Source: Paenibacillus sp. FSL H8-0079 | Lineage (GTDB): Bacteria > Bacillota > Bacilli > Paenibacillales > Paenibacillaceae | DNA length: 64,000 nucleotides | Assembly (NCBI RefSeq): GCF_037991315.1 | Contig: NZ_CP150300.1 | Location: 992,001 to 1,056,000, forward strand | Direction of reading: 5' to 3' | In this document: piece after piece, positions 1 through 64,000 of the stretch | How positions within the stretch are numbered: the stretch's first letter is position 1 | Layout of the letters: each line of letters starts with the position of its first letter | Program-made: the position numbers and the translations under genes | Notes under the pieces: generated by a model | What the model was told of the DNA's origin: nothing | Databases searched by the model: none | What the model saw: the letters and a program-made list of their open reading frames with translations, nothing else

Positions 1-249
1 ACTATATAACATGCCGGTCTTCGTTGCGGTTGGTTGAAAGTCTTCGCCGGTCGAGTCCAATTGCTGGGCAATGCCATCGTAAGGGATGGGAAAAACGCCC
101 TGCACACCTGTTGTATTTTGGGCAGCAATAGCGGTGATAACGGTCATGCCGTATACACCAAGTTCTTGGAATGTTTTCAGATCGGCCTGAATGCCTGCGC
201 CGCCCCCGTTATCGGAGCCTGCAATGGTTAGCGCTTGAGCAATACTCAT
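1..249 (-). CDS. thiD: hydroxymethylpyrimidine/phosphomethylpyrimidine kinase, 5' part only
   Basis: Only the first 83 codons lie in the window; the gene runs off the left edge. The reading contains [17 protein letters not shown] followed by [18 protein letters not shown], the hallmark N-terminus of ThiD-type ribokinase-fold kinases. The family phosphorylates HMP and HMP-phosphate to HMP-diphosphate, the pyrimidine half of thiamine. The ATG at 247-249 overlaps the thiM stop codon in an ATGA arrangement, which implies translational coupling. It is the last gene visible of the TPP-riboswitch-controlled minus-strand operon. A PdxK-like pyridoxine specificity cannot be excluded from this fragment. 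Confidence 0.9.
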
Positions 250-1058
250 ACTGCACCTCCACGGATCTGACGGATCTGTGCGCGTTCTTCCAAGAGGTCT
301 GGTGTTACTTGTGCCAGTTGATTCAACAATTCAATCTGGAAGCTGCCCGGCCCCTGATGAGCTGTCCGCTCTGCCGCCAGTTCAGCTGCTACACCATAAA
401 ACGCTAGCGCTTCAACAACACTGCCTAGAAGATCGGCTCCTGATTCCGCTATGGCTGTAAAAGCACCAATCACTGAACTGAGCAGACAGCCAGCACCTGT
501 GACCTGAGTGAGCAGGGCATGACCATTACTCGTGAGGAATGTGGATTGTCCATCAGTAATGATATCCTCTTTTCCCGTAATGACCACGACACAGCCAAGT
601 TGTTGTGCTGCCCGCTCAGCAATTCCAATCCGGTCACCTTCACCTGATCCTGCGTCGACACCTTTGATGCTCCAGCTCTCACCGATGACATTAGCGACTT
701 CCGCCACATTGCCGCGCAGTACCGTGAGACGAAGTTCACGAACGAGCATCTGCACGGTTTCCGTCCGATAGGTGGTTGCCCCTGCGCCGACGGGATCAAG
801 CACCACAGGTACATGATGTATATTAGCCGATTGACCTGCAAGTCGGATCGCCTGAACGACTTTGTCATCGAGTGTACCAATGTTGAGTACTACAGCTCCT
901 GACATCTTGGCGACATCAGCGACCTCTTCGTGAGCATAGGCCATAAAAGGGGACGCACCGAGTGCAAGCAGACCATTGGCTGTGAAGGGAGCCACGACAA
1001 GGTTAGTGATATTGTGTACCAGCGGATTTTGCGTACGAACACGTTCCAGATAAGACAT
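246..1058 (-). CDS. thiM: hydroxyethylthiazole kinase ThiM
   Basis: The 270-aa product starts [19 protein letters not shown], the conserved ThiM N-terminus, and carries [11 protein letters not shown] and [12 protein letters not shown]. The latter holds the active-site Cys region of the family. ThiM phosphorylates 4-methyl-5-hydroxyethylthiazole in thiamine salvage. The reading frame extends upstream to 1187, but the ATG at 1058 is chosen because AAGGAGG lies about 9 bases ahead of it and the family N-terminus begins there. It overlaps thiD by 4 bp. A 513-bp gap separates it from the upstream transporter genes, so it may also have its own promoter. Confidence 0.93.
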
Positions 1059-1571
1059 ATAATTTCCTCCTTGTTTTGAAGTAACCCGATCGGCGGAAGT
1101 CCGATATCTGGAGTCACTCAACAGAATAATAGGATATGAGTTGCCTTGTTGAGTTGGGGCGCAGAGTCTAACAACAGCCAGATGCATTAATGCGGGAAAA
1201 GCAGAAACGTAAAATCTAAATCAATTTCATAACTCACTAAAATGTATTTTTGGAACTGGATATAGACAAATTGAATCATTCTGATCGATATCTAGCGAAC
1301 CAATAAAAAACGAAACGATACAAAATACAGAAAGTGAACAGAGTGAATTTCTCCAAACTCAGGCAAGAGATAGTATGATGGATGTTAGCATCCAACCAGT
1401 GTCTTGAAGTCTAGGCTGGTCGATACCCAACTGATTGGGGCATGATTGGGGTACGACTGGTCAGACGATGTTTCTAAAGAACACAGGACGTCTTATTTGG
1501 CTGTCAGGTCCTCCTTTTGAAATGTAAGGAACTTCAGTCACTTTGTCTTGATTGTCTTTGCTCTCCTTTAC
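1059..1571. other. intergenic region between thiM and the thiamine-precursor binding protein
   Basis: No convincing gene was found in these 513 bases. Codons upstream of the thiM start are open in frame but lack family similarity. A small dyad GGATG-TTAG-CATCC sits near 1380-1397, with no U tract to make it a clear terminator. No second TPP aptamer was seen here, so thiM/thiD probably depend on read-through from the riboswitch at 4560-4647 or on an unrecognised promoter. Confidence 0.5.
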
Positions 1572-2645
1572 TTACTCTCCGTGCAGAGTAATAAAAGCAT
1601 CCTCGGCTTTCACCGATTCAGGAATCAAATCCTTTTCAACGAGCCATGCACGTACATTCTCCCACGATTCCATTTCCTGCCGGCCAAACGGTTGACCTTC
1701 TTCATTCATGAGTGGCAGTAGAATCGCCAGGCTTTTGGTTTCGATCTCCGGGTCAAGTGGAGAGGTTTCATTCTCATGAGCGAGCAGAATATTCAAGGCT
1801 TCTTCTGGATGCTCCGTTACATATTTCTGTCCTTCCTGGACCGCTTTGACGAACTGGGTAAGTTGGTCTTTTCTCGCTTCAATGCCAGCTTCACTCGCGG
1901 TCAGGACCAATTCATAATAATCAGGCACACCATAATCGACGGGGTTAATTGATTTCATGGCATGTCCTTCTTTCTCCAAAATCAATTGCTCATGGTTAAT
2001 AAAACCACCCATAATCGCATCCGCCTGTCCGGAAGCCAGCGAAGGAATCAGATCGAACCCAACGTCGACCAGATTCATGTTGTCGGGAATGCCGCCATCG
2101 TGGCTGATCATCGTACGTACCATCGCTTGGTACAGAGGAATGGAGGAATAGCCGACAGTTTTTCCTTCAAGATCTTTAGGTGAACTCACGCTGCCATTCG
2201 CTTCGGTCAACAGATGCACAAGTGGGTGCCGAACAACAGCAGCAATGGAACGTACAGGAATGTTCTCCCCACGAGCGAGCAAAATTTGGGGCTGGTAGCT
2301 TAGGGCCAGATCAATTTTTCCGGCAGCAACAAGTTTGAGTGAATCATTGGTATCCGCAGGCATCTGAATTTCGACATCCAGACCTTGGTCTGCGAAGTAT
2401 CCTTTTTCCTGAGCAACATAGATGAAGGAGTGTACTGCATTCGGGTACCAATCGAGCATGATGGACAGTTTATCTTTGGCATCTGATTCTGGTTCGGTTG
2501 CAGACAAATTTATTTGCTGTGCATTGGTTGCTGAATCTGTTGTTGGCGTATTTTGGCTATTGTCTGTGGTGCTGCATCCGCTAACGACCAGCAACAGGCT
2601 TATGAGCATGATGGGAAGCAGGGAGTATATGCGCTTGGTATTCAT
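1572..2645 (-). CDS. thiY: ABC transporter substrate-binding lipoprotein for a thiamine pyrimidine precursor (ThiY/NMT1-like)
   Basis: The 357-aa protein starts with a lipoprotein signal peptide ending in the lipobox VVSGC. The mature part has the NMT1/THI5-like pattern: LSIMLDWYPNAVHSFIYVAQEKGYF, then GLDVEIQ, and KTVGYSSIPLYQAMV. Proteins of this family bind pyrimidine precursors such as formylaminopyrimidine at the outer membrane face. It follows the permease gene by 162 bp in a minus-strand operon governed by a TPP riboswitch, which strongly supports a thiamine role over the alternative sulfonate/taurine SsuA-type ligands. The exact ligand is inferred. Confidence 0.82.
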   Translation of the reverse strand: MNTKRIYSLLPIMLISLLLVVSGCSTTDNSQNTPTTDSATNAQQINLSATEPESDAKDKLSIMLDWYPNAVHSFIYVAQEKGYFADQGLDVEIQMPADTNDSLKLVAAGKIDLALSYQPQILLARGENIPVRSIAAVVRHPLVHLLTEANGSVSSPKDLEGKTVGYSSIPLYQAMVRTMISHDGGIPDNMNLVDVGFDLIPSLASGQADAIMGGFINHEQLILEKEGHAMKSINPVDYGVPDYYELVLTASEAGIEARKDQLTQFVKAVQEGQKYVTEHPEEALNILLAHENETSPLDPEIETKSLAILLPLMNEEGQPFGRQEMESWENVRAWLVEKDLIPESVKAEDAFITLHGE

Positions 2646-2807
2646 AATTGGAGTTCCTCATTTCATCGTTTTAATTTGTAGAAAATGGACAGCAGCATGT
2701 TAACGGACAATGTAACAATGTACTGATTAAAGTTTGCTGCTGAAATTGTACGTAAGTATGTTTTGGAAACCGTAATTCCTATACTTAAATCAAGTTTCTC
2801 TCGAAGA

Positions 2808-3638
2808 TTATTCAACTTTTCTTTTGCCTTCATGACGATGACGCTGGATGCTAAACCGTTTCTCTAGCCAGGCAATCAGTACAAACAAAACGATACCCAG
2901 CAGGGATAACAGTACAATAGCGGCAAACATCGCATCCGTGTTCATGTTGCTGGACATGCGGCGGCTGAAGTATCCGAGACCTTTGCTGCCACCAAGCCAT
3001 TCGCCAATCGTTGCACCAACCACGCAGTACACCACAGACATCTTTAGCCCCGAGAAAAAAGAGGGAAGTGCCAGTGGAACCTGGAGTTTGCGAAAAATAT
3101 CCCACTTGCTGGCGCCCATGGTGAGCAGCAGTTCACGCTGCTCCGGATCGCCTTGGCGGAGTCCATCATAGGTACTGACCACAATGGGGAAGAACGCGAT
3201 CAGGAACACCACCGCGACTTTGCTCCACAGCGTGTAACCAAACCACAGGATGAAAACGGGTGACAAGGCAATCAGCGGGATGGTCTGACTGATCACGATG
3301 AAGGGATACAAGGCCTTTTCAATCGATCGGTTCATATGCATGCCTGTCGCCAGCATAATTCCGGTCACTATGGACAAGCCAAAACCAACAAGAACCTCCA
3401 TAAAGGTAGCAGGCAGATGTATGGTCAGCAGCAGACGGCGATGCTCAATTAGTGAGCTTGCAATGGCCGTGGGTGCAGGAATGATGAAGGAGGGCACCCA
3501 TCCCATACGCACAATCGTTTCCCAGATCGCCAGTAAAGAGAGCATGAGCAGAATAAACAAACCATATTGGGAAAAGGACTTCGACATCCACTTCGAACAC
3601 CACGTCCAGACGCTAACCTCGCCTCTATCGCTTTGCAT
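2808..3638 (-). CDS. thiX: ABC transporter permease (ThiX/SsuC-like)
   Basis: A 276-aa integral membrane protein with about six hydrophobic segments. It has the cytoplasmic EAA-type loop (GDPEQRELLLTMGASKWDIFRKLQVPLALPSFFSGLK) of the TauC/SsuC/ThiX permease family. It overlaps the ATPase gene by 14 bp (3625-3638), so the two are translationally coupled. Together with the adjoining ATPase and NMT1-type lipoprotein it forms a complete importer. Thiamine-precursor specificity is inferred from the TPP riboswitch at the head of the operon and thiM/thiD at its end. Confidence 0.85.
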   Translation of the reverse strand: MQSDRGEVSVWTWCSKWMSKSFSQYGLFILLMLSLLAIWETIVRMGWVPSFIIPAPTAIASSLIEHRRLLLTIHLPATFMEVLVGFGLSIVTGIMLATGMHMNRSIEKALYPFIVISQTIPLIALSPVFILWFGYTLWSKVAVVFLIAFFPIVVSTYDGLRQGDPEQRELLLTMGASKWDIFRKLQVPLALPSFFSGLKMSVVYCVVGATIGEWLGGSKGLGYFSRRMSSNMNTDAMFAAIVLLSLLGIVLFVLIAWLEKRFSIQRHRHEGKRKVE

Positions 3639-4392
3639 GCAATTGTTCCTCCAGTTGTCGTCTCATCTGCACGAGAGCCGGTTCGTAGATCATGTCCGAA
3701 TGCCTTGGGCGTGGTAAAGGAACCGTCATCTCCCGCAACTGCTGACCTTGCCCCCCTGGAGTTAACAGAATGATACGGTCACTTAACAGCAGGGCTTCTT
3801 CGATGTCATGTGTAATGAACAGCACGGTTTGTCCAAAGTCCTCCCACAGCTCCAACAACCAGCGATGCATTTCTCGTTTGGTTAAAGCGTCGAGTGCACC
3901 GAAGGGTTCATCCAGCAACATGAGCTGCCCGCCTGTAAGCAAGGTACGCAGCAGTGCCACCCGCTGCCGCATGCCGCCGGATAACTCATCCGGATAGGCC
4001 TGTTCATAACCCGACAGGCCGAACCTTGCCAATCCTGCGATGATATCGGCTCGTAGTTTGTCATTGTCCTGTCGGCCTCGTGCAAGCTCGGCAGGCAGCA
4101 TGCAGTTCTCCATGACGGTACGCCAGGATAACAGCAGATCTTTCTGCGGCATATAGGCGACTCGTCCGAGCCGTTGTCCTTGCGGTACATCAGCAATATC
4201 TATGGTACCGATGGTGGGCTCATGCAAGCCTGCAAGCAGCTTGAATAGCGTGCTTTTACCTGATCCGCTAGAGCCGATGAGCGAGACGAATTCGCCTTGT
4301 TGAACCTGAAGCGACACATTGGCGAGTAAGGGTGAATCCTTTTTTCCTGGAAAAGCGAAGCTAACGTTCTCAATGGTTACATGGTTGGTCAT
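3625..4392 (-). CDS. thiZ: ABC transporter ATP-binding protein (ThiZ/SsuB-like)
   Basis: The 255-aa ATPase has Walker A GSSGSGKST, the signature LSGGMRQR, Walker B LMLLDEPFGALD and the switch His in LFITHDIEEALLLSDR. It energises the neighbouring permease. The start MTNHVTIENVSFAF is preceded by an AAGGGGGTGAGG ribosome-binding site. It is the first gene after the TPP riboswitch and its terminator, so it is the direct regulatory target. Sequence alone would also allow a sulfonate/nitrate importer ATPase; context decides for thiamine precursors. Confidence 0.86.
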   Translation of the reverse strand: MTNHVTIENVSFAFPGKKDSPLLANVSLQVQQGEFVSLIGSSGSGKSTLFKLLAGLHEPTIGTIDIADVPQGQRLGRVAYMPQKDLLLSWRTVMENCMLPAELARGRQDNDKLRADIIAGLARFGLSGYEQAYPDELSGGMRQRVALLRTLLTGGQLMLLDEPFGALDALTKREMHRWLLELWEDFGQTVLFITHDIEEALLLSDRIILLTPGGQGQQLREMTVPLPRPRHSDMIYEPALVQMRRQLEEQLHAKR

Positions 4393-4460
4393 CTGATCCT
4401 CACCCCCTTAATGCCAGACTGCAGGAATAACAACGGCATCCTGTACTCTGCAAAAGAAAC

Positions 4461-4500
4461 AAAAAAGACCCACCCATTTCCGGAGAAATGAGTGGGTCTG
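4461..4500 (-). terminator. intrinsic terminator, expression platform of the TPP riboswitch
   Basis: Read on the minus strand, AGACCCACTCATTT and AAATGGGTGGGTCT pair around a short loop and are followed by TTTTTT. It lies between the TPP aptamer and the importer ATPase gene, the usual place for a terminator that forms when thiamine pyrophosphate is bound. Confidence 0.88.
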
Positions 4501-4559
4501 TAAGTTAAATCCGCAATTTATCTTCACATACATGAAAAAATTCCGCTTACTAAAAGGCC

Positions 4560-4647
4560 GCTCCACTTCCCTCCGCTGGTATGATCCAGATCAGGTTCAA
4601 AGGGTCCGAATAGTCATATTCGTCTCAGCCGCAGGGCTCCCCTAGTG
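4560..4647 (-). promoter_or_regulatory. TPP riboswitch (THI element) upstream of the thiamine ABC operon
   Basis: The minus strand shows the conserved blocks in order: TAGGGGAGCC, GGCTGAGA, then CCTGATCTGGATCATACC, AGCGGAGGGAA. These match the thi-box core (CUGAGA, ACCUGAUCUGGAUNAUNCCAGCG, AGGGAA). A terminator follows at 4461-4500, then the importer ATPase. Thiamine pyrophosphate is expected to shut off the operon by premature termination. Confidence 0.95.
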
Positions 4648-4858
4648 CAAAAGTTCAAGATATGCAGTTGTGTGTTCAGCATATATCACTTGAACATGAA
4701 CTGTAAAGAGGCAGCATGATGGATTTCTTGAGATGAGCGTGGAGTCAGATCCTGAGAGTGAGGTTGTAATCATACAAATTCCAGTTGGAAATGATGATTT
4801 CATCGACCTGTAATGATTTGTAAAATGAGGATATTGAATAGAACAAGGAGAGGTTCCA

Positions 4859-6847
4859 ATGAGAAATAAAATAAAAGATCCATTCTGGTCCCATTATGTT
4901 GATCTGGTGCGGACCGTGGTTGTCCCCTATCAATGGGAGGCGCTAAATGATCGCATCGAGGGGGCTGAACCCAGCCGGGCCATCCGTAATTTTCGCATTG
5001 CTGCGGGTGAAGAAGAGGGAGAGCACTATGGCATGGTATTTCAGGACAGTGATGTAGCCAAGTGGATCGAAGCTGCGTCATACCTGCTTGCAGCCCAACC
5101 AGATCTGGAACTGGAACGCATTGTGGATAGGGTCATCGAGACCATTGCTAAGGCTCAACAAGCTGACGGTTACTTGAATACCTACTTCACACTAAAGGAA
5201 CCGGGAGCACGCTGGACGAATCTCGCGGAATGCCACGAGCTGTACTGTGCAGGTCATATGATCGAAGCGGGTGTTGCTTATTATGAGGCAACGGGTAAGC
5301 GTAATCTGCTGGACGTGGTCACTCGTCTGGCCGATCACATTGGAACGGTATTCGGTACAGAACCGGGACAACTGCCCGGCTATGATGGGCATCAGGAGGT
5401 TGAGCTGGCCCTGTTCAAGCTGTATCAGATCACAGGGGAAGAGAGCTATCTTAATCTGAGCCGTTATTTTCTGGAGCAGCGGGGGAGCAGTCCACACTAT
5501 TTTGTGGAGGAGTGGGAGAAGCGGGAGCGTACGGTGCATTTTGGAGAGCTGGATATGGTTCACCGTCATGCCTACTCTCAGTCTCACCTTCCGATTCGAG
5601 CGCAGAATACAGCCGAAGGTCATGCGGTTCGCTTGGTGTATATGTGTGCTGCAGTGGCAGACGTAGCGGCAGAGTCGGGCGATGAGTCGTTGAAAGAAGC
5701 ATGTGAGCGATTATGGAACAATACGGCCAACAAGAGAATGTACATTACCGGCAGCATCGGTTCATCCGCAAAAGAAGAGGCATTCACAGGGGATTACGAC
5801 CTGCCGGGAGATACCGCATATGCGGAGACTTGTGCGTCGATTGGATTGATTTTTTGGGCAAAACGCATGTTTCAGATCAAGCCGGATAGCAAGTATGCGG
5901 ATGTGTTAGAGCGAGCACTGTACAATACCGTGATCAGTGGTATGTCATTGGATGGACAACGTTTCTTCTATGTGAATCCGCTCGAAGCCGATCCGGAGCT
6001 GCACAAGGTCAATCCCAATTATGCACATGTGCGGACACGTCGGCAGGGATGGTTCGGTTGTGCCTGCTGTCCACCTAATATTGCAAGGTTGCTAGCTTCA
6101 CTGGATCAATATGTGTATACAGCAGATGAGGCTGCATCGACACTGTATGTGCAATTGTATATCGGCGGCGAAGCCGGGTTTGCGCTGAATTGTACGGACA
6201 TTTCCGTGAATATGAACTCGACCTATACCTCCAACGGAGAAGCGGTGATTCGGATCGAGTCTGTTTCCGGGGAGGAAGCAGGATTCACAATGGCATTACG
6301 AAAACCGGATTGGTGTGTATCTCCGGAGTTGTGGATTAACGGAGAAAAGGCAGATGTAGACAACACCATAATTGAATGCGGTTACATGAAAGTACAACGA
6401 TGCTGGCAAGCCGGAGATGAGATCAGGTTACGGTTTCCCATGGAGGTATTACGCATGAGAGGACATGATCACATCCGAGATACGTTTGGTAAAGTTGCCA
6501 TTCAGCGAGGACCCTTCATGTACTGCCTTGAAGAAATGGATAACGGTGCAGGATTATATCGTATTCAATTACCAGCATCAGCGGATTTTGAGGTGAATAG
6601 TGGGGGAGTGAATGTGCTGGGTGTTCCTGATCTTACCGTGGAGGCAAGGAGAATCGTCTCGCATGAGAATGGTGCGATGCAATTATACCGCAGTGATGTG
6701 AAACGGGAATCTCAGGCCGTGACGCTGCGATTCGTTCCCTATTTTACCTGGGCCAATCGGGAAGAGGGCGAAATGAGTGTCTGGGTTCGAGAGTGGGACG
6801 GGGAGGGACAACAACAAGACGGAGAGGAGGTGATTCAGAGGGGCTGA
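4859..6847 (+). CDS. GH127 beta-L-arabinofuranosidase
   Basis: The 662-aa protein has no signal peptide, so it is probably cytoplasmic, and its length fits GH127 (HypBA1 of Bifidobacterium, 658 aa). The catalytic set is visible. Glu307 aligns with the acid/base. AETCASIG supplies Glu323 and Cys325, and FGCACCPPN supplies Cys403 and Cys404. In HypBA1 the equivalent Cys is the nucleophile and the other Glu/Cys residues hold zinc. The family releases beta-L-arabinofuranose from arabino-oligosaccharides of hydroxyproline-rich glycoproteins and pectic side chains. The AAGGAGAGG site precedes the ATG. It is followed 87 bp later by a large secreted protein, probably in the same transcript. Confidence 0.9.
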   Translation: MRNKIKDPFWSHYVDLVRTVVVPYQWEALNDRIEGAEPSRAIRNFRIAAGEEEGEHYGMVFQDSDVAKWIEAASYLLAAQPDLELERIVDRVIETIAKAQQADGYLNTYFTLKEPGARWTNLAECHELYCAGHMIEAGVAYYEATGKRNLLDVVTRLADHIGTVFGTEPGQLPGYDGHQEVELALFKLYQITGEESYLNLSRYFLEQRGSSPHYFVEEWEKRERTVHFGELDMVHRHAYSQSHLPIRAQNTAEGHAVRLVYMCAAVADVAAESGDESLKEACERLWNNTANKRMYITGSIGSSAKEEAFTGDYDLPGDTAYAETCASIGLIFWAKRMFQIKPDSKYADVLERALYNTVISGMSLDGQRFFYVNPLEADPELHKVNPNYAHVRTRRQGWFGCACCPPNIARLLASLDQYVYTADEAASTLYVQLYIGGEAGFALNCTDISVNMNSTYTSNGEAVIRIESVSGEEAGFTMALRKPDWCVSPELWINGEKADVDNTIIECGYMKVQRCWQAGDEIRLRFPMEVLRMRGHDHIRDTFGKVAIQRGPFMYCLEEMDNGAGLYRIQLPASADFEVNSGGVNVLGVPDLTVEARRIVSHENGAMQLYRSDVKRESQAVTLRFVPYFTWANREEGEMSVWVREWDGEGQQQDGEEVIQRG

Positions 6848-6934
6848 AGTTAAGACGGCAAAATGAAGAACGGTTATAAGTCGTGTACCTGCCTGTGAAC
6901 GTTAACGATGAATCCATAAGAGGAGGCCAAGTTC

Positions 6935-9900
6935 ATGAGGTTTAAAATGATGTTGACCGCAGTGTTATCCCTGGCGGCTGCGCTTGTATTTGCTACGGAT
7001 CAAACGTATGCCCACGAGTTGTCCACCGACAAGCTCATTCTTCAGACGGGAAATCATGGCGAAATCTCTTCCATTAAGATCAAGGGCGATGCTTTTCCGA
7101 CGGAATACGTTATGAATGCAACCGTTGCGCCAGAACAAAATACAGCAGACCACCAGTGGCTTGGTGAACTGATGTTCACGTACCGACTGAATGGTGGGGC
7201 GTGGACCAAAGCCTGGACCAATCTGTCGGCAGATGGTCGGACTATCACGAATTCCGGTAATCAGGTGACGGTGACGTATGCCAATGCATCGAATGCCCAG
7301 GGGATTCGCAATTTCAAAGTGATCGAGACCTATACCACCCAGACGGATGGCTCCATTCTGTGGAAGATTGAAGTGCAGAATACGAGCGGCCAGAAGCTGG
7401 AGATTGGCGATTTGGGTCTGCCCTTGCCATTCAATGAACAGTGGACCTACGGTGATGCAATCTATGAGACAAGGGTTGTTACACACTCGTTTGTTGGTAA
7501 TAACAGCTCCTATATTACGGCCAGCCGTCCAAGCGGCATTGGTTCTTATCTGATGCTGATTCCGGATGCAACGACCGGAGCAGGATTCGAGTACCAGGAT
7601 CGTTGGCGTAATGAGGAACATCCGGGTAGTAAGTGGGCCTGGAATCCGGCAAATGAAGGCAAATGGATTGAAGGACTCAACGTCTTCTATATCCATTCCA
7701 ACGTGATCAAATCCACCAACCGGGGATATCTGCCAAATACGAGCCTGGTTCTGGAAGCAGGCCAGTCGAAGACGTACGGATTCAAGTTCCTGGCTGTTGC
7801 GGACGAACATGCAGCGAAGAATGCACTGTATAACGCGGGACTTATTGATGTAACCGTAGTTCCAGGCATGATCGTGCCGACCAATCAGAAAGCGAAGGTG
7901 GATCTGCGTACGTCCAAGACCATCACCAAAGTGCAATATGCGAATGGAACGGTTGTACCGTTAAAGGAAAGCAAGCCTGGCGATCATAAAATCTATGAAT
8001 TACAGTTCAGCCAGCTAGGACCCAATAACGTGACTGTGGAGTATGATGGTGGCAAAAAAACGGTGCTGCAATTCTACGCCATTGATCCCGTCGACAAAGC
8101 GTTGCAGGATCATTCGACCTTTATGGTGGATAAAACCCAGTGGAACCTGCCGGGAGATATCCGGGACAAAGTGTTTGATGACTGGATGATGAATACCAAG
8201 TCCAAGCGCAATGTATTCAACGGCTACTGGGGTTGGGGAGATGACTGGGGACTGACGCATGGACAGTTTTTGGCTGAAAAGAACACGCTAACACCCGTTG
8301 CCCGGGAAATTCGAGCCGTGGACGATTATCTGGAAACAGCGATCTGGACCAATCTGATGAATGGACATCATGAAGATTATCTGATTCACGACTTTCTGAT
8401 GCCAGAGCCGAATACAACACCAACCTACCGTGGATATGCTTATCCACATGTGTATAACACCTACTTCAGCATGTATAAAATTGCGGATTTATACCCTGAT
8501 CTTGTTACTTACAAGCATGACAAAGAAACCTATCTGCTGCGCGCTTATAACATTTTCAAAGCTCTCTACGAAGGGCCTGTCGCCTACAACTGGAACACCG
8601 GGCTGATGGGAGAATTGACGACTCCGGATATCATTCAGGCTTTGAAAAAAGAAGGATATGACACTGAGGCGAACGATATTATCACGAAAATGAGAACGAA
8701 ATACGGAAATTTCAAGAATACAACTTATCCTTACGGTTCGGAGTATAGCTATGACAATACAGGCGAAGAAGCTGTATACACGCTAGCGAAGCTGCATTCG
8801 GATCAAGTAACAGAGCAGAGTAGAGCATTGGAGATTATGGGCAAAATCAATCTCAAAACCCGTGCTTCCCGTGGACACATGCCGGTGTGGTATTACTACA
8901 CGGACCCGGTAACGATTACCGGGGAGAATTGGTTTAACTTCCAGTACACAACCTCTCTGGCCGGATACGCCATGGATGACTGGATTCGGTTCCATGAGGG
9001 CACCAAGCGGGAAGAACAACAACGCTTGTCCTACGCCGCTAAGATCGCTAACGTAGGGGCCATTAACTCGGGACAGATTAGTGCTGACCCGGACAATTTT
9101 GGTGCAGCTTCCTGGACGTATCAGGCCGAGAAAGGCAACTATGGTACGAATGGAACTGGCGGTGGAGCCAATGTACCGTTATTGAATGGCTGGCGCGGGA
9201 TGACAGGTGAAGCAGACCTGGGCCTGTTCGGTGCATTGCAGACATTGAGTGCAGATATTGCGGTGGACCCGATCTTCGGACTAACAGGGTACGGTGCAGA
9301 TGTCACGCTTACGAATGGACAATATAACATCACGCCACTGGATGGATTGTTCAAGCGGCTTAATCTGATTACTGAAAAGATGTACATTGAACTGAACAAA
9401 GACCAGTACACAGGGGCCAAACTGGCTGTAGCGAAGGATTATGTCTGGCTGGATATGAAGAATCTGACACCAGGCCAGCCACACCAGACGTCCATTACGT
9501 TCCAAGGTCTGAAAACCGGCACATATCTGATCAAGGTGGACGGTCAGGTGAAAGGCAAATTCAATGCCTATCAACCGGTGAACACCTTGAAGGTAGATGC
9601 AGGTACAGCAGCGTCTTACACCGTGGAGCTTACGCCTACGACGCCGGATGCCAACGCGGCTCCAACGGTTGATGCAGGAACGGATTCTTCCATCACGTTG
9701 CCTGACAAGATCCGTCTTCAGGGAACGGTTATCGATGATGGACTGCCGAGTGGTCAGTTAACATTGGGATGGAGTTTGGTAAATGGACCAGCAGGAGCAC
9801 AGGTCTCTTTTGCATCGCCAAATTCAGCGTATACGCAGGCAACCGTTTCTATTGCGGGCGTGTATACATTCCGTTTAACGGCTAATGATTCGATATTATC

Positions 9901-10906
9901 GGCAAATGACACGGTGCAAGTGACGGTGAATGCCGCACCGCCACTTCCGGAGAAGATGGCACAGTACAATTTTGATGAGAACACAGGCACGGCTGCCGCG
10001 GATTCTTCTGGTAGTGGCAACCATGCGACTGCCAAAGGTACAACATCCTGGGTAACAGGTAAAAAGAATCGTGCCATTAGTCTGTCCGGTACGGACGGTT
10101 ATGTGCAATTACCTGAAGGTATTGTCAACATGGCGGATTCTATCACGATTGCAACCTGGGTGAAGGCGAACTCACTCAGTGATTTTACCCGCATTTTCGA
10201 TTTTGGTACGGGGACGGGAACCTATATGTTCCTGACACCGAAGGTGGGGAGTAATATGAGATTTGCGATCACCACCGGAGGTAATGCCGCAGGCCAGGAA
10301 CAGACGATTAATGTACCGGGTCTCCCGGTAGGCGTATGGAAACATGTGACCGTTACGCTGACAGGCAACACGGGAATCATCTACGTGGATGGTGTGGAAG
10401 TCGGGCGGAATAACAATATGACGTTGAAACCGTCCAGTCTCGGTCAGACCAAGAATAACTATATTGGCAAATCGCAATACCCTGATCCGTATTTTAACGG
10501 GCTCATTGATGATTTCCGCATCTATAGCCGTGCATTGAGCGCAGCCGAAGTGGCAACCCTTGCATCTAGCACTTCGCTGGCCTTGAATGGGGAGGATGAA
10601 GCTGTTATACTGCCGGATCTGAGTGAAGAGAACACACCTCAGCTGGACGTTAGCGAGGTGGGAAGTGTGGATGTGACGGCTGTGGTGGGTGAAATACCTG
10701 CTTTACCTACCGTTGTTACTGTGACGTACAGTGATGGTACAACAAAGGACGTTGCGGTGGTCTGGAATGAGATAACGGCTGAGCAATTAGCAACGGTGAG
10801 CACGTTCATGGTTGAAGGAACCGTGGAGGGTACGGAACTGAAGGCGCAAGCGAACGTGACGATCATTGCTGCAACGGGAGAAGAGCCAGTGGCAGGTGAA
10901 AGTTGA
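6935..10906 (+). CDS. large secreted multidomain protein, putative glycosidase (DUF5695-like) with Ig-like, LamG and Big_4-like domains
   Basis: A 1323-aa protein with a Sec signal peptide (hydrophobic run, cleavage likely after TYA-H). Residues about 30-880 form a beta-rich start followed by a tryptophan-rich helical core (NVFNGYWGWGDDWGLTHGQ, SRGHMPVWYYYTDP) resembling the DUF5695 family; that assignment is from memory. Residues about 900-1000 are Ig/PKD-like (APTVDAGTDSSITLPDKIRL). Residues about 1005-1210 are a LamG/concanavalin-like fold (YNFDENTGTAAADSSGSGNHA ending in GLIDDFRIYSRALS). The C-terminus is a Big_4-type repeat (LPTVVTVTYSDGTTKDV). Its place behind a GH127 gene suggests extracellular attack on an arabinose-rich polymer. 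No catalytic residues are assigned. Confidence 0.72.
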   Translation: MRFKMMLTAVLSLAAALVFATDQTYAHELSTDKLILQTGNHGEISSIKIKGDAFPTEYVMNATVAPEQNTADHQWLGELMFTYRLNGGAWTKAWTNLSADGRTITNSGNQVTVTYANASNAQGIRNFKVIETYTTQTDGSILWKIEVQNTSGQKLEIGDLGLPLPFNEQWTYGDAIYETRVVTHSFVGNNSSYITASRPSGIGSYLMLIPDATTGAGFEYQDRWRNEEHPGSKWAWNPANEGKWIEGLNVFYIHSNVIKSTNRGYLPNTSLVLEAGQSKTYGFKFLAVADEHAAKNALYNAGLIDVTVVPGMIVPTNQKAKVDLRTSKTITKVQYANGTVVPLKESKPGDHKIYELQFSQLGPNNVTVEYDGGKKTVLQFYAIDPVDKALQDHSTFMVDKTQWNLPGDIRDKVFDDWMMNTKSKRNVFNGYWGWGDDWGLTHGQFLAEKNTLTPVAREIRAVDDYLETAIWTNLMNGHHEDYLIHDFLMPEPNTTPTYRGYAYPHVYNTYFSMYKIADLYPDLVTYKHDKETYLLRAYNIFKALYEGPVAYNWNTGLMGELTTPDIIQALKKEGYDTEANDIITKMRTKYGNFKNTTYPYGSEYSYDNTGEEAVYTLAKLHSDQVTEQSRALEIMGKINLKTRASRGHMPVWYYYTDPVTITGENWFNFQYTTSLAGYAMDDWIRFHEGTKREEQQRLSYAAKIANVGAINSGQISADPDNFGAASWTYQAEKGNYGTNGTGGGANVPLLNGWRGMTGEADLGLFGALQTLSADIAVDPIFGLTGYGADVTLTNGQYNITPLDGLFKRLNLITEKMYIELNKDQYTGAKLAVAKDYVWLDMKNLTPGQPHQTSITFQGLKTGTYLIKVDGQVKGKFNAYQPVNTLKVDAGTAASYTVELTPTTPDANAAPTVDAGTDSSITLPDKIRLQGTVIDDGLPSGQLTLGWSLVNGPAGAQVSFASPNSAYTQATVSIAGVYTFRLTANDSILSANDTVQVTVNAAPPLPEKMAQYNFDENTGTAAADSSGSGNHATAKGTTSWVTGKKNRAISLSGTDGYVQLPEGIVNMADSITIATWVKANSLSDFTRIFDFGTGTGTYMFLTPKVGSNMRFAITTGGNAAGQEQTINVPGLPVGVWKHVTVTLTGNTGIIYVDGVEVGRNNNMTLKPSSLGQTKNNYIGKSQYPDPYFNGLIDDFRIYSRALSAAEVATLASSTSLALNGEDEAVILPDLSEENTPQLDVSEVGSVDVTAVVGEIPALPTVVTVTYSDGTTKDVAVVWNEITAEQLATVSTFMVEGTVEGTELKAQANVTIIAATGEEPVAGES

Positions 10907-11007
10907 ATGGATGTAGCCGTTAACCGTACGTAACATAACAGGTACTAGGTAGCATCCCGTATCTGACAACCGATAATACGGTGCATTATTACGGATTACA
11001 CATGAAG

Positions 11008-11076
11008 AAGCGCCCGGTTTGTCCGAAGATATGCGTTGCAGAGCAACGTGATCTCGACCTACCGGGCGCTTTTTTG
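11008..11076 (+). terminator. intrinsic terminator after the large secreted protein
   Basis: AAGCGCCCGGT at 11008-11018 pairs with ACCGGGCGCTT at 11061-11071 and is followed by a U tract. The roughly 40-base interior carries its own dyad (CGTTGC-AGA-GCAACG), so the RNA would fold as a branched hairpin rather than a simple stem-loop. Confidence 0.8.
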
Positions 11077-11096
11077 TTATATCAATTTGGACAGAC

Positions 11097-12059
11097 TTAT
11101 AGCGACTTGGGTCTATATTCGGTACCGGTAAATTTGTTACGGAAGTTGGAGGGTGAGATGCCTTCTTTTTTGGAGAAGCAGGAAGAAAAGTAGGATACAT
11201 GGTTGAAGCCGATCTCCTCGGCAATGCGAGCAACGGACCAGGCAGTTTGCAGCAGCAGCTTTTTGGCCTGTTCAAGTCTGTAGTGTAGCAGATATTCCAT
11301 CGGTGTCATGCCGTAGACCTTCAACATACTTCGGGCCAGATAGTTCGGGTGATAGTTCAGTTCCTTTTGCAACAATGGATTGGAGATCGGAAGTGAGTAG
11401 TTATGGCGGATATATAATTCAATCTTCTCGGCGATGCGAATGGCCGTTACATCGGACAGGGAGGATAGTCCACGATCCAGATGCTGCATGAAATGCTGAA
11501 AGCTCGCCTGTCGTTTCCAGTTTCGCATGGATTGTGGCTCCTGATCAAGCTGTGAAAAGTGTTCCAGCATCTCCATTTCCTTGGGTGAAATTCGCATATG
11601 TTTCGGAATGAAGATGGAACATACATCGCAGTGATTCAGATATGCACTTTTCTTGTGTGTATCAATGAGCTGAGCCTGATTCGCCAGACACTCATCCATA
11701 TCGGTGGATTCTTTCCAACTGCCATAGGTTTGAAAATGAATCCAGAGCAGTTCAGTCTCCGTTTCACATGCAGCACTGCCATAATGGTGGCCATCAGGCA
11801 TCAGAATCAAGGCGTCTCCTTCCTGAAGTCGCCATTCCGTTCCATTCTCGTTGACGGCGAGAGAACCACGGGTAACGACAATGAGATCAAATACACCAAT
11901 GTCACTGCGGCTGATATGATATTCACCAGCTTCGTAATATGCACGTCCACAATCGATAAAATAGGGAATGGGCGGGGTGATGAAGTGAAGTATGGGTGAG
12001 TCCAATCCGGCACCTCCGAACAGGTTGGAATATTTAAAATTCATGTTGGCATCGAGCAT
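11097..12059 (-). CDS. AraC-family transcriptional regulator
   Basis: The 320-aa protein has an N-terminal cupin-like sensor half (FDLIVVTRGSLAVNENGTEWRLQEGDALILMPDGHHYG). The C-terminal double helix-turn-helix of AraC/XylS regulators follows (PLLQKELNYHPNYLARSMLKVYGMTPMEYLLHYRLEQAKKLLLQTAWSVARIAEEIGFNHVSYFSSCFSKKEGISPSNFR). It is divergent from the sugar ABC importer at 12163 and convergent with the GH127 unit. It is therefore the probable saccharide-responsive activator of one or both. No strong ribosome-binding site precedes the ATG at 12059 or the alternative ATG at 12044, so the start is uncertain. Confidence 0.88.
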   Translation of the reverse strand: MLDANMNFKYSNLFGGAGLDSPILHFITPPIPYFIDCGRAYYEAGEYHISRSDIGVFDLIVVTRGSLAVNENGTEWRLQEGDALILMPDGHHYGSAACETETELLWIHFQTYGSWKESTDMDECLANQAQLIDTHKKSAYLNHCDVCSIFIPKHMRISPKEMEMLEHFSQLDQEPQSMRNWKRQASFQHFMQHLDRGLSSLSDVTAIRIAEKIELYIRHNYSLPISNPLLQKELNYHPNYLARSMLKVYGMTPMEYLLHYRLEQAKKLLLQTAWSVARIAEEIGFNHVSYFSSCFSKKEGISPSNFRNKFTGTEYRPKSL

Positions 12060-12092
12060 TTATTTTTTATGATACAGCAAGTAACATAGAAA

Positions 12093-12106
12093 ATAAAGCG
12101 CTTACG
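12093..12106 (+). promoter_or_regulatory. candidate cre (CcpA) site
   Basis: ATAAAGCGCTTACG has the palindromic core AAAGCGCTT of catabolite-responsive elements, with imperfect ends. It lies in the divergent AraC/sugar-importer promoter region, where carbon catabolite repression is expected. The assignment rests on one core match. Confidence 0.45.
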
Positions 12107-12162
12107 AAATTAGCTTTATCCTTCATCTGATTCATATCACAACCTTGGGAAGGGGATTTTAC

Positions 12163-13482
12163 ATGAAGAAAATGTTGGTTTGGTTAGGGGTATGTATTCT
12201 TGCGGTGATGACGGTCTTGAGTGGATGCAGTACGGCAAAGGAAGCGTCCAATGGGTCATCTGGGGGAAACGGAGGAAACGCACAAGGGGGAGCGACCAAA
12301 CTCATTTTCTGGACGTTTGTAGATGCGCATCAGAAGTTTTATGAAAGTATGGCAGAGCAGTGGAATCAGGAACATCCGGATCAACAGATTGAATTGGAAG
12401 CGACTACGATTCCATACGACGATATGCATACGAAGTTGCTGCTTGCATTACAGTCGGGTGTAGGTGCACCGGATCTGGTAGATATTGAGCAGAGCAAATT
12501 CCCCAATTTCATGAAAGGTGTTCCGCAACTGGTGGATCTGACAGACATGATCAAGCCAGAACTGAATAACATCGTACAATCCCGTGTTGAGATCTACAGC
12601 AAGGAAGGCAAATATTACGGTATCGATTATCATGTCGGTGCAACCGTCATGTATTACAACCAAGAGATTTTGGATCAGGCGGGTGTGAATGCAGATGATA
12701 TCAAGACCTGGAGTGATTTTGAACAGGCAGGGAAACAGGTGCTCGCGAAGACAGGCAAACCGATGATTACATTTGAGGGTAACGGTAACTGGTCTTGGTG
12801 GCCGGCCATCAGTCAACAGAAATCAGATCAGGTGGATGCAGATGGAAATGTTACGGTGAATGCGCCTGTGAATGTGCAGACGATGAAATTCTTCCAGCAG
12901 ATGGTCAAGGAAGGGGTAGCAGCTGTCGCTCCTGGGGCGGGTCATGATACGGAAGAATACTTCGGTTATATGGATCAAGGCAGTTCGGCGGCGGTATTTA
13001 TGCCATTCTGGTTCATGAATCGGTTCACGGACCATATTCCGGATCTGAAAGGGAAAATGATCATTCGTCCGATGCCAGCATGGGAAGAGGGCGGCAATCG
13101 TTCAGCGGGTATGGGTGGAACGGCAACATCCATTACGAATCAGTCTGGCGCTGTGGAGCTTGCGGAGCAGTTCCTCGCTTATGCGAAATTATCCAAGGAA
13201 GGTAATCTTCAGATCTGGAAACAGCTTGGTTTTGACCCGATTCGTACCGACGTATGGACCGATTCAGCGATGAAGGAATCGAACAAATACACGGATTATT
13301 TCGGGGACGATATCTTCGATACACTGCTGAGTGTGAAAGATGAGATTGCTCCGGTCAACATTCGGGAGAAGTCACCTGAAGTGTTCGATGCCGTACGTAA
13401 CAAAGCCATGCCAGATATCTTCATTAATCTGAAAGATCCTGAACAGGTATTGAATGATTTGCAGGCTGAATTAACTCGTTGA
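12163..13482 (+). CDS. sugar ABC transporter substrate-binding lipoprotein (CUT1 family)
   Basis: The 439-aa lipoprotein begins MKKMLVWLG, with lipobox VLSGC and a Gly/Ser/Asn-rich linker. The mature part is a family 1 solute-binding protein (TKLIFWTFVDAHQKFYESMAEQWNQEHPDQQIELEATTIPYDDMHTKLLLALQSG). An in-frame ATG exists at 12145, but GGGAAGGGG sits just ahead of 12163 and the signal peptide starts there, so 12163 is preferred. It feeds the two permeases downstream. No ATPase is encoded here, as is common for CUT1 importers that share an MsmX-type ATPase. Ligand unknown; an arabino- or pectic oligosaccharide is inferred from neighbours. Confidence 0.9.
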   Translation: MKKMLVWLGVCILAVMTVLSGCSTAKEASNGSSGGNGGNAQGGATKLIFWTFVDAHQKFYESMAEQWNQEHPDQQIELEATTIPYDDMHTKLLLALQSGVGAPDLVDIEQSKFPNFMKGVPQLVDLTDMIKPELNNIVQSRVEIYSKEGKYYGIDYHVGATVMYYNQEILDQAGVNADDIKTWSDFEQAGKQVLAKTGKPMITFEGNGNWSWWPAISQQKSDQVDADGNVTVNAPVNVQTMKFFQQMVKEGVAAVAPGAGHDTEEYFGYMDQGSSAAVFMPFWFMNRFTDHIPDLKGKMIIRPMPAWEEGGNRSAGMGGTATSITNQSGAVELAEQFLAYAKLSKEGNLQIWKQLGFDPIRTDVWTDSAMKESNKYTDYFGDDIFDTLLSVKDEIAPVNIREKSPEVFDAVRNKAMPDIFINLKDPEQVLNDLQAELTR

Positions 13483-13561
13483 GGTAGGAAAGGCTTAAAC
13501 GTCAATTACATTTCTTTCATACAGAGTATACGGTTCATTCCAGGTTGGAGGTTGGTCTACA

Positions 13562-14494
13562 GTGCAGCTGCAAAAGGAAACAACGGTTTCTGTACGCGCC
13601 ATCAGGCAGCGGAGAGTACGGATGAATGCCAGAACATGGGCACCTTATCTGTTTGTGTTACCGTTCATTTTGTCTTTTCTCATCTTCTTTGCCTACCCGT
13701 TATTTCGAGCCGGGGTAATGAGTTTCCAGCAGGTGCTCCCCGGAGACGTACAGTTTGTGGGGCTTGAGCATTACAGTAAGCTATGGAATGCCGATTTCCG
13801 GGCAGCACTGTGGAATAGCACGCGTTACACGTTCTGGACGCTGCTCTTGCTGGTTCCCATCCCACTCGTGCTTGCTGTATTGCTCAATTCAAGTCGCATG
13901 ATGGCTCGTAATGTGTTCCGCTCTGCTCTGTTTATTCCGGCACTGACCTCCGTTGTTGTAGCGGGGGTTGTGTTCCGGCTTATCTTCGGCGAGCTGGATG
14001 GTGCGCTGATGAATTCCATCCTGAACCTGCTGGGTATTCCGAGCCAGCAATGGTTGTACAGTTCGTCCCTTGCGATGGTCGCACTGGTTGTACTGGCAGG
14101 TTGGCGCTGGATCGGTATTAATATGCTGTACTTTCTATCGGCATTGCAGAGCATCCCTAAGGATCTGTATGAAGCGGCAGATATCGATGGAGCGGGTGTG
14201 CTGAACAAATTCACCAAGATTACCGTACCGATGCTCAAACCGATCACGATCTATGTGGTGACGATTACTTTGTATGGCGGATATGCCATGTTCACGGAGA
14301 GTTACATGCTCTGGGCAGGCAAACCGTCTCCGCAAAATATCGGGTTAACGATGGTGGGGTATATCTACCAACAAGGTTTCCAGTATTTCAATCTGGGATT
14401 CGGTGCAGCAATTGGCATTACGCTGTTGGTGATTACACTCGTGATCAGTATGCTTCAGTTGACGGTGCTCGGCATGTTCAGGAAGGAGGATTAA
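13562..14494 (+). CDS. sugar ABC transporter permease 1 (MalF/UgpA-like)
   Basis: A 310-aa membrane protein with about six transmembrane segments (APYLFVLPFILSFLIFFAYPLFRAG first). It has the EAA loop LYEAADIDGAGVLNKFTKITVPMLKPI characteristic of CUT1 permeases. Translation appears to begin at a GTG, with GGAGG 10 bases upstream. It ends 4 bp before the TTG of the partner permease, within that gene's ribosome-binding region, so the two are coupled. It forms the heterodimeric channel for the lipoprotein encoded upstream. Confidence 0.9.
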   Translation: MQLQKETTVSVRAIRQRRVRMNARTWAPYLFVLPFILSFLIFFAYPLFRAGVMSFQQVLPGDVQFVGLEHYSKLWNADFRAALWNSTRYTFWTLLLLVPIPLVLAVLLNSSRMMARNVFRSALFIPALTSVVVAGVVFRLIFGELDGALMNSILNLLGIPSQQWLYSSSLAMVALVVLAGWRWIGINMLYFLSALQSIPKDLYEAADIDGAGVLNKFTKITVPMLKPITIYVVTITLYGGYAMFTESYMLWAGKPSPQNIGLTMVGYIYQQGFQYFNLGFGAAIGITLLVITLVISMLQLTVLGMFRKED

Positions 14495-14498
14495 GGCC

Positions 14499-15356
14499 TT
14501 GATGCGTAGATGGGGAATCAAACTGAATGTGGCTTCACTGCTCTTACTGATGTTGTTCGTGATCTTGGGTATCTTGATGCTGTTTCCGCTATATGCACTG
14601 ATCCTCGCTTCGCTGAAACCGGCTACGGAACTGTTTCGATATGGACTCAATGTCCGATGGGATTGGGCATTAATGAGCTTCGAGAATTACAAATCGATCT
14701 TCACCGGAACGGGAGCAGCAGGGAACTATTTTATATGGTACAAAAACAGTCTTGTCATCACAGCATTATTCACGGTATTAAGTCTGCTGTTCTCCTCGAT
14801 GGTCGGATATGGGCTGGGGGTCTATCGGTTCAGGGGCCAGAATCTGATCTTTACCCTGGTGCTGGTTGTTATGATGATCCCGATGGAGATTATCCTGCTT
14901 CCCTTATATGAACTGACGATTAAATTGAAGCTGATCAATACGGTGTGGGGCGTTATTCTGCCTTTTATCGTGGCACCCTTGCCCATCTTCTTCTTCAGGC
15001 AGTTTGCCCAAGGTTTGCCGAAGGATTTTATGGATGCAGGGCGGATTGATGGTTGTACGGAGTTCGGGATCTTCTTCCGCATTATGGTGCCGTTGATGGC
15101 TCCTGCATTTGGGGCGATAGCTATCTTGCAAGCGATGAACAGCTGGAATAACTTTCTCTGGCCACTCGTGGTGCTTCGTACCACAGAACAATTCACCTTG
15201 CCGATCGGACTCGCTTCTTTCGTATCACCACTCGGCAATCATTACGAAGAACTAATCGCTGGAGCCGTGCTTGCCATTGTACCGATTCTGATTCTATTCC
15301 TGTTCTTCCAACGCTTTTTTATCTCAGGACTTACGGTTGGCGGGGTCAAAGGATAA
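14499..15356 (+). CDS. sugar ABC transporter permease 2 (MalG/UgpE-like)
   Basis: A 285-aa membrane protein with an N-terminal transmembrane segment, the periplasmic-loop motif SLKPATELF and the EAA loop MDAGRIDGCTEFGIFFRIMVPLMAPAFG. It is the second half of the CUT1 permease pair. The start may be TTG at 14499 or ATG at 14502; AAGGAGG at 14483-14489 is compatible with either. The importer operon ends here, with no clear terminator before the radical SAM gene. Confidence 0.9.
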   Translation: MMRRWGIKLNVASLLLLMLFVILGILMLFPLYALILASLKPATELFRYGLNVRWDWALMSFENYKSIFTGTGAAGNYFIWYKNSLVITALFTVLSLLFSSMVGYGLGVYRFRGQNLIFTLVLVVMMIPMEIILLPLYELTIKLKLINTVWGVILPFIVAPLPIFFFRQFAQGLPKDFMDAGRIDGCTEFGIFFRIMVPLMAPAFGAIAILQAMNSWNNFLWPLVVLRTTEQFTLPIGLASFVSPLGNHYEELIAGAVLAIVPILILFLFFQRFFISGLTVGGVKG

Positions 15357-15392
15357 TGGCATAAATCTTTAAACCCGTAAACAGTTCAACAA

Positions 15393-15421
15393 TTTACCTC
15401 GGCTCACGAACCCGATATAAT
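15393..15421 (+). promoter_or_regulatory. candidate sigma-A promoter for the radical SAM gene
   Basis: TATAAT at 15416-15421 is preceded at 17-bp spacing by TTTACC, a weak -35. It stands 75 bp ahead of the radical SAM start codon and would give that gene expression independent of the sugar importer. Confidence 0.4.
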
Positions 15422-15496
15422 AGGGATGGCGCATATTGGCCGGATCACAAATGCAGGCGGGATTGTTCTCCCTCCGAAGCAGAATGGGGACCCGAG

Positions 15497-16372
15497 TTGA
15501 AAACGTTCAAAAAAGTATATATTGAGATCACGAGTATCTGCAATCTGGCGTGCAGCTTCTGTCCGCAGACACAGCGTGCCAAAGGATTCATTGACCCTGA
15601 AGTCTTCAACAATATACTGGATCAAGTTAAACCACATACCAACCATATTTATTTACATGTCAAAGGTGAACCCTTGTTGCATCCCAAAATAGATTTGCTG
15701 CTCGATTCCGCACATGAGAAGGGACTCAAGGTGATCATTACAACGAATGGTACACTGTTGCCCAAGACTCAGCATAAATTGCTCGGCAAACCGGCGCTGC
15801 GGCAGATGAACTTCTCCTTGCACAGCTTCGATGGGCATGAAGGTTCAACCGACCGTGACGGGTACCTGAGCAATATTCTGTCTTTTGTACACGAGGCCGT
15901 TAAGCACAATGTCATCATCTCATTCCGGTTGTGGAATCTGACACAGGATAACTTCACGAATGCTCAGATGAATCGAAATCGGGAGACCCTTGAAGTACTG
16001 GAACGTGAATTCAATCTGGACTTCCGCATTGAGGAAAAAGTAGTTCCAGGCAGCGGGGTCAAAATTGCCCCGAATGTATACCTGAATCAGGATCATGAGT
16101 TCCAGTGGCCAAGTCTGGATGCACCCGAAGATGACGGCAAAGGCTTTTGCCATGCACTTCGCGGTCAGGCAGCTGTACTTGTCGATGGAACGGTGGTTCC
16201 ATGCTGTCTTGATGGCGAGGGTGTCATTAATCTCGGTAACGTGCACGAGAAATCATTCTCGGAGATTATTGAGGGTGAGCGAGCGAACAATCTGGTGTAT
16301 GGTTTCTCCAAGCGGGAAGCTGTGGAAGAGTTGTGCAGGAAGTGCGGGTATCGTCAGCGTTTTGGAGCCTAG
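15497..16372 (+). CDS. radical SAM/SPASM-type protein of unknown substrate
   Basis: The 291-aa protein has the radical SAM cluster motif CNLACSFC (Cys15, Cys19, Cys22). The usual barrel motifs follow (HVKGEPLLHP, the GGEP-like SAM site, and IITTNGTLL). A Cys-rich C-terminus (GFCHALRG, VVPCCLDGEG, LCRKCGY) suggests a SPASM-like auxiliary cluster. SPASM enzymes modify peptides or proteins or act as sulfatase maturases, but no sulfatase or peptide precursor lies beside it. The start is a TTG with GGGGAC ahead of it. It sits between a sugar importer and a pectate lyase; the function is not recognised. Confidence 0.8.
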   Translation: MKTFKKVYIEITSICNLACSFCPQTQRAKGFIDPEVFNNILDQVKPHTNHIYLHVKGEPLLHPKIDLLLDSAHEKGLKVIITTNGTLLPKTQHKLLGKPALRQMNFSLHSFDGHEGSTDRDGYLSNILSFVHEAVKHNVIISFRLWNLTQDNFTNAQMNRNRETLEVLEREFNLDFRIEEKVVPGSGVKIAPNVYLNQDHEFQWPSLDAPEDDGKGFCHALRGQAAVLVDGTVVPCCLDGEGVINLGNVHEKSFSEIIEGERANNLVYGFSKREAVEELCRKCGYRQRFGA

Positions 16373-16698
16373 AATATATAGTAAATTAAATTATTTTCCT
16401 ATAAGATCACGTTGTCTGTAACAGATGATGTGGTCTTTGTTGTGTTACTGAGGCTGTAAATAGAGCATATCCGAAGTTGATATTGGTACATAACAAGTAG
16501 ACATTATACCGCAAAGCATACTGAAACATCAGGTTCTATGCTGGAAAATGATTACGTGACCTAATGATTATTCTCGTAATATTCCTTTATTTGGTAGGAT
16601 CAGGGTAGGTTCCGAGGACAGAGATTTTTCTCTTAGTTTATAGGAAGACAAGTCTCTGCTTGAACCCATTCAATCCAAATAAGGGAGGATGTTTATTA
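16373..16698 (+). terminator. intergenic region with intrinsic terminator at 16403-16444
   Basis: AAGATCAC at 16403-16410 pairs with GTGGTCTT at 16430-16437, with an inner TCTG-TAA-CAGA hairpin, and is followed by a U-rich stretch. It ends the radical SAM transcript. The rest of this 326-bp gap is AT-rich with no gene; it presumably holds the pectate lyase promoter. Confidence 0.6.
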
Positions 16699-17367
16699 AT
16701 GAAAAAGATGTTGACGGTATTGTTGTCAGTTGGTCTGCTTGCTTCTACATTTGGTGCAATTCCGGTGTCTGCAGCTCCCGAGATCGTGAAGACAACGATT
16801 ATTGTTCCTAAAGGAACGACGTATGATGGGAAAGGCAAAAGTGTTGCCGCAGATCCCAAAACATTAGGAGATGGCAGTCAGGCCGAGAACCAGAAACCTA
16901 TTTTCCGACTGGAGGCAGGGGCTACGTTAAAAAATGTTGTGATTGAAGCACCGGCAGCCGATGGGGTGCACTGTTATGGCAACTGCAATATTGAAAATGT
17001 AACCTGGAAGGATGTCGGTGAGGATGCGCTCACGCTGAAATCTGCAGGGACTGTAAACATCACAGGTGGTGCGGCGTACAAGGCCTATGACAAAGTGTTC
17101 CAGATGAATGCATCCGGTACGATCAATATTAAAAATTTCAAAGCAAATGATATCGGCAAGCTGGTGCGTCAAAATGGCGGAACGTCCTATGCAGTCACCA
17201 TGAATGTGTCCAACTCGGACATTTCCAATGTGAAGGATTCCATCCTGCGGACAGATAGCAGTTCTACTGTAGGTAAAATCACAAATACACGGTATTCCAA
17301 AGTGCCAACGCTGTTCAAGGGCTTCGCTTCAGGGAAAACGAGCCAGTCCGGAAACACGCAATATTAA
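16699..17367 (+). CDS. pectate lyase, polysaccharide lyase family 3
   Basis: The 222-aa secreted protein has a Sec signal peptide ([19 protein letters not shown], cleavage near VSA-A). A single PL3 parallel beta-helix domain follows: [61 protein letters not shown]. The family cleaves polygalacturonate by calcium-dependent beta-elimination. Length is normal for PL3. The ATG at 16699 follows GGGAGG; an upstream in-frame extension to 16660 lacks a ribosome-binding site. It fits the pectin/arabinan theme of the cluster. Confidence 0.92.
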
Positions 17368-17420
17368 AGCATTGCCACAATTACCCATCTGATGTACATT
17401 AGAAGCAATGAAATAAGTGA

Positions 17421-17508
17421 ACCGGGAGCTCAATGAAGTTGGGCTGAGAGAGTGGCCTTGTGCCGCTGACCGTACATCTGATCTGGGTAATGCCAGCGTA
17501 GAGAACAT
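17421..17508 (+). promoter_or_regulatory. TPP riboswitch associated with ykoEDC
   Basis: Conserved thi-box segments appear in order: ACCGGGAGCTC, GGGCTGAGAG, GCTGACCG, then ATCTGATCTGGGTAATGCC and AGCGTAGAGAA. The aptamer looks complete. Its terminator lies at 17675-17703. The first gene of the expected regulon, ykoE, starts only at 18694, because an intron-like element and a repeat sit in between. Confidence 0.93.
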
Positions 17509-17674
17509 GGATTTACAATGTGTAAGGGTGAAATGTGCAAATTAATGAGGAAAACAACATGACTTCTTTTAGCTGCGGTGGTTGGTCTGCTGCAACGGAG
17601 AGGGAATGATTGATATTCCGTCTTTTCGACATCCATCCCATACATCGTTGTGAGGATTGTATACTGTGCGTAAG

Positions 17675-17703
17675 GCCTGCCCGGAACCGGGGAGGCTTTT
17701 TTT
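17675..17703 (+). terminator. terminator of the second TPP riboswitch
   Basis: GCCTGCCCGG pairs with CCGGGGAGGC (one mismatch) around a 2-base loop and is followed by seven T. It lies about 165 bases 3' of the aptamer, further than usual. The intron-like element begins about 8 bases after the T tract. Confidence 0.85.
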
Positions 17704-17710
17704 GTTTATT

Positions 17711-18430
17711 GCGTGCCCAGCTAAGCACGCATCTTCTAGCCGATGAAAATCCGGTCGCGGGAGAGGCCAAGCCCCGTGTAGCTAGGATACTTGCGTATGG
17801 AGAAATCTGTGCGTAAAAGCGTATCGACGAAAGTACCTGTCAGAGACAGGGCGAGCGACAGTCCAGGCCGTAACATCAAGTGAATCCTGCCGCGTCGTCA
17901 AAAAGGCCTTGCAAGAGGGAAAAGAGGAAGCCGAGTCTCGTGTAGATGGACGAAGGCCAGGGAAGCTGTTTTGAACTTGGAGCGACAGCGAAGAATCCTC
18001 CGGCGTAAGGGGAGCGGCATGGTCTGAAAGAGGATGTAGTGAACTGGGGAGACCCTCCCCTGCACGGATTTTTTTTTTTTATGAATCCGTAAAGTGGTAC
18101 TCTATAAGCCAGAAGGTGAAGTGAGTGAACAGCAGGAAGGGAGTCCGAGGGGCTCATACTACCTGGGAACGCAGGACAACACAACCTGCGGGAGGGAAGG
18201 AGCCCTACTTTGTTCACGTTTCACCAAGAGGTACGAGTTCGTGAATGCCAAAATGGCTAACGACACGCTAGAAAACACTCAACAACTCTTATAGGGGAAA
18301 CTAGGTCATGAGGCCAAAGCAAATATGCTGCATGCCCATGAAAGATGAACATCGGAAAGCCGTATGAGGGAAAACCTCACGTACGGTTTGATGAGGAGGG
18401 GCTGGGTTTTGCCCAGCCTTTTACTCTAGT
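17711..18430 (+). mobile_element. ORF-less group II intron-like element (probably class C)
   Basis: Near the 3' end is a domain V hairpin at 18358-18389: AGCCGTATGAGG, a GAAA-type loop, CCTCACGTACGGTT, including the AGC triad and the bulge. A domain VI-like stem GGGCTGGG-TTTT-GCCCAGCC and a terminal TTTTACTCTA follow. The 5' end GCGTGCCCAGC resembles the start of class C introns such as O.i. (GUGUGCCCGGC), and domain I-like segments follow. Class C introns are known to insert just behind intrinsic terminators, exactly the position here. No reverse transcriptase/maturase ORF is present in the roughly 720 nt, so splicing would need help in trans. The boundaries are estimates. Confidence 0.75.
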
Positions 18431-18439
18431 TTAGAGGTT

Positions 18440-18645
18440 GTTCAAAAAGTCTGCTTTTGATTACGAAGGATGCCTGACGGCATCATTAGCATCGAATATG
18501 GAATTCAGCCGAAATAAGCGGGAGGCTTACGAAGTATGTTTCCGAAGGAAACATTTTGGTTGCTCACGTAGTTTTCCCTACGCTCCGCTACTCCATTTCT
18601 AGCTTCATCCCATCTTCTTGGTACTGAAAACCAGTCTTTTTGAAC
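18440..18645. repeat. MITE-like element with 19-bp terminal inverted repeats
   Basis: GTTCAAAAAGTCTGCTTTT (18440-18458) and the reverse complement of 18627-18645 (GTTCAAAAAGACTGGTTTT) agree at 17 of 19 positions. They bound 206 bp without a coding gene. This is the form of a miniature inverted-repeat element. It lies directly behind the intron-like element and 49 bp before ykoE. Only one copy is in the window, so mobility is an inference. Confidence 0.6.
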
Positions 18646-18693
18646 ACACACTTTTACAACCCCCACAGGGAGCAGAGGAAGGAAGTAGAGAAC

Positions 18694-19287
18694 ATGGCAG
18701 TAACAGCAGGCAACAAACGATTGAAACTAACGGATATTCTGGTAACCATCGTGATCGCAGTGGTGTTTGGCGTGATTTACAAGATATGGGGACCTACGTA
18801 TGACCTGATGAAACCATTCGGCGTTCATGCGGAGCAGATGATCTACGGCATGTGGTTTATGGCGGGCACGTTTGCTTTTGTCATCATTCGTAAACCGGGT
18901 GTGGCGATTCTTGCTGAGGTTGCAGCTTCAACGGTGAGTGCTTTTCTGGGCAGTGAATGGGGCATGTCTACACTTGTATACGGTCTGTTGCAAGGATTGG
19001 GAGCCGAGATATTCTTTGCCGCATTTTTGTATCGTAAAACCAATCTGTTCGTCACGTGTCTTGCAGCCATAGGAGCCGCCTCGGCTTCACTCTTGCTGGA
19101 TTATCAGTACGGGTATATTGATTCACTCTCGGCGTGGAACTATACGTTGTTTATCGGATTCCGCTTCATTGGAAGTATTCTGATTGCTGGAGTGTTCGCT
19201 TATTATCTCGCCAAAGCATTGGAACTGACCGGTGTAACGCGTTCGCTCAGACCGGTATCCAAACAAGATTATGAGGCTTTGGATTAG
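18694..19287 (+). CDS. ykoE: ECF transporter S component, thiamine/HMP type (YkoE)
   Basis: A 197-aa hydrophobic protein with about six membrane segments (DILVTIVIAVVFGVIYKIWGPTYDLM first) and the pattern of YkoE-type substrate-capture subunits. In B. subtilis ykoFEDC is TPP-riboswitch controlled and imports thiamine or its pyrimidine moiety. The frame is open to 18640, but that extension falls in the repeat arm. The ATG at 18694 follows GGAAGGAAG and starts the conserved protein. The stop codon abuts the next ATG. Regulation by the distant riboswitch depends on read-through or splicing of the intervening element. Confidence 0.85.
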   Translation: MAVTAGNKRLKLTDILVTIVIAVVFGVIYKIWGPTYDLMKPFGVHAEQMIYGMWFMAGTFAFVIIRKPGVAILAEVAASTVSAFLGSEWGMSTLVYGLLQGLGAEIFFAAFLYRKTNLFVTCLAAIGAASASLLLDYQYGYIDSLSAWNYTLFIGFRFIGSILIAGVFAYYLAKALELTGVTRSLRPVSKQDYEALD

Positions 19288-20865
19288 ATGAACGGGGAAG
19301 GGAATTCGCAAGCGGTAAGTGTGACGAATCTAAGATGCAAGTTCCCGGGAGAGAAGGCCTTGGTATTTCAAGGCTTGTCTCTCTCTGTGCGTCAAGGGGA
19401 GAAAGTTCTGCTGCTCGGTCCGAGCGGCTCCGGTAAATCGACGTTGTTACAAATTCTGAGCGGTCTGATACCACGTTCGGTTGAGATCCCGATGAAATGT
19501 GATGATATTCAGGTCCCTGCCAAAGCAGGAGTGGTCTTTCAAGACCCGGATACTCAGTTCTGCATGTCCTATACAGATGAAGAGATCGCATTTGTGCTGG
19601 AAAATCGAAATATTCCGCGTGAAGAGATGGCAGGTCTGATTGAATATCATTTGGAACAGGTGGGGTTATCCTTTGAACAAAATCGGACATTGATCCAATC
19701 GATGTCTCAGGGGATGAAGCAGCGTCTTGCGATTGCTTCGATGCTTGCCATGGACCCGGAGGTGCTGTTTCTGGATGAGCCCACGGCATTACTGGATGAT
19801 GAGGGGACTTCCCAGGTGTGGGATACCGTCAAACAGATCGCCAGTGACAAAACGTTAATTATCGTTGAACACAAAATCAATGAGATTGTGGATATGGTCG
19901 ACCGTATCATTGTGTTATCACCTGAAGGAAAGATCGTGGCGGATGGGCCAGCACAGCAGGTATTTACGGAGGAAAGGGGCAAGCTGAAGGCTTATGGAAT
20001 CTGGTATCCGGGTGTGTGGGAAGAGCGGGAGCAGGAGAAGGCAACAAAGGAGGAAGTAGGAAGTATTTCTGGAGAGCACTGGGCATGTGAGGATCAGGGC
20101 TTTCCGAGCTTGGAAGCACAGCAAGCGTCTGGTTTATCCGAAACAATGGGGATATTCCCCGTATCTCACGTATCATCCTTACCGCCTGTATCGCCTCCCT
20201 ATCAGCCTGCACTGGATTTGCAGCAGTTTACCGGATGGCGTGGGAAAACATCATCCATTCAGGTGGAACAGGCCAAGGTATGGCATGGAGACTGGATCGG
20301 TGTTGTGGGAGTCAATGGTGCAGGCAAGAGTTCGTTGTTATTATCCCTGATGAATATTCTGAAAACGACAGGTCACTATGAGGTGGATGGTCAGCACTCT
20401 GGCAAAACGGAGCAGCTCGCAGATCGAATTGCATTTGTATTTCAGAATCCGGAATTTCAATTTGTGACCAACACTGTTGCGGAAGAAGTGGGATTTTCCT
20501 TGCTTGGGGGCAGGCTTACTACGGAAGAAAGACATGCTAGGACTGAGCATATGCTGAAGCAATTTGGGCTAATCGATCTGTCCGAGCGTCATCCTTACCA
20601 ATTATCGATGGGGCAGAAACGACGCTTGAGTGTTGCCTCCGCTCTGGTGAGGGAGCAGCGGATTTTGCTGCTGGATGAACCTACTTTTGGACAGGATGCC
20701 CGCAATACGTTCGCCATGCTGGCACAACTGGAGCAATTGCGGCGTGAAGGAACAGCCATCGTTATGGTTACCCATGACCGTGAGATTGTAAAAAGATATT
20801 GCACCCGAATCTGGACGGTGGATGACGGGAGGTTATCTGATGCAACTGTCGTTTCCTCACCGTGA
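19288..20865 (+). CDS. ykoD: ECF transporter double ATPase (YkoD)
   Basis: The 525-aa protein has two ABC ATPase domains in one chain. The first (residues about 10-235) has Walker A GPSGSGKST, signature MSQGMKQRL and Walker B VLFLDEPTALLD. The second (residues about 315-520) has Walker A GVNGAGKSS, signature LSMGQKRRL and Walker B ILLLDEPTFGQD. The linker at 236-310 is low in conservation. It powers the YkoE/YkoC membrane complex. It starts immediately after the ykoE stop codon and overlaps ykoC by 26 bp. Confidence 0.9.
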   Translation: MNGEGNSQAVSVTNLRCKFPGEKALVFQGLSLSVRQGEKVLLLGPSGSGKSTLLQILSGLIPRSVEIPMKCDDIQVPAKAGVVFQDPDTQFCMSYTDEEIAFVLENRNIPREEMAGLIEYHLEQVGLSFEQNRTLIQSMSQGMKQRLAIASMLAMDPEVLFLDEPTALLDDEGTSQVWDTVKQIASDKTLIIVEHKINEIVDMVDRIIVLSPEGKIVADGPAQQVFTEERGKLKAYGIWYPGVWEEREQEKATKEEVGSISGEHWACEDQGFPSLEAQQASGLSETMGIFPVSHVSSLPPVSPPYQPALDLQQFTGWRGKTSSIQVEQAKVWHGDWIGVVGVNGAGKSSLLLSLMNILKTTGHYEVDGQHSGKTEQLADRIAFVFQNPEFQFVTNTVAEEVGFSLLGGRLTTEERHARTEHMLKQFGLIDLSERHPYQLSMGQKRRLSVASALVREQRILLLDEPTFGQDARNTFAMLAQLEQLRREGTAIVMVTHDREIVKRYCTRIWTVDDGRLSDATVVSSP

Positions 20866-21634
20866 AACCTGGCTTTATGCCGTCAATCCCGGCTTGAAGA
20901 TGATTATTCTGACATTGATGTTTGTCTTCGTTATCCTTATTCACAATCTGAATGTAATGGCCAACGTCGCGGTAGCTATGATGCTGTTACTGTGCTGGAC
21001 AGGCCACCCGTGGTACAGATTGATACTGTACGCATCACCATTCATTCTGGTATTTATCTCTACATCTACAGGCATGATGATGTTTGGTAAGGGAGAGACC
21101 ACGTGGTATAAGTGGGGACTGATTCATATTACAGAAGAGAGCTTCTATCGCGGACTACACTTAGGATTTCGCTCGCTCAGCATGGCAGCGGCCGGCTTAC
21201 TTTTTGGACTGACAACGAAGCCGGTAAGACTGTTTTATTCTCTGATGCAGCAGTGGAGGCTTCCCGCAAAATATGCTTATAGCTTTCTGGCCGCGATGCG
21301 CATGATCCCGATTTTGCTGGATGAATTCCAGACGCTCCGTTATGCGATTCGCATTCGTGGAACAAGGCAACGCGGCTCTAGATGGAATGTGTATGGTACT
21401 CTCAAGCGTTATGCTATTCCGCTGCTGGCACAGAGTATTCGCCGTGCACAGCGAATGGCGGTAGCGATGGAAGCGAAGGGATTCACGGATGGCGCGAGCC
21501 GAACGTATTACATTCAGATTGGCTATTCCCGAGCTGATCTGTGGTTTGTATTTTATTATATGCTGACCTTAACCGCTGCTTATTACATTGGGGTCATCTT
21601 TCCTTATCATGCTACTATGTTGGATGTAAGGTAA
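20840..21634 (+). CDS. ykoC: ECF transporter T component (YkoC)
   Basis: A 264-aa membrane protein of the EcfT family. It has N-terminal hydrophobic segments (MIILTLMFVFVILIHNLNVMANVAVAMMLLLCW) and the cytoplasmic coupling region with the two short Arg/Gly motifs (RIRGTRQRGS and AMEAKGFTDG), where EcfT contacts the ATPases. The ATG at 20840 follows GGGAGG inside the end of ykoD; an ATG at 20822 without good spacing is disfavoured. It completes the ykoEDC importer. Confidence 0.88.
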   Translation: MQLSFPHRETWLYAVNPGLKMIILTLMFVFVILIHNLNVMANVAVAMMLLLCWTGHPWYRLILYASPFILVFISTSTGMMMFGKGETTWYKWGLIHITEESFYRGLHLGFRSLSMAAAGLLFGLTTKPVRLFYSLMQQWRLPAKYAYSFLAAMRMIPILLDEFQTLRYAIRIRGTRQRGSRWNVYGTLKRYAIPLLAQSIRRAQRMAVAMEAKGFTDGASRTYYIQIGYSRADLWFVFYYMLTLTAAYYIGVIFPYHATMLDVR

Positions 21635-21734
21635 TACGGGAAGATGAAGAGAAATATATTGAGGTAAACGGTAACTTTTTCCTGATCACAGCGTCTATAT
21701 GGAAATAAATTCTAATGGATGGGGATGAACGAGA

Positions 21735-24038
21735 GTGAAGACGGATCCTGACTGGCAGAGAATAGGCTACAAATGGATTACCTTGACTGGAGTATCTGCT
21801 GTGTTGTTGACGGGATGGATGCTGCTGGATTCCAAAATGGTCGTGCTTGGAGGACAAGCTTCGGCTACAACGCCACAAGCGTTGGGGGCAAGTTCCCAAG
21901 CCTTAACTGCAAAGTTGGCTTACAAACAAGGAGAACCCGTTACGCTCATGAATGACATCCCTTTGTTCAAAAACAGAAGGGACGGCAGTGTGGCTGCTGA
22001 CCAGATGGGGATTGAATACTATACGACGAAAAGCGAAAAGTATACCCTGGCATCGGTTCGTGGTGAGTGGATACAGCTCAAATCATCCGAGCATGGAGAC
22101 TTTTGGCTGCCAAGTTGGTATGCGCTGAAGGGGAGCAGAAGCATGACGAAAACGGCTCCACAAAGCTTCACGCTTCAATCGGGCAGTAAGCTGTATCTGG
22201 CCCCGGGTAGTTCTACAACCTGGTCTTTTGAGAAAAAGCTAACAGATAAAGCTGTTATTGTTGCAGCGTGGGATGGATGGTATGGCATCTCCATTGCCCC
22301 ACGAATCTGGAATAAGGAATCGTCCACTTATCGCCCTGTACTGCTCTGGATCAAGGAAAAGGATATCAAACAACGAATGAATGTGGCTGATGGCTGGTTC
22401 AATCAGGAGACATCGCTGCCGACTTCGGTTATACGCCATCTGACAGATATGAAGCTGAACAAGGCAACCACCTCCAAACAAATGGCTGGGTGGTTAGGCG
22501 AGCCGGATTGGAAAGAGAGTTCAAGCAATTTGAATGATACGGGTTATCCAATGAGTATTGGACAGACTTGGAGATATGAGCGGGAAGATGCACAATTTCT
22601 GGTCACATTCAACAAGAATGGCAAGGTGGTCAGGACACGCTGGAATCTACCACAGGATATACGAAATGCTGTGGTTTCCGATTGGAACATCAGTCGGGCG
22701 GATGAATATGAATTCACGACAAAAATTTATGGCACAACGCTTCCGCTGACAATCCCCTGGAAACCGATATGGACTAACCGTGGTGATATTAATTACACTT
22801 TTTTACAAGCAGCCACGGATGACGTACTTCTGATGAAAGGGGATGACGGTGGATTTAGCGGGGATTACTACGAAGGTTCCATATATGCTCTTGACCGACA
22901 TACGGGTCAGAAATTATGGGGAATTAATGGAGGCTTTGGAAGACAGCAAGCAGAGGTGGATACAGCACGCCAATACGTTACAATCTACAACGATTATGAC
23001 CCTGATAAGAAAAAATACGTGGATCGTATTCGTCATCTGAACTTGAAGAACGGAAAGGTCACGTGGACGTACACCCCTAAGCAAAATTTCAGACTAAATG
23101 GCATTACCGCTGCGAAGAACGTCGTGGTTGTGGACAGCCCTGTTGTTGAGAGCTCAAGCAACAGCTGGTTGATGGTTCTGGACAGTGCGAATGGAAAAAC
23201 ATTGTGGACGCGAAAACTGGCTACGGGTTATGAATTATTGAACAAGAGTGCAGATGACCCTTATGTGTTGTACTGGGAAAAGAATAAACTGGTTGCAGCC
23301 GATCCGCAATCAGGCCGAACCGTATGGAGCTTGAAGGCCAAACGATCCACCATAGAACAACTTGGGAATGATCCATATTTTGATGGAATCGAACGTCTGG
23401 ATCCCTTTGCAACCACGAATGCTGAAAGATGGTTATCGCTAGATAATCAGTGGCTGCTGCTTGATCTGAACACGGGGAAAAAGCTTGCCCAATTTCCTGC
23501 TCGGGTAGGACAGAGATTTGAGGAGCTGAACGATGGCATGCTGCTGATCCGTGAGAACAAAAACGGCGATCATTACGGAAAATATGAAGATTTTACAACC
23601 ACCCTGTACGATGCCAAGACCGGCAAAACACGCTGGATGCTCAAGGGCAAGATTGAACGAGGACTGGTGGAAGAGGATCAGTTGTATGTAATTAAGAACG
23701 GTTACCCAGCGGCTTTGGATTATAAAACGGGGGAGACGCGTTGGAATGCCAAAGATACGATTGCAACGCTAAGGTATCCGACGAATCAGGGAAGTTACCT
23801 GATCATTGATGATCAGTTGCTGTTGCCCATGGACGAGAATCTGCTCGTATTGAATAAAAAGAATGGGGCATTGCTAGGTCGTGTACATGACGTTGTGATG
23901 GGAAGCCCGGAGCACCGGGACCGGGATGCGAAGAATGGAATGATTAACCGAATCGGAAATGAAGTGTATGTGGGTTCGTCCAACGGACGTTTTCGTGTAT
24001 ATGAAGCCAGCCGCCTTCAGGAGGCAATCTCACCTTAA
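21735..24038 (+). CDS. exported PQQ-like beta-propeller repeat protein
   Basis: The 767-aa protein has an N-terminal signal anchor (WITLTGVSAVLLTGWMLLD). A central region with SH3-like stretches (PVTLMNDIPLFKNRRDG, GEWIQLKSSEHGDFWLPSWYAL) follows. From about residue 350 comes a run of propeller blades marked by repeats such as IYALDRHTGQKLWGINGG, LNLKNGKVTWTYTP, LDSANGKTLWTRKL, ADPQSGRTVWSLKA and LDYKTGETRWNAKD. These are PQQ/quinoprotein-type blades, but no dehydrogenase catalytic site is evident. A binding or scaffold role at the cell surface is likely. The start is GTG with a GGGGAT site. It is not obviously linked to thiamine or methionine genes beside it. Confidence 0.78.
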   Translation: MKTDPDWQRIGYKWITLTGVSAVLLTGWMLLDSKMVVLGGQASATTPQALGASSQALTAKLAYKQGEPVTLMNDIPLFKNRRDGSVAADQMGIEYYTTKSEKYTLASVRGEWIQLKSSEHGDFWLPSWYALKGSRSMTKTAPQSFTLQSGSKLYLAPGSSTTWSFEKKLTDKAVIVAAWDGWYGISIAPRIWNKESSTYRPVLLWIKEKDIKQRMNVADGWFNQETSLPTSVIRHLTDMKLNKATTSKQMAGWLGEPDWKESSSNLNDTGYPMSIGQTWRYEREDAQFLVTFNKNGKVVRTRWNLPQDIRNAVVSDWNISRADEYEFTTKIYGTTLPLTIPWKPIWTNRGDINYTFLQAATDDVLLMKGDDGGFSGDYYEGSIYALDRHTGQKLWGINGGFGRQQAEVDTARQYVTIYNDYDPDKKKYVDRIRHLNLKNGKVTWTYTPKQNFRLNGITAAKNVVVVDSPVVESSSNSWLMVLDSANGKTLWTRKLATGYELLNKSADDPYVLYWEKNKLVAADPQSGRTVWSLKAKRSTIEQLGNDPYFDGIERLDPFATTNAERWLSLDNQWLLLDLNTGKKLAQFPARVGQRFEELNDGMLLIRENKNGDHYGKYEDFTTTLYDAKTGKTRWMLKGKIERGLVEEDQLYVIKNGYPAALDYKTGETRWNAKDTIATLRYPTNQGSYLIIDDQLLLPMDENLLVLNKKNGALLGRVHDVVMGSPEHRDRDAKNGMINRIGNEVYVGSSNGRFRVYEASRLQEAISP

Positions 24039-24169
24039 AAGCTTGTCTCGCAAGGGATGTTGATTTATTATAAATGAACAGGCTTGCTCGCGCTCCGGTT
24101 ATCGGCTGTGCGGGCTTTCTTCATGTGTTCTTGAAGAACCATGCATGATCATTCACGGGAGGACTCTCC

Positions 24170-24979
24170 ATGATCTCATTATATGGTGTAAGCAAACGTT
24201 ATAACGAGCGCGGTTCCCGTGCAGATCAGGGATTCGAAGCATTAAGCTCGGTGTCCCTCGAAGTGGGACAAGGAGAAATACATGGCATCATCGGATCGAG
24301 TGGAGCAGGTAAATCCACGCTTCTGCGGATGCTCAACGGATTGGAAAAGTCGGATGATGGTGAGGTTGTTGTGAATGGGCAGCACCTGACCCAGATGAAT
24401 GAACAGAGTCTGCGCCAGGCACGTAGATCCATTGGCATGATCTTTCAACATTTCAATCTTGTCAGTAACCGAACGGTGAGTGGTAATGTCTGCATGCCAT
24501 TGGAACTCGCAGGTATATCCCGTGCTCAGCGAGTTGAGCGTGGACTTGAGGTACTGCGGTTTGTTGGACTGGAAGACAAGGCAGATCAATATCCAGCACA
24601 ACTTAGCGGAGGACAGAAGCAGCGTGTAGCGATTGCCCGAGCACTTGCCAGTCGTCCGGATGTGCTGCTCTGTGATGAACCGACCTCTTCGCTTGATCCA
24701 CAGACCACAAACGGTATCTTGGATGTGCTTCGTCATATCAATGAAACGCTGGGCGTGACCATTGTTGTAGTGACGCATGAGATGGAAGTGGCTCGTAGAC
24801 TATGTCATAGAATATCGGTGATGAAGGATGGGCGACTCGTTCGAACGTTGTCTAAAGCTGAAGTGAGCAGTATCCCTGCTCCACAGCCTGATCTGCTGAC
24901 CTCCTTGCTTGCGGGTGACGAATACGGGATGACAGGATCGTCTTGGTTACGTCAGGCAGAACAGGAGGACAAGTCATGA
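24170..24979 (+). CDS. metN: D/L-methionine ABC transporter ATP-binding protein MetN
   Basis: The 269-aa ATPase has Walker A GSSGAGKST, signature LSGGQKQRV, Walker B VLLCDEPTSSLDP and the MetN-type lead MISLYGVSKRYNERG. The C-terminal ACT-like regulatory extension of E. coli MetN is missing, so the protein is shorter than that family member. The ATG follows a GGGAGGA site. It overlaps the permease in an ATGA. No S-box riboswitch was recognised in the 131 bp upstream. Confidence 0.87.
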   Translation: MISLYGVSKRYNERGSRADQGFEALSSVSLEVGQGEIHGIIGSSGAGKSTLLRMLNGLEKSDDGEVVVNGQHLTQMNEQSLRQARRSIGMIFQHFNLVSNRTVSGNVCMPLELAGISRAQRVERGLEVLRFVGLEDKADQYPAQLSGGQKQRVAIARALASRPDVLLCDEPTSSLDPQTTNGILDVLRHINETLGVTIVVVTHEMEVARRLCHRISVMKDGRLVRTLSKAEVSSIPAPQPDLLTSLLAGDEYGMTGSSWLRQAEQEDKS

Positions 24980-25647
24980 AGATACCTGAGTCTGTGCTAA
25001 AGTATCAGCATGAGATATGGCAGGCGATCGGAGAGACTTTTGTCATGGTGGGCATCTCCATTGCGGCAGCTGTTCTGATTGGGTTACCTCTGGGTACACT
25101 GCTGTACTTATTCCGGAGAGGACAACGGTATCAGAATCAAACGTTGTCCTTTGTACTCGGTAGTGTCGTCAACATCGTTCGTTCGTTTCCGTTCTTACTG
25201 CTGGTTGTATTCATGATTCCATTCACACGGATCGTCGTGGGAACGTCCATCGGTACACTGGCGGCTACCGTGCCACTCTCGATCATTGCGATTGCCTACT
25301 ACGCCAGACTGGTGGAACAAGCGTTGCTGGATGTACCCAAAGGAGTGGTTGAAGCGGCCGCATCCATGGGAGCATCGACGATGCAACTTGTGGTGAAATT
25401 CTTGTACGTGGAGGCACGATCTGGCCTTGTACTGGGACTCACGACAGCTACGATTAGCTTCATCTCCTACTCGACGGTGATGGGCATCGTAGGTGGCGGC
25501 GGGGTTGGCGATTTCGCCATTCGCTACGGTTATCAGCGCTTCGAAACGGAGATTATGGTATTTACGATCATCATTATGATTATCCTGGTACAGATGATCC
25601 AATTCACAGGTAGCAGACTGTCCCACTGGCTGGATCGCAGATCCTGA
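24976..25647 (+). CDS. metI: methionine ABC transporter permease MetI
   Basis: A 223-aa membrane protein with about five segments. It has the MetI-type motifs SVVNIVRSFPFLLLVVFMIPFTRIVVGTSIGT and VVEAAASMGAS, and GLTTATISFISYSTVMGIVGGGGVGDFA. The ATG at 24976 overlaps the metN stop codon; a frame extension to 24943 is inside metN. It forms the channel of the methionine importer with MetN and MetQ. Confidence 0.9.
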   Translation: MKIPESVLKYQHEIWQAIGETFVMVGISIAAAVLIGLPLGTLLYLFRRGQRYQNQTLSFVLGSVVNIVRSFPFLLLVVFMIPFTRIVVGTSIGTLAATVPLSIIAIAYYARLVEQALLDVPKGVVEAAASMGASTMQLVVKFLYVEARSGLVLGLTTATISFISYSTVMGIVGGGGVGDFAIRYGYQRFETEIMVFTIIIMIILVQMIQFTGSRLSHWLDRRS

Positions 25648-25711
25648 ACGGTTGGACCGTGCATTATCACGAATAACCAATACAGATTATACGATGAGGG
25701 GTAGACAGGAC

Positions 25712-26551
25712 ATGAAAGCAAAAATGATGCTTATGTTGCTCGCAGTGATGCTGGTTGTAGCTGCTTGTGGACAAAAAGAAGAAACACCTGCGGCTGAAGG
25801 AACAAAGGAAGACACACAAGCTGCACAAGAAGTTACGCTGAAAGTAGCCACGTTGATTCCACCGATGACAGATGTACTGGATATTGTTAAACCGCTGTTG
25901 AAGGAAGATGGCGTCAACTTGGAAGTTGTCGTGCTGTCCGATAATGTTCAGCCGAATACGGCACTCGCGAACAAGGAAGTGGATGCAAACTTCTTCCAGC
26001 ACGTACCTTACATGACCCAATATAATGAAGCGAACAATGCCAATCTGGTGGCTGTACAGCCTATCTATAATGCCATCTATGGAGGTTACTCCAAAAAGTA
26101 TAAATCCATTGAAGAAGTGCCAGAAGGTGCAACGATCGCCATTGCGAACGATCCTTCCAACATTGGTCGCTCTCTTGTAATGCTGGAGCAGAACGGACTG
26201 ATCAAGCTGAAAGAGGGCGTAGGTTTTAACGCCACACAGGCAGACATCACCGAGAATACGAAGAACTTCAAGTTCGAGGAAGTGGACTTGTTGATGCTGG
26301 CTCGCATGATGGATGATGCTGATCTGGTAGCCATGACTCCGGCATATGCCAGCCCGCTCGGTCTCACACCGAAAAAGGATGCATTGTTAACCGAGAAGGA
26401 TGATTCCCACTTTGCTATCACTATGGTTGCTCGTGAGGATAACAAGGACTCCGAAGCCATTCAGAAGTTGGCTAAGCGCATGGCGGGTCCAGAGGTCAAA
26501 GCCTTCTTCGAAGAGAAGTACGCAGATATTGCTATCCCGGCATTTGAATAG
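25712..26551 (+). CDS. metQ: methionine-binding lipoprotein MetQ/NlpA
   Basis: The 279-aa lipoprotein has a signal peptide MKAKMMLMLLAVMLVVAAC with lipobox VAAC, then the NlpA-family core. That core includes EVTLKVATLIPPMTDVLDIVKPLL, NKEVDANFFQHVPYM and ATIAIANDPSNIGRSLVMLEQNGLI. It delivers methionine or a related ligand to MetNI. The start at 25712 is chosen from the signal peptide; the frame opens earlier at 25652. It is last in the metNIQ operon, ahead of a strong terminator. Confidence 0.9.
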   Translation: MKAKMMLMLLAVMLVVAACGQKEETPAAEGTKEDTQAAQEVTLKVATLIPPMTDVLDIVKPLLKEDGVNLEVVVLSDNVQPNTALANKEVDANFFQHVPYMTQYNEANNANLVAVQPIYNAIYGGYSKKYKSIEEVPEGATIAIANDPSNIGRSLVMLEQNGLIKLKEGVGFNATQADITENTKNFKFEEVDLLMLARMMDDADLVAMTPAYASPLGLTPKKDALLTEKDDSHFAITMVAREDNKDSEAIQKLAKRMAGPEVKAFFEEKYADIAIPAFE

Positions 26552-26584
26552 AGAATATGTAGTCCAAATGTGAACACCCTTTGA

Positions 26585-26617
26585 GATCTGAGCGATAACG
26601 CTTGGGTCTTTTTTTTA
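26585..26617 (+). terminator. intrinsic terminator after metQ
   Basis: GATCTGAGCG and CGCTTGGGTC pair over 10 bp, with G-U pairs, around a small loop and are followed by eight T. Confidence 0.88.
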
Positions 26618-26894
26618 TGAAATCCGCGGGGCTATTAATAAGTGTTTAGAAACTTAACACTTTGGTCATACCGCTGATTTACTTTATTTAATAGTTTTTT
26701 CGTATAATTTGTTTGAAAGTAGTTCTTTAGGATTATAAATTAAGAGATTCAAGTAATTTATTTGGTGCGAAAAATGTCTTTTACGAGAGGTAAGACCTAG
26801 TTTTTAATATCTTGAGGAAGAGGAAAGTTGACCTGCACTTTATGAGAGCTAGATCAAGTAGAACTATAAATTAATCTGGAAGAGGTAGAGAAAT
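26618..26894 (+). other. AT-rich upstream region of the chemoreceptor gene
   Basis: No gene is seen. The stretch 26704-26724 (ATAATTTGTTTGAAAGTAGT onward) recurs with one mismatch at 47953-47973, upstream of the GH3 gene. It may be a shared promoter or RNA element. The leader ends with a GGAAGAGG site before a TTG start. Confidence 0.45.
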
Positions 26895-28892
26895 TTGTCC
26901 CGAAAAAATAGCAAATCGACCTGGTTCAACAAGATGCATAAGAACTTTAAAACGAAGCTGGTGGTGTCCTTTATTGCGTTCTTGGCCATTCCTTCGTTAA
27001 GTATTGGCGTTTTATCGTATAGCAGTGCGAAGGGTGAAGTGGAGAAACAAATTTTACATAGTGCGATGGAAAACGTGAACCTTGCCAGTGCAACCATTGA
27101 CCTTTCGATCAATGCCAAGCGCAATCACATTGAATACTCTGCGAGTACACTCGCAGAGGAATTACGTCAAGAAGATGCCGAGGTTCGGGTCGTGAATGAA
27201 TTGAAGGGATATGCTGCGCAGAACACCGATATTATCACCATAGGTGTGGGAACAGAAGCGGGTGTGTATCTGATGTCCTCCGATGCGGAGATGCCTGAAG
27301 ATTACGATCCGCGAACGAGACCATGGTATACGGAAGCGATGGGAAATCCGGAACAGGTAATTGTAACAGATCCTTATATTTCTGCCGAGACGAATGAGAT
27401 CACAATCACGATTGCCAAGGCACTGAATGACCAATCAGGTGTGGTCCAACTGGATCTCGATCTGTCAAATATCAGTACCTTGGTGAGCGGCATTAAAGTA
27501 GGAGAACAGGGTTATCTAATTCTGCTGGATGCTAGCGAAAAGTATATCTATCATCCGACGGTACAACCCGGTACAGATGCAACAGAAGATTTTTGGACAC
27601 AAGTGTATACGAATGAATCCGGCAACTTCAACTATACCTTTGATCAGGCTGATAAAGTCATGTATTATGCTACAAATGCATCCACAGGATGGAAGGTCGC
27701 TGGCACCATGTTTTCTTCTGAAGTAGAGGATGCGGCTGCACCTATCCTGAATCGAATGATCATCGTCATTGTGTCCTGCCTCGCCGTGGGTATTTTGATT
27801 ATCTGGCTGGTCATGCGATCTATCATTAAACCGATCCGTCAGTTAAAGGACCAGGCGATTCAGGTGAGCGAAGGGGATCTAACCCAAACGATTACTTCCA
27901 CAAGCCATGATGAAATTGGTGAACTAAGTGATGCTTTTGGCAAAATGCAGCACAATCTGCGTGTACTGATACAGAATGTGGAAAACAGCGCCAGTCAGGT
28001 GGTCATCTCATCGGATGAAATGACTCAGAGTGCGGAATCAACCAGTGCAGCCAGTGAACAGGTAGCGCGAGCCATTCAGGAAATTGCGAGTGGTGCGGAG
28101 AAGCAGACCCAAGGTATTGACCATAACCATCAGGCCATGAATGAAATCACGATCGGAATTACACGAATTGCCGAACGTTCCATACAAGTTGCTGATTTGG
28201 CGAAACATACAACCGTACAAGCGGAAGAAGGCGGCAACACCGTCAAGCAGACGGTGGGTCAGATGCACTCGATTCAAGAAACGGTAGCGCAGACGAATCA
28301 GATAATTCAGGCGTTATATGAACGATCACACCAGATTTCAACGATCACGGAGTTAATCGGAAGTATAGCTAAGCAGACAAACCTGCTCGCGCTGAATGCA
28401 TCCATTGAAGCTGCTCGTGCAGGTACGCATGGGAATGGATTCGCCGTTGTAGCAGCAGAGGTTCGGAAGCTGGCAGAGCAGTCTGGGCAGTCCGTAAGTG
28501 AAATTACCGTGCTGACTACGGCAGTACAGGAAGACATGGCTGCTTCCGTTCGCATGATGGAAAAAGTGACCACAGAGGTTGGAGAGGGCATGGAAATCTC
28601 CACAGAGGCGATTCGGAAGTTTGAACGTATTCTGGATAGTATGCGGGAAACGACACCTCAGATTGAAGAGATTGCAGCCACTTCTCAAGAGATCACAGCA
28701 GGTGTACAGGAGGTATCTGCTGTGTCCAATGAGCTGGCAGGCATTGCTTCAGGTAACGCAGCGGCCTCCGAAGAAGTGGCCGCTTCTTCGGAGGAGCAGT
28801 TGGCAGCAATGGAGCAGATTTCTGCCTCGGCTCGGGGCCTTTCTTCCATGGCTGAAGAGCTGCAACGCCTCATTAGACAGTTTAAATATTAA
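26895..28892 (+). CDS. methyl-accepting chemotaxis protein with dCache-like sensor
   Basis: The 665-aa receptor has a first membrane helix at about residues 20-42 and an extracellular double-Cache-like domain to about 290 ([36 protein letters not shown]). A second helix ([22 protein letters not shown]) and a HAMP domain ([23 protein letters not shown]) follow. The coiled-coil signalling domain has the conserved hairpin tip ([46 protein letters not shown]). It senses small ligands outside and controls CheA. The start is taken as TTG at 26895 with GGAAGAGG upstream; ATG at 26934 has no ribosome-binding site. Confidence 0.92.
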
Positions 28893-28969
28893 ACGGGTAT
28901 GCAGCAGTAGCAGAGAGTCTCACACAGGGACGGCATCACATCATGTTTCATCAGAGGGAGTGGATAACC

Positions 28970-29275
28970 ATGCAACTAGAACTCAGAGCCTTCTTACTGC
29001 TAATGGATGCGGTTATGATTACAGATGAGGATGGTGTGATTCTTGATGTGAATTCCGTTTATGTTACCAAAACGGGATTCTCACGGGAGCACACGGTAGG
29101 TCAGCCTGCCCGATTGTTAATGGATACCCACTGGAGAGGCAACCAGACCTGGTCTGGCGTTGCCAAACTGATGAAGGCTAATCAGGAAGTGTGGAATGCC
29201 CAAGTCACGATTACATCGGTACATTTGGATGATTCTCTCTTTTATATCAGCATATTTAATGATGAACTTTCATGA
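28970..29275 (+). CDS. single PAS-domain protein
   Basis: A 101-aa protein made of one PAS-like fold (LLLMDAVMITDEDGVILDVNSVYVTKTGFSREHTVGQPARLLMDTHWRGNQTW) with no output domain. The ATG at 28970 follows AGAGGGAG at 9-base spacing; an ATG at 28943 is less well placed. It stands between a chemoreceptor and a hybrid kinase that itself contains PAS domains. It could be a sensor subunit or a decayed piece of a larger signalling protein. Function unknown. Confidence 0.7.
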   Translation: MQLELRAFLLLMDAVMITDEDGVILDVNSVYVTKTGFSREHTVGQPARLLMDTHWRGNQTWSGVAKLMKANQEVWNAQVTITSVHLDDSLFYISIFNDELS

Positions 29276-29454
29276 GAAAAAAACGTTATCTAGCGATAAG
29301 TGTATGTTAGCTGAAAGGTTATGTTATTTTCAAAAAAATGGTCCATATCGTCGATTGAATAAGGGAGCCTGGCATACTATGATTTGTATACTGGGGAACT
29401 GCGATCGTGAATCCGGCAACATTCATTGAATGCATGAATTCCTGAATTCGTATT

Positions 29455-32400
29455 GTGGACGGTGACCATTTGCTACGCGATCTTGTATTAAATTTTACGC
29501 TGATTTTGATCTTTGTTTTCCTGATTCATCATTATCTGAACCAAACAAATGCTACGAGAACATCTTCCATCACGACTCGGATTATTATTGGCATTGCACT
29601 GAGCATGTTGGGTACAGCGTTATATTATTTCTCCATTGTACTAAGTGATGGGACCATGTTGAATTTCCGGGCAAGTGTGTATCTGCTCGCCGCTTATTTT
29701 GGTGGAAGTGGCTCCGCAATCGTTACTTTTGTATTCATGTGGATTTTTCGGATTAATATGGGGCGTAATCCCTTGTTGGAGAACTGGCAGTATGCGTTGA
29801 CAGAGTTGTTATTTGTTGTAGCCATATGTCTGATCTTCAAGTATGTCAGGGGATATATGCAGAAGTGGTTGTCCGGAGCGTTGCTGCTGATTACTGTGTA
29901 TGAGTTAATTGTGGTAAAGACATATTCGCCTTCTTTATCCATTTTGGGGATGATTCTGCTTTTTCAATGTATTTGCTTTTTGGCGATTGTACTATGCCTG
30001 TACTATCTGAACCAAAATCATCGATACAGGCGATTGGTCATTCAAAGGGATCGGGAAATGCTGGAGATGCTTCGTATGCAGCCCGGCTTTACGTTTAAAA
30101 TCCATAAACAGAACGGAAAATTCGAATATCTTTTACTTGAAGGAGAGATGCTCTCCCAGCTGGGCTTGGATATGAGTAGTCTGAAGCAAGATTACACATT
30201 GGGCACGTTGAACATTTTACCTCAGGAGAAGGTAGAGTTTCTGCGAAAGCAGTTTAACCGGGCATGGGAAGGGGAATCTTTTTTTTACGAGATTGAGCAT
30301 GAAGGTTATTATTCACTGGTGAAAGTTCGGCCTTTGCGAGAAGATGGTGTGGTGAAGTATGTCATGGGATATGGACTTGATATTACGGAGCACAGAGCAG
30401 TTAAACGAAGAATTCAAGAGAGTGAAGAGCGATATCGAACACTTGAGCGAGTGTCGGCAGACTGGTTTGTCGGTTTGGATAGCAACAGGTGTATTGTGTC
30501 GGTTAATCAGAAATTTCTGGATGTTCTCGGTCTCGACAGGCATGAAGTGATCGGACATCAGCTTGAAGAATTGTTGTTCATTGAGCAGTCGGAGAACTGG
30601 TTGTTCATTTTCCAAAAAGCCTTACACCACAATATAGTCCAGGAGACGGAACTGAGTTTTATTGTTGGAGAAGGTCATGAGCAGCATGTTCGGGTTCATC
30701 TATATCCGGATAAAGCGCTTAACTCAAGTGAGAAAATTAAGGCAGTTATTCATGATATTTCGGATCAGTATAAACGTGTTAAGGCCGACAAAGCCAGCCA
30801 GGCGAAAAGTGAGTTTCTTGCCTTCATGAGTCACGAGATTCGCACCCCACTGAGCGGCATTATCAGCTTTTCGTTGTTGCTTCAACGGACAGATCTATCC
30901 CCACAGCAATTGGATTATTTAAGTAAAATCAACGCGTCCTCCCAGAACATGCTTACCCTCTTGAATGATATTCTTGATTTTTCGAAAATTGAGGCAGGCA
31001 AGCTGACTTTGGAGAAGGTTTCTTTTTCACCAGAGGATGTATTCAAGCGTATGGCTGATCAGATCGGTGTGGCTATCGGGCACAAAGACATCGAAGTGAT
31101 CTTTACAACCGATTCCGATCTGCCGTTAACGGTGATTGGTGATCCGTTCCGACTTGAACAGGCGTTATTGAATCTGCTGAGTAATGCGATTAAATTTACG
31201 GAGTATGGATATGTAACATTGCGGGCAGAGGTGCTTTCATTAGAAGCGGAGCAAGTTCAGGTCCGTTTTGAGGTAGAGGATACGGGGATTGGCATCTCAC
31301 CTGAACAAATGGAACGGCTTTTTGTCCCGTTTACTCAAGCGGAACCTTCGACGTATCGAACATATGGTGGTTCTGGACTTGGGCTGGTGATCTGTTATCT
31401 TCTGGTGACCTCCTTGGGAGGAAACTTGCGTGTGGATAGTGTGCTGGGAGAGTACAGTCTGTTTTCATTTGACTTGATATTTGAACTTGCAGATACGGAA
31501 GAAGAGAGTTCCTTTCTGCAAACATTCCCTTTGCTCTATTGTGTGAATGATGTGGTTATCATTGAAGAGGATGAACGGATGGGCGAAAGTCTGAAGCAGA
31601 TGCTCTACTCATTCGGAATGAAGCCGACAGTGTATCCTTCCTTGAGCCATATGATAGAGAGCGATTGGTGTGTATCTCATGCAGATGGGGCAAGTTCCCT
31701 GTTAATGATGATGGATATGGATGCAGAGGACACCATCAACGGGTCGTCATGGGACAAATTCATGAAGCGATTGAATCGAACCAAATTTCAAATGGTGGGT
31801 TATACCCATGCCTTTAGTGATAATGCCTTGTGGAGTGAGGAGAGGTCCTTCCGCCCGGATATGATGATGATCAAACCGATTACACGTCTGGGGTTGTTCG
31901 AAGTGTTACTTGCACTTCAGGGTGAAGGGCCACTGGAGAACCATCGGAGGGTAGAAGGCGAAGAACCCTATTTGCTCAAATCCAAAGGGCATATTCTGAT
32001 CGCTGAGGACCAAGAAATCAATCAACTGGTTATTCGAGCGATGCTGGAACATATGGGATTCGAGGTGACGCTGGCAGACAGTGGCACAGAGGTTCTGAAG
32101 AAATTGGGCGAACAAACATGGGAACTGATTCTGATGGATATGTATATGCCCGAAATGAATGGAATGGATGCAACGCGACACATTCGCAAGATGAGGCAAT
32201 ATGATCGTACGCCCATTATCGCGCTAACAGCGAATAGTCTGCAAATAGATCATGAGACTTGCTTTGAGGTTGGCATGAATGCCATCCTGACGAAACCGAT
32301 TCATGAACAACAGATGACAGATACATTGGAAACATGGATTGATGTGAAAGGCATACGAGAGATCAGTGGAATTGATGCAGATAAGGCGATTAGGCAGATG

Positions 32401-32694
32401 GACGGCAAGCCGCATATTCTGCAATATGCGCTCACGAAATTCAGAATAGAATATGGCTCGTTTCAGAAAAAACTTACGATTCAGCTTCAGCAGCAGCAGA
32501 TTGCTGCTGTGATCCGCAACGTTCATTCACTCCGTGGCGTATCTGCCAATCTGCATGCAGTGGACCTGTTACGTCCGGTTCTTCAACTGGAATCGCTCTT
32601 GTCCCGTCCGTTATTCGAAGAAGAGGAATTGAATTTGGTATTGGAGAAGGTACAACAGGAGATTGATATTATTACCGGGTCTCTGCCATGGTGA
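29455..32694 (+). CDS. hybrid sensor histidine kinase (5TM sensor, PAS, HisKA, HATPase, two receiver-like domains, Hpt)
   Basis: 1079 aa. Residues 1-190 hold six to seven hydrophobic stretches resembling the LytS/YhcK 5TM sensor. Two PAS-type domains follow (about 203-315 and 326-440). Next come HisKA with MSHEIRTP (His460) and HATPase_c with [10 protein letters not shown] and [11 protein letters not shown] receiver-like domain at about 695-820 is degenerate (acidic residues kept, ordinary phosphoacceptor context lost). A good receiver with [11 protein letters not shown] (Asp895) and a C-terminal Hpt (VHSLRG, His1024) complete an internal phosphorelay. The output partner is not fused. The start is uncertain: GTG at 29455 has no clear ribosome-binding site. 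It converges with the OmpR-type regulator, 25 bp away. Confidence 0.88.
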
Positions 32695-32719
32695 ACGAGC
32701 TGAATGAAGCTGTGTTGTG

Positions 32720-33394
32720 TTAAGGTGTGAACTTATATCCGACCCCCCAGATGGTTTGAATAAATTGGGGGTTTTTCGGGTTGTCCTCAATTTTTTTGCG
32801 AAGCTTGGTAATGTGTACATCTATGGTGCGATCATTAATGTAGGCATCAATACCACGAATGGCTTCAATTAGGGCATAACGACTGTAGACTTTGCCGGGA
32901 TTGAGGACAAACAGCTTCATGATCTCAAATTCCGAAAACGTCATTTCGACTCGCTGGTTATCCAATAGTACGGTCCTTCGGGCCAGGTCCAGAGATATTC
33001 CGGTTTCCTGTTCAGTAACAATAGGGTTGTTCAATATGGAGTAGCGACGTAATACAGCCTCAATACGTGCCTTCAGTTCCTGCATGCTGAAAGGTTTGCA
33101 TACATAGTCATCAGCCCCATCGGTTAACGATCGAATCCGCTCCGCCACTTCGGTTAACGAAGAGATGACGATGATGGGGATGGCCGTATGTTGGCGCATG
33201 AGAGAACAAGGATTCTTATCTCCGGAATCAGGGAGCATCAAGTCAAGAAGCAGGATATCAGGCCGCGCTTGAAGCTGTAGAAGACCATCTCTTGCGTTAT
33301 CGACACGGATAACATCATACCCTTCACCTTGTAAATACAGGGATAATGTATCACCTAACATGTTGTCGTCCTCTATGATAAGCACTTTGGTCAT
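32720..33394 (-). CDS. OmpR/PhoB-family response regulator
   Basis: The 224-aa protein has an N-terminal receiver (VLIIEDDNMLGDTLSLYL, phosphoacceptor in LLLDLMLPDSGD, conserved Lys in VCKPFS). The C-terminal winged helix is typical (MTFSEFEIMKLFVLNPGKVYSRYALIEAIRG, RTIDVHITKLRKKIEDNPKNPQFIQTIWGVGYKF). The ATG at 33394 has AAAGGA upstream and begins at the receiver; the longer frame from 33415 lacks support. It is convergent with the hybrid kinase, which makes that kinase a candidate partner, though the kinase Hpt could serve another regulator. Confidence 0.9.
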   Translation of the reverse strand: MTKVLIIEDDNMLGDTLSLYLQGEGYDVIRVDNARDGLLQLQARPDILLLDLMLPDSGDKNPCSLMRQHTAIPIIVISSLTEVAERIRSLTDGADDYVCKPFSMQELKARIEAVLRRYSILNNPIVTEQETGISLDLARRTVLLDNQRVEMTFSEFEIMKLFVLNPGKVYSRYALIEAIRGIDAYINDRTIDVHITKLRKKIEDNPKNPQFIQTIWGVGYKFTP

Positions 33395-33455
33395 GATATT
33401 CCTTTCTGAATCCACTTCGTGTAGAAGAACTAAGATCCATGGGTTAGCTTAATAT

Positions 33456-33480
33456 CCCTGATAATGTATACCCTGATAAT
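33456..33480 (-). promoter_or_regulatory. direct repeat upstream of the response regulator
   Basis: Two exact copies of ATTATCAGGG (minus strand) lie 15 bp apart start to start, about 60-85 bp ahead of the regulator ATG. OmpR-type regulators bind tandem direct repeats, so an autoregulatory site is plausible. There is no independent support. Confidence 0.4.
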
Positions 33481-33563
33481 TAGAACATGCAACAGGAGGA
33501 GGTCAAGATTCCAACATGACTCGCCAAGAAGGTGGAGGCTCCGATTCATTAATTGCCAAGATA

Positions 33564-34409
33564 TCAGTTAGCTTCACGCTCGATCAGGCGCATGAGTTTG
33601 CGCTCGGTAGCGGTGTCTGGTGCCGGCGTGTATACACTGCATCGCAGATCGGAGCTGCCTTGAACCTGCAACGAAGTCAGATCAAACAACATTTTGCCTG
33701 CTTTGGAATGTCTGAATTCGATTAACACATCCGGGGCACTGCTGACACTGCTTTGTTTCCAGAGGGTATGAAAATCGGGATGTCTGTTCATCATGTCATC
33801 CAGAAATAAATTATACCATTCATCATCGACATACTGACCATAATAAGCACGAAAAATCGCCAGAAATCCGCTAACAAAATCCTCCCAGTTCACCGCGAGC
33901 CTGCGAAATTCCTTTCGATCAAATAACAGACTGATCATATTCCGCTGTTCGGGGGGAATCTGTTCAAAATCCATAAAAACATGACGGGCTGCATCATTCC
34001 AGCCTACAATGTAACAACGCCGATCCGAGATCACGGTAGGACAGTGGTGAAGCTCTTGCAAGATTTTCTGCAGGGAAGGGTGAAGTTGAACAGGTTCTTC
34101 TTCCAGCGTGGGCAGCTCCGAGTGATGTTCCATAGCGAGCGAAAACAGATATTTTCGTTCATCCGCAGTAAGCCTTAGTGCTGAAGCAATGTTGTCCAAT
34201 ACGGAATGAGATACCTGAATATCCCGACCTTGCTCAAGCCAGGTATACCACGTTGTACTTACTCCTGCCAGTTGGGAGACTTCTTCTCTCCTCAGCCCAG
34301 GCGTTCTGCGCCGACTTCCGGTGGGTAAACCGACCGATTCGGGTGAAATTTTGGAACGCTGTGTTTTCAGAAAAGTGGACAGGGCTTGTAGCCTGACATC
34401 GTAGTTCAA
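33564..34409 (-). CDS. helix-turn-helix regulator with MmyB-like ligand-binding domain
   Basis: The 281-aa protein has an XRE-type helix-turn-helix (RRRTPGLRREEVSQLAGVSTTWYTWLEQGRDIQVSHSVLDNIASALRLTADERKYLFSLA). The MmyB/MltR-type sensor follows (PTVISDRRCYIVGWNDAARHVFMDF through RCSVYTPAPDTATERKLMRLI). In actinobacterial MmyB this domain binds a fatty acid, which is interesting beside a fatty-acid synthase gene. The TTG at 34409 is chosen: AAGGTGAT precedes it, and upstream ATG 34445 would overlap the -10 box. It is divergent from fabF. Confidence 0.82.
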   Translation of the reverse strand: MNYDVRLQALSTFLKTQRSKISPESVGLPTGSRRRTPGLRREEVSQLAGVSTTWYTWLEQGRDIQVSHSVLDNIASALRLTADERKYLFSLAMEHHSELPTLEEEPVQLHPSLQKILQELHHCPTVISDRRCYIVGWNDAARHVFMDFEQIPPEQRNMISLLFDRKEFRRLAVNWEDFVSGFLAIFRAYYGQYVDDEWYNLFLDDMMNRHPDFHTLWKQSSVSSAPDVLIEFRHSKAGKMLFDLTSLQVQGSSDLRCSVYTPAPDTATERKLMRLIEREAN

Positions 34410-34443
34410 TCCATCACCTTCGATCCTCGTTATCATGGTAGTC

Positions 34444-34472
34444 ATTATACTATTATAATTGACAACTTGTAA
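34444..34472 (-). promoter_or_regulatory. promoter of the MmyB-like regulator with small palindrome
   Basis: On the minus strand TTACAA (34467-34472) and TATAAT (34444-34449) are 17 bp apart. A small dyad ACAA-C-TTGT (34462-34470) overlaps the -35 region and lies in the divergent interval with fabF. It could be an operator for the regulator. Confidence 0.5.
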
Positions 34473-34547
34473 TAGGATATTCGAAAGTGCACTATTAGTG
34501 GCAGAGCGTAAGAGTAAGGTAGACAACAGCGCTGAAGGAGGATGGAC

Positions 34548-35786
34548 ATGGAACGAGTCGTGATTACAGGAATGGGAGTCATCTCTCCTTTGGGAAATGA
34601 TGTAGATACATTCTGGAATGGATTAATTGAGGGTAGATCCGGGGTATCGCCTATAGAGCATTTTGATACAGCTTTGTACAAAACCAGAATCGCTGGCGTG
34701 GTCCGTGACTTTGATGGTGAAGAGCGTTTTGGACGCAAGGAAGCAAGGCGCATGGACCGATTCGTTCAATTTGCTGTTGCTGCTGCGGATCAGGCTGTAT
34801 CGCAATCGGGTCTCGTGATGGAGGAACTGGATCGCGAACGCGTAGGTGTATATATTGGTTCAGGCATAGGCGGCATCCAGACATTGATGGAACAAGGCAA
34901 GGTCCTGTCCGATCGGGGACCTGCGCGAGTTAGCCCAACACTGGTACCGATGATGATCTCCAATATGGCTGCGGCTATGGTCAGTATGAGATTTGGTTGC
35001 TGGGGGCCGACATTATCGCCAGTAACGGCTTGTTCCATTGGCAATACAGCCATTGGAGAGGCTTTCCGGCTTATCCGACATGGTGGAGCCGATGTCATTA
35101 TTGCTGGAGGAACAGAAGCAGCTGTAACCGAAGTGTCGCTGGCAAGCTTCGGTAATGCGACAGCGTTGTCTACACGAAATGAAGCGTTCCAAGCAGCCAG
35201 CCGTCCATTTGATGCAGGGAGAGACGGTTTTGTCATGGCGGAGGGCGCCGGAATTCTGGTCGTGGAATCACTGTCTCATGCTCTGGCAAGAGGGGCGAAT
35301 ATTCTTGCCGAAGTGATTGGATATGGTGCCAGTTCAGATGCGTATCATATGGTAGCTACCCATCCGGAAGGGCGGGGTGCATATCTGGCGATGAAAGCAT
35401 CACTGAAAGAGGCTCAGATTGGACCTGAAGACATTGATGTGATTAACGCTCATGCCACCAGTACGGAGGCGGGTGATCTGTCTGAGACGAGAGCCATTAA
35501 ACAACTTTTCGGAACAGCTGCCTATGACATTCCGATTACGGCGAATAAATCCATGACGGGGCATATGCTTGGTGCAGCAGGTGGTGCGGAGGCGATCTCA
35601 CTTATTCAAAGTCTGCGGCATGGCATCATTCCTCCAACTATTAATCAAGAGCAGAAGGACCCCGAATGTGATCTGGATTACGTACCCAACGAGGCAAGAG
35701 AAGCAGAGCTGCGGATTGGGATGTCTAATTCCTTTGGCTTCGGTGGACATAATGCCGTTATTGTTCTTCAAAAATACCCATCTTAA
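34548..35786 (+). CDS. fabF: beta-ketoacyl-ACP synthase II (FabF-like)
   Basis: The 412-aa protein has the complete Cys-His-His triad of elongating ketosynthases. Cys162 is in TACSIGN, His302 in INAHATSTEAGD and His339 in NKSMTGHMLGAAGG; spacing matches E. coli FabF (163/303/340). It condenses malonyl-ACP with acyl-ACP. The start MERVVITGMG at 34548 has AAGGAGG six bases upstream; the ATG at 34542 abuts that site and is rejected. It is isolated from other fab genes, so it may be a second, specialised copy. It is divergent from an MmyB-like regulator that probably controls it. Confidence 0.92.
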   Translation: MERVVITGMGVISPLGNDVDTFWNGLIEGRSGVSPIEHFDTALYKTRIAGVVRDFDGEERFGRKEARRMDRFVQFAVAAADQAVSQSGLVMEELDRERVGVYIGSGIGGIQTLMEQGKVLSDRGPARVSPTLVPMMISNMAAAMVSMRFGCWGPTLSPVTACSIGNTAIGEAFRLIRHGGADVIIAGGTEAAVTEVSLASFGNATALSTRNEAFQAASRPFDAGRDGFVMAEGAGILVVESLSHALARGANILAEVIGYGASSDAYHMVATHPEGRGAYLAMKASLKEAQIGPEDIDVINAHATSTEAGDLSETRAIKQLFGTAAYDIPITANKSMTGHMLGAAGGAEAISLIQSLRHGIIPPTINQEQKDPECDLDYVPNEAREAELRIGMSNSFGFGGHNAVIVLQKYPS

Positions 35787-35810
35787 GCCAAAAAACAGCC
35801 TTAAGTAGAA

Positions 35811-35844
35811 AGAACAGCGTAGCCCCATAGGGCTGCGCTGTTCT
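35811..35844. terminator. hairpin between convergent fabF and narK
   Basis: AGAACAGCGTAGCCC pairs with GGGCTGCGCTGTTCT over almost 15 bp around a 4-base loop. Neither side has a long U tract, but the placement between two convergent stop codons fits a shared terminator. Confidence 0.65.
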
Positions 35845-35908
35845 AGGGTTAATCCAGGGTCATCTACAACCACCGCACCATTGGTTAACGGCCGAGTGGT
35901 TGTACGCC

Positions 35909-37141
35909 TCAGGAAGAGAGGGATGTCGAGTCGGCCATGCCTTTGTTGCCTCGGCTCAGCCAGCTTACACGCCAGCGGGATTGCATGAAGAGAACGAGGA
36001 TTAGGGAAGCTGCTGCAATCAGGCTAAGAATGACAAAGCCTGGCGTATAGGATTGATAGCTGCTATACAGTTGACCGAGAATCAGTGGCAGTGCATATCC
36101 GCCCAATCCGCCTGCGGCACCTACAATACCTGTCATCAGACCAATCTCGTTACCGAAGCGTTGGGGAACCAGTTGGAACACCGAGCCATTTCCGGCGCCC
36201 AGACACATCATGCCGAGGAATAACATGACTACCACAACAGGAAGTGGTGGCATGAAGGATACACCGATCAACATGATACAGGCTCCTGTGTACAGGAAGG
36301 TCAGCATACGGGTTCCACCAATTTTGTCCGCCAGGTATCCCCCAACAGGCCGGAAGAAACTACCTGCGATTACACAGAAGGTGGTAATGTCTGCGGCACG
36401 AACAGGAGAGAGTCCATACTGGGTGTTGAAGAAGATGGTGAGATAGTTACATAATCCAACGAAACCACCAAAGGTTACACAATAGAAGGCACAGAATACC
36501 CAAGCATCTTTTTGTTTAAGCAGACTTCCGTATTGCGACAATTTCTTGGGTTCAGGCCGGTTAGGGCTATTCTTGGCAAAGATAGAAAAGAGAATGAATA
36601 CGATAACGATCGGTATAATAGCAAGTCCGAATACAACTTCCCAGCTGCCAAAATGCGTAGCCAAGCGATTGGCAAACAACGTTGCGAGTACGGTTCCGCT
36701 GTTACCTGCCCCGGCAATACCCATGGCCAGACCCTGATGCTCTTTGCCATACCATTGGCCTGCGAGAGGTAGCGCAGCAGCAAAGGAGGCGCCTGCGACA
36801 CCCAGCAAGAGTGCCACCACGTACAGTTGGCTTAAAGAGTCGACCCATAGCCAGCCGAGTAATAAAGGAACAAGAGTGACGAGCATCCCGATCTGTGCGG
36901 TCAGTTTCGGACCAATATAATCAGACATGAAGCCAAGCACAAGGCGCAGGATGGAGCCGCCGAGAATAGGCAATGCGACCAGATTGGCCTTTTCCAGCGG
37001 TGTCATCGGATAATCCAATGCAATGACAACTGCGAGTGGACCAAGCATCCCCCATATCATAAAACTGATGTCAAAATACATAAACGCCCCGAAGAGGGTG
37101 GGCTTATGCCCGCTTTTCCAAAAACTTTTGCTCTCCATCAT
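35909..37141 (-). CDS. narK: nitrate/nitrite transporter, NarK/NasA type (MFS)
   Basis: The 410-aa protein has about 12 membrane segments and the nitrate-porter glycine signatures: GIAGAGNSGTVLATLF in the fifth-helix region and GAGNGSVFQLVP in the eleventh. It imports nitrate and/or exchanges nitrite. The start is an ATG-ATG pair with GAGGAG upstream. It is divergent from nasB-nasC and led by an antitermination-type leader, so it is the likely uptake step of the assimilatory pathway. Confidence 0.92.
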   Translation of the reverse strand: MMESKSFWKSGHKPTLFGAFMYFDISFMIWGMLGPLAVVIALDYPMTPLEKANLVALPILGGSILRLVLGFMSDYIGPKLTAQIGMLVTLVPLLLGWLWVDSLSQLYVVALLLGVAGASFAAALPLAGQWYGKEHQGLAMGIAGAGNSGTVLATLFANRLATHFGSWEVVFGLAIIPIVIVFILFSIFAKNSPNRPEPKKLSQYGSLLKQKDAWVFCAFYCVTFGGFVGLCNYLTIFFNTQYGLSPVRAADITTFCVIAGSFFRPVGGYLADKIGGTRMLTFLYTGACIMLIGVSFMPPLPVVVVMLFLGMMCLGAGNGSVFQLVPQRFGNEIGLMTGIVGAAGGLGGYALPLILGQLYSSYQSYTPGFVILSLIAAASLILVLFMQSRWRVSWLSRGNKGMADSTSLSS

Positions 37142-37201
37142 CCATCATCGCTCCTCATCCAATTGAGATCTTCGTAATTTGTCTATGTGCTTGTGGAGGC
37201 A

Positions 37202-37310
37202 GAAAAAGGCCGCAATTCGTCCAGATAAGAACGATTTGCGGCCCCGTTGCCGACAGGCGGTACACGTCATTGTGTTCCCGCATCTGAGTTGATCACAGCA
37301 CTGTGATTTT
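37202..37310 (-). promoter_or_regulatory. narK leader: ANTAR-type two-hairpin antiterminator element and terminator
   Basis: Minus strand, in order. Hairpin P1 at 37281-37257 has stem ACAC/GTGT closing hexaloop AATGAC. Hairpin P2 at 37252-37239 has stem CGGC/GCCG closing hexaloop AACGGG. A strong terminator follows at 37243-37202 (GGCCGCAAATCG pairing with CGAATTGCGGCC, then TTTTT). Both hexaloops have A at position 1 and G at position 4, the ANTAR-protein recognition rule. The P2 3' arm overlaps the terminator 5' arm, so the two are mutually exclusive. A separate dyad ATCACAG-TG-CTGTGAT lies at the RNA 5' end (37292-37307). Confidence 0.8.
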
Positions 37311-37317
37311 GATTCAA

Positions 37318-37347
37318 ATTATAATCAAGTGAAAATAGATATGTCAA
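37318..37347 (-). promoter_or_regulatory. sigma-A promoter of narK
   Basis: On the minus strand TTGACA (37347-37342) and TATAAT (37323-37318) are separated by 18 bp. Transcription would start near 37311, giving a leader of about 170 nt that contains the antiterminator element. Confidence 0.75.
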
Positions 37348-37415
37348 CAAAATTTACACGTAATTTTAAATAATTCATTTTTTAATCGCATTTCATATTT
37401 ATGATGTTAATTTAG

Positions 37416-37444
37416 TTGACATATGATTGAGATTCCCTTAATCT
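37416..37444 (+). promoter_or_regulatory. sigma-A promoter of nasB-nasC
   Basis: TTGACA (37416-37421) and TAATCT (37439-37444) are separated by 17 bp. Transcription would begin near 37451, just ahead of the first ANTAR hairpin. Confidence 0.72.
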
Positions 37445-37450
37445 GAATCT

Positions 37451-37530
37451 AATATGAATCCACACAATGGCGTGTGGATTCCGGAGGCAACGGTGCCCTT
37501 TTCCGAATCATGGAGAAGGGATTTTTCTGT
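37451..37530 (+). promoter_or_regulatory. nasB leader: ANTAR-type two-hairpin antiterminator element and terminator
   Basis: P1 at 37456-37481 has a perfect 10-bp stem GAATCCACAC/GTGTGGATTC around hexaloop AATGGC. P2 at 37486-37497 has GGC/GCC around hexaloop AACGGT, with outer CGG/CCG support. The terminator at 37496-37528 has CCCTTTTCC pairing with GGAGAAGGG, then ATTTTT. Loops again have A1 and G4. P2 and the terminator share the CCC arm. This matches the ANTAR mechanism, in which the protein stabilises P2 and lets polymerase pass. The element repeats the design, not the sequence, of the narK leader across the divergent region. Confidence 0.85.
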
Positions 37531-37567
37531 TTATTTTCAGGTGAGAGAGATAGATAGGGGGCAGCCC

Positions 37568-39721
37568 ATGAGCAGAAGCAAACTGGTGATTATCGGGAAT
37601 GGCATGGCTGGAGTGAAGTGTGTCGAAGAGATTATCGCACTGGAGCCTGATACGTATGAGATTGTAATTTACGGCAATGAACCCCGTCCCAACTACAATC
37701 GGATCATGTTATCGAAAGTATTGCAGGGTGAGCATTCGTTACAGGATATCATTATCAATGATTGGACCTGGTATGCGAAGCATCATATACGGCTATGTAC
37801 AGGTGAAACGGTACACCGGATTGATACCCGTGGAAAATATATAGAGACTGAATCGGGACTAAAAGAAACATATGATGTTCTGATTCTGGCAACAGGGTCA
37901 TCACCGTTTATCCCACCGATTCCGGGAATTGATAAAGAGCGAGTCATGTCCTTCCGAACCATTGATGATTGTACGCGCATGTCTGACTATTCCAAAGAAT
38001 ATCGGAAGGCCGCAGTCATTGGTGGCGGATTGCTGGGACTGGAGGCGGCACGGGGGTTGCTGCATCTGGGTATGGAAGCTGTGGTGGTCCATAATGCACC
38101 TTACATTATGAACCGACAGTTGGATCAGAAAGCGGCCTCAATGCTTCAACAGGAGCTTGAAGATCAGGGCATGTCCTTCCTGTTGGCCAAAAATACGCAG
38201 AAAATTACCGGACGATCGCAGGCCCAGGGACTGCTGTTCACAGATGGTTCCAAGCTTGAAGCTCAGGTTGTCATTGTCGCTGTAGGGATTCGGCCGAATG
38301 TGGATCTGGCCAGACGAAGCGGGATCGCCACCAATCGGGCAATTATGGTAGATGACTATATGCGCACCAGTGTACCGGATATTTACGCAGTTGGGGAATG
38401 TGCCGAACATCGGGGAATCAGTTATGGTCTGGTGGCCCCCTTATACGAGCAGGGGAAAGTACTCGCACGTACGCTCTGTGGACAGGAAACGCCTGAATAC
38501 AAAGGATCAATTCCATACTCACAGCTGAAGGTATCGGGGGTTGATGTTTTCTCGGCCGGCGAGATCAGCGGGGAAGGCATGCAGACTGCAATTCAACATT
38601 TGGATGGCATTCAAGGCACATATAAAAAGGTGCTGATGCAGGCTGGCAAAGTGCGCGGAGCCATTTTATTTGGAGATATAGCCGAGGGAACGGCATTGCT
38701 TGGATTGGTGCAACGAGGTGCCGATGTGGCAGAATTGGCTCCGCGTGAAGGGTCCCCGGACCCGGCTGAGATGGCTGCTGCGGCATTACCGGCTCAAGAG
38801 ACCGTATGTGCCTGCAACAATGTGACCAAGGCTACGATAATGAAGGCCATTCAGGAACAGGGTCTCGAAACGGCAGATCAGGTGAAGGAGCAGACCAAGG
38901 CGTCAGGTTCATGCGGTGGCTGTCGCCCGATGGTGGCTGCTCTGTTGAAACATACGCATAACCTGAAAAAAAGCGGGGGTACTGGAGTGGTAGCCACACC
39001 GGATAAACCTGCTCCAATGCCTGTATGCAGTTGTACGGAGCTGGGGCATGCAGAACTGAAGGAAATGCTGAATAACAGTGTTGGCCCCCGTAAAGTTCAT
39101 GTGGATAGACACGATTATCAACCTGTAATATCTCTCAAGAGAGACCTACCTTTGATCCTGCAGAAGCTAGGTTGGGGTTCGGAGCTTGGCTGCACGGTAT
39201 GTCGCCCAGTGATCCACTATTATTTGCAGGTATCCACTCGAACGATACATGATCAAGAGATTGAGAGTGCCCAAGAGATTCAGGTGCGCTGGGATAATCA
39301 GATCCCGCTTTCATCTTATGCGAGGGATGCGGGTGGCTTGGCAACACAGCTTCGTACGTATTGGATCGGCGCAGTGATGCCGTCACCCGTGAGTATAGGC
39401 GTCGCACCAGGGCCCGGGTCATTGGTGAGCGCACTGGTGCAGGATATTGGTTTGCTGGCTTCACCGGCTGGATGGGAGATTTACGCAGGCGGTCATGCTG
39501 AGCATCCGGTCAAGCAAGGTGGCTTGCTCGGGGTGGCTGAAACAGAGGTGCAGGCGGCGACACTCGCATCAGCGTGCCTCCAATGGTATCGCCAAACCGC
39601 CTGGTATGATGAGCCGTTATGGGCATGGACGGAGCGATTGGGATTCATGTCGATTCGAGAAACGCTGCTGGATGACCAGTTGCAGAGGGAACTTGCAGCT
39701 ACACTTCATGCTGATATATAG
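37568..39721 (+). CDS. nasB: assimilatory nitrate reductase electron-transfer subunit NasB
   Basis: The 717-aa flavoprotein starts MSRSKLVIIGNGMAGVKCVEEI. It has FAD- and NAD-binding Rossmann motifs (KAAVIGGGLLGLEAARGLL, ILATGSSPF). Two BFD-like [2Fe-2S] modules follow: CACNNVTKATIM with SGSCGGCRP, and CSCTELGHAEL with GCTVCRP. This architecture is that of B. subtilis NasB, which passes NADH electrons to NasC. The frame is open to 37454, but that part is the leader RNA; GGGGGC precedes the ATG at 37568. It is followed 21 bp later by nasC. Confidence 0.88.
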   Translation: MSRSKLVIIGNGMAGVKCVEEIIALEPDTYEIVIYGNEPRPNYNRIMLSKVLQGEHSLQDIIINDWTWYAKHHIRLCTGETVHRIDTRGKYIETESGLKETYDVLILATGSSPFIPPIPGIDKERVMSFRTIDDCTRMSDYSKEYRKAAVIGGGLLGLEAARGLLHLGMEAVVVHNAPYIMNRQLDQKAASMLQQELEDQGMSFLLAKNTQKITGRSQAQGLLFTDGSKLEAQVVIVAVGIRPNVDLARRSGIATNRAIMVDDYMRTSVPDIYAVGECAEHRGISYGLVAPLYEQGKVLARTLCGQETPEYKGSIPYSQLKVSGVDVFSAGEISGEGMQTAIQHLDGIQGTYKKVLMQAGKVRGAILFGDIAEGTALLGLVQRGADVAELAPREGSPDPAEMAAAALPAQETVCACNNVTKATIMKAIQEQGLETADQVKEQTKASGSCGGCRPMVAALLKHTHNLKKSGGTGVVATPDKPAPMPVCSCTELGHAELKEMLNNSVGPRKVHVDRHDYQPVISLKRDLPLILQKLGWGSELGCTVCRPVIHYYLQVSTRTIHDQEIESAQEIQVRWDNQIPLSSYARDAGGLATQLRTYWIGAVMPSPVSIGVAPGPGSLVSALVQDIGLLASPAGWEIYAGGHAEHPVKQGGLLGVAETEVQAATLASACLQWYRQTAWYDEPLWAWTERLGFMSIRETLLDDQLQRELAATLHADI

Positions 39722-39742
39722 ATGAAAGGCGGGGATGGGAAG

Positions 39743-41875
39743 ATGGGATTATCCGTGAGTTCAGAACCAACAGCCTCTAAGCTCTATGTAAAGGAAACCC
39801 AGTGTCCGTATTGCAGTGTGCAATGCAAGATGACGGTTGAAGAACTGGCCGCACCTGTTGCAGGCCAGCGTCGTGGTGAGTATACGGTTCAGGGCGTTCC
39901 GAATGAAGCCTCGCAGGGCAGGCTCTGTGTTAAAGGCATGAATGCTCATCAGCATGCACTCAGTGGACAACGATTAATGCATCCACTAATTCGTCGTAAT
40001 GGCGAGCTTGAACCCTGTTCATGGGGCGAAGCCATTCAGAATATCGCTGAGCGGTTTCGACAATTGAAAGATTCATACGGAGCAGATACGGTCGGAGTAT
40101 ACGGAGGTGGATCTTTGACCAATGAGACAGCCTACCTGCTTGGCAAATTTGCCAGGGTTGCATTGGGGACAAAGTATATCGACTATAATGGACGGTTCTG
40201 CATGTCAGCTGCGGCTTCAGCTGGCAGTAAAGTGTTTGGGATGGACCGTGGATTGACGTTCCGCCTATCCGATATTCCCAAGGCGGGCTGCATTGTACTC
40301 GCAGGAACCAATATTGCTGAATGCCAACCTACCCTGTTACCCTACTTCAATCAGGCCAAGGAGAATGGGGCATTCATTATCGTTATTGATCCCCGCAAGA
40401 CGGCAACCGCAACCATTGCCGATCTCCACTTGCAGGTGAAGCCCGGCATGGATGCTCTGCTGGCGGATACCATGTTGAAGGCGATTATGGATGCCGGATT
40501 GGTGGACCCTCATTTTATAGGTGAACGAACGCATGGGTACGAACAATTGATGCAAGAGTTAGCTGATCTGCAGCTCGAACAGGCGGCACAAGCATGTGGG
40601 GTGGATCTGGCCCTGATTCGTCAGGCGGCGATAGCCTATGGTGAGGCAGAGACAGGTATGATCATGACAGCGCGTGGTGTGGAGCAGCAGACAGATGGGC
40701 ATATGGCCGTCAGGCATTTTCTGAACCTTGTGCTGGCGACTGGCAAAATTGGCAGAGAAGGCTGCGGATATGGTGCCATCACAGGACAAGGGAATGGGCA
40801 AGGTGGACGGGAGCATGGGCAAAAGGCTGACCAGCTGCCGGGCTATCGCTCCATTGAAAATGAAGCTGATCGTGCCTATGTGGCATCCGTTTGGGGCGTG
40901 GACCCTGCAAGTTTACCGGGTAAAGGGGTCTCGGCCTATGAGATGATGGAGAAGGTTCATGATCAGGAGATTCGGGCGTTGCTCGTAATGGGCTCCAACC
41001 CGGTCGTATCCAATCCCAATGTGCGTTTGGTGGAAGAAGGTCTGCGCAAGCTGGACTTTCTGATCGTGGCAGATATGTTTCTGTCTGAGACAGCGCGCAT
41101 GGCTGATCTGGTTCTGCCAGTTACATCTTATATGGAGAATGAAGGCACACTCACCAATCTGGAGGGGCGTGTTCTACTCCGTGAACAGGGGCGACCTGCG
41201 CCGGGAGAGACGCTCGATGATTGGGATATATTATGCCGAATTGCTGCAAAAGTGGGCAAAGCCGCTTACTTTCAATATGACACTGCTGAGGATATCTTTA
41301 ATGAGCTTCGGGTGGCGAGTCGTGGCGGAGTCGCTGATTACTATGGTATTACCTATGAGCGTTTGCGTACCGAGAAAGGGGTATACTGGCCGTGTTCTGC
41401 CCCGGAGGATCAGGGAGAAGGTTTGCTGTTCGGTGAACGATTCGCTCACCCGGATGGTAAAGCGGCATTCACATTCGAATCAAGCACAGGCTGGAATGAT
41501 GTAACTCCGGAATTCCCCTTGATTCTGACTAATGGCCGTGTGCTTCCTCATTATCTTACAGGGGTGCAGACACATCGTAGTCCGGCACTGGCAGCCCGTG
41601 AATTGGAGAACTTCGTTGAACTTCATCCGGCTACCGCTGCCCGTCATCGCATTCACGATGGAGAATGGGTCGAGATTCAATCGGTGTACGGAAGCTTCAC
41701 GGTACGTTCGCGCATCAAAGACTCCATTCGGGAGGATACTTTGTTCGTACCGATGCACTGGGGTGGCGTTCAAAATGTGAACCGGGCAACTCGACCGGAG
41801 CTGGACCCGTTCTGCCGAATGCCTGGGTTCAAGACAGCGGCCGTAACCATTCGACCGTTGCGATTGGCGAGATGA
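39743..41875 (+). CDS. nasC: assimilatory nitrate reductase catalytic subunit NasC
   Basis: The 710-aa molybdopterin oxidoreductase has an N-terminal [4Fe-4S] site (CPYCSVQC, Cys21/24/28, plus Cys62 in GRLCVKG). Bis-MGD binding motifs follow (NGRFCMSAAASAGSKVFGMDRG, GTNIAECQPTLLPYF, MGSNPVVSNPN, and the C-terminal LPHYLTGVQTHRSPAL). It reduces nitrate to nitrite in the cytoplasm. Its length matches B. subtilis NasC. The start at 39743 follows GGCGGGGATGGG; the ATG at 39722, immediately after the nasB stop, has no such site. No nitrite reductase gene follows, so nitrite must be reduced by enzymes encoded elsewhere. Confidence 0.93.
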   Translation: MGLSVSSEPTASKLYVKETQCPYCSVQCKMTVEELAAPVAGQRRGEYTVQGVPNEASQGRLCVKGMNAHQHALSGQRLMHPLIRRNGELEPCSWGEAIQNIAERFRQLKDSYGADTVGVYGGGSLTNETAYLLGKFARVALGTKYIDYNGRFCMSAAASAGSKVFGMDRGLTFRLSDIPKAGCIVLAGTNIAECQPTLLPYFNQAKENGAFIIVIDPRKTATATIADLHLQVKPGMDALLADTMLKAIMDAGLVDPHFIGERTHGYEQLMQELADLQLEQAAQACGVDLALIRQAAIAYGEAETGMIMTARGVEQQTDGHMAVRHFLNLVLATGKIGREGCGYGAITGQGNGQGGREHGQKADQLPGYRSIENEADRAYVASVWGVDPASLPGKGVSAYEMMEKVHDQEIRALLVMGSNPVVSNPNVRLVEEGLRKLDFLIVADMFLSETARMADLVLPVTSYMENEGTLTNLEGRVLLREQGRPAPGETLDDWDILCRIAAKVGKAAYFQYDTAEDIFNELRVASRGGVADYYGITYERLRTEKGVYWPCSAPEDQGEGLLFGERFAHPDGKAAFTFESSTGWNDVTPEFPLILTNGRVLPHYLTGVQTHRSPALAARELENFVELHPATAARHRIHDGEWVEIQSVYGSFTVRSRIKDSIREDTLFVPMHWGGVQNVNRATRPELDPFCRMPGFKTAAVTIRPLRLAR

Positions 41876-42210
41876 TTCATACAGATTACAGGTAACCAGA
41901 TGTCCTAATCTGCTCTAATGGTAGCTTAGCGGCTGCGCAGTCCCATATTTATATGAGACTGTGCGGCTTTTTTTGCGTATATGTACGCAAGTAGGCCATA
42001 GTTCCGTGGTTCCACGTAAACATGAGGATTGGCTCATGAATATGGATTGAATTTTGGTTATGATGTTCATTAGGGGTACATATGTACGCATTTTTGAATA
42101 TATTTTGAGGCCGACAGCAGTTTCGAGTTTAGGTTATTACGCAACGTGGTATAGATATCGGAGCTTATGGAAGCTTCTTCAAATAGGGCAAGACATAGGG
42201 AGGGAACGCG
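41876..42210 (+). terminator. gap after nasC: terminator and two palindromes
   Basis: A terminator at 41930-41974 pairs GCTGCGCAGTC with GACTGTGCGGC and ends in TTTTTTT. Two palindromes follow: GCGTA-TATG-TACGC at 41975-41988 and GTACATATGTAC at 42076-42087, sharing TATGTACGC. They may be operators for the downstream two-gene operon. No gene is seen in the gap. Confidence 0.7.
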
Positions 42211-42630
42211 GTGAACGTATGGATAACGGTAAAAAGTCTGGGTAAGCGCAAGCCGGCACTTGCCAAGCAAGCTGCCGAACTTCCGGAAACAACCCATACG
42301 CTGAGGCAGCTCATTGAGAATATGGTGGCACTGCAAGTGAACGCTCTTCAGGACAAGAAGCAACAGGCAGAATTGCTCGCTTATCTGATGCCGGATGATA
42401 TTGAGGCACAGGGATCGGTGGGGAAAGTCGGGTTTGGCGCAGTATACAATGAGGGCGTTCCTGATCTGAATGGTGCGATGGAGACAGCTATAACCGCTTA
42501 TGAGGATGGGTTGTACAAAGTGTTTCTCAACGATGAAGAATTGCAGGAACTGGACAAGTCCATGGTGATACAGGACGGCGATAACGTGGTGTTTATCCGT
42601 TTTACAATGCTTGCCGGACGTCTGTGGTAG
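42211..42630 (+). CDS. hypothetical protein encoded with the DUF4132-like protein
   Basis: A 139-aa acidic soluble protein starting at a GTG with GGGAGGGAA upstream. The N-terminal half is helical (LRQLIENMVALQVNALQDKKQQAELLAYLMPDDIEAQ). The second half is beta-rich (GKVGFGAVYNEGVPDLNGAMETAITAYEDGLYKVFLNDEELQELDKSMVIQDGDNVVFIRFTMLAGRLW). I do not recognise the family. It ends 24 bp before the large DUF4132-like gene and is certainly co-transcribed with it, so a joint function is likely. Confidence 0.75.
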   Translation: MNVWITVKSLGKRKPALAKQAAELPETTHTLRQLIENMVALQVNALQDKKQQAELLAYLMPDDIEAQGSVGKVGFGAVYNEGVPDLNGAMETAITAYEDGLYKVFLNDEELQELDKSMVIQDGDNVVFIRFTMLAGRLW

Positions 42631-42654
42631 AGAGTGATGAAGGAGGAGAACAGG

Positions 42655-45600
42655 ATGAATAAGGAAGATCAAGTACAGGTATATATGGATGAATTGCAGG
42701 TAAAAGCAAAGTCGTTAACAGGGGTACAGCTTGAGCTGGCAAACTATGTTGTGGAGATCGCCGGGTCTACGTATTTGCGTGGAGACGAAAAGATGTTTTT
42801 GAATACAGAAAAGTTGCTTGGAAGGCTGGCTGCGGAAACGCAGAACCCATTATTCCAGCCACTATTGGATGTACTCCAGCATCTGGCGAGCGAGTCATTG
42901 GTTGCACGATTCCGTTATATCGCAGAACGTGCGACTCGTTTCCCATACAGTAACCACTATGAACGCCGGCCTTTTCGCACATCCGATCCGGAGCAGCATG
43001 TAGAACAGGTCATCCGTAAACTGATGGGATTATTCCGAATGGAAATGAAGAATTTCTCCCTGAGTGAATATGTGTCACTTCGTGAGTACAAGTTGGATTA
43101 TCTGCATGAGATCCGTTCGGTACTGCCGGATTGCATCGCGTATGAACTTGATCATCAGGGCGGAGATATGAAGCAGGCACTGCACGATATTATATATGGT
43201 GACAATCAGACGGCGCTGTTAACCCATGAAATGATCAAAGGCATATTCATGAGCGATCAGGCAGATGCCTATCAGATGGTGGGTGAGCTGCTCATTGCAG
43301 CAAGGTTGCAGGAAGGGTTGCGCCAAAGCATTGTGGAGCGGATGGATGAAGGAACACTGGAAGCCTATATTTACATATTAAAAATCATCATCGACAACAA
43401 CCTGATCCGTTTCAGTTCAGTGGTAAGAGCGCTCGCCGTATGGACAGGAATCGGCATAGAAGCAGCCAATCAGCGTGTTGCCGCACAGCTCATTGAACAG
43501 GCCTATGAGGCGCTTGTGCAACCAGAAGTACGCGAAGCCTGGCAGCAGGAAGTGAACGCCAACAAGCTCTTTATCAGCCTGTGGGCGACAGCGGTCATTG
43601 AAGAGAATGAACTGAAGAGCAAGATATTCGAAATTATGGATCAAGGCCAATTATATCAGAAGATTGTTGCCCAATATGTACTTGCTAACAGCCAGAACAG
43701 AGAGCTTCGTTTGCACATTGCACGTCGTTATCTGGAGGCGCAGGATACCGAGTTGATGCACTGGATTGTAACCAACTATGATGCCATGTATATGTACAAC
43801 TGGAGTTTCGAAAATGGAGAAAATCAGCGTAGCGTCTACATATGGCCATTACCTGCGCTTGAAGATAAGACATTGAGACGTCAGGACTTTGATCAATTCA
43901 AACAGATGCTGACTGTCATTCCAAAAGGCGGTTCAGGTGGACCATCGGGTGTACTTGAGTATGTTCACTACCGGATTGATACGGATGATGTAGTGAAGAA
44001 AATGTTATATCTGGCCGCCTATGATATGGACCCGGAATGGATCGGGGAAGTCATCGCAATCAAGGACCGTTTGAGCCCGGAACTGCGCGGAGAACTGTTG
44101 TCCCAGTTTGTTCAGCATCCCGATAATGAGGTGCAAAGACAGTTTGTGTTTGAGAGTTTGTCTGATAAAAGCATCAGTAATCGGGAAAGTGCGCTCTCCA
44201 AAGCGAAGCTACTCACGTTGACGGTTGAAGAGATGAAACAGATGGAGGCGTTGATGAAGCTCAAGACAGGCTCACTTCGCCAGAAGGTCATCCATGTATT
44301 GTTACTACAACCCGTGGACCAATTGGCGGTTTCACTGAAGCGACTTTTGCAGGCGAAGAGTGAGTTGCAGCGTCTGGGTGCGCTCGAATTGTTGACGGAG
44401 ATTGCGGCAGATCCGGAGCGGGCAGATCAGCAGGAGCAATTGCAGCCATTGGCACAGCTGATTGAGACGCCAACCGCGAAGGAACAGAAGTTGCTCGACA
44501 AGCTGACGGATCAGGGGAGTCGTTATACGGCCGCTAATGGGTTTGGTTTATTCGATCCGAAGCGACGTGAGCCATTGCTGGATGAGAAGCGTGAGCTCAA
44601 CGGCCACAGTCCGAAGGATATCTTTACGCTCTCTCTGGATCAAACCAGACCATTCCTGCAGGGGCTCAATGAATTGGTGCATGAACACAGGGATCATGAG
44701 TATGAAGTGGAGTACTATGCTGGCTACAAAGACACGTTGTTACTTGGAGCGAGTCTTCGCTCAAAGGTTCCGTATGCAGAGCGCAATGAAATGAAGCAGT
44801 TGGAGCAATTTCCACTTCATGACGTATGGGAGAACTATATTCAACAAGCAGGGTTTAGCAGTGTGGAACTGATGCAGCTATACATGGTTATACAGCTCCG
44901 GGAGTTCAATGGCAATTTGGGTGATCATTACAGTTATTTCCGTGAACAGTATGACTATGATGAAATGCAGAAGGTTCCGTTAATGGAAGGCTGGCGTAAG
45001 TCGTTTGCCGAACAGATATATCCTCTGGATGATATCGAAAAGCTACAGCAGCTGCTGGATTCGTTAACGTATAAGGATCAGGTGACTTCTCTAATCTCAG
45101 CGGCATATCTGGATAGCAATCCGGAGGATACATTTGAGATCGCAGAGAAAACGTGGGCGTCCATTATCTCGAGTATGCCTGCCGAGCGACTGGAGAAGGA
45201 ATCGGGTATGCTGCACATTCTAACGGGACCATGGAATTATACGGTTCGGAGCAAAATCCATGACGATGACAGCTTCAAACGGTTCTTCCAGACGGCTTAC
45301 CAGTTCGCCAGTCTTGTAGAAAATAGTCAACCGTTGTCCTTACTGTCACTTGAAGATTTCCTGCGCGCGTACCAGCTGAACCTGATTGATGATCAGGAGA
45401 TATATCGACAGGTACTGGTCGGTGGCAATCGTCTGTTATTTATTCGTGACTTAACATCCACTCGTACAGAAGGGATCGCGAGTGATCCGAAGCTGGTTCA
45501 ATTACGAGATGCGGTGGTCGATCGCATTCTGGAGATTGAGCTGACCCGGGGAGAGCTCTCTACAGAGGTAAGCACGCTTGCCATGAAACTGGATCGAATT

Positions 45601-47625
45601 GAAGGCATGGAACACTGGGTACATCTGGTCTCGGCGATGGATCAGGATACATTTGTCCGTGGATATATCTACAGCTATGGAGACAACACAATACGCAAAG
45701 AGACGTTCAGCTATCTGATTCAGAATTGTCATCCACGGGATGGAGAAGATGAGAAGCGGCTTGGAGAATTGCTCCAGAAGTATCCGGTGAATGAGAAGAA
45801 ATTGCTGGAAGCAGCCATGTATGCACCACAGTGGATGGAGATTGTTGCGAAACATCTAGGATGGGAAGGTCTTCGCAGTGCAGCCTGGTACTTCCATGCC
45901 CATATCAATGAACGCTTTACTGCGGAAAAAGAGACCATCGTGGCCCACTATTCGCCAATATCACCACAGGACTTCAATGAAGGTGCATTTGATATCGCGT
46001 GGTTCGAAGAGGCCTATGCGGCTGTCGGGGAGGAACGGTTCAATCTGTTATACGATTGCGCCAAGTACATTTCCGGGGGAGCCAATCACCGCAGATCTCA
46101 ATTGTTCGCGGATGCTGCACTTGGCAAGCTTCGTCTGGACGACATGCGTGAGTCTGTGTCAGACAAGCGAAACAAAGATCATTTGTTAACCTACAGTTTG
46201 ATTCCATTCGCCGTAAATCGGGAACAGGATCTGCGTGAGCGATACGACTTCATTCAGAAGTTCCTGATGCAGAGCAAGCAATTCGGTGCACAGCGCCGTG
46301 CCAGTGAAGGTGTGGTATCGCAGATTGCACTGGGCAACCTTGCCCGTAATGCAGGCTATGCCGATGTTACGCGGCTGATGTGGGACATGGAAGCACGTAA
46401 GCTGGATGAGATGAAATCCTTCTTTGAACCTCATGCATTGGATGCGGACACTACAGCGCAATTGGTCATTGATGAGGAAGGCCAACCCGAGATGGTTATC
46501 GTCAGCAAAGGGAAGACACTCAAATCTGTACCTGCCCGGTTCAAAAAAGACGGATATATCGCTGAACTGAAAGAGCTGAAATCGGATCTGGTGGATCAGT
46601 ATCGCCGGGCACGACAGGAACTGGAACGTTCGATGACTGCCGGAACATCCTTTACACATCAGGAAATTGCCAGTCTAATGCAAAATCCGGTTATCCATCC
46701 GCTGGTAAGAACACTTGTATTCCAGTCAGGTGACAAGACGGGAAGATTCGATGTATCGTCTAGCGGTTTGCTTGCTCCAGGACCAGAGGGCACGATCCAG
46801 GCATTAACAGAGCAGGATCAACTGCTGATTGCTCATCCGCTTCATCTGTATCAGAGCGGAAGCTGGAGTGAATTCCAGCGAGATCTGTTCACCCGTCAGG
46901 AGCGTCAGCCATTCAAGCAGGTATTCCGTGAGCTGTATCTTCCTAACGAGGACGAATTGGCTAATGGTACGGTGTCCCGCCGATATGCAGGGTACCAGAT
47001 TCAACCGAAAAAAGCAGTAGCTCTGCTTAAAGGACGCCAATGGACTGTCAGTTATGAAGAAGGTCTGCAGAAGGTAAGCTACGAGCACAATCTGATCGCG
47101 AATCTCTATGCGATGGCGGATTGGTTCTCACCGGCAGATACCGAGGCACCAACACTGGAGACGGTGCAATTCTACGATCGCAAGACCTACAAGCCTGTAG
47201 CGCTGCAAGATGTGCCGCTGACGTTCTTCTCGGAAGTCATGCGTGATATCGATCTGGTGGTCAGCGTTGCACATGTGGGAGGCGTAGATCCGGAAGCCAG
47301 CCTGACAACAATCGAGATGCGCCACGTCATTGTGAACGAGTCGTTGCGTCTGCTGAAGATCGACAATGTACGTCTGGACGGGAACTACGCACGGATTGAT
47401 GGTGAATTAGGTGAGTATGCTGTTCATCTGGGCAGTGGTAATGTGTTCAAACAGGCCACAGGTGCACTTCATATCATACCGGTACACAGTCAGCATCGGG
47501 GCCGAATCTTCCTGCCATTCCTCGATGAAGATCCGAGAACAGCTGAGATTCTGTCCAAGGTGATGTTGCTCGCCGAAGATAAGAAGATTAAGGACCCGCA
47601 GATTCTTGCACAATTACAGAACTAG
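42655..47625 (+). CDS. very large DUF4132-like (MolR-type) protein
   Basis: 1656 aa, soluble, mostly helical with HEAT-like stretches (LQRLGALELLTEIAADPERADQQEQL). The C-terminal part from about residue 1150 has the DUF4132 pattern (RFKKDGYIAELKELKSDLVDQYRRARQELERSM, FRELYLPNEDEL, RRYAGYQIQ, IGVDPEAS-like GGVDPEASLTTIEMRHVIVNE, HRGRIFLPFLDEDPRTAEILSKVMLLAEDKKIKDPQI). The family includes E. coli YehI/MolR-type proteins of unknown biochemistry. The start at 42655 follows AAGGAGGAG. It sits behind nitrate reductase genes, a molybdoenzyme, but a terminator intervenes, so a link to molybdenum is only a suggestion. Confidence 0.8.
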   Translation: MNKEDQVQVYMDELQVKAKSLTGVQLELANYVVEIAGSTYLRGDEKMFLNTEKLLGRLAAETQNPLFQPLLDVLQHLASESLVARFRYIAERATRFPYSNHYERRPFRTSDPEQHVEQVIRKLMGLFRMEMKNFSLSEYVSLREYKLDYLHEIRSVLPDCIAYELDHQGGDMKQALHDIIYGDNQTALLTHEMIKGIFMSDQADAYQMVGELLIAARLQEGLRQSIVERMDEGTLEAYIYILKIIIDNNLIRFSSVVRALAVWTGIGIEAANQRVAAQLIEQAYEALVQPEVREAWQQEVNANKLFISLWATAVIEENELKSKIFEIMDQGQLYQKIVAQYVLANSQNRELRLHIARRYLEAQDTELMHWIVTNYDAMYMYNWSFENGENQRSVYIWPLPALEDKTLRRQDFDQFKQMLTVIPKGGSGGPSGVLEYVHYRIDTDDVVKKMLYLAAYDMDPEWIGEVIAIKDRLSPELRGELLSQFVQHPDNEVQRQFVFESLSDKSISNRESALSKAKLLTLTVEEMKQMEALMKLKTGSLRQKVIHVLLLQPVDQLAVSLKRLLQAKSELQRLGALELLTEIAADPERADQQEQLQPLAQLIETPTAKEQKLLDKLTDQGSRYTAANGFGLFDPKRREPLLDEKRELNGHSPKDIFTLSLDQTRPFLQGLNELVHEHRDHEYEVEYYAGYKDTLLLGASLRSKVPYAERNEMKQLEQFPLHDVWENYIQQAGFSSVELMQLYMVIQLREFNGNLGDHYSYFREQYDYDEMQKVPLMEGWRKSFAEQIYPLDDIEKLQQLLDSLTYKDQVTSLISAAYLDSNPEDTFEIAEKTWASIISSMPAERLEKESGMLHILTGPWNYTVRSKIHDDDSFKRFFQTAYQFASLVENSQPLSLLSLEDFLRAYQLNLIDDQEIYRQVLVGGNRLLFIRDLTSTRTEGIASDPKLVQLRDAVVDRILEIELTRGELSTEVSTLAMKLDRIEGMEHWVHLVSAMDQDTFVRGYIYSYGDNTIRKETFSYLIQNCHPRDGEDEKRLGELLQKYPVNEKKLLEAAMYAPQWMEIVAKHLGWEGLRSAAWYFHAHINERFTAEKETIVAHYSPISPQDFNEGAFDIAWFEEAYAAVGEERFNLLYDCAKYISGGANHRRSQLFADAALGKLRLDDMRESVSDKRNKDHLLTYSLIPFAVNREQDLRERYDFIQKFLMQSKQFGAQRRASEGVVSQIALGNLARNAGYADVTRLMWDMEARKLDEMKSFFEPHALDADTTAQLVIDEEGQPEMVIVSKGKTLKSVPARFKKDGYIAELKELKSDLVDQYRRARQELERSMTAGTSFTHQEIASLMQNPVIHPLVRTLVFQSGDKTGRFDVSSSGLLAPGPEGTIQALTEQDQLLIAHPLHLYQSGSWSEFQRDLFTRQERQPFKQVFRELYLPNEDELANGTVSRRYAGYQIQPKKAVALLKGRQWTVSYEEGLQKVSYEHNLIANLYAMADWFSPADTEAPTLETVQFYDRKTYKPVALQDVPLTFFSEVMRDIDLVVSVAHVGGVDPEASLTTIEMRHVIVNESLRLLKIDNVRLDGNYARIDGELGEYAVHLGSGNVFKQATGALHIIPVHSQHRGRIFLPFLDEDPRTAEILSKVMLLAEDKKIKDPQILAQLQN

Positions 47626-47634
47626 AACTGATTG

Positions 47635-47660
47635 AACCGTCTCTCGTGGGGCGGTTTTTT
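47635..47660 (+). terminator. intrinsic terminator after the DUF4132-like gene
   Basis: AACCGTCTC pairs with GGGGCGGTT (two G-U pairs), followed by a run of T. Confidence 0.88.
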
Positions 47661-48277
47661 ATTTGTTACTCTGATTATTAATGTACTCCGAATCTCAATA
47701 TAACGAGTGTAGAACAAGGATCATGGGTGGAAAGTGAACAATATGGAGAAATTCCAACATAAAGGCAGCTGAAGAACGTGTTAAAGGGGACTTCAGTTGC
47801 TTTTATATTTTCGGATATTTCAATGGGCCGGATTGGTTCCGGTTTCAAATAGACTTAGGACCCAGAGCATGTCGGTATATTCCTTAATCTGATAATTAAT
47901 TGCATTAATTGGTTGAATGGGAGTGGGTCGAACCGACTGTTTTTAAAAGTGAATAATTTGTTCGAAAGTAGTTACATAAATGTAAATAATTCGTTTTCTT
48001 GTTTTGTTATCTGCATTATTAATGTGGTGATTCCAAAGAACTAGGCTCCTTCTAATCGGTCATTTACCAAATTTAAGGGGATGTAATTCGGTATCATGTC
48101 GGCTATCGTTAGGAAGCGAAATCTGCTGACTGGCTTGCAGGCTGCAGTTTCAGAAGCCATGTGCAGGACGACCTGAATGCTTGAAAGACTGGGATCAAGC
48201 CAGTTTGCATTCCCTTGTATACATGTATTCAAGATGTGCACAAGAAAAATGATCAAGAGAGAAGGAGAACTTACAAC
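47661..48277 (+). other. long leader/intergenic region upstream of the GH3 gene
   Basis: No gene is supported in these 617 bases. At 47761-47805 a second terminator-like hairpin occurs (AAAGGCAGCTGAAG with CTTCAGTTGCTTTT, then U-rich). It would end either read-through or a small RNA starting after 47660. The motif at 47953-47973 repeats one found at 26704-26724. A small reading frame on the other strand at 48041-48256 has no ribosome-binding site or recognisable product. Confidence 0.5.
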
Positions 48278-50989
48278 ATGAACAGAAGACTCAATCTGAT
48301 TTTCCTCAAACGATGGTTTATGTTATTAATCATCGTGGCGGTTGCGGCTATGCCGCTACACGCCTTCGCCGCGGAGGCGGAATCCGGGGCTGATCGGCCT
48401 TGGATGAACAAATCCTTGTCTGCGGAGGAACGCACCGAGCTGCTGCTCAAGGAGATGACGCTGGAGGAGAAAGTTGGATTCGTAACCGGTAAAGTAAATA
48501 ACTATTATGGTTTCTATAATGATGGATTGGAGCGCCTCGGCATTCCGGCATTACAGATGGCAGACGGACCTGCAGGGGTACGTGTGGCTAACCCGGATGT
48601 GCAGGACAAAAAGTCCACGGCATTGCCTGCGCCCATCGCGCTTGCCGCTTCCTGGGATACCAATCTGGCCAAGAAATATGGTGATCTGATCGGTCAGGAA
48701 GCACATGATACAACACATAATGTAGTGCTCGGCCCTGGGCTGGATATTGCACGTACACCATGGGGTTCCCGGAACTTCGAATCGCTGGGGGAAGATCCGC
48801 TACTGGCTTCCGGCATGGGTGCAGCGTATGTGAACGGGATTCAAAGTAATCCGGTAATCGCTACGGCGAAGCACTATATCCTGAACAACCAGGAGACGGA
48901 ACGTTTCACGACCAATGCAACAGCCAGCGAACGTGCCATTCAGGAAGTCTATGCACGTCCGTTCCAGGCGATGGTCGAAAAAGCGGATCTCGGTTCGGCA
49001 ATGTGTTCATTTAACCAGGTGAACGGTACATATGCTTGTGAGAACAAGGAGATGCTGACGGATGTCCTTAGGGATCAGTTTGGCTTCGAAGGGTTCGTCA
49101 TGAGTGACTACGGTGCAAACTTCAGCACAGCCAAATCCGCCAATGCGGGTCTGGATCTGGAGACACCTGGAGAGCCTTACGGTAAATGGGGAGACAAGTT
49201 GCTGGAAGCCGTGAACAATGGCGAAGTCAGCGAGCAAACTATTGATGAGAAGGTTAGACGCATTTTGCTTCAAATGTTCGATAAAGGGCTGTTCGATAAC
49301 CCTGTAACGAATACACAAATCAATGCCAAGAAAGACGGCAAACAGGCACGTGAAATTGCAGAAGAGAGCATGGTTCTTTTGCAAAACAACGATAATACGC
49401 TGCCGCTTTCCAAGAAAAATGTGAAATCGATCGCTGTCATCGGACCGGATGCAGATAATGCATCTGCTGCTGGTGGAGGTAGCAGTCTGGTTAATCCGAC
49501 GTATACCGTAAGTCCACTGCAAGGCATTCGTAACCGTGCCGGTAACGGTGTGGATGTAAAATATGCAGCTGGAACCGATCCAATCTCCGCAGGAGATGCA
49601 TTTAATGGACCATCCGCCGTACCTTCCACTCTGTTATCGCCAGGGGATGCTCAGGAAAGTGAAAGAGACTATGGTACAGATCGTGCGGAATACGGTCTGC
49701 GTGCTGAATACTGGACGAATAAAGATATGGAGGGTAACCCTTCGCTGGTTCGTACAGATAATCAGGTCAACATGAATCTTGGATTCTACAACTATGAAGG
49801 TTTTAATGCACAATCTTCCAAGCTTCCGGTGACACCAACGAAGTTCAATGCCAAGATGTCTGCTCGTTGGACAGGGGCAATTACAGCGCCTCAAACGGGT
49901 GAATATAAGCTGTCCCTGACCAGTCTCGGTTCTGCGAAACTGTATGTGGATGATGAGTTACTCGTAGACAATCAAGGTGAAACATTGAGTACAACGAAGA
50001 AAGAAATCACGTTCAAAGAAGGCGAGTCCCACAATATTCGGATTGAGTATCGTACGGATTTCCCGGTACAGTCCAATCATGATATGGGCGCACAGGTTCG
50101 TTTTGGCTGGGAAGCTCCAGAAGACGCTGTTGATATCAAAATGCAAAAAGCAGTCGATCTGGCGAAAAAATCCGATGTTGCCGTTGTGGTAACACGTACG
50201 TATGACAGTGAAGGTTATGTAGACCGTTCCGATCTGGAACTGCCGAATAACCAGGAACAGCTGATCCGCAAAGTAGCGGCAGCCAATCCGAAAACGATCG
50301 TAGTGCAAATGAGTGGTCGTGCTGTCGAGATGGACTCCTGGCAAAAAGAAGTGCCATCCATCGTTCAAGCTTGGTACGCAGGTCAGGAACAAGGTAATGC
50401 AGTGGCACGTGTGCTGTTTGGTGATGTGAATCCATCTGGTAAGTTGCCGGTGACGTTCCCATCAGATGATTCCCAGACCCCGGTATCCACTGCGGAACAA
50501 TTCCCAGGTGTGAATGGGGTGGGTAACTACTCCGAGGGTATCTTTGTAGGGTACAAAGGATATGACAAAGAAGGCATGACACCGGCGTTCGCCTTTGGAC
50601 ACGGACTGTCGTATACCGATTTTAATTATCGTAATCTGCATGTGAAAAACACAGGTAAAGGCGATAAGGAAACTGTAGAAGTATCCCTGAACCTGCGCAA
50701 TACCGGTAAGGTTGCCGGTGCAGAAGTCGTACAGGTCTATGTAGGCAATCTGCCAACCAAAGTGGAGACACCAGAGAAACAACTTGCTGGCTGGGCGAAG
50801 GTCGATCTGAAAGCAGGCAAGCAACAACGGGTTAACATTCAACTGGATCGCAGCGCATTGTCCTATTGGGATGAAGCATCCCATGAATGGGTAATGCCGA
50901 AGGGTAAAGTTCAAGTGTATGTTGGCAGTGCATCGGATGATATCCGTCTGACAGGCAGTGTGAATTTCGGAAGTAAGTCCGGTAAATAA
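48278..50989 (+). CDS. secreted GH3 beta-glucosidase with PA14 domain
   Basis: The 903-aa protein has a Sec signal peptide (LKRWFMLLIIVAVAAMPLHAFA-AEA). It has a GH3 (alpha/beta)8 domain (MADGPAGVRV, NFESLGEDPLLASGMGAAYVNGIQ, KHYILNNQET) with catalytic nucleophile Asp277 in GFVMSDYGA. Then come the second GH3 domain, an inserted PA14 module (about residues 465-615: YGLRAEYWTNKDMEG to VRFGWEAP) and a C-terminal FnIII-like domain. PA14-containing GH3 enzymes often act on beta-linked oligosaccharides. The ATG at 48278 follows AAGGAGAA. It is followed by a terminator and then a GH30 gene. Confidence 0.92.
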   Translation: MNRRLNLIFLKRWFMLLIIVAVAAMPLHAFAAEAESGADRPWMNKSLSAEERTELLLKEMTLEEKVGFVTGKVNNYYGFYNDGLERLGIPALQMADGPAGVRVANPDVQDKKSTALPAPIALAASWDTNLAKKYGDLIGQEAHDTTHNVVLGPGLDIARTPWGSRNFESLGEDPLLASGMGAAYVNGIQSNPVIATAKHYILNNQETERFTTNATASERAIQEVYARPFQAMVEKADLGSAMCSFNQVNGTYACENKEMLTDVLRDQFGFEGFVMSDYGANFSTAKSANAGLDLETPGEPYGKWGDKLLEAVNNGEVSEQTIDEKVRRILLQMFDKGLFDNPVTNTQINAKKDGKQAREIAEESMVLLQNNDNTLPLSKKNVKSIAVIGPDADNASAAGGGSSLVNPTYTVSPLQGIRNRAGNGVDVKYAAGTDPISAGDAFNGPSAVPSTLLSPGDAQESERDYGTDRAEYGLRAEYWTNKDMEGNPSLVRTDNQVNMNLGFYNYEGFNAQSSKLPVTPTKFNAKMSARWTGAITAPQTGEYKLSLTSLGSAKLYVDDELLVDNQGETLSTTKKEITFKEGESHNIRIEYRTDFPVQSNHDMGAQVRFGWEAPEDAVDIKMQKAVDLAKKSDVAVVVTRTYDSEGYVDRSDLELPNNQEQLIRKVAAANPKTIVVQMSGRAVEMDSWQKEVPSIVQAWYAGQEQGNAVARVLFGDVNPSGKLPVTFPSDDSQTPVSTAEQFPGVNGVGNYSEGIFVGYKGYDKEGMTPAFAFGHGLSYTDFNYRNLHVKNTGKGDKETVEVSLNLRNTGKVAGAEVVQVYVGNLPTKVETPEKQLAGWAKVDLKAGKQQRVNIQLDRSALSYWDEASHEWVMPKGKVQVYVGSASDDIRLTGSVNFGSKSGK

Positions 50990-51016
50990 AAGTGCAATAA
51001 GGGAGATTGAAAATGA

Positions 51017-51043
51017 GTCGTGGCCGAATGGCCACGGCTTTTT
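51017..51043 (+). terminator. intrinsic terminator between GH3 and GH30 genes
   Basis: CGTGGCC-GAAT-GGCCACG is a perfect 7-bp hairpin followed by GCTTTTT. It lies only about 24 bp ahead of the GH30 start, so the second enzyme is made either by read-through or from its own promoter. Confidence 0.85.
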
Positions 51044-51066
51044 CCACAATGGAAGGAGAGTGAAGC

Positions 51067-52635
51067 GTGATGAGCATAGGCTGGCGAGAGCATCCCAAAC
51101 GATGGATCATCCTGTTAATCGCTGTTTGTTGTGTCGGTGCAGGAATTTGGCTTATCCTCAACCGAAATGAACAATCCATTCCTCCACCGATTGCGGACAA
51201 GCAGACAGCGGCCGAAGTCTGGTTAACGACGGGAGATCAGCAAAATCTGCTTACACCACAGAAGTCTATTCCAATTACAGACCACCATAATGTAGAAACA
51301 AGTTCTTCAGATTCTGCAATGCAGGAGTCAGACACGTCTTCGTCCGAGTTTACCATACAGATTGACCCGGACAAGACATATCAGACCATGGATGGTTTTG
51401 GCGCAGCGATGACGGGTTCGTCGGCACATCTGATTAATCAGCTTCCGGAGGAGCAGCAAGAACAACTACTCAAGGAGATGTTCTCGACGGAAGGCTTGAA
51501 CATGGATATGGTGCGTCATACGATTGGTGCCTCCGATTATTCGGTAGATGAATCAGGTGTGGCTTCAAGTTATACCTATGATGATATCGAGTCCGGCACG
51601 GATTATGAGATGGAACAATTTTCGATCGAGAAGGATCAGGAAGTCGTGAATATGCTGGAGCGTGTAGCTGGTTTGAAACCGGATCTTAAAGTGCTGGGCA
51701 CACCGTGGACGGCCCCGGCCTGGATGAAATATGGGGAGAAGACCACTAACGGCTGGTATCTGGATTATAACGATCCCCAGGTGTATGAAGCGTACGCGAG
51801 ATATTTTGTAAAATATATTGAAGCTTATCAGGCAAAGGGCATTCCCATCTACGGGATTACGTTGCAAAATGAACCGGAGTTCACCTCGGATAAATATCCG
51901 AGTATGAGTATGGGCGCCGAAGAACAAGCCAGGTTCATTCGGGATTACCTCGGCCCGGCGCTACAAGATGCGGGACTTGATACGCGAATCATCGCTTATG
52001 ATCATAACTGGGATCAGGCGGTCGAATATACCAGCGAGGTGCTTGGTGATGAGCAGGCTGCTGATTATATCGATGGATCTGCTTTCCACTGTTATGCAGG
52101 TGATCCATCTGCCATGTCGGAAGTGCATGATCGCTTCCCGGACAAACATATTTATTTTACCGAATGTAGTGGTGGGGAGTGGAGTCCTGATTTTGGCGAG
52201 AATCTGAGTTGGCAGATGTCCAATCTCATCATTGGTGCGCCGCGCAACTGGGCGAAGAATGTGCTGCTCTGGAACATTGCACTCAATCCGCAAGGTGGTC
52301 CCACGAACGGTGGCTGTGAGAACTGCCGTGGGGTTGTGACGATTGACCCGGAGCGTGATGAAATCACTAGAAATGTCGAGTATTATGCACTGGGCCACAT
52401 CAGTCGTTATGTACGTCCGGGAGCCGTAAGGATCGAGTCCTCACAGGAGCATGGCCAGATCGAGAATGTAGCTTTCCACAATCCGGATGGAACGATCGTG
52501 CTGGTTGCAGCTAACACGGGTGAGGTAGAAGTTTCCTTTGATGTAGTTATGGACAGAGATTCGTTTCAATATGTACTGCCTTCCAAATCGGCAGCAACCT
52601 TCCGTTGGAACTCAAAAACGGGAGTAGAACGTTGA
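51067..52635 (+). CDS. GH30 glycoside hydrolase (glucosylceramidase / endo-beta-1,6-glucanase type), membrane-anchored
   Basis: The 522-aa protein has an N-terminal hydrophobic anchor (WIILLIAVCCVGAGIWLIL), a Ser/Thr-rich linker to about residue 95, and a GH30 barrel. The conserved carboxylates are Glu269 in LQNEPE (acid/base) and Glu366 in FTECSGG (nucleophile). TYQTMDGFGAAMTGSSAHLI and WTAPAWMK are typical of the family. A C-terminal beta domain follows. The likely substrate is a beta-1,6- or beta-1,3-glucan, inferred from GH30 subfamilies and the GH3 neighbour. The start is GTG at 51067 or ATG at 51070; GGAAGGAGAG serves either. Confidence 0.9.
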   Translation: MMSIGWREHPKRWIILLIAVCCVGAGIWLILNRNEQSIPPPIADKQTAAEVWLTTGDQQNLLTPQKSIPITDHHNVETSSSDSAMQESDTSSSEFTIQIDPDKTYQTMDGFGAAMTGSSAHLINQLPEEQQEQLLKEMFSTEGLNMDMVRHTIGASDYSVDESGVASSYTYDDIESGTDYEMEQFSIEKDQEVVNMLERVAGLKPDLKVLGTPWTAPAWMKYGEKTTNGWYLDYNDPQVYEAYARYFVKYIEAYQAKGIPIYGITLQNEPEFTSDKYPSMSMGAEEQARFIRDYLGPALQDAGLDTRIIAYDHNWDQAVEYTSEVLGDEQAADYIDGSAFHCYAGDPSAMSEVHDRFPDKHIYFTECSGGEWSPDFGENLSWQMSNLIIGAPRNWAKNVLLWNIALNPQGGPTNGGCENCRGVVTIDPERDEITRNVEYYALGHISRYVRPGAVRIESSQEHGQIENVAFHNPDGTIVLVAANTGEVEVSFDVVMDRDSFQYVLPSKSAATFRWNSKTGVER

Positions 52636-52720
52636 CTCAAGCTTGGAAATTATGGGTACAGATTGAATGATGGACATGGTAAAATACACGTAGAGTTATT
52701 TCAAATTTGATGTATTAAAT

Positions 52721-52747
52721 AAGTCCGATCTCAGGATCGGGCTTTTA
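52721..52747 (+). terminator. intrinsic terminator after GH30
   Basis: AAGTCCGATC pairs with GATCGGGCTT around TCAG and is followed by TTTT. Confidence 0.88.
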
Positions 52748-52783
52748 CATAACCTTTTACTTGTAGTAGAAAAGGAGAATACG

Positions 52784-52891
52784 TTGGACATGTTAGTCGT
52801 TGTATATCGGGAACAGGATCATGACAAATTGGTCGAGATCTGGGAGAGTGCTGTTCGGGTAATACATCGGTTAACCATGGGATATAAATGA
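52784..52891 (+). pseudogene. remnant of a GNAT-type acetyltransferase gene
   Basis: A 35-codon frame opens with TTG (or ATG at 52790) behind an AAAAGGAG site. It reads VVVYREQDHDKLVEIWESAV then RVIHRLTM before a stop. Charged-D-x(3)-hydrophobic-x-x-IWESAVRxxH is the usual N-terminus of small GNAT acetyltransferases of about 140-150 aa, so this is probably the surviving 5' end of one. It is followed 21 bp later by the WXG100-type gene. Confidence 0.5.
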
Positions 52892-52912
52892 CCACGAAGA
52901 GGAGTGTGCAGC

Positions 52913-53899
52913 ATGACACAGATCAAGGTGACACCGGAACAACTGGAGACGGTCAGTGGGCAGTTTGCTCAGGCGCATCAGCAATTATCGGGCTTCATGT
53001 CCGCGCTGGATAGCAAGATGAGTGTCATGCGCAGCAACTGGGATGGCATGGAGCGGGAGCGTTTTTATAACGATTATTCAACAGCTCAAGGCACGATGAA
53101 ATCTGTTCTGGAACTGGTTCTGTCCATTCAATCGGAGCTTAAGAAAATTGCCGAGCGTTTCCGTACAACGGATGAAGATGCGGTGAACAAGGCGCTTATG
53201 GCGGCTTTGACCGCAGCACAGACGCTTACAACCATGGGTAAACAAAAAGGCGATGGTATAGGCAAAACGTCAGGCCCACCAAAGAACATGGATGAATGGG
53301 ATGAGAAGGATGCCGAGAAGTACCAAAACTATGAGGAAATGCTGAAGAAAGCCGAAGAGGTGGGTGATGAAGAACTGGCGCAGCAGATTCAGGCCAGCAT
53401 GAACATCATTCGGCTTCAGTATGAAGATGTAATCTATCAGACTGACCCCAATACGGGCAAGACGGTGAAAATTACCGAGGATTCCATCGTGGGTACGTAT
53501 CAGGTGAAAAGCGACAAGGGTGAAACGACCACCATCAGTCTGGATAAACAGGGCAATGTGGTGGACTATAGCAAGGATACGGAAAAGTATAAGTATTCGG
53601 AGCAAACGCACACGACCAGTCAAGGAGAGCATCTCTTTGGCAAAGTGGCACAAACGGCTACAGGCTACGGCATTGGTCTGCTGCTCACAAGCAAGACGGG
53701 CTCTGCCTTTACAGAACATGCCACTGGACTTGGTTCTTCCTTCGTTGCGGACAAGTTCCTGTTCTCTGTGCCGGAAGAAGGTGAGACACGTACGATGATC
53801 TACCGGACCAATAAGGATACGGGCAAAATGGAGAATATGATTGTGGTCACGCGCGGCGACAACGATATTGAATATACTCCGTGGCGTGATTACTATTAA
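52913..53899 (+). CDS. WXG100-type protein with C-terminal extension
   Basis: 328 aa. The first 100 residues form the helical hairpin of WXG100/ESX proteins (MTQIKVTPEQLETVSGQFAQAHQQL, turn motif NWDGMERERFYNDY, then SVLELVLSIQSELKKIAERFRTTDE). A charged helical linker follows, then a beta-rich unknown C-terminal domain (TYQVKSDKGETTTISLDKQGNVVDYSK to GDNDIEYTPWRDYY). Such proteins are secreted by type VII systems; the extension may be an effector or structural domain. The ATG at 52913 follows GAGGAG. No EssC/YukB ATPase or immunity gene is adjacent. Confidence 0.75.
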   Translation: MTQIKVTPEQLETVSGQFAQAHQQLSGFMSALDSKMSVMRSNWDGMERERFYNDYSTAQGTMKSVLELVLSIQSELKKIAERFRTTDEDAVNKALMAALTAAQTLTTMGKQKGDGIGKTSGPPKNMDEWDEKDAEKYQNYEEMLKKAEEVGDEELAQQIQASMNIIRLQYEDVIYQTDPNTGKTVKITEDSIVGTYQVKSDKGETTTISLDKQGNVVDYSKDTEKYKYSEQTHTTSQGEHLFGKVAQTATGYGIGLLLTSKTGSAFTEHATGLGSSFVADKFLFSVPEEGETRTMIYRTNKDTGKMENMIVVTRGDNDIEYTPWRDYY

Positions 53900-54167
53900 G
53901 CCACGGATGGGTCGACAAGCAAGCGGCAACGCAGGGGGAGACCTGATTGCTGCCTGCTTGTCGACCCACAGCATGGAACCATGTGGTTGGATGACATATG
54001 GCTAAAAGTGTGAAGGGCAGGCGGCTTAACGTTGAGCCTGCCCATAGAGAAACACCCCGGCAACCTTCTCCCTGAGATGGGAAGGTTGCCGGGGTGTTTT
54101 GGGTTAATCTTACCGATTAGCCACGGTCAACAGACCGGGCTGAAAGGAAGTCTTTTTTTGCCAAAGC
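53900..54167. terminator. three successive hairpins between convergent genes
   Basis: Stem 1 (53908-53930 with 53945-53968) shares TGGGTCGACAAGCA and further near-matches. Stem 2 (54015-54043) is GGGCAGGC/GCCTGCCC. Stem 3 (54050-54101) is an AACACCCCGGCAACCTTC-type arm matching GAAGGTTGCCGGGGTGTT, followed by TT on plus and preceded by AA-rich sequence for minus. Stem 3 is a bidirectional terminator for the WXG100 and FNT genes. The role of stems 1 and 2 is unclear. Confidence 0.7.
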
Positions 54168-54956
54168 TTAATGCGTCTCTTCATCCAGAAACGGTTTGTT
54201 CACCGCATAATACATAAAGCCCATCAGCAGCACACCGCCCACCAGATTGCCCAACGTCACGGGAACCAGGTTGTGAATCACACCTTCAAATGAGATTGTC
54301 CCCGGATGGTTCAGCACGAGTGCAATCGCGAACGTACACATATTGGCAATGCTGTGCTCATATCCCGAGATGAAGAAGCAGAACACAAAGAGCATCATGG
54401 CGAACATTTTGGCTCCATTCTCCTTCATGAACATCGGGACAAAGAACGCCATACATACGAGCCAGTTACACAGGATTCCCCGGAAAAAGAGCTGCATGGT
54501 CGGAACTTCCATCTTGTGCTCCACCACGCTTAACAGAAACCCATTCACCTGAGATGAGTCGAATAATCCCGTCAGGTAAATTAACAGGGCAAACACGGCT
54601 GCACCCATCAGGTTACCGCTATAACTCGCAATCCACAGCTTGATGACTTCAAACCAACGCAGCTTCTTGCGCAGCGCCGCATACGTGTAATAGAAGGTAT
54701 TTCCTGTGAACAGATCACCGCCACCATAGGCGATCAGGATGATAGCCGCACCAAACGTAATTGCTGCCATCGGATAGGTGAACGGGGACTGTTCCATATA
54801 AAAGAAGTTACCTGTCTTAAACGCCACGATGACGCCGAATCCGATAAACATACTGGCCAGCATGGAGCGTGCAAGGTATCTGATTAAGCTTTGTTTGTAA
54901 ATCTTGTGTTTCTTCAAAGCTAGTTGTTCCACATTGCGTAGAGCTTCCGTTTCCAT
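54168..54956 (-). CDS. formate/nitrite transporter family protein (NirC/YwcJ-like)
   Basis: The 262-aa membrane protein has six hydrophobic segments and FNT signatures: AYGGGDLFTGNTFYY in the second-helix/loop region and FISGYEHSIANM in the fifth. FNT channels conduct nitrite, formate or hydrosulfide. The ATG at 54956 follows GGAGGAG; the longer frame to 54992 reads through that site. With narK and nasBC about 15 kb away, nitrite is the favoured substrate, but this is inference. Confidence 0.88.
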   Translation of the reverse strand: METEALRNVEQLALKKHKIYKQSLIRYLARSMLASMFIGFGVIVAFKTGNFFYMEQSPFTYPMAAITFGAAIILIAYGGGDLFTGNTFYYTYAALRKKLRWFEVIKLWIASYSGNLMGAAVFALLIYLTGLFDSSQVNGFLLSVVEHKMEVPTMQLFFRGILCNWLVCMAFFVPMFMKENGAKMFAMMLFVFCFFISGYEHSIANMCTFAIALVLNHPGTISFEGVIHNLVPVTLGNLVGGVLLMGFMYYAVNKPFLDEETH

Positions 54957-55137
54957 AATTCTCCTCCAGTAGCATGATGTCTTGCTTACCATTATAACGA
55001 AATTATGGAAATTAGGGAGGGGGTAGCTTGGAATGCTGATTATTTAACCGGATATGGATACATACAGGATCTGAGAATCTCGATCTTTTGATCTTCTGTT
55101 CGTTCAAAATGATGCAGCTATTTTTTTGTGCGTGTCT

Positions 55138-55506
55138 TCAATTGGTGAGAGCATTTTCTATCCGTTTAATTTCGTGAATCTCTTCGGTTCCAGCTTCCAA
55201 AGCAGTTTCGTAGTATGAACATTTGTGCTCAAAGACTTCCATGGTTCTTTGTAGTTCCTCCATTTTTCCTTCCACAATAGCTTTTCGCTCCGTAAACATA
55301 ACGAAATTCTTAATGTCTTTAATAGTCATCCCAGTGAGTTTCAGACATTGAATGATCTTCAGAAAGTCAATGTTGGAGTCTTTGAACAAGCGTGTTCCGC
55401 TCGTGGTACGTTCTACAAAAGGCATGAGTCCTTCCTTGTCGTAGTAACGCAATGTATATACCGTGAGGTCTAATTTTTTAGCAACTTCACTGATTGAATA
55501 TGTCAT
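55138..55506 (-). CDS. MerR-family regulator (AdhR-like)
   Basis: The 122-aa protein has the N-terminal MerR helix-turn-helix (YSISEVAKKLDLTVYTLRYYDKEGLMPFVERTTSGTRLFKDSNIDFLKIIQCLKLTGMTIKDIKNFV) and a C-terminal dimerisation coiled coil, with no metal-binding Cys pair. This matches aldehyde-responsive AdhR-type regulators. The start is ATG 55506 or TTG 55512, with AAAGGA upstream. It is divergent from the stub of an alcohol dehydrogenase, its expected target. Confidence 0.87.
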   Translation of the reverse strand: MTYSISEVAKKLDLTVYTLRYYDKEGLMPFVERTTSGTRLFKDSNIDFLKIIQCLKLTGMTIKDIKNFVMFTERKAIVEGKMEELQRTMEVFEHKCSYYETALEAGTEEIHEIKRIENALTN

Positions 55507-55537
55507 GTACAATGAATTCCTTTCTACTAGGAGTATA

Positions 55538-55560
55538 CTTGACCTGGAGTTAACTTGAGG
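55538..55560 (+). promoter_or_regulatory. MerR-type operator beside the deleted dehydrogenase
   Basis: CTTGACCTGGAGTTAACTTG and the bases after it resemble the dyad recognised by AdhR/NmlR-type MerR proteins (TTGAC-x-TNGAGTTNACTC). It lies 32 bp upstream of the regulator start and immediately before the dehydrogenase fragment, consistent with a formerly shared control region. Confidence 0.55.
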
Positions 55561-55624
55561 GTTTCGGTTGAATTATCCATTCGTTCCTGGACACGAGATT
55601 GCCGGGATTGTAACGGATGTATGA
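55559..55624 (+). pseudogene. fragment of a zinc-type alcohol dehydrogenase
   Basis: The frame reads NYPFVPGHEIAGIVTDV and then a stop. PFVPGHEIxGIV is the hallmark of zinc-dependent medium-chain alcohol dehydrogenases (the GHE zinc site), normally near residue 60. Both the preceding N-terminus and everything after are absent. It is therefore an internal remnant of about 20 codons left by deletion, placed just where the MerR regulator's target gene should be. Confidence 0.7.
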
Positions 55625-55850
55625 ACCCTTCTGGGGTGGAAGATGATAACTGGTTAATAAAAAACGAAGAAGCCCATAAAACGAATGATTGCAGATGCAT
55701 TCAAGGGTATTCCCGCAAAGAAACTTTTTGTCATTTCGACGTGATTTTAGCAGCAGTACTTTTCCACGCAAATTACTGAAAAGCATCGAAGACATACACT
55801 AGAAATTATAGGATTATTCAACAGAGCGATATAGAATTTTAAGTGGTCAA

Positions 55851-55900
55851 TTAAAAAAGCAGTTGACTATGAATAAATTCTAGTCAACTGCTTTTTTAAT
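55851..55900. terminator. bidirectional terminator at the end of the aldo/keto reductase gene
   Basis: AAAAAAGCAGTTGACT pairs with AGTCAACTGCTTTTTT perfectly around a 14-base loop. It has A/T tracts on both sides, so it works on either strand. It ends the minus-strand reductase gene. Confidence 0.9.
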
Positions 55901-55935
55901 TTATATTTAAATTTAGTATTCTATAAACAAAATTA

Positions 55936-56931
55936 TCAATCGCTTGTGAAGATCTCCATCATTGAGGCAGGATACCGACTACCTGCTGATCCGTGTGGGA
56001 GGATTTCTTTGATACGCTGAAGATCAGCTTCTGTAAGATTGACGTTAGCAGCAGCAACGTTTTGCTCAACCCGCTTAGCACTTCGCGTACCCGGAATCGG
56101 GACAATATCTTCTCCCTGGGCGAGAAGCCAAGCTAGTGCCAATTCGGCTACAGAAATACCCTTGTTAGAGGCCAGTTCATTAAGTTGTTCCGTTGCTCGT
56201 AGATTATAGATATAGTTTTCACCTTGCCAACGCTCGTCATGACGACGCATATCGTCTTCGGCGTACTCTTGAGCCGGTTTAACAGCACCTGTTAGGAACC
56301 CTCTGCCTAAAGGAGAGTAAGGCACTAAACCTATACCCAGTTCATTCAAAGTCGTGCGTATATCGTTTTCCTCAATCTCACGCTCGAATATGGAGTATTC
56401 AGTCTGAAGCATAGAAACTGGGGTAACCGCATGAGCTTTACGAATCGTTTTTGAACCCGTGTTACTCAAACCGAAATATTTAACTTTACCTTCTTGAATA
56501 AGCTCTCCAACGACTCCAGCTACTTCCTCGATAGGAACATCGGGATCTGGGATATGCTGATAGAAAACATCAATGTAATCCGTTTGCAGATAGCGAAGGC
56601 TGTTTTCTGCTACTTTACGAATATTTTCTGGACGGCTATTAAAACGTGCTCCGAGTGGTTCGGCTGTCATGTCAAATCCAAATTTGGTAGCTAGTACTAC
56701 CTTGTCACGAAAATCCTTTACAGCTTTACCCAGCAACTGTTCATTGTGACCAGTTCCATATCCGTATAATTCTGCTGTATCAAAGAAATTAACTCCAAGC
56801 TCATAAGCTCGACGAATAGTTGCTATTGCTTCATCTTCATTGGAAGGACCGTATGCCATTGACATCCCCATAGTACCCAAACCAATAGAAGAGACTTTTA
56901 AACCTTGTTGACCAAGACTTCGAGTTTGCAT
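55936..56931 (-). CDS. aldo/keto reductase
   Basis: The 331-aa NADPH-dependent oxidoreductase has motifs IGLGTMGMSMAYGP, NFFDTAELYGYGTGHNEQLLGKAV (catalytic Asp and Tyr), VLATKFGF (Lys), YIDVFYQHIPDP (His) and the cofactor-binding end IPGTRSAKRVEQN. It resembles YakC/AKR13-type reductases of small carbonyls. The ATG follows AAGGAGGAAC. It is divergent from a TetR regulator 247 bp away, the probable controller. Confidence 0.92.
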   Translation of the reverse strand: MQTRSLGQQGLKVSSIGLGTMGMSMAYGPSNEDEAIATIRRAYELGVNFFDTAELYGYGTGHNEQLLGKAVKDFRDKVVLATKFGFDMTAEPLGARFNSRPENIRKVAENSLRYLQTDYIDVFYQHIPDPDVPIEEVAGVVGELIQEGKVKYFGLSNTGSKTIRKAHAVTPVSMLQTEYSIFEREIEENDIRTTLNELGIGLVPYSPLGRGFLTGAVKPAQEYAEDDMRRHDERWQGENYIYNLRATEQLNELASNKGISVAELALAWLLAQGEDIVPIPGTRSAKRVEQNVAAANVNLTEADLQRIKEILPHGSAGSRYPASMMEIFTSD

Positions 56932-57178
56932 TTTTGTTCCTCCTTAAATAGTGAAAATTAAAATGTTATCACCTAAGTGTTTAAAGGCTAATTAAAAAAG
57001 GTATCCAATCTTAGTTCGTTCAATATGAATTTTCATCTCTGTTATTCATAGGAACAAAAACATAATATCATGAGAAGGTGAATAAAGTAAACAAAAAGAA
57101 TATAAAGTGTCTATTTAGTATAATTTGTTTAAAATGATGATTATGAGATATAATATAAGGTAATTAGGGGGCGCTTAG

Positions 57179-57838
57179 ATGGAACGGCAGAATGAAAAAC
57201 AACATAATATGAGGATAACTCTTACTAGCAGATTGTTAACGTACGTTAAAAAAAATGGATTTCAAAGTCTAAAGATGGATGAAATCGCAAAAATCATGGA
57301 TATAAGTAGGGCCACTTTATATAAATATTTCTCTACCAAAGAAGATATCATAACGTTTATTGTGAGTATTTGTGTAGAATATATCTACGAAATTATTGAA
57401 GATTCGGACTCTGACCAAGTAATTGTTCAGCGATTTCAGCAAACATTTGAACAAACAATCTTATTAAAAGAGTTCTTCACAGATATTTTCCTAAGGGATC
57501 TTGAAAGTAGTTATCCTGAGAATTATGAGCGACTAGAAGTAGCTATGAAGCAACGAGAAGATCAGGAATTGGCTTTTTATGATGAAGGAATAAAAGAGGG
57601 TTATTTCAATAAGATTGATGGTAGGCTTATCGTTATGCAAGATGAGATTCTAAGTAATGTTTTAGATGTAAAGTACTTGATGGAGAACCATTTGACCGTG
57701 TATCAAGTGCTATTTGACTATTACAATCTAAAGAAATTCCAGTTGTTTAAACCTGATAAAATTATAATGATAGATGATAACTTGATGATTCCTAGAATTG
57801 AGTATATGGCACAAAAAATCTCAAAAAACTTATATTAA
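57179..57838 (+). CDS. TetR-family regulator
   Basis: The 219-aa protein has an N-terminal TetR helix-turn-helix (TSRLLTYVKKNGFQSLKMDEIAKIMDISRATLYKYFSTKEDIITFIV) and a divergent helical ligand-binding C-terminus. An AGGGGG site precedes the ATG. Codon use is AT-rich compared with genes to the left. It probably represses the divergent aldo/keto reductase; no clear operator palindrome was found in the shared 247-bp region. Confidence 0.88.
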   Translation: MERQNEKQHNMRITLTSRLLTYVKKNGFQSLKMDEIAKIMDISRATLYKYFSTKEDIITFIVSICVEYIYEIIEDSDSDQVIVQRFQQTFEQTILLKEFFTDIFLRDLESSYPENYERLEVAMKQREDQELAFYDEGIKEGYFNKIDGRLIVMQDEILSNVLDVKYLMENHLTVYQVLFDYYNLKKFQLFKPDKIIMIDDNLMIPRIEYMAQKISKNLY

Positions 57839-58045
57839 ACTTAGCAATTTAGAATAATTTGAGCATCATATGACGGATTTTCCATGATACATTATAAGCA
57901 TAGAAAATGGCGCGAATGAAACGCACGGCGGCACACGACCAAGGGCGTTCCTATTCTCGCCTTTTCTTCTATTACATGAATAAGTTGATTAGATCAATAA
58001 TCAGTTTCATTTCTTTTAAATAAAGTGCGTTTAAGACTAGAACGT

Positions 58046-58103
58046 AAAACAGACGAATACGAGGGAATCTCATTACAGGAGATCACTCGTATTCGTCTGT
58101 TTT
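58046..58103. terminator. perfect 18-bp bidirectional hairpin
   Basis: AAAACAGACGAATACGAG (58046-58063) is exactly complementary to 58086-58103 around a 22-base loop. A and T tracts at the ends allow termination in both directions. It overlaps the stop codon of the minus-strand TetR remnant. Confidence 0.85.
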
Positions 58104-58490
58104 AGCGAGCATACTTATTTATTATCATATGTGCAGCCTCGTCCGCTATTTGAAAAGCCTGCTCTCGGGAGATACTGAAATCAAGCAGCAACATTTTGGG
58201 CCATAGCACCTGCCCGGCAATTACACTCATAAATTCGTTAGCCGTTTTTGCCGCATCCGGCAGGTTTATATTACCCAATTGAACTTCATCACATAAATAT
58301 TGCGTCAATTTCTGCTGAACAGCACCTTCACTCAATTCAATAATGAAAAAGACTGAGCTCGGGGAACTGCTTGGCCTCTGCAATGACGACCCGAAACAAA
58401 GGAGCCATTCCATCACGAGTCAGCACGCATGCGTAATCTCGTCCGATTTTAATAATCCTTGCAAGGGAGACCTGGAGCCAGAAAACAAGA
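58102..58490 (-). pseudogene. TetR-family regulator, N-terminally truncated and frameshifted
   Basis: Two frames join to one TetR C-terminal domain. Upstream reads LARIIKIGRDYACVLTRDG then MAPLFRVVIAEAKQFPELS. The frame then shifts at the run CTTTTTC (near 58350) to IIELSEGAVQQKLTQYL, ANEFMSVIAGQVLWPKMLL and FQIADEAAHMIINKYAR. The DNA-binding N-terminus is missing, so it cannot function as a repressor. It is a decayed gene in the accessory right-hand region. Confidence 0.7.
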
Positions 58491-58610
58491 CAGCCACTTT
58501 GACTACCTAATATCTATAATATAGAATGAAATAATACGGAAGCTACCGGTAAATGCCCTACTATTTGGTAGGGTATTTTAAATTAAGTTCTCTGAAAAGG
58601 AGTGAATTTA

Positions 58611-59456
58611 TTGAGTGAACTGACCAATAAAATTATTCAAGATATAAAAAAAACGGGATTTCCATTTGAATTAAAAGCAGCAGAAATCATTAAGAAATGT
58701 GATTGGACGTTGTCTTATAACAATTTTTACATTGATAAAGATGAGAACAAAGGTAGGGAAATTGACTTAATAGCGGAATGTACTGTTGCGACTGAGGATT
58801 TTAATTCAACGCATTTCGTAGAAACTAGTATGATTTTTCCTATAGAGCTGAAACAAGCTAATCAGCACCCATGGATCTTTTTCACAACAGAACAAAATGT
58901 ATATGAAAAATTTCATGATTTTTATTCAATTATTAAACATGAATCTGGATTTAATAGTTCGCATGGTAATCGTATTAGATTTATCCAGGAAATAACTAAT
59001 TATCAAGGACGTTTGGCGAGATCTTTCTACGAGGCATTTACTAGAAATGCTGGGAGGGATGACATATTCAAAGCTCTGACGGGGGTGGTGAAAGCACTCG
59101 AACATCTTTATGAAAGTAGTTATTTAAGACCTAGAGAAGGTTCGGGAGATATTAATGATATTGAAGATGATGATCCATTTTATTCTCATTTTTTACAATT
59201 ATACGAGCCAGTAATTATTTTTAGAGGTGAATTATTTGAGGCACGGGTAGATGAGGAGGATGTCATAGTTAAAGATACAGATTATGTACTTGTGTCGTTT
59301 AACTACATATCACCCTATTACAATAGAGAGTCTAGTTACTTAGTTCATATTGTAAAAGAAGAGTATGTAGAAGAATTTTTCAGAGAGAAGAAAAATGGGT
59401 TACATAAGTTGCATGCAATGTTAACAGATTCAGAATATGAAGTGGTAAGTTTATGA
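58611..59456 (+). CDS. orphan PD-(D/E)XK nuclease-like protein of unknown function
   Basis: The 281-aa protein opens with a nuclease-like core: FELKAAEIIKKCDWTLSYNNFYID, then KGREIDLIAEC, and after about 25 residues FPIELKQANQHPWIFF. Glu, Asp in EIDLIA and E-x-K in IELKQ reproduce the order of the PD-(D/E)XK restriction-endonuclease fold. The rest is helical and unrecognised. TTG at 58611 is chosen (AAAGGAG 8 bases upstream); GTG at 58602 overlaps that site. It has no methylase partner and strongly AT-rich codons. It may be an antiviral or mobile-element nuclease, by inference only. Confidence 0.6.
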   Translation: MSELTNKIIQDIKKTGFPFELKAAEIIKKCDWTLSYNNFYIDKDENKGREIDLIAECTVATEDFNSTHFVETSMIFPIELKQANQHPWIFFTTEQNVYEKFHDFYSIIKHESGFNSSHGNRIRFIQEITNYQGRLARSFYEAFTRNAGRDDIFKALTGVVKALEHLYESSYLRPREGSGDINDIEDDDPFYSHFLQLYEPVIIFRGELFEARVDEEDVIVKDTDYVLVSFNYISPYYNRESSYLVHIVKEEYVEEFFREKKNGLHKLHAMLTDSEYEVVSL

Positions 59457-59560
59457 TCTCTATACGTAAGGATCGATGTGCGATTCACGACTTTATTGTA
59501 GAAACAGAAGTGGTTTGGGATTAACCAAGAATTGTCGAGGGACAAGAACATAATCCCATT

Positions 59561-59587
59561 AAAGTCGCTATTTTAGTGGCTTTTTTA
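59561..59587 (+). terminator. terminator after the nuclease-like gene
   Basis: GTCGCTA pairs with TAGTGGC (two G-U pairs) around TTT, then TTTTTT. Confidence 0.8.
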
Positions 59588-59591
59588 TTTT

Positions 59592-59639
59592 ATCAGTACA
59601 AGTTCGTGTCCAGAGACAAGGACACGAACTTGTACTGAT
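59592..59639. repeat. perfect 20-bp inverted repeat
   Basis: ATCAGTACAAGTTCGTGTCC at 59592-59611 is exactly complementary to 59620-59639 around the 8-base loop AGAGACAA. It has no U tract and lies directly behind a normal terminator. It may be a mobile-element relic, a recombination site or a protein-binding hairpin. Confidence 0.75.
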
Positions 59640-59768
59640 TGCCGAAATTACGTAAGAGGATTTATTCATTAAATGACACTCCTATGGCAAAGTTAAATTG
59701 AATGTGAACTTGGTGCTTACGGAACATATGCACGTCGACATAACTGATTTTCTCATGTTTTAATCAAG

Positions 59769-59785
59769 GTTGACATTCAGTCAAC
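59769..59785 (+). promoter_or_regulatory. MarR-type operator upstream of marR
   Basis: GTTGAC-ATTCA-GTCAAC is a perfect 6-bp dyad 36 bp upstream of the MarR start codon and contains a TTGACA-like hexamer. Autoregulation by MarR is the simplest reading. Confidence 0.55.
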
Positions 59786-59821
59786 AAATGTTACAAAATA
59801 AAGTTTAGGGAGGTTAAATAA

Positions 59822-60265
59822 ATGGATGATAAAATGAATGATCAAGGTGGTACCTTTTTTTCGATTAAACGGATTTCTCGTGACTTAACACACCTCACCA
59901 ACCAAATATGCGCTAAATTAGAAGACGGACTCTCTTCTGCCCAGATAGATGTATTACGCTGTTTATGGAAAACAGGAGATGGACTTACTCAAAAAGAGAT
60001 ATTGGAGAAGTTAAATATCCGTCCTGCATCGTTATCAAATCTTATTGACTGCTTGGTTGCAGGGGGTTGGGTGATCCGGAAGGTTGATTCAAAAGATGCA
60101 CGTGTGAAAAGAATATTTCTTACAGAGACAGGTAAAGCGCAAGAAGAAAAGAATTTGCATACAATTGATGTTATTGAACAGAAAATGCAAGAAGGATTTA
60201 CGAATGAAGAAATATCCTTAATGCGAGTCTGGCTACAACGCATGGAAAAAAATATTAAAAGATAA
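59822..60265 (+). CDS. MarR-family regulator
   Basis: A 147-aa winged-helix protein (GLSSAQIDVLRCLWKTGDGLTQKEILEKLNIRPASLSNLIDCLVAGGWVIRKVDSKDARVKRIFLTETGKAQ) typical of MarR/SlyA dimers. GGGAGG precedes the ATG. It stands 355 bp upstream of an MFS efflux gene and an LLM flavin monooxygenase gene in the same direction. Paired palindromes in the gap suggest that it controls them. Confidence 0.9.
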   Translation: MDDKMNDQGGTFFSIKRISRDLTHLTNQICAKLEDGLSSAQIDVLRCLWKTGDGLTQKEILEKLNIRPASLSNLIDCLVAGGWVIRKVDSKDARVKRIFLTETGKAQEEKNLHTIDVIEQKMQEGFTNEEISLMRVWLQRMEKNIKR

Positions 60266-60269
60266 TTTC

Positions 60270-60408
60270 TTGACAGAACTCTTTAACACGTCTTATTATT
60301 TAGTTTACCTAAATAAATATTATTGTAGGATGAATTGAGGTGAATATGTTAATTATATTGAAAATAATGAGAAGACACTCTGTTTATATATTTAGTAATA
60401 CTAAATAT
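60270..60408 (+). promoter_or_regulatory. promoter and two matching operators ahead of the MFS gene
   Basis: TTGACA (60270-60275) with TTATTA 17 bp later is followed by two palindromes of identical form TATTTAG-N5-CTAAATA: 60296-60316 (spacer TTTAC) and 60388-60408 (spacer TAATA). The first overlaps the start-site region. The rest of the 355-bp gap (60266-60620) shows no gene. They are candidate binding sites for the upstream MarR protein or another repressor. Confidence 0.6.
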
Positions 60409-60620
60409 TAGTTTAAGCTGTAGCATTGGATAGCTAAGCAGTTACGAGTATCACTGGAGTAACAAAGCGCCCAATCATCTTGAAAGAAGCATACTACCCT
60501 TTTCACTAGAGTATTTAAAGTGTGTTTAATTTTTTGGAATGAGATGAAGATTCAAGTAATCATATTTCAGCTCAATATTTTCAGAATTACAAATTATCGA
60601 TTACAAGGTGGATTAATAAA

Positions 60621-61799
60621 ATGAGTAAAACTTGGAAACTACAGATATACTTGCTGACCCTAATCAGCCTTTTAGTCGGCACTTCGCAAAATGTCTTTGT
60701 GGGCATTTTGGACAAAGTTGCTGATTATGCTGGTGTAACCGTCTCTGCTGCTGGTCAGCTTGTTACCCTATTTGCATTAGCCAATGCAATAGGCACGCCT
60801 ATCATTATTTTAGCAACAGCGAAGTTAGATCAGCGTAAACAGTTGATATTGGCTCTCTCTTTAACTGTTCTAGGAAGTGCTATGACGGTCATTTTTTCTG
60901 GTTTCGGATTTTTGATGCTGTCACGCATTGTACTCGGAGTTGGAATGGGAGTCTTTATTGTCACTGCCTTCTCCCTCGCAGCAAAATTATCACCACGAGG
61001 TCATCAGGCGAGTGCCCTGGCTACTGTGACAATGGGATTTAGTGCTTCTCTTGTCATTGGAGTCCCCATAGGCCGTTTCATTGCTGCATCATTCGATTGG
61101 AAGGTAATTTATTGGGGCATCGGTCTCTTATGTCTCCTAGCAATTTTTGCTGTCGCTAGAATGATTCCTGCAACAAAAAACGAAGCGCCAGTTCCTCTTA
61201 GCAAACAACTCGCACTTTTGAAGAATTCAAAGATTACTTTCTCTCTCTGCGTGACATTCTTTTTATTTATTGGTTACGCGGTATTTTATACGTATATTAC
61301 ACCTTTCCTGAATACCGTCTCACCGATGAGCGAACGAGCATTAAGCCTTACTCTACTTGTTCTCGGGATTGCAACATTAATTGGTTCCAAGCTCGGTGGA
61401 TTTATGACGGACCGTTTAGGCTTCGCCCGTACACTATTTTTCGGTATGTCTGTTAATGCTCTTGCTCTTATAATGCTCTCTACCATAGCAGGGTCGTATA
61501 TTGTCACTTTTGTTTTGCTTATGGTTTGGGCGATTGCTGCTTGGACATCAGGGCCAACCCTGCAGTACAACCTCGTCTCCATCGCTCCAGAGGCGTCCGG
61601 AATTATTCTTAGTTTAAACAGCTCCGTCTTGCAACTTGGGATGGCTACGGGTGCGGCTTTCGGAGGGCTGGTCACTGCCGGATTATCCATTCAATCAGTC
61701 AGTTTGGTAGCCGCTGCTTCAGTTGTCGTTGCAATTAGTATTTTTGCAATTTCATTCGCTTTGTTCCGTTCCAATGTCAAGACCAGATTAAACGGATAA
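60621..61799 (+). CDS. MFS transporter (AraJ/drug-efflux type)
   Basis: The 392-aa protein has 12 predicted membrane segments. It has the DHA1-type motifs LFALANAIGTPIIILATAKLDQRKQLILALS (motif A region) and RIVLGVGMGVFIVTAFSLAAKLSP, with GFSASLVIGVPIGRFIAASFDWKVIYWGI (motif C region). It resembles AraJ/YbcL-like exporters of sugars or drugs. It starts at ATG after AAGGTGG and is followed 46 bp later by the monooxygenase gene. Substrate unknown. Confidence 0.9.
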   Translation: MSKTWKLQIYLLTLISLLVGTSQNVFVGILDKVADYAGVTVSAAGQLVTLFALANAIGTPIIILATAKLDQRKQLILALSLTVLGSAMTVIFSGFGFLMLSRIVLGVGMGVFIVTAFSLAAKLSPRGHQASALATVTMGFSASLVIGVPIGRFIAASFDWKVIYWGIGLLCLLAIFAVARMIPATKNEAPVPLSKQLALLKNSKITFSLCVTFFLFIGYAVFYTYITPFLNTVSPMSERALSLTLLVLGIATLIGSKLGGFMTDRLGFARTLFFGMSVNALALIMLSTIAGSYIVTFVLLMVWAIAAWTSGPTLQYNLVSIAPEASGIILSLNSSVLQLGMATGAAFGGLVTAGLSIQSVSLVAAASVVVAISIFAISFALFRSNVKTRLNG

Positions 61800-61845
61800 T
61801 ACGCATGTTTCAACAAACAAGTTAAAATGAAAGGGGAAGATATAC

Positions 61846-62973
61846 ATGAAAGAGAAAAGACAACTTAAAATTGGTGGTACCATAGATGGAGTTGGGTGGA
61901 ATTATATGGGTTGGCGTCACCCAGATATGCCAGCTAATGCTAGTGAGAGCATAGAGTACTATGTACAAAAAGCTAAAAGATTAGAAGAAGGAAAGTTTGA
62001 CACTATCTTTTTAACTGACGTCAGCCATATAGGACCGAATATGATCCCACATTATCTGAGCATGTTCGAAGGTGTAACTATTCTCTCTGCCTTAAGCATG
62101 GTGACTCATTCAATCGGGCTAACTGCAACCATTGCTACTTCCTATGCAGATCCATTCACCGTTGCCCGACAGATGGCTTCTTTAGATAAAATTAGTAATG
62201 GACGTGCAGGCTGGAATGCCATAACTTCAAATCCGGGAGGATTAGCAAATTATAGCCGCAACCATCTTTCAAAAGCAGATCTGTATCCTATGAAAAAAGA
62301 GTTTTTAGAGATAGTTGAAGGCCTATGGGACTCCTATGAGGATGACGCTTTTATACGGGATAAGCAAAGCGGTATATTCTTTAATCCGAAAAAAATGCAC
62401 GCTCTAAACTTTAAAGGGGAGTATTTTTCAGTGGATGGCCCGTTAAATATTAGCCGTTCGAGACAAGGAAGACCCGTGATTTTCCAAGCGGGCTCCTCTT
62501 CGGATTTCATGAATATTGCCGCAAAGCATGCTGACGGAGTATTCCTCCCTTCTGATGACTTAGAGGATGCTAAAGCATTCAGTCATGAGGTGAAGAGAAG
62601 GGTCGCATTAGAAGGCCGTTCGCCTGATGATTTCATAATTACACTCTCGCATAATCCGATTGTAGGACGTACAGATAGAGAAGCTGAAGAAAAATTTCAA
62701 GAATTAGAAAGCTTAATGCCTGGGTACAGAATACTCAAACCTAAATTTTTTGGTTCTGCAGAAAAAGTAGCAGATCAAATTGAACAATGGTATGAGGCGG
62801 GTGCGATGGACCTATTAAAGATCAGACAGGAGCATCCGTCAGGATTCGATGACTTCATCAATTTAGTTATTCCTATTTTGCAAGAAAAAGGAATCTTCCG
62901 TACGGAATACGAATCACATACTTTATGTGGTAATTTAGGTTTGCCCTATCCAGAAAATAGATATTCAATGTGA
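61846..62973 (+). CDS. LLM-class flavin-dependent monooxygenase (NtaA/SnaA/DszA-like), internally shortened
   Basis: A 375-aa FMN-dependent TIM-barrel oxygenase with family motifs FDTIFLTDVSH, ISNGRAGWNAITSN, PVIFQAGSSSDFMNIAAKHADGVF and the C-terminal GFDDFINLVIPILQEKGIFRTEYE. Relatives are usually about 430-450 aa. Here EEKFQELESLMPGYRIL passes almost directly to KPKFFGSAEKVADQIEQWY, so some 50-60 residues are missing against typical members. It may be a short subfamily or a damaged enzyme. A GGGGAAG site precedes the ATG. Confidence 0.85.
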   Translation: MKEKRQLKIGGTIDGVGWNYMGWRHPDMPANASESIEYYVQKAKRLEEGKFDTIFLTDVSHIGPNMIPHYLSMFEGVTILSALSMVTHSIGLTATIATSYADPFTVARQMASLDKISNGRAGWNAITSNPGGLANYSRNHLSKADLYPMKKEFLEIVEGLWDSYEDDAFIRDKQSGIFFNPKKMHALNFKGEYFSVDGPLNISRSRQGRPVIFQAGSSSDFMNIAAKHADGVFLPSDDLEDAKAFSHEVKRRVALEGRSPDDFIITLSHNPIVGRTDREAEEKFQELESLMPGYRILKPKFFGSAEKVADQIEQWYEAGAMDLLKIRQEHPSGFDDFINLVIPILQEKGIFRTEYESHTLCGNLGLPYPENRYSM

Positions 62974-63110
62974 AAAAAATTAGCCACAGCTGTTGTGAAC
63001 TCTTTTATATCTTGAATAACATTTAAATAAATCGTGGATAAGTTAAGAGAATTATACTTGTTACAGTGATAGGTTCTTACTAAGCTTAATCAGTTGAGGT
63101 GTTTATTATA

Positions 63111-63149
63111 AAACCCGTTAATCTATGAAGTGATGATTAACGGGTTTTT
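63111..63149 (+). terminator. terminator after the monooxygenase gene
   Basis: AAACCCGTTAATC pairs perfectly with GATTAACGGGTTT, followed by TT. A-rich sequence on the other side makes it usable in both directions. Confidence 0.85.
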
Positions 63150-63197
63150 GTTGCAGAAAATGCTGGAGAGTACATTACATCCATCACTCACCATAAA

Positions 63198-63238
63198 ATC
63201 ATGTTAGCATTAATAGGAATAGTGAATGCTAACATGAT
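63198..63238. repeat. perfect 14-bp inverted repeat
   Basis: ATCATGTTAGCATT at 63198-63211 is complementary to AATGCTAACATGAT at 63225-63238 around a 13-base loop, without a U tract. It is the third such palindrome in the right-hand AT-rich region. The stretch from here to 63600 contains only weak short reading frames. Confidence 0.65.
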
Positions 63239-63630
63239 GGGAAAGGATCAGCTGCAGCAGCAAGTGAAAAAGCAACGATGGAAGTTTTTATTGAATACGA
63301 AAGACGAAACTCCCGGATGCAAAGCCGTTCCAGGATGGTCAAGGTAGCAAGATTGGTCGCTGGGTTTGGATCGGAAACAAAGAATTCCGGAGCAGATGTT
63401 AAGGAGTTTAAGTCCTCAGGTGTGTACTATATCGTAGGAATAAAACCGTAAAAATCTTCCGAATGTTCAGGAAATTGTTTTATGGGTTAATAGAGTAGAG
63501 TTATGGTAATATCGAAGCAAATAAGAGTATTTAAGAAATAAATGAATTTACAAAAATCACGATATTATAGACAGGGACCCATTAGAAAGGAAAAAGCAGA
63601 ACAACAAACAAAGGAGGCTACACAATATTT

Positions 63631-63699
63631 ATGTACACTCATAGATATCAAAGTGTTACTTATGTACAGTACTATAATTATGTACAGTTAACACAATGA
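63631..63699 (+). CDS. possible 22-aa tyrosine-rich peptide
   Basis: An ATG follows AAAGGAGG, though at a rather long 13-base spacing, and encodes MYTHRYQ, then VTYVQYYNYVQLTQ. The frame contains three of four nearby copies of TATGTACA (63629, 63660, 63679 and, beyond the stop, 63741). The repeated DNA becomes the repeated YVQ in the peptide. It could be a leader peptide, a small toxin-like peptide, or a chance frame across operator repeats. Confidence 0.35.
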   Translation: MYTHRYQSVTYVQYYNYVQLTQ

Positions 63700-63756
63700 C
63701 ATTTTTTTAGACGGACAAGGCTTTCGGATTAAAATAAGATTTATGTACATATGATT

Positions 63757-63837
63757 TTATGTAGATACTTTTAGTTGGGTTCCTTCGGCGTCCATCAGTT
63801 TGCGTACCAATTCTACCAAATGAAATCGATTATCCAT
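63757..63837 (-). pseudogene. truncated bacteriocin-immunity-like protein
   Basis: A minus-strand frame behind a perfect AGGAGGT site reads MDNRFHLVELVRKLMDAEG, then TQLKVST and stop (26 aa). LVELVxKxMDAEGT is the start of the small colicin/pyocin-immunity-like family (about 80-90 aa), whose next residues are normally EEEIDxxL. The remainder is missing, so this looks like the 5' stub of such a gene. Confidence 0.5.
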
Positions 63838-63963
63838 ATCGATACCTCCTGAATGATTAATAGAATGAACAAACTATTGCAAGCGCTGACGAATCTGAGA
63901 CTTCTTATTCAAGGATTTGAAGCGCCCGCGGAAATCTAAGGAACATGAGACACGCTGTATCCG

Positions 63964-63990
63964 AAAAAACAACCGTTTGCAGCGGTTTTG
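63964..63990 (-). terminator. terminator for a gene beyond the right edge
   Basis: On the minus strand AACCG-CTGCAAA-CGGTT is followed by GTTTTTT. It would terminate transcription entering from the right. Nothing further is recognisable between 63850 and 64000. Confidence 0.6.
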
Positions 63991-64000
63991 CCAGTGAATT

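Follow-up and report, generated by a model that had tools for sequence, protein, structure and literature searches.

Genes and promoters of the narK/nasB region

The window, that is, the whole stretch of 64,000 nucleotides analysed from the genome of Paenibacillus sp. FSL H8-0079, contains a divergent region from which narK (nasA) is read in one direction and nasB and nasC in the other (Table 1). The match of narK to TIGR00886 (E 8e-84, 281.8 bits) lies under the curated cut-off of 311.7. A large sensor-kinase-like frame on the forward strand and an OmpR-type response regulator on the reverse strand are located a few kb from narK (29455-33415).

In relatives, a -35/-10 pair was found upstream of the first leader hairpin (P1) for all 24 nasB leaders and all 23 narK leaders (TTGACA..TATAAT). 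Since these pairs precede P1, P1 should, judging from the promoter consensus, be inside the transcript, and the nasB start site would fall a few bases 5' of P1. The -35 elements are overlapped by GlnR/TnrA-type boxes, the form of which we take to be TGTNA-N7-TNACA; such a box covers the -35 element in 22 of the 24 nasB leaders (not L048 and L059) and 22 of the 23 narK leaders (not L055), and one is also present upstream of nirB in this genome. The assumed form agrees with the sites given in PMC9948412.

Table 1 Features of the narK/nasB region and of the ANTAR gene neighbourhood (window positions, except for the last row)
Feature	Position	Strand	Basis
narK (nasA), NarK-family nitrate/nitrite MFS transporter	35909-37141	-	TIGR00886
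narK leader terminator, arms 37243-37229 and 37222-37208, T run 37207-37203	37203-37243	-	sequence, fold
narK leader P2 hairpin CGGC[AACGGG]GCCG	37252-37239	-	sequence, relatives
narK leader P1 core ACAC[AATGAC]GTGT (outer stem in fold)	37275-37262	-	sequence, fold, relatives
Extra 5' hairpin/palindrome ATCACAGTGCTGTGAT, upstream of narK P1	37292-37307	-	sequence; stem in many relatives
narK promoter TTGACA-18-TATAAT	37318-37347	-	12/12 consensus positions
GlnR/TnrA-type box TGTCAACAAAATTTACA, overlaps narK -35	37342-37358		consensus match
GlnR/TnrA-type box TGTTAATTTAGTTGACA, overlaps nasB -35	37405-37421		consensus match
nasB promoter TTGACA-17-TAATCT	37416-37444	+	-35/-10 pair in relatives
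nasB leader P1 hairpin GAATCCACAC[AATGGC]GTGTGGATTC	37456-37481	+	sequence, fold, relatives
nasB leader P2 hairpin GGC[AACGGT]GCC	37486-37497	+	sequence, relatives
nasB leader terminator CCCTTTTCC-GAATCAT-GGAGAAGGG-ATTTTT	37496-37526 (37496-37520, then ATTTTT)	+	sequence, fold
nasB, NirB-like electron-transfer subunit	37568-39721	+	TIGR02374, E 3e-194, positions 1-544 of 794
nasC, assimilatory nitrate reductase catalytic subunit	39722-41875	+	NF047855, 1115.9 bits vs cut-off 1100
TrpD2-like gene, follows the ANTAR gene	L002 8470-9564	-	own genome

Two leaders with dual hexaloops and overlapping terminators

Read from the sequence, the divergent region carries two dual-hexaloop leaders, one per transcript. 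The sequence-only reading had claimed four hexaloops, each beginning with A and having G as its fourth base, AATGAC and AACGGG for narK and AATGGC and AACGGT for nasB, and the sequence is as claimed; the rule applies to all six loops in this genome when the nirB leader described below is included. It had also placed the second hairpin (P2) over the 5' arm of an intrinsic terminator, which proved correct: two bases are common to P2 and the terminator in the nasB leader, and in the narK leader the entire 3' arm of P2 lies inside the 5' arm of the terminator. The hairpins each have at least 3 bp, and the linker from P1 to P2 is 4 nt in the nasB leader (counting a 10-bp P1) and 9 nt in the narK and nirB leaders; a range of 5-12 is described for the eut leaders of E. 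faecalis (PMC3369931).

The narK transcript, as predicted, has the palindrome ATCACAGTGCTGTGAT at its 5' end. This palindrome was considered as a third ANTAR site of narK; its stem recurs, its loop is not kept among relatives, and the loop rule is broken in L044, L050 and L059. For this last reason it was treated as a 5' hairpin or operator, and it is probably not an ANTAR site.

A leader rule was formulated (hexaloops of the A..G type, stems no shorter than 4 and 3 bp, a linker of 3-14, and a terminator overlapping P2). It returned four rows at three places in the 64-kb window, namely the two leaders and a match at 40634 within the nasC coding region that was taken as spurious, and 60 dinucleotide shuffles of the 64 kb gave one match in total. 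Both leaders folded better than shuffled sequences (z -4.98 and -4.53), and an Rfam search of 36000-39000 gave nothing relevant, even at E 10. Sequence, leader rule and folding agree that P2 and the intrinsic terminator are mutually exclusive. RNA folding favours the terminators over P1+P2, and forcing P1+P2 costs 3.7 (nasB), 11.0 (narK) and 8.4 (nirB) kcal/mol, which is what one would expect if read-through required a protein to hold P2.

Conservation of the leaders in relatives

Homology to NasB gave 28 loci, from which L060 (Marinomonas, 26% over a short stretch) was dropped before counting; the remaining 27 are all Paenibacillus or Fontibacillus by title. The nasB leader was found in 24 of these 27 loci. 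In 23 loci the gene directly upstream is a divergent narK, and each of these loci has the narK leader. Neither leader was found in L054, L057 and L058, nor was a divergent narK directly upstream; in L057 narK is located about 2 kb further upstream, and L058 has a weak narK match in the same direction. The sequence of L053 stops 198 bases before nasB. In this comparison of both leaders, one of the checks suggested beforehand, the hexaloops and the terminator overlap were kept.

The pattern used to collect leaders demanded A1, G4 and the closing pairs, which are therefore invariant by construction. However, two features that it did not demand are also invariant in all 34 distinct cores, namely the second P1 pair and, in each of the two loops, A at position 2. 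Covariation was seen at the three outer P1 pairs, with 23 doubly changed cells vs 10.6 in shuffles for the 34-leader set and 30 vs 8.7 for a broader 40-leader set. No variation occurs in the three inner P2 pairs, which are thus uninformative on covariation. The differing but still paired stems of the narK and nasB leaders had been presented as covariation within one locus; this is a fair observation but thin evidence, and the relatives give stronger covariation. Among the terminators, the predicted narK structure is well supported: 98% of cells are paired in 21 sequences and three pairs are changed on both sides, a result reached in 1 of 500 shuffles. For the nasB terminator, 90.5% of cells are paired and covariation is weak, since its score was reached by 36 of 500 shuffles and a one-column slide scores higher.

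These data bear on the possibility that the leaders are ordinary attenuators, acting through a leader peptide or as passive terminators, with GlnR as the sole regulator. In its favour, the promoters are overlapped by GlnR-type boxes, direct control by GlnR has been reported for the corresponding P. polymyxa genes (PMC9948412), and an in-frame upstream ATG at 37454 carries the nasB frame across the leader. However, with P1-P2 lengths that vary by 1-2 bases among relatives, the leader is not conserved as coding sequence, and its reading as a coding N-terminal extension of NasB was rejected on the same grounds. Conserved dual hexaloops and a link to an ANTAR gene are likewise not predicted by a passive attenuator, and we consider this explanation very improbable.

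A third leader before nirB and the extent of the regulon

Elsewhere in the genome, the ANTAR gene described below is divergent from the operon nirB-nirC-sumT, which encodes the large subunit of siroheme nitrite reductase, a formate/nitrite transporter and a tetrapyrrole methylase. The leader of nirB is canonical: AGTTAC[AACGGC]GTAGCT, nine bases, GGC[AATGAA]GCC, and then an overlapping terminator. A reading of the nirB P2 as a loop without G4 was overturned by the relatives in favour of GGC[AATGAA]GCC. When the P1 sequence of narK/nasB was sought in the nirB/ANTAR region of this genome (L002), only a chance-level match was obtained.

A covariance model built from 40 leaders, including all three of this genome in the training set, found three sites below E 1e-4 in the genome, which are the narK, nasB and nirB leaders (6e-7, 4e-6 and 1.5e-5). 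A fourth match (G000:C1:4577917; E 0.05, 0.07) was rejected, having a P1 mismatch and no T run within about 100 bases. A further weak fourth leader may exist, because only 150 of the 1976 first-look candidates were scored. The predicted regulon as seen is narK, nasBC and nirB-nirC-sumT.

Several observations were made in other genomes. Two tandem leader matches about 88-126 bases apart, resembling attenuators in series, precede narK/nas genes in several other genera (L133/L071 of G117, L135/L152 of G106, L077 of G072 and L068 of G111), and the second match is weak in some genomes. A dual-hairpin leader with a terminator (L153 1510, forward strand; G111:C1:1062856; E 2.6e-4) has no nas proteins nearby, and the next long ORF resembles an ABC transporter ATPase. 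A leader-like element (L146 1510, forward strand; G078:C9:67579; E 0.0022) stands directly before a nirC-type formate/nitrite transporter, and its second loop begins with G instead of A.

The ANTAR regulator and its neighbourhood

The leaders had led to the prediction of a trans-acting ANTAR regulator encoded outside the window. This was confirmed by a single ANTAR match in the genome, a protein of 197 residues at about 6.394 Mb that adjoins nirB (67.1 bits vs a cut-off of 27.3). The C-terminal ANTAR domain (PF03861) was found in 51 of 51 relatives, and its best PDB sequence match in this genome's protein is NasR (4akk). Among the mapped RNA-contact positions of EutV, 8 of 11 are invariant in all 51 relatives and R178 is kept in 50. 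The Lys147 contact position is Met in 49 of 51, and at the Asn173 position 45 of 51 have Asn, whereas the protein of this genome has Asp.

NasR had been named as an example of such antiterminators, but the build of the regulator is not NasR-like. A Pfam scan of the regulator gave only ANTAR above the cut-off and no NIT domain. According to the predicted structure (VIA-align), the N-terminal domain has a receiver fold, with AmiR a top fold match, while the Pfam receiver model at E 0.01 matched none of the 51 relatives. With the two positions assigned by us from predicted strands, the phospho-acceptor position is His in 28, Asp in 12, Asn in 5, Gln in 4 and Ala in 2 of the 51, and the beta-5 Lys position is never Lys. 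The N-terminal part is thus, as modelled, a receiver-fold domain without a conserved phospho-acceptor. Six residues (Trp81, Trp82, Cys83, Cys95, Trp116 and His119) are invariant in 51 of 51 relatives. On the predicted structure, the regulator is EutV/AmiR-like in fold and NasT-like only in its general build.

These features weigh on the proposal that the regulator is a conventional response regulator whose phosphorylation by a nitrate-responsive kinase would parallel that of EutV by EutW. It is favoured by the receiver fold, by the Asp residues at the acceptor position of 12 relatives and by a histidine-kinase-like frame (L002 17834-19000) at a distance of about 7.7 kb from the ANTAR gene. However, the acceptor is mostly not Asp, neither the beta-5 Lys nor a Pfam receiver match was found in any relative, and no kinase-like frame adjoins the ANTAR gene on inspection by eye, which makes this proposal improbable. 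As for a NasS partner, PF13379 has six matches in the genome (25-79 bits, in a search without a NasS control), and no NasS was recognised by eye beside the ANTAR gene.

Twenty ANTAR regions chosen for diversity were compared together with that of this genome. A match to its regulator was obtained by tblastn in 17 of these 21 regions, 15 of which have nirB or narK alongside. In 12 of these 15 nas-linked loci, a gene for a TrpD2-like protein lies directly downstream of the ANTAR gene. TrpD proteins have motifs named GTGGD and KHGN. In the TrpD2-like protein these are replaced by GPYDGR and LHG..(7)..PPK.G, with GPYDGR and PPK.G unchanged in all 12 aligned sequences.

The TrpD2-like protein could stand in for NasS as a nitrate/nitrite sensor, with a hold on the ANTAR protein like that of AmiC on AmiR. 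The position of its gene, its altered and unchanged motifs, and the fact that the partner-controlled AmiR is a top fold match of the ANTAR protein all speak for this role. However, a nas-type TrpD2 (at least 47% identity) was found in only 9 of the 16 genomes searched. It was not found in G038, G078, G086, G090, G005 and G063, all of which have ANTAR and leaders, nor in G027, which has no ANTAR. Because it is absent from the former six genomes, the TrpD2-like protein cannot be the sensor everywhere and is not an obligatory one; we consider the role unlikely, though clearly less so than a kinase-driven regulator. A possible parallel with a nitrite-linked TrpD2 of cyanobacteria (nirX) was set aside, the nature of NirX not being stated in the literature passages concerned.

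Co-occurrence of leaders and the ANTAR gene

Among 119 relatives, the leader was detected in 59 (34-leader model) and ANTAR in 77, with 57 in common. Only G027 and G065 have a leader without ANTAR; both keep the nasB and narK leaders, and a direct search of these two genomes for a regulator homologue gave none (the sole match in G027 had E 0.55). In G065, a deletion that starts inside the TrpD2-like gene removes the ANTAR gene and ends in nirB; it leaves the nasB and narK leaders orphaned (L161). G027 has no close nirB orthologue, the best match being 57% identical.

The survey was also made in 296 genomes of the order, among them this one, with E 0.1 as the limit for the 40-leader model. Both elements were present in 189, the leader only in 3, ANTAR only in 28 and neither in 76, which gives a Fisher p of 1e-42 if shared ancestry is ignored. 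In G194, which has no ANTAR, the leader match is weak (E 0.066). A pathway control was meant to separate the leader/ANTAR link from mere presence of the pathway; it covered genomes from other genera that have a NasC-type reductase scoring about 650 bits or more, some of them below the family cut-off. At E 0.1 the leader was found in 16 of 20 genomes with ANTAR vs 0 of 8 without, and at E 0.3 in 17 of 20 vs 2 of 8 (G103 and G113; one-sided p 0.005). After removal of six model-training genomes, the counts at E 0.1 were 10 of 14 vs 0 of 8 (p 0.0015), some of the 14 held-out genomes sharing a genus with training genomes. The leader and the ANTAR gene go together across the order.

Proposed mechanism

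The leaders had been assigned to the architecture described for ANTAR antiterminators, and this assignment is upheld by the dual hexaloops, the exclusion between P2 and terminator, the cognate ANTAR protein in the genome and the preservation in relatives. The computation supports leaders, exclusive folds, a single cognate protein, RNA-contact residues and co-distribution. It is thus highly probable that the narK, nasB and nirB leaders are ANTAR-target antiterminators under the single detected ANTAR protein of the genome, working as follows. By default, RNA polymerase would halt at the terminator of the leader. With an active regulator, an ANTAR dimer would capture the P1 hexaloop and then that of P2 as each emerges; the captured P2 could not join the terminator, and transcription would proceed into narK, nasBC and nirB-nirC-sumT. 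Successive hairpin binding has been proposed for EutV (PMC8934654). Against this reading stand G027 and G065, in which both leaders occur with no ANTAR gene, the weak leader match of G194, the 28 ANTAR-only genomes and the weak covariation of the nasB terminator.

Because of the target genes, the inducer would most likely be nitrate or nitrite. Since a conserved phospho-acceptor is lacking, the regulator is probably controlled by a ligand or partner, as AmiR is, rather than by phosphorylation. The GlnR-type boxes would gate initiation separately, and the probable logic is that GlnR limits initiation by nitrogen status and the ANTAR protein gates elongation by substrate. As to the input, we tentatively suggest, at somewhat better odds than for the TrpD2-like protein as sensor and still well below even ones, that the acceptor-less receiver-fold domain is itself a sensor of nitrogen oxyanions (or of a related redox/NO signal), tuned in many species by the co-encoded TrpD2-like protein, whose phosphoribosyltransferase motifs are lost. 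If true, nitrate-responsive ANTAR proteins would have three kinds of input, the NIT domain, NasS and this one.

Relation to known systems and biological meaning

The nearest parallel is the NasR/nasF system of Klebsiella, described as a dual-hexaloop leader with a terminator before nitrate-assimilation genes (PMC3369931). In NasR, however, nitrate is sensed by a fused NIT domain, whereas the regulator described here has an N-terminal receiver fold instead. The NasS-NasT systems of Paracoccus, Azotobacter and others also use a receiver-ANTAR regulator on a nas leader (PMC3795266), and some sources label relatives of our regulator 'response regulator NasT'. They differ in that the usual neighbour here is the TrpD2-like protein and that the receiver-fold domain has the invariant WWC/Cys95/His119 residues. 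In the ethanolamine pathway of Enterococcus, EutW is described to phosphorylate EutV (PMC3369931), whereas the acceptor is not conserved here, and in contrast to AmiR-AmiC of Pseudomonas, no partner was seen here to be AmiC-like.

It has been reported that nasA, nasD1 and nasD2EF of P. polymyxa WLY78 are direct GlnR targets, with nasA and nasD1 divergent and with GlnR boxes of the same form as those found here (PMC9948412). They are apparently the same three transcription units. The main text of that paper has no occurrence of antitermin-, leader or NasT. Similarly, Paenibacillus is absent from the main text of the 2012 ANTAR survey (PMC3369931), the supplementary tables of which could list such leaders, and the literature searched contained no paper combining 'ANTAR domain' and 'Paenibacillus'. 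The host and the regulator build of this ANTAR antitermination regulon are new, and its kind is already known.

Each leader now has a candidate cognate protein, so a direct test is possible. The input side of this ANTAR protein raises a well-defined question, namely how the inducer is perceived when the NIT domain and a conserved phospho-acceptor are lacking and no NasS was identified. The Paenibacillales are largely soil- and plant-associated bacteria, and across much of this order nitrate assimilation would be under a second, RNA-level control besides GlnR.
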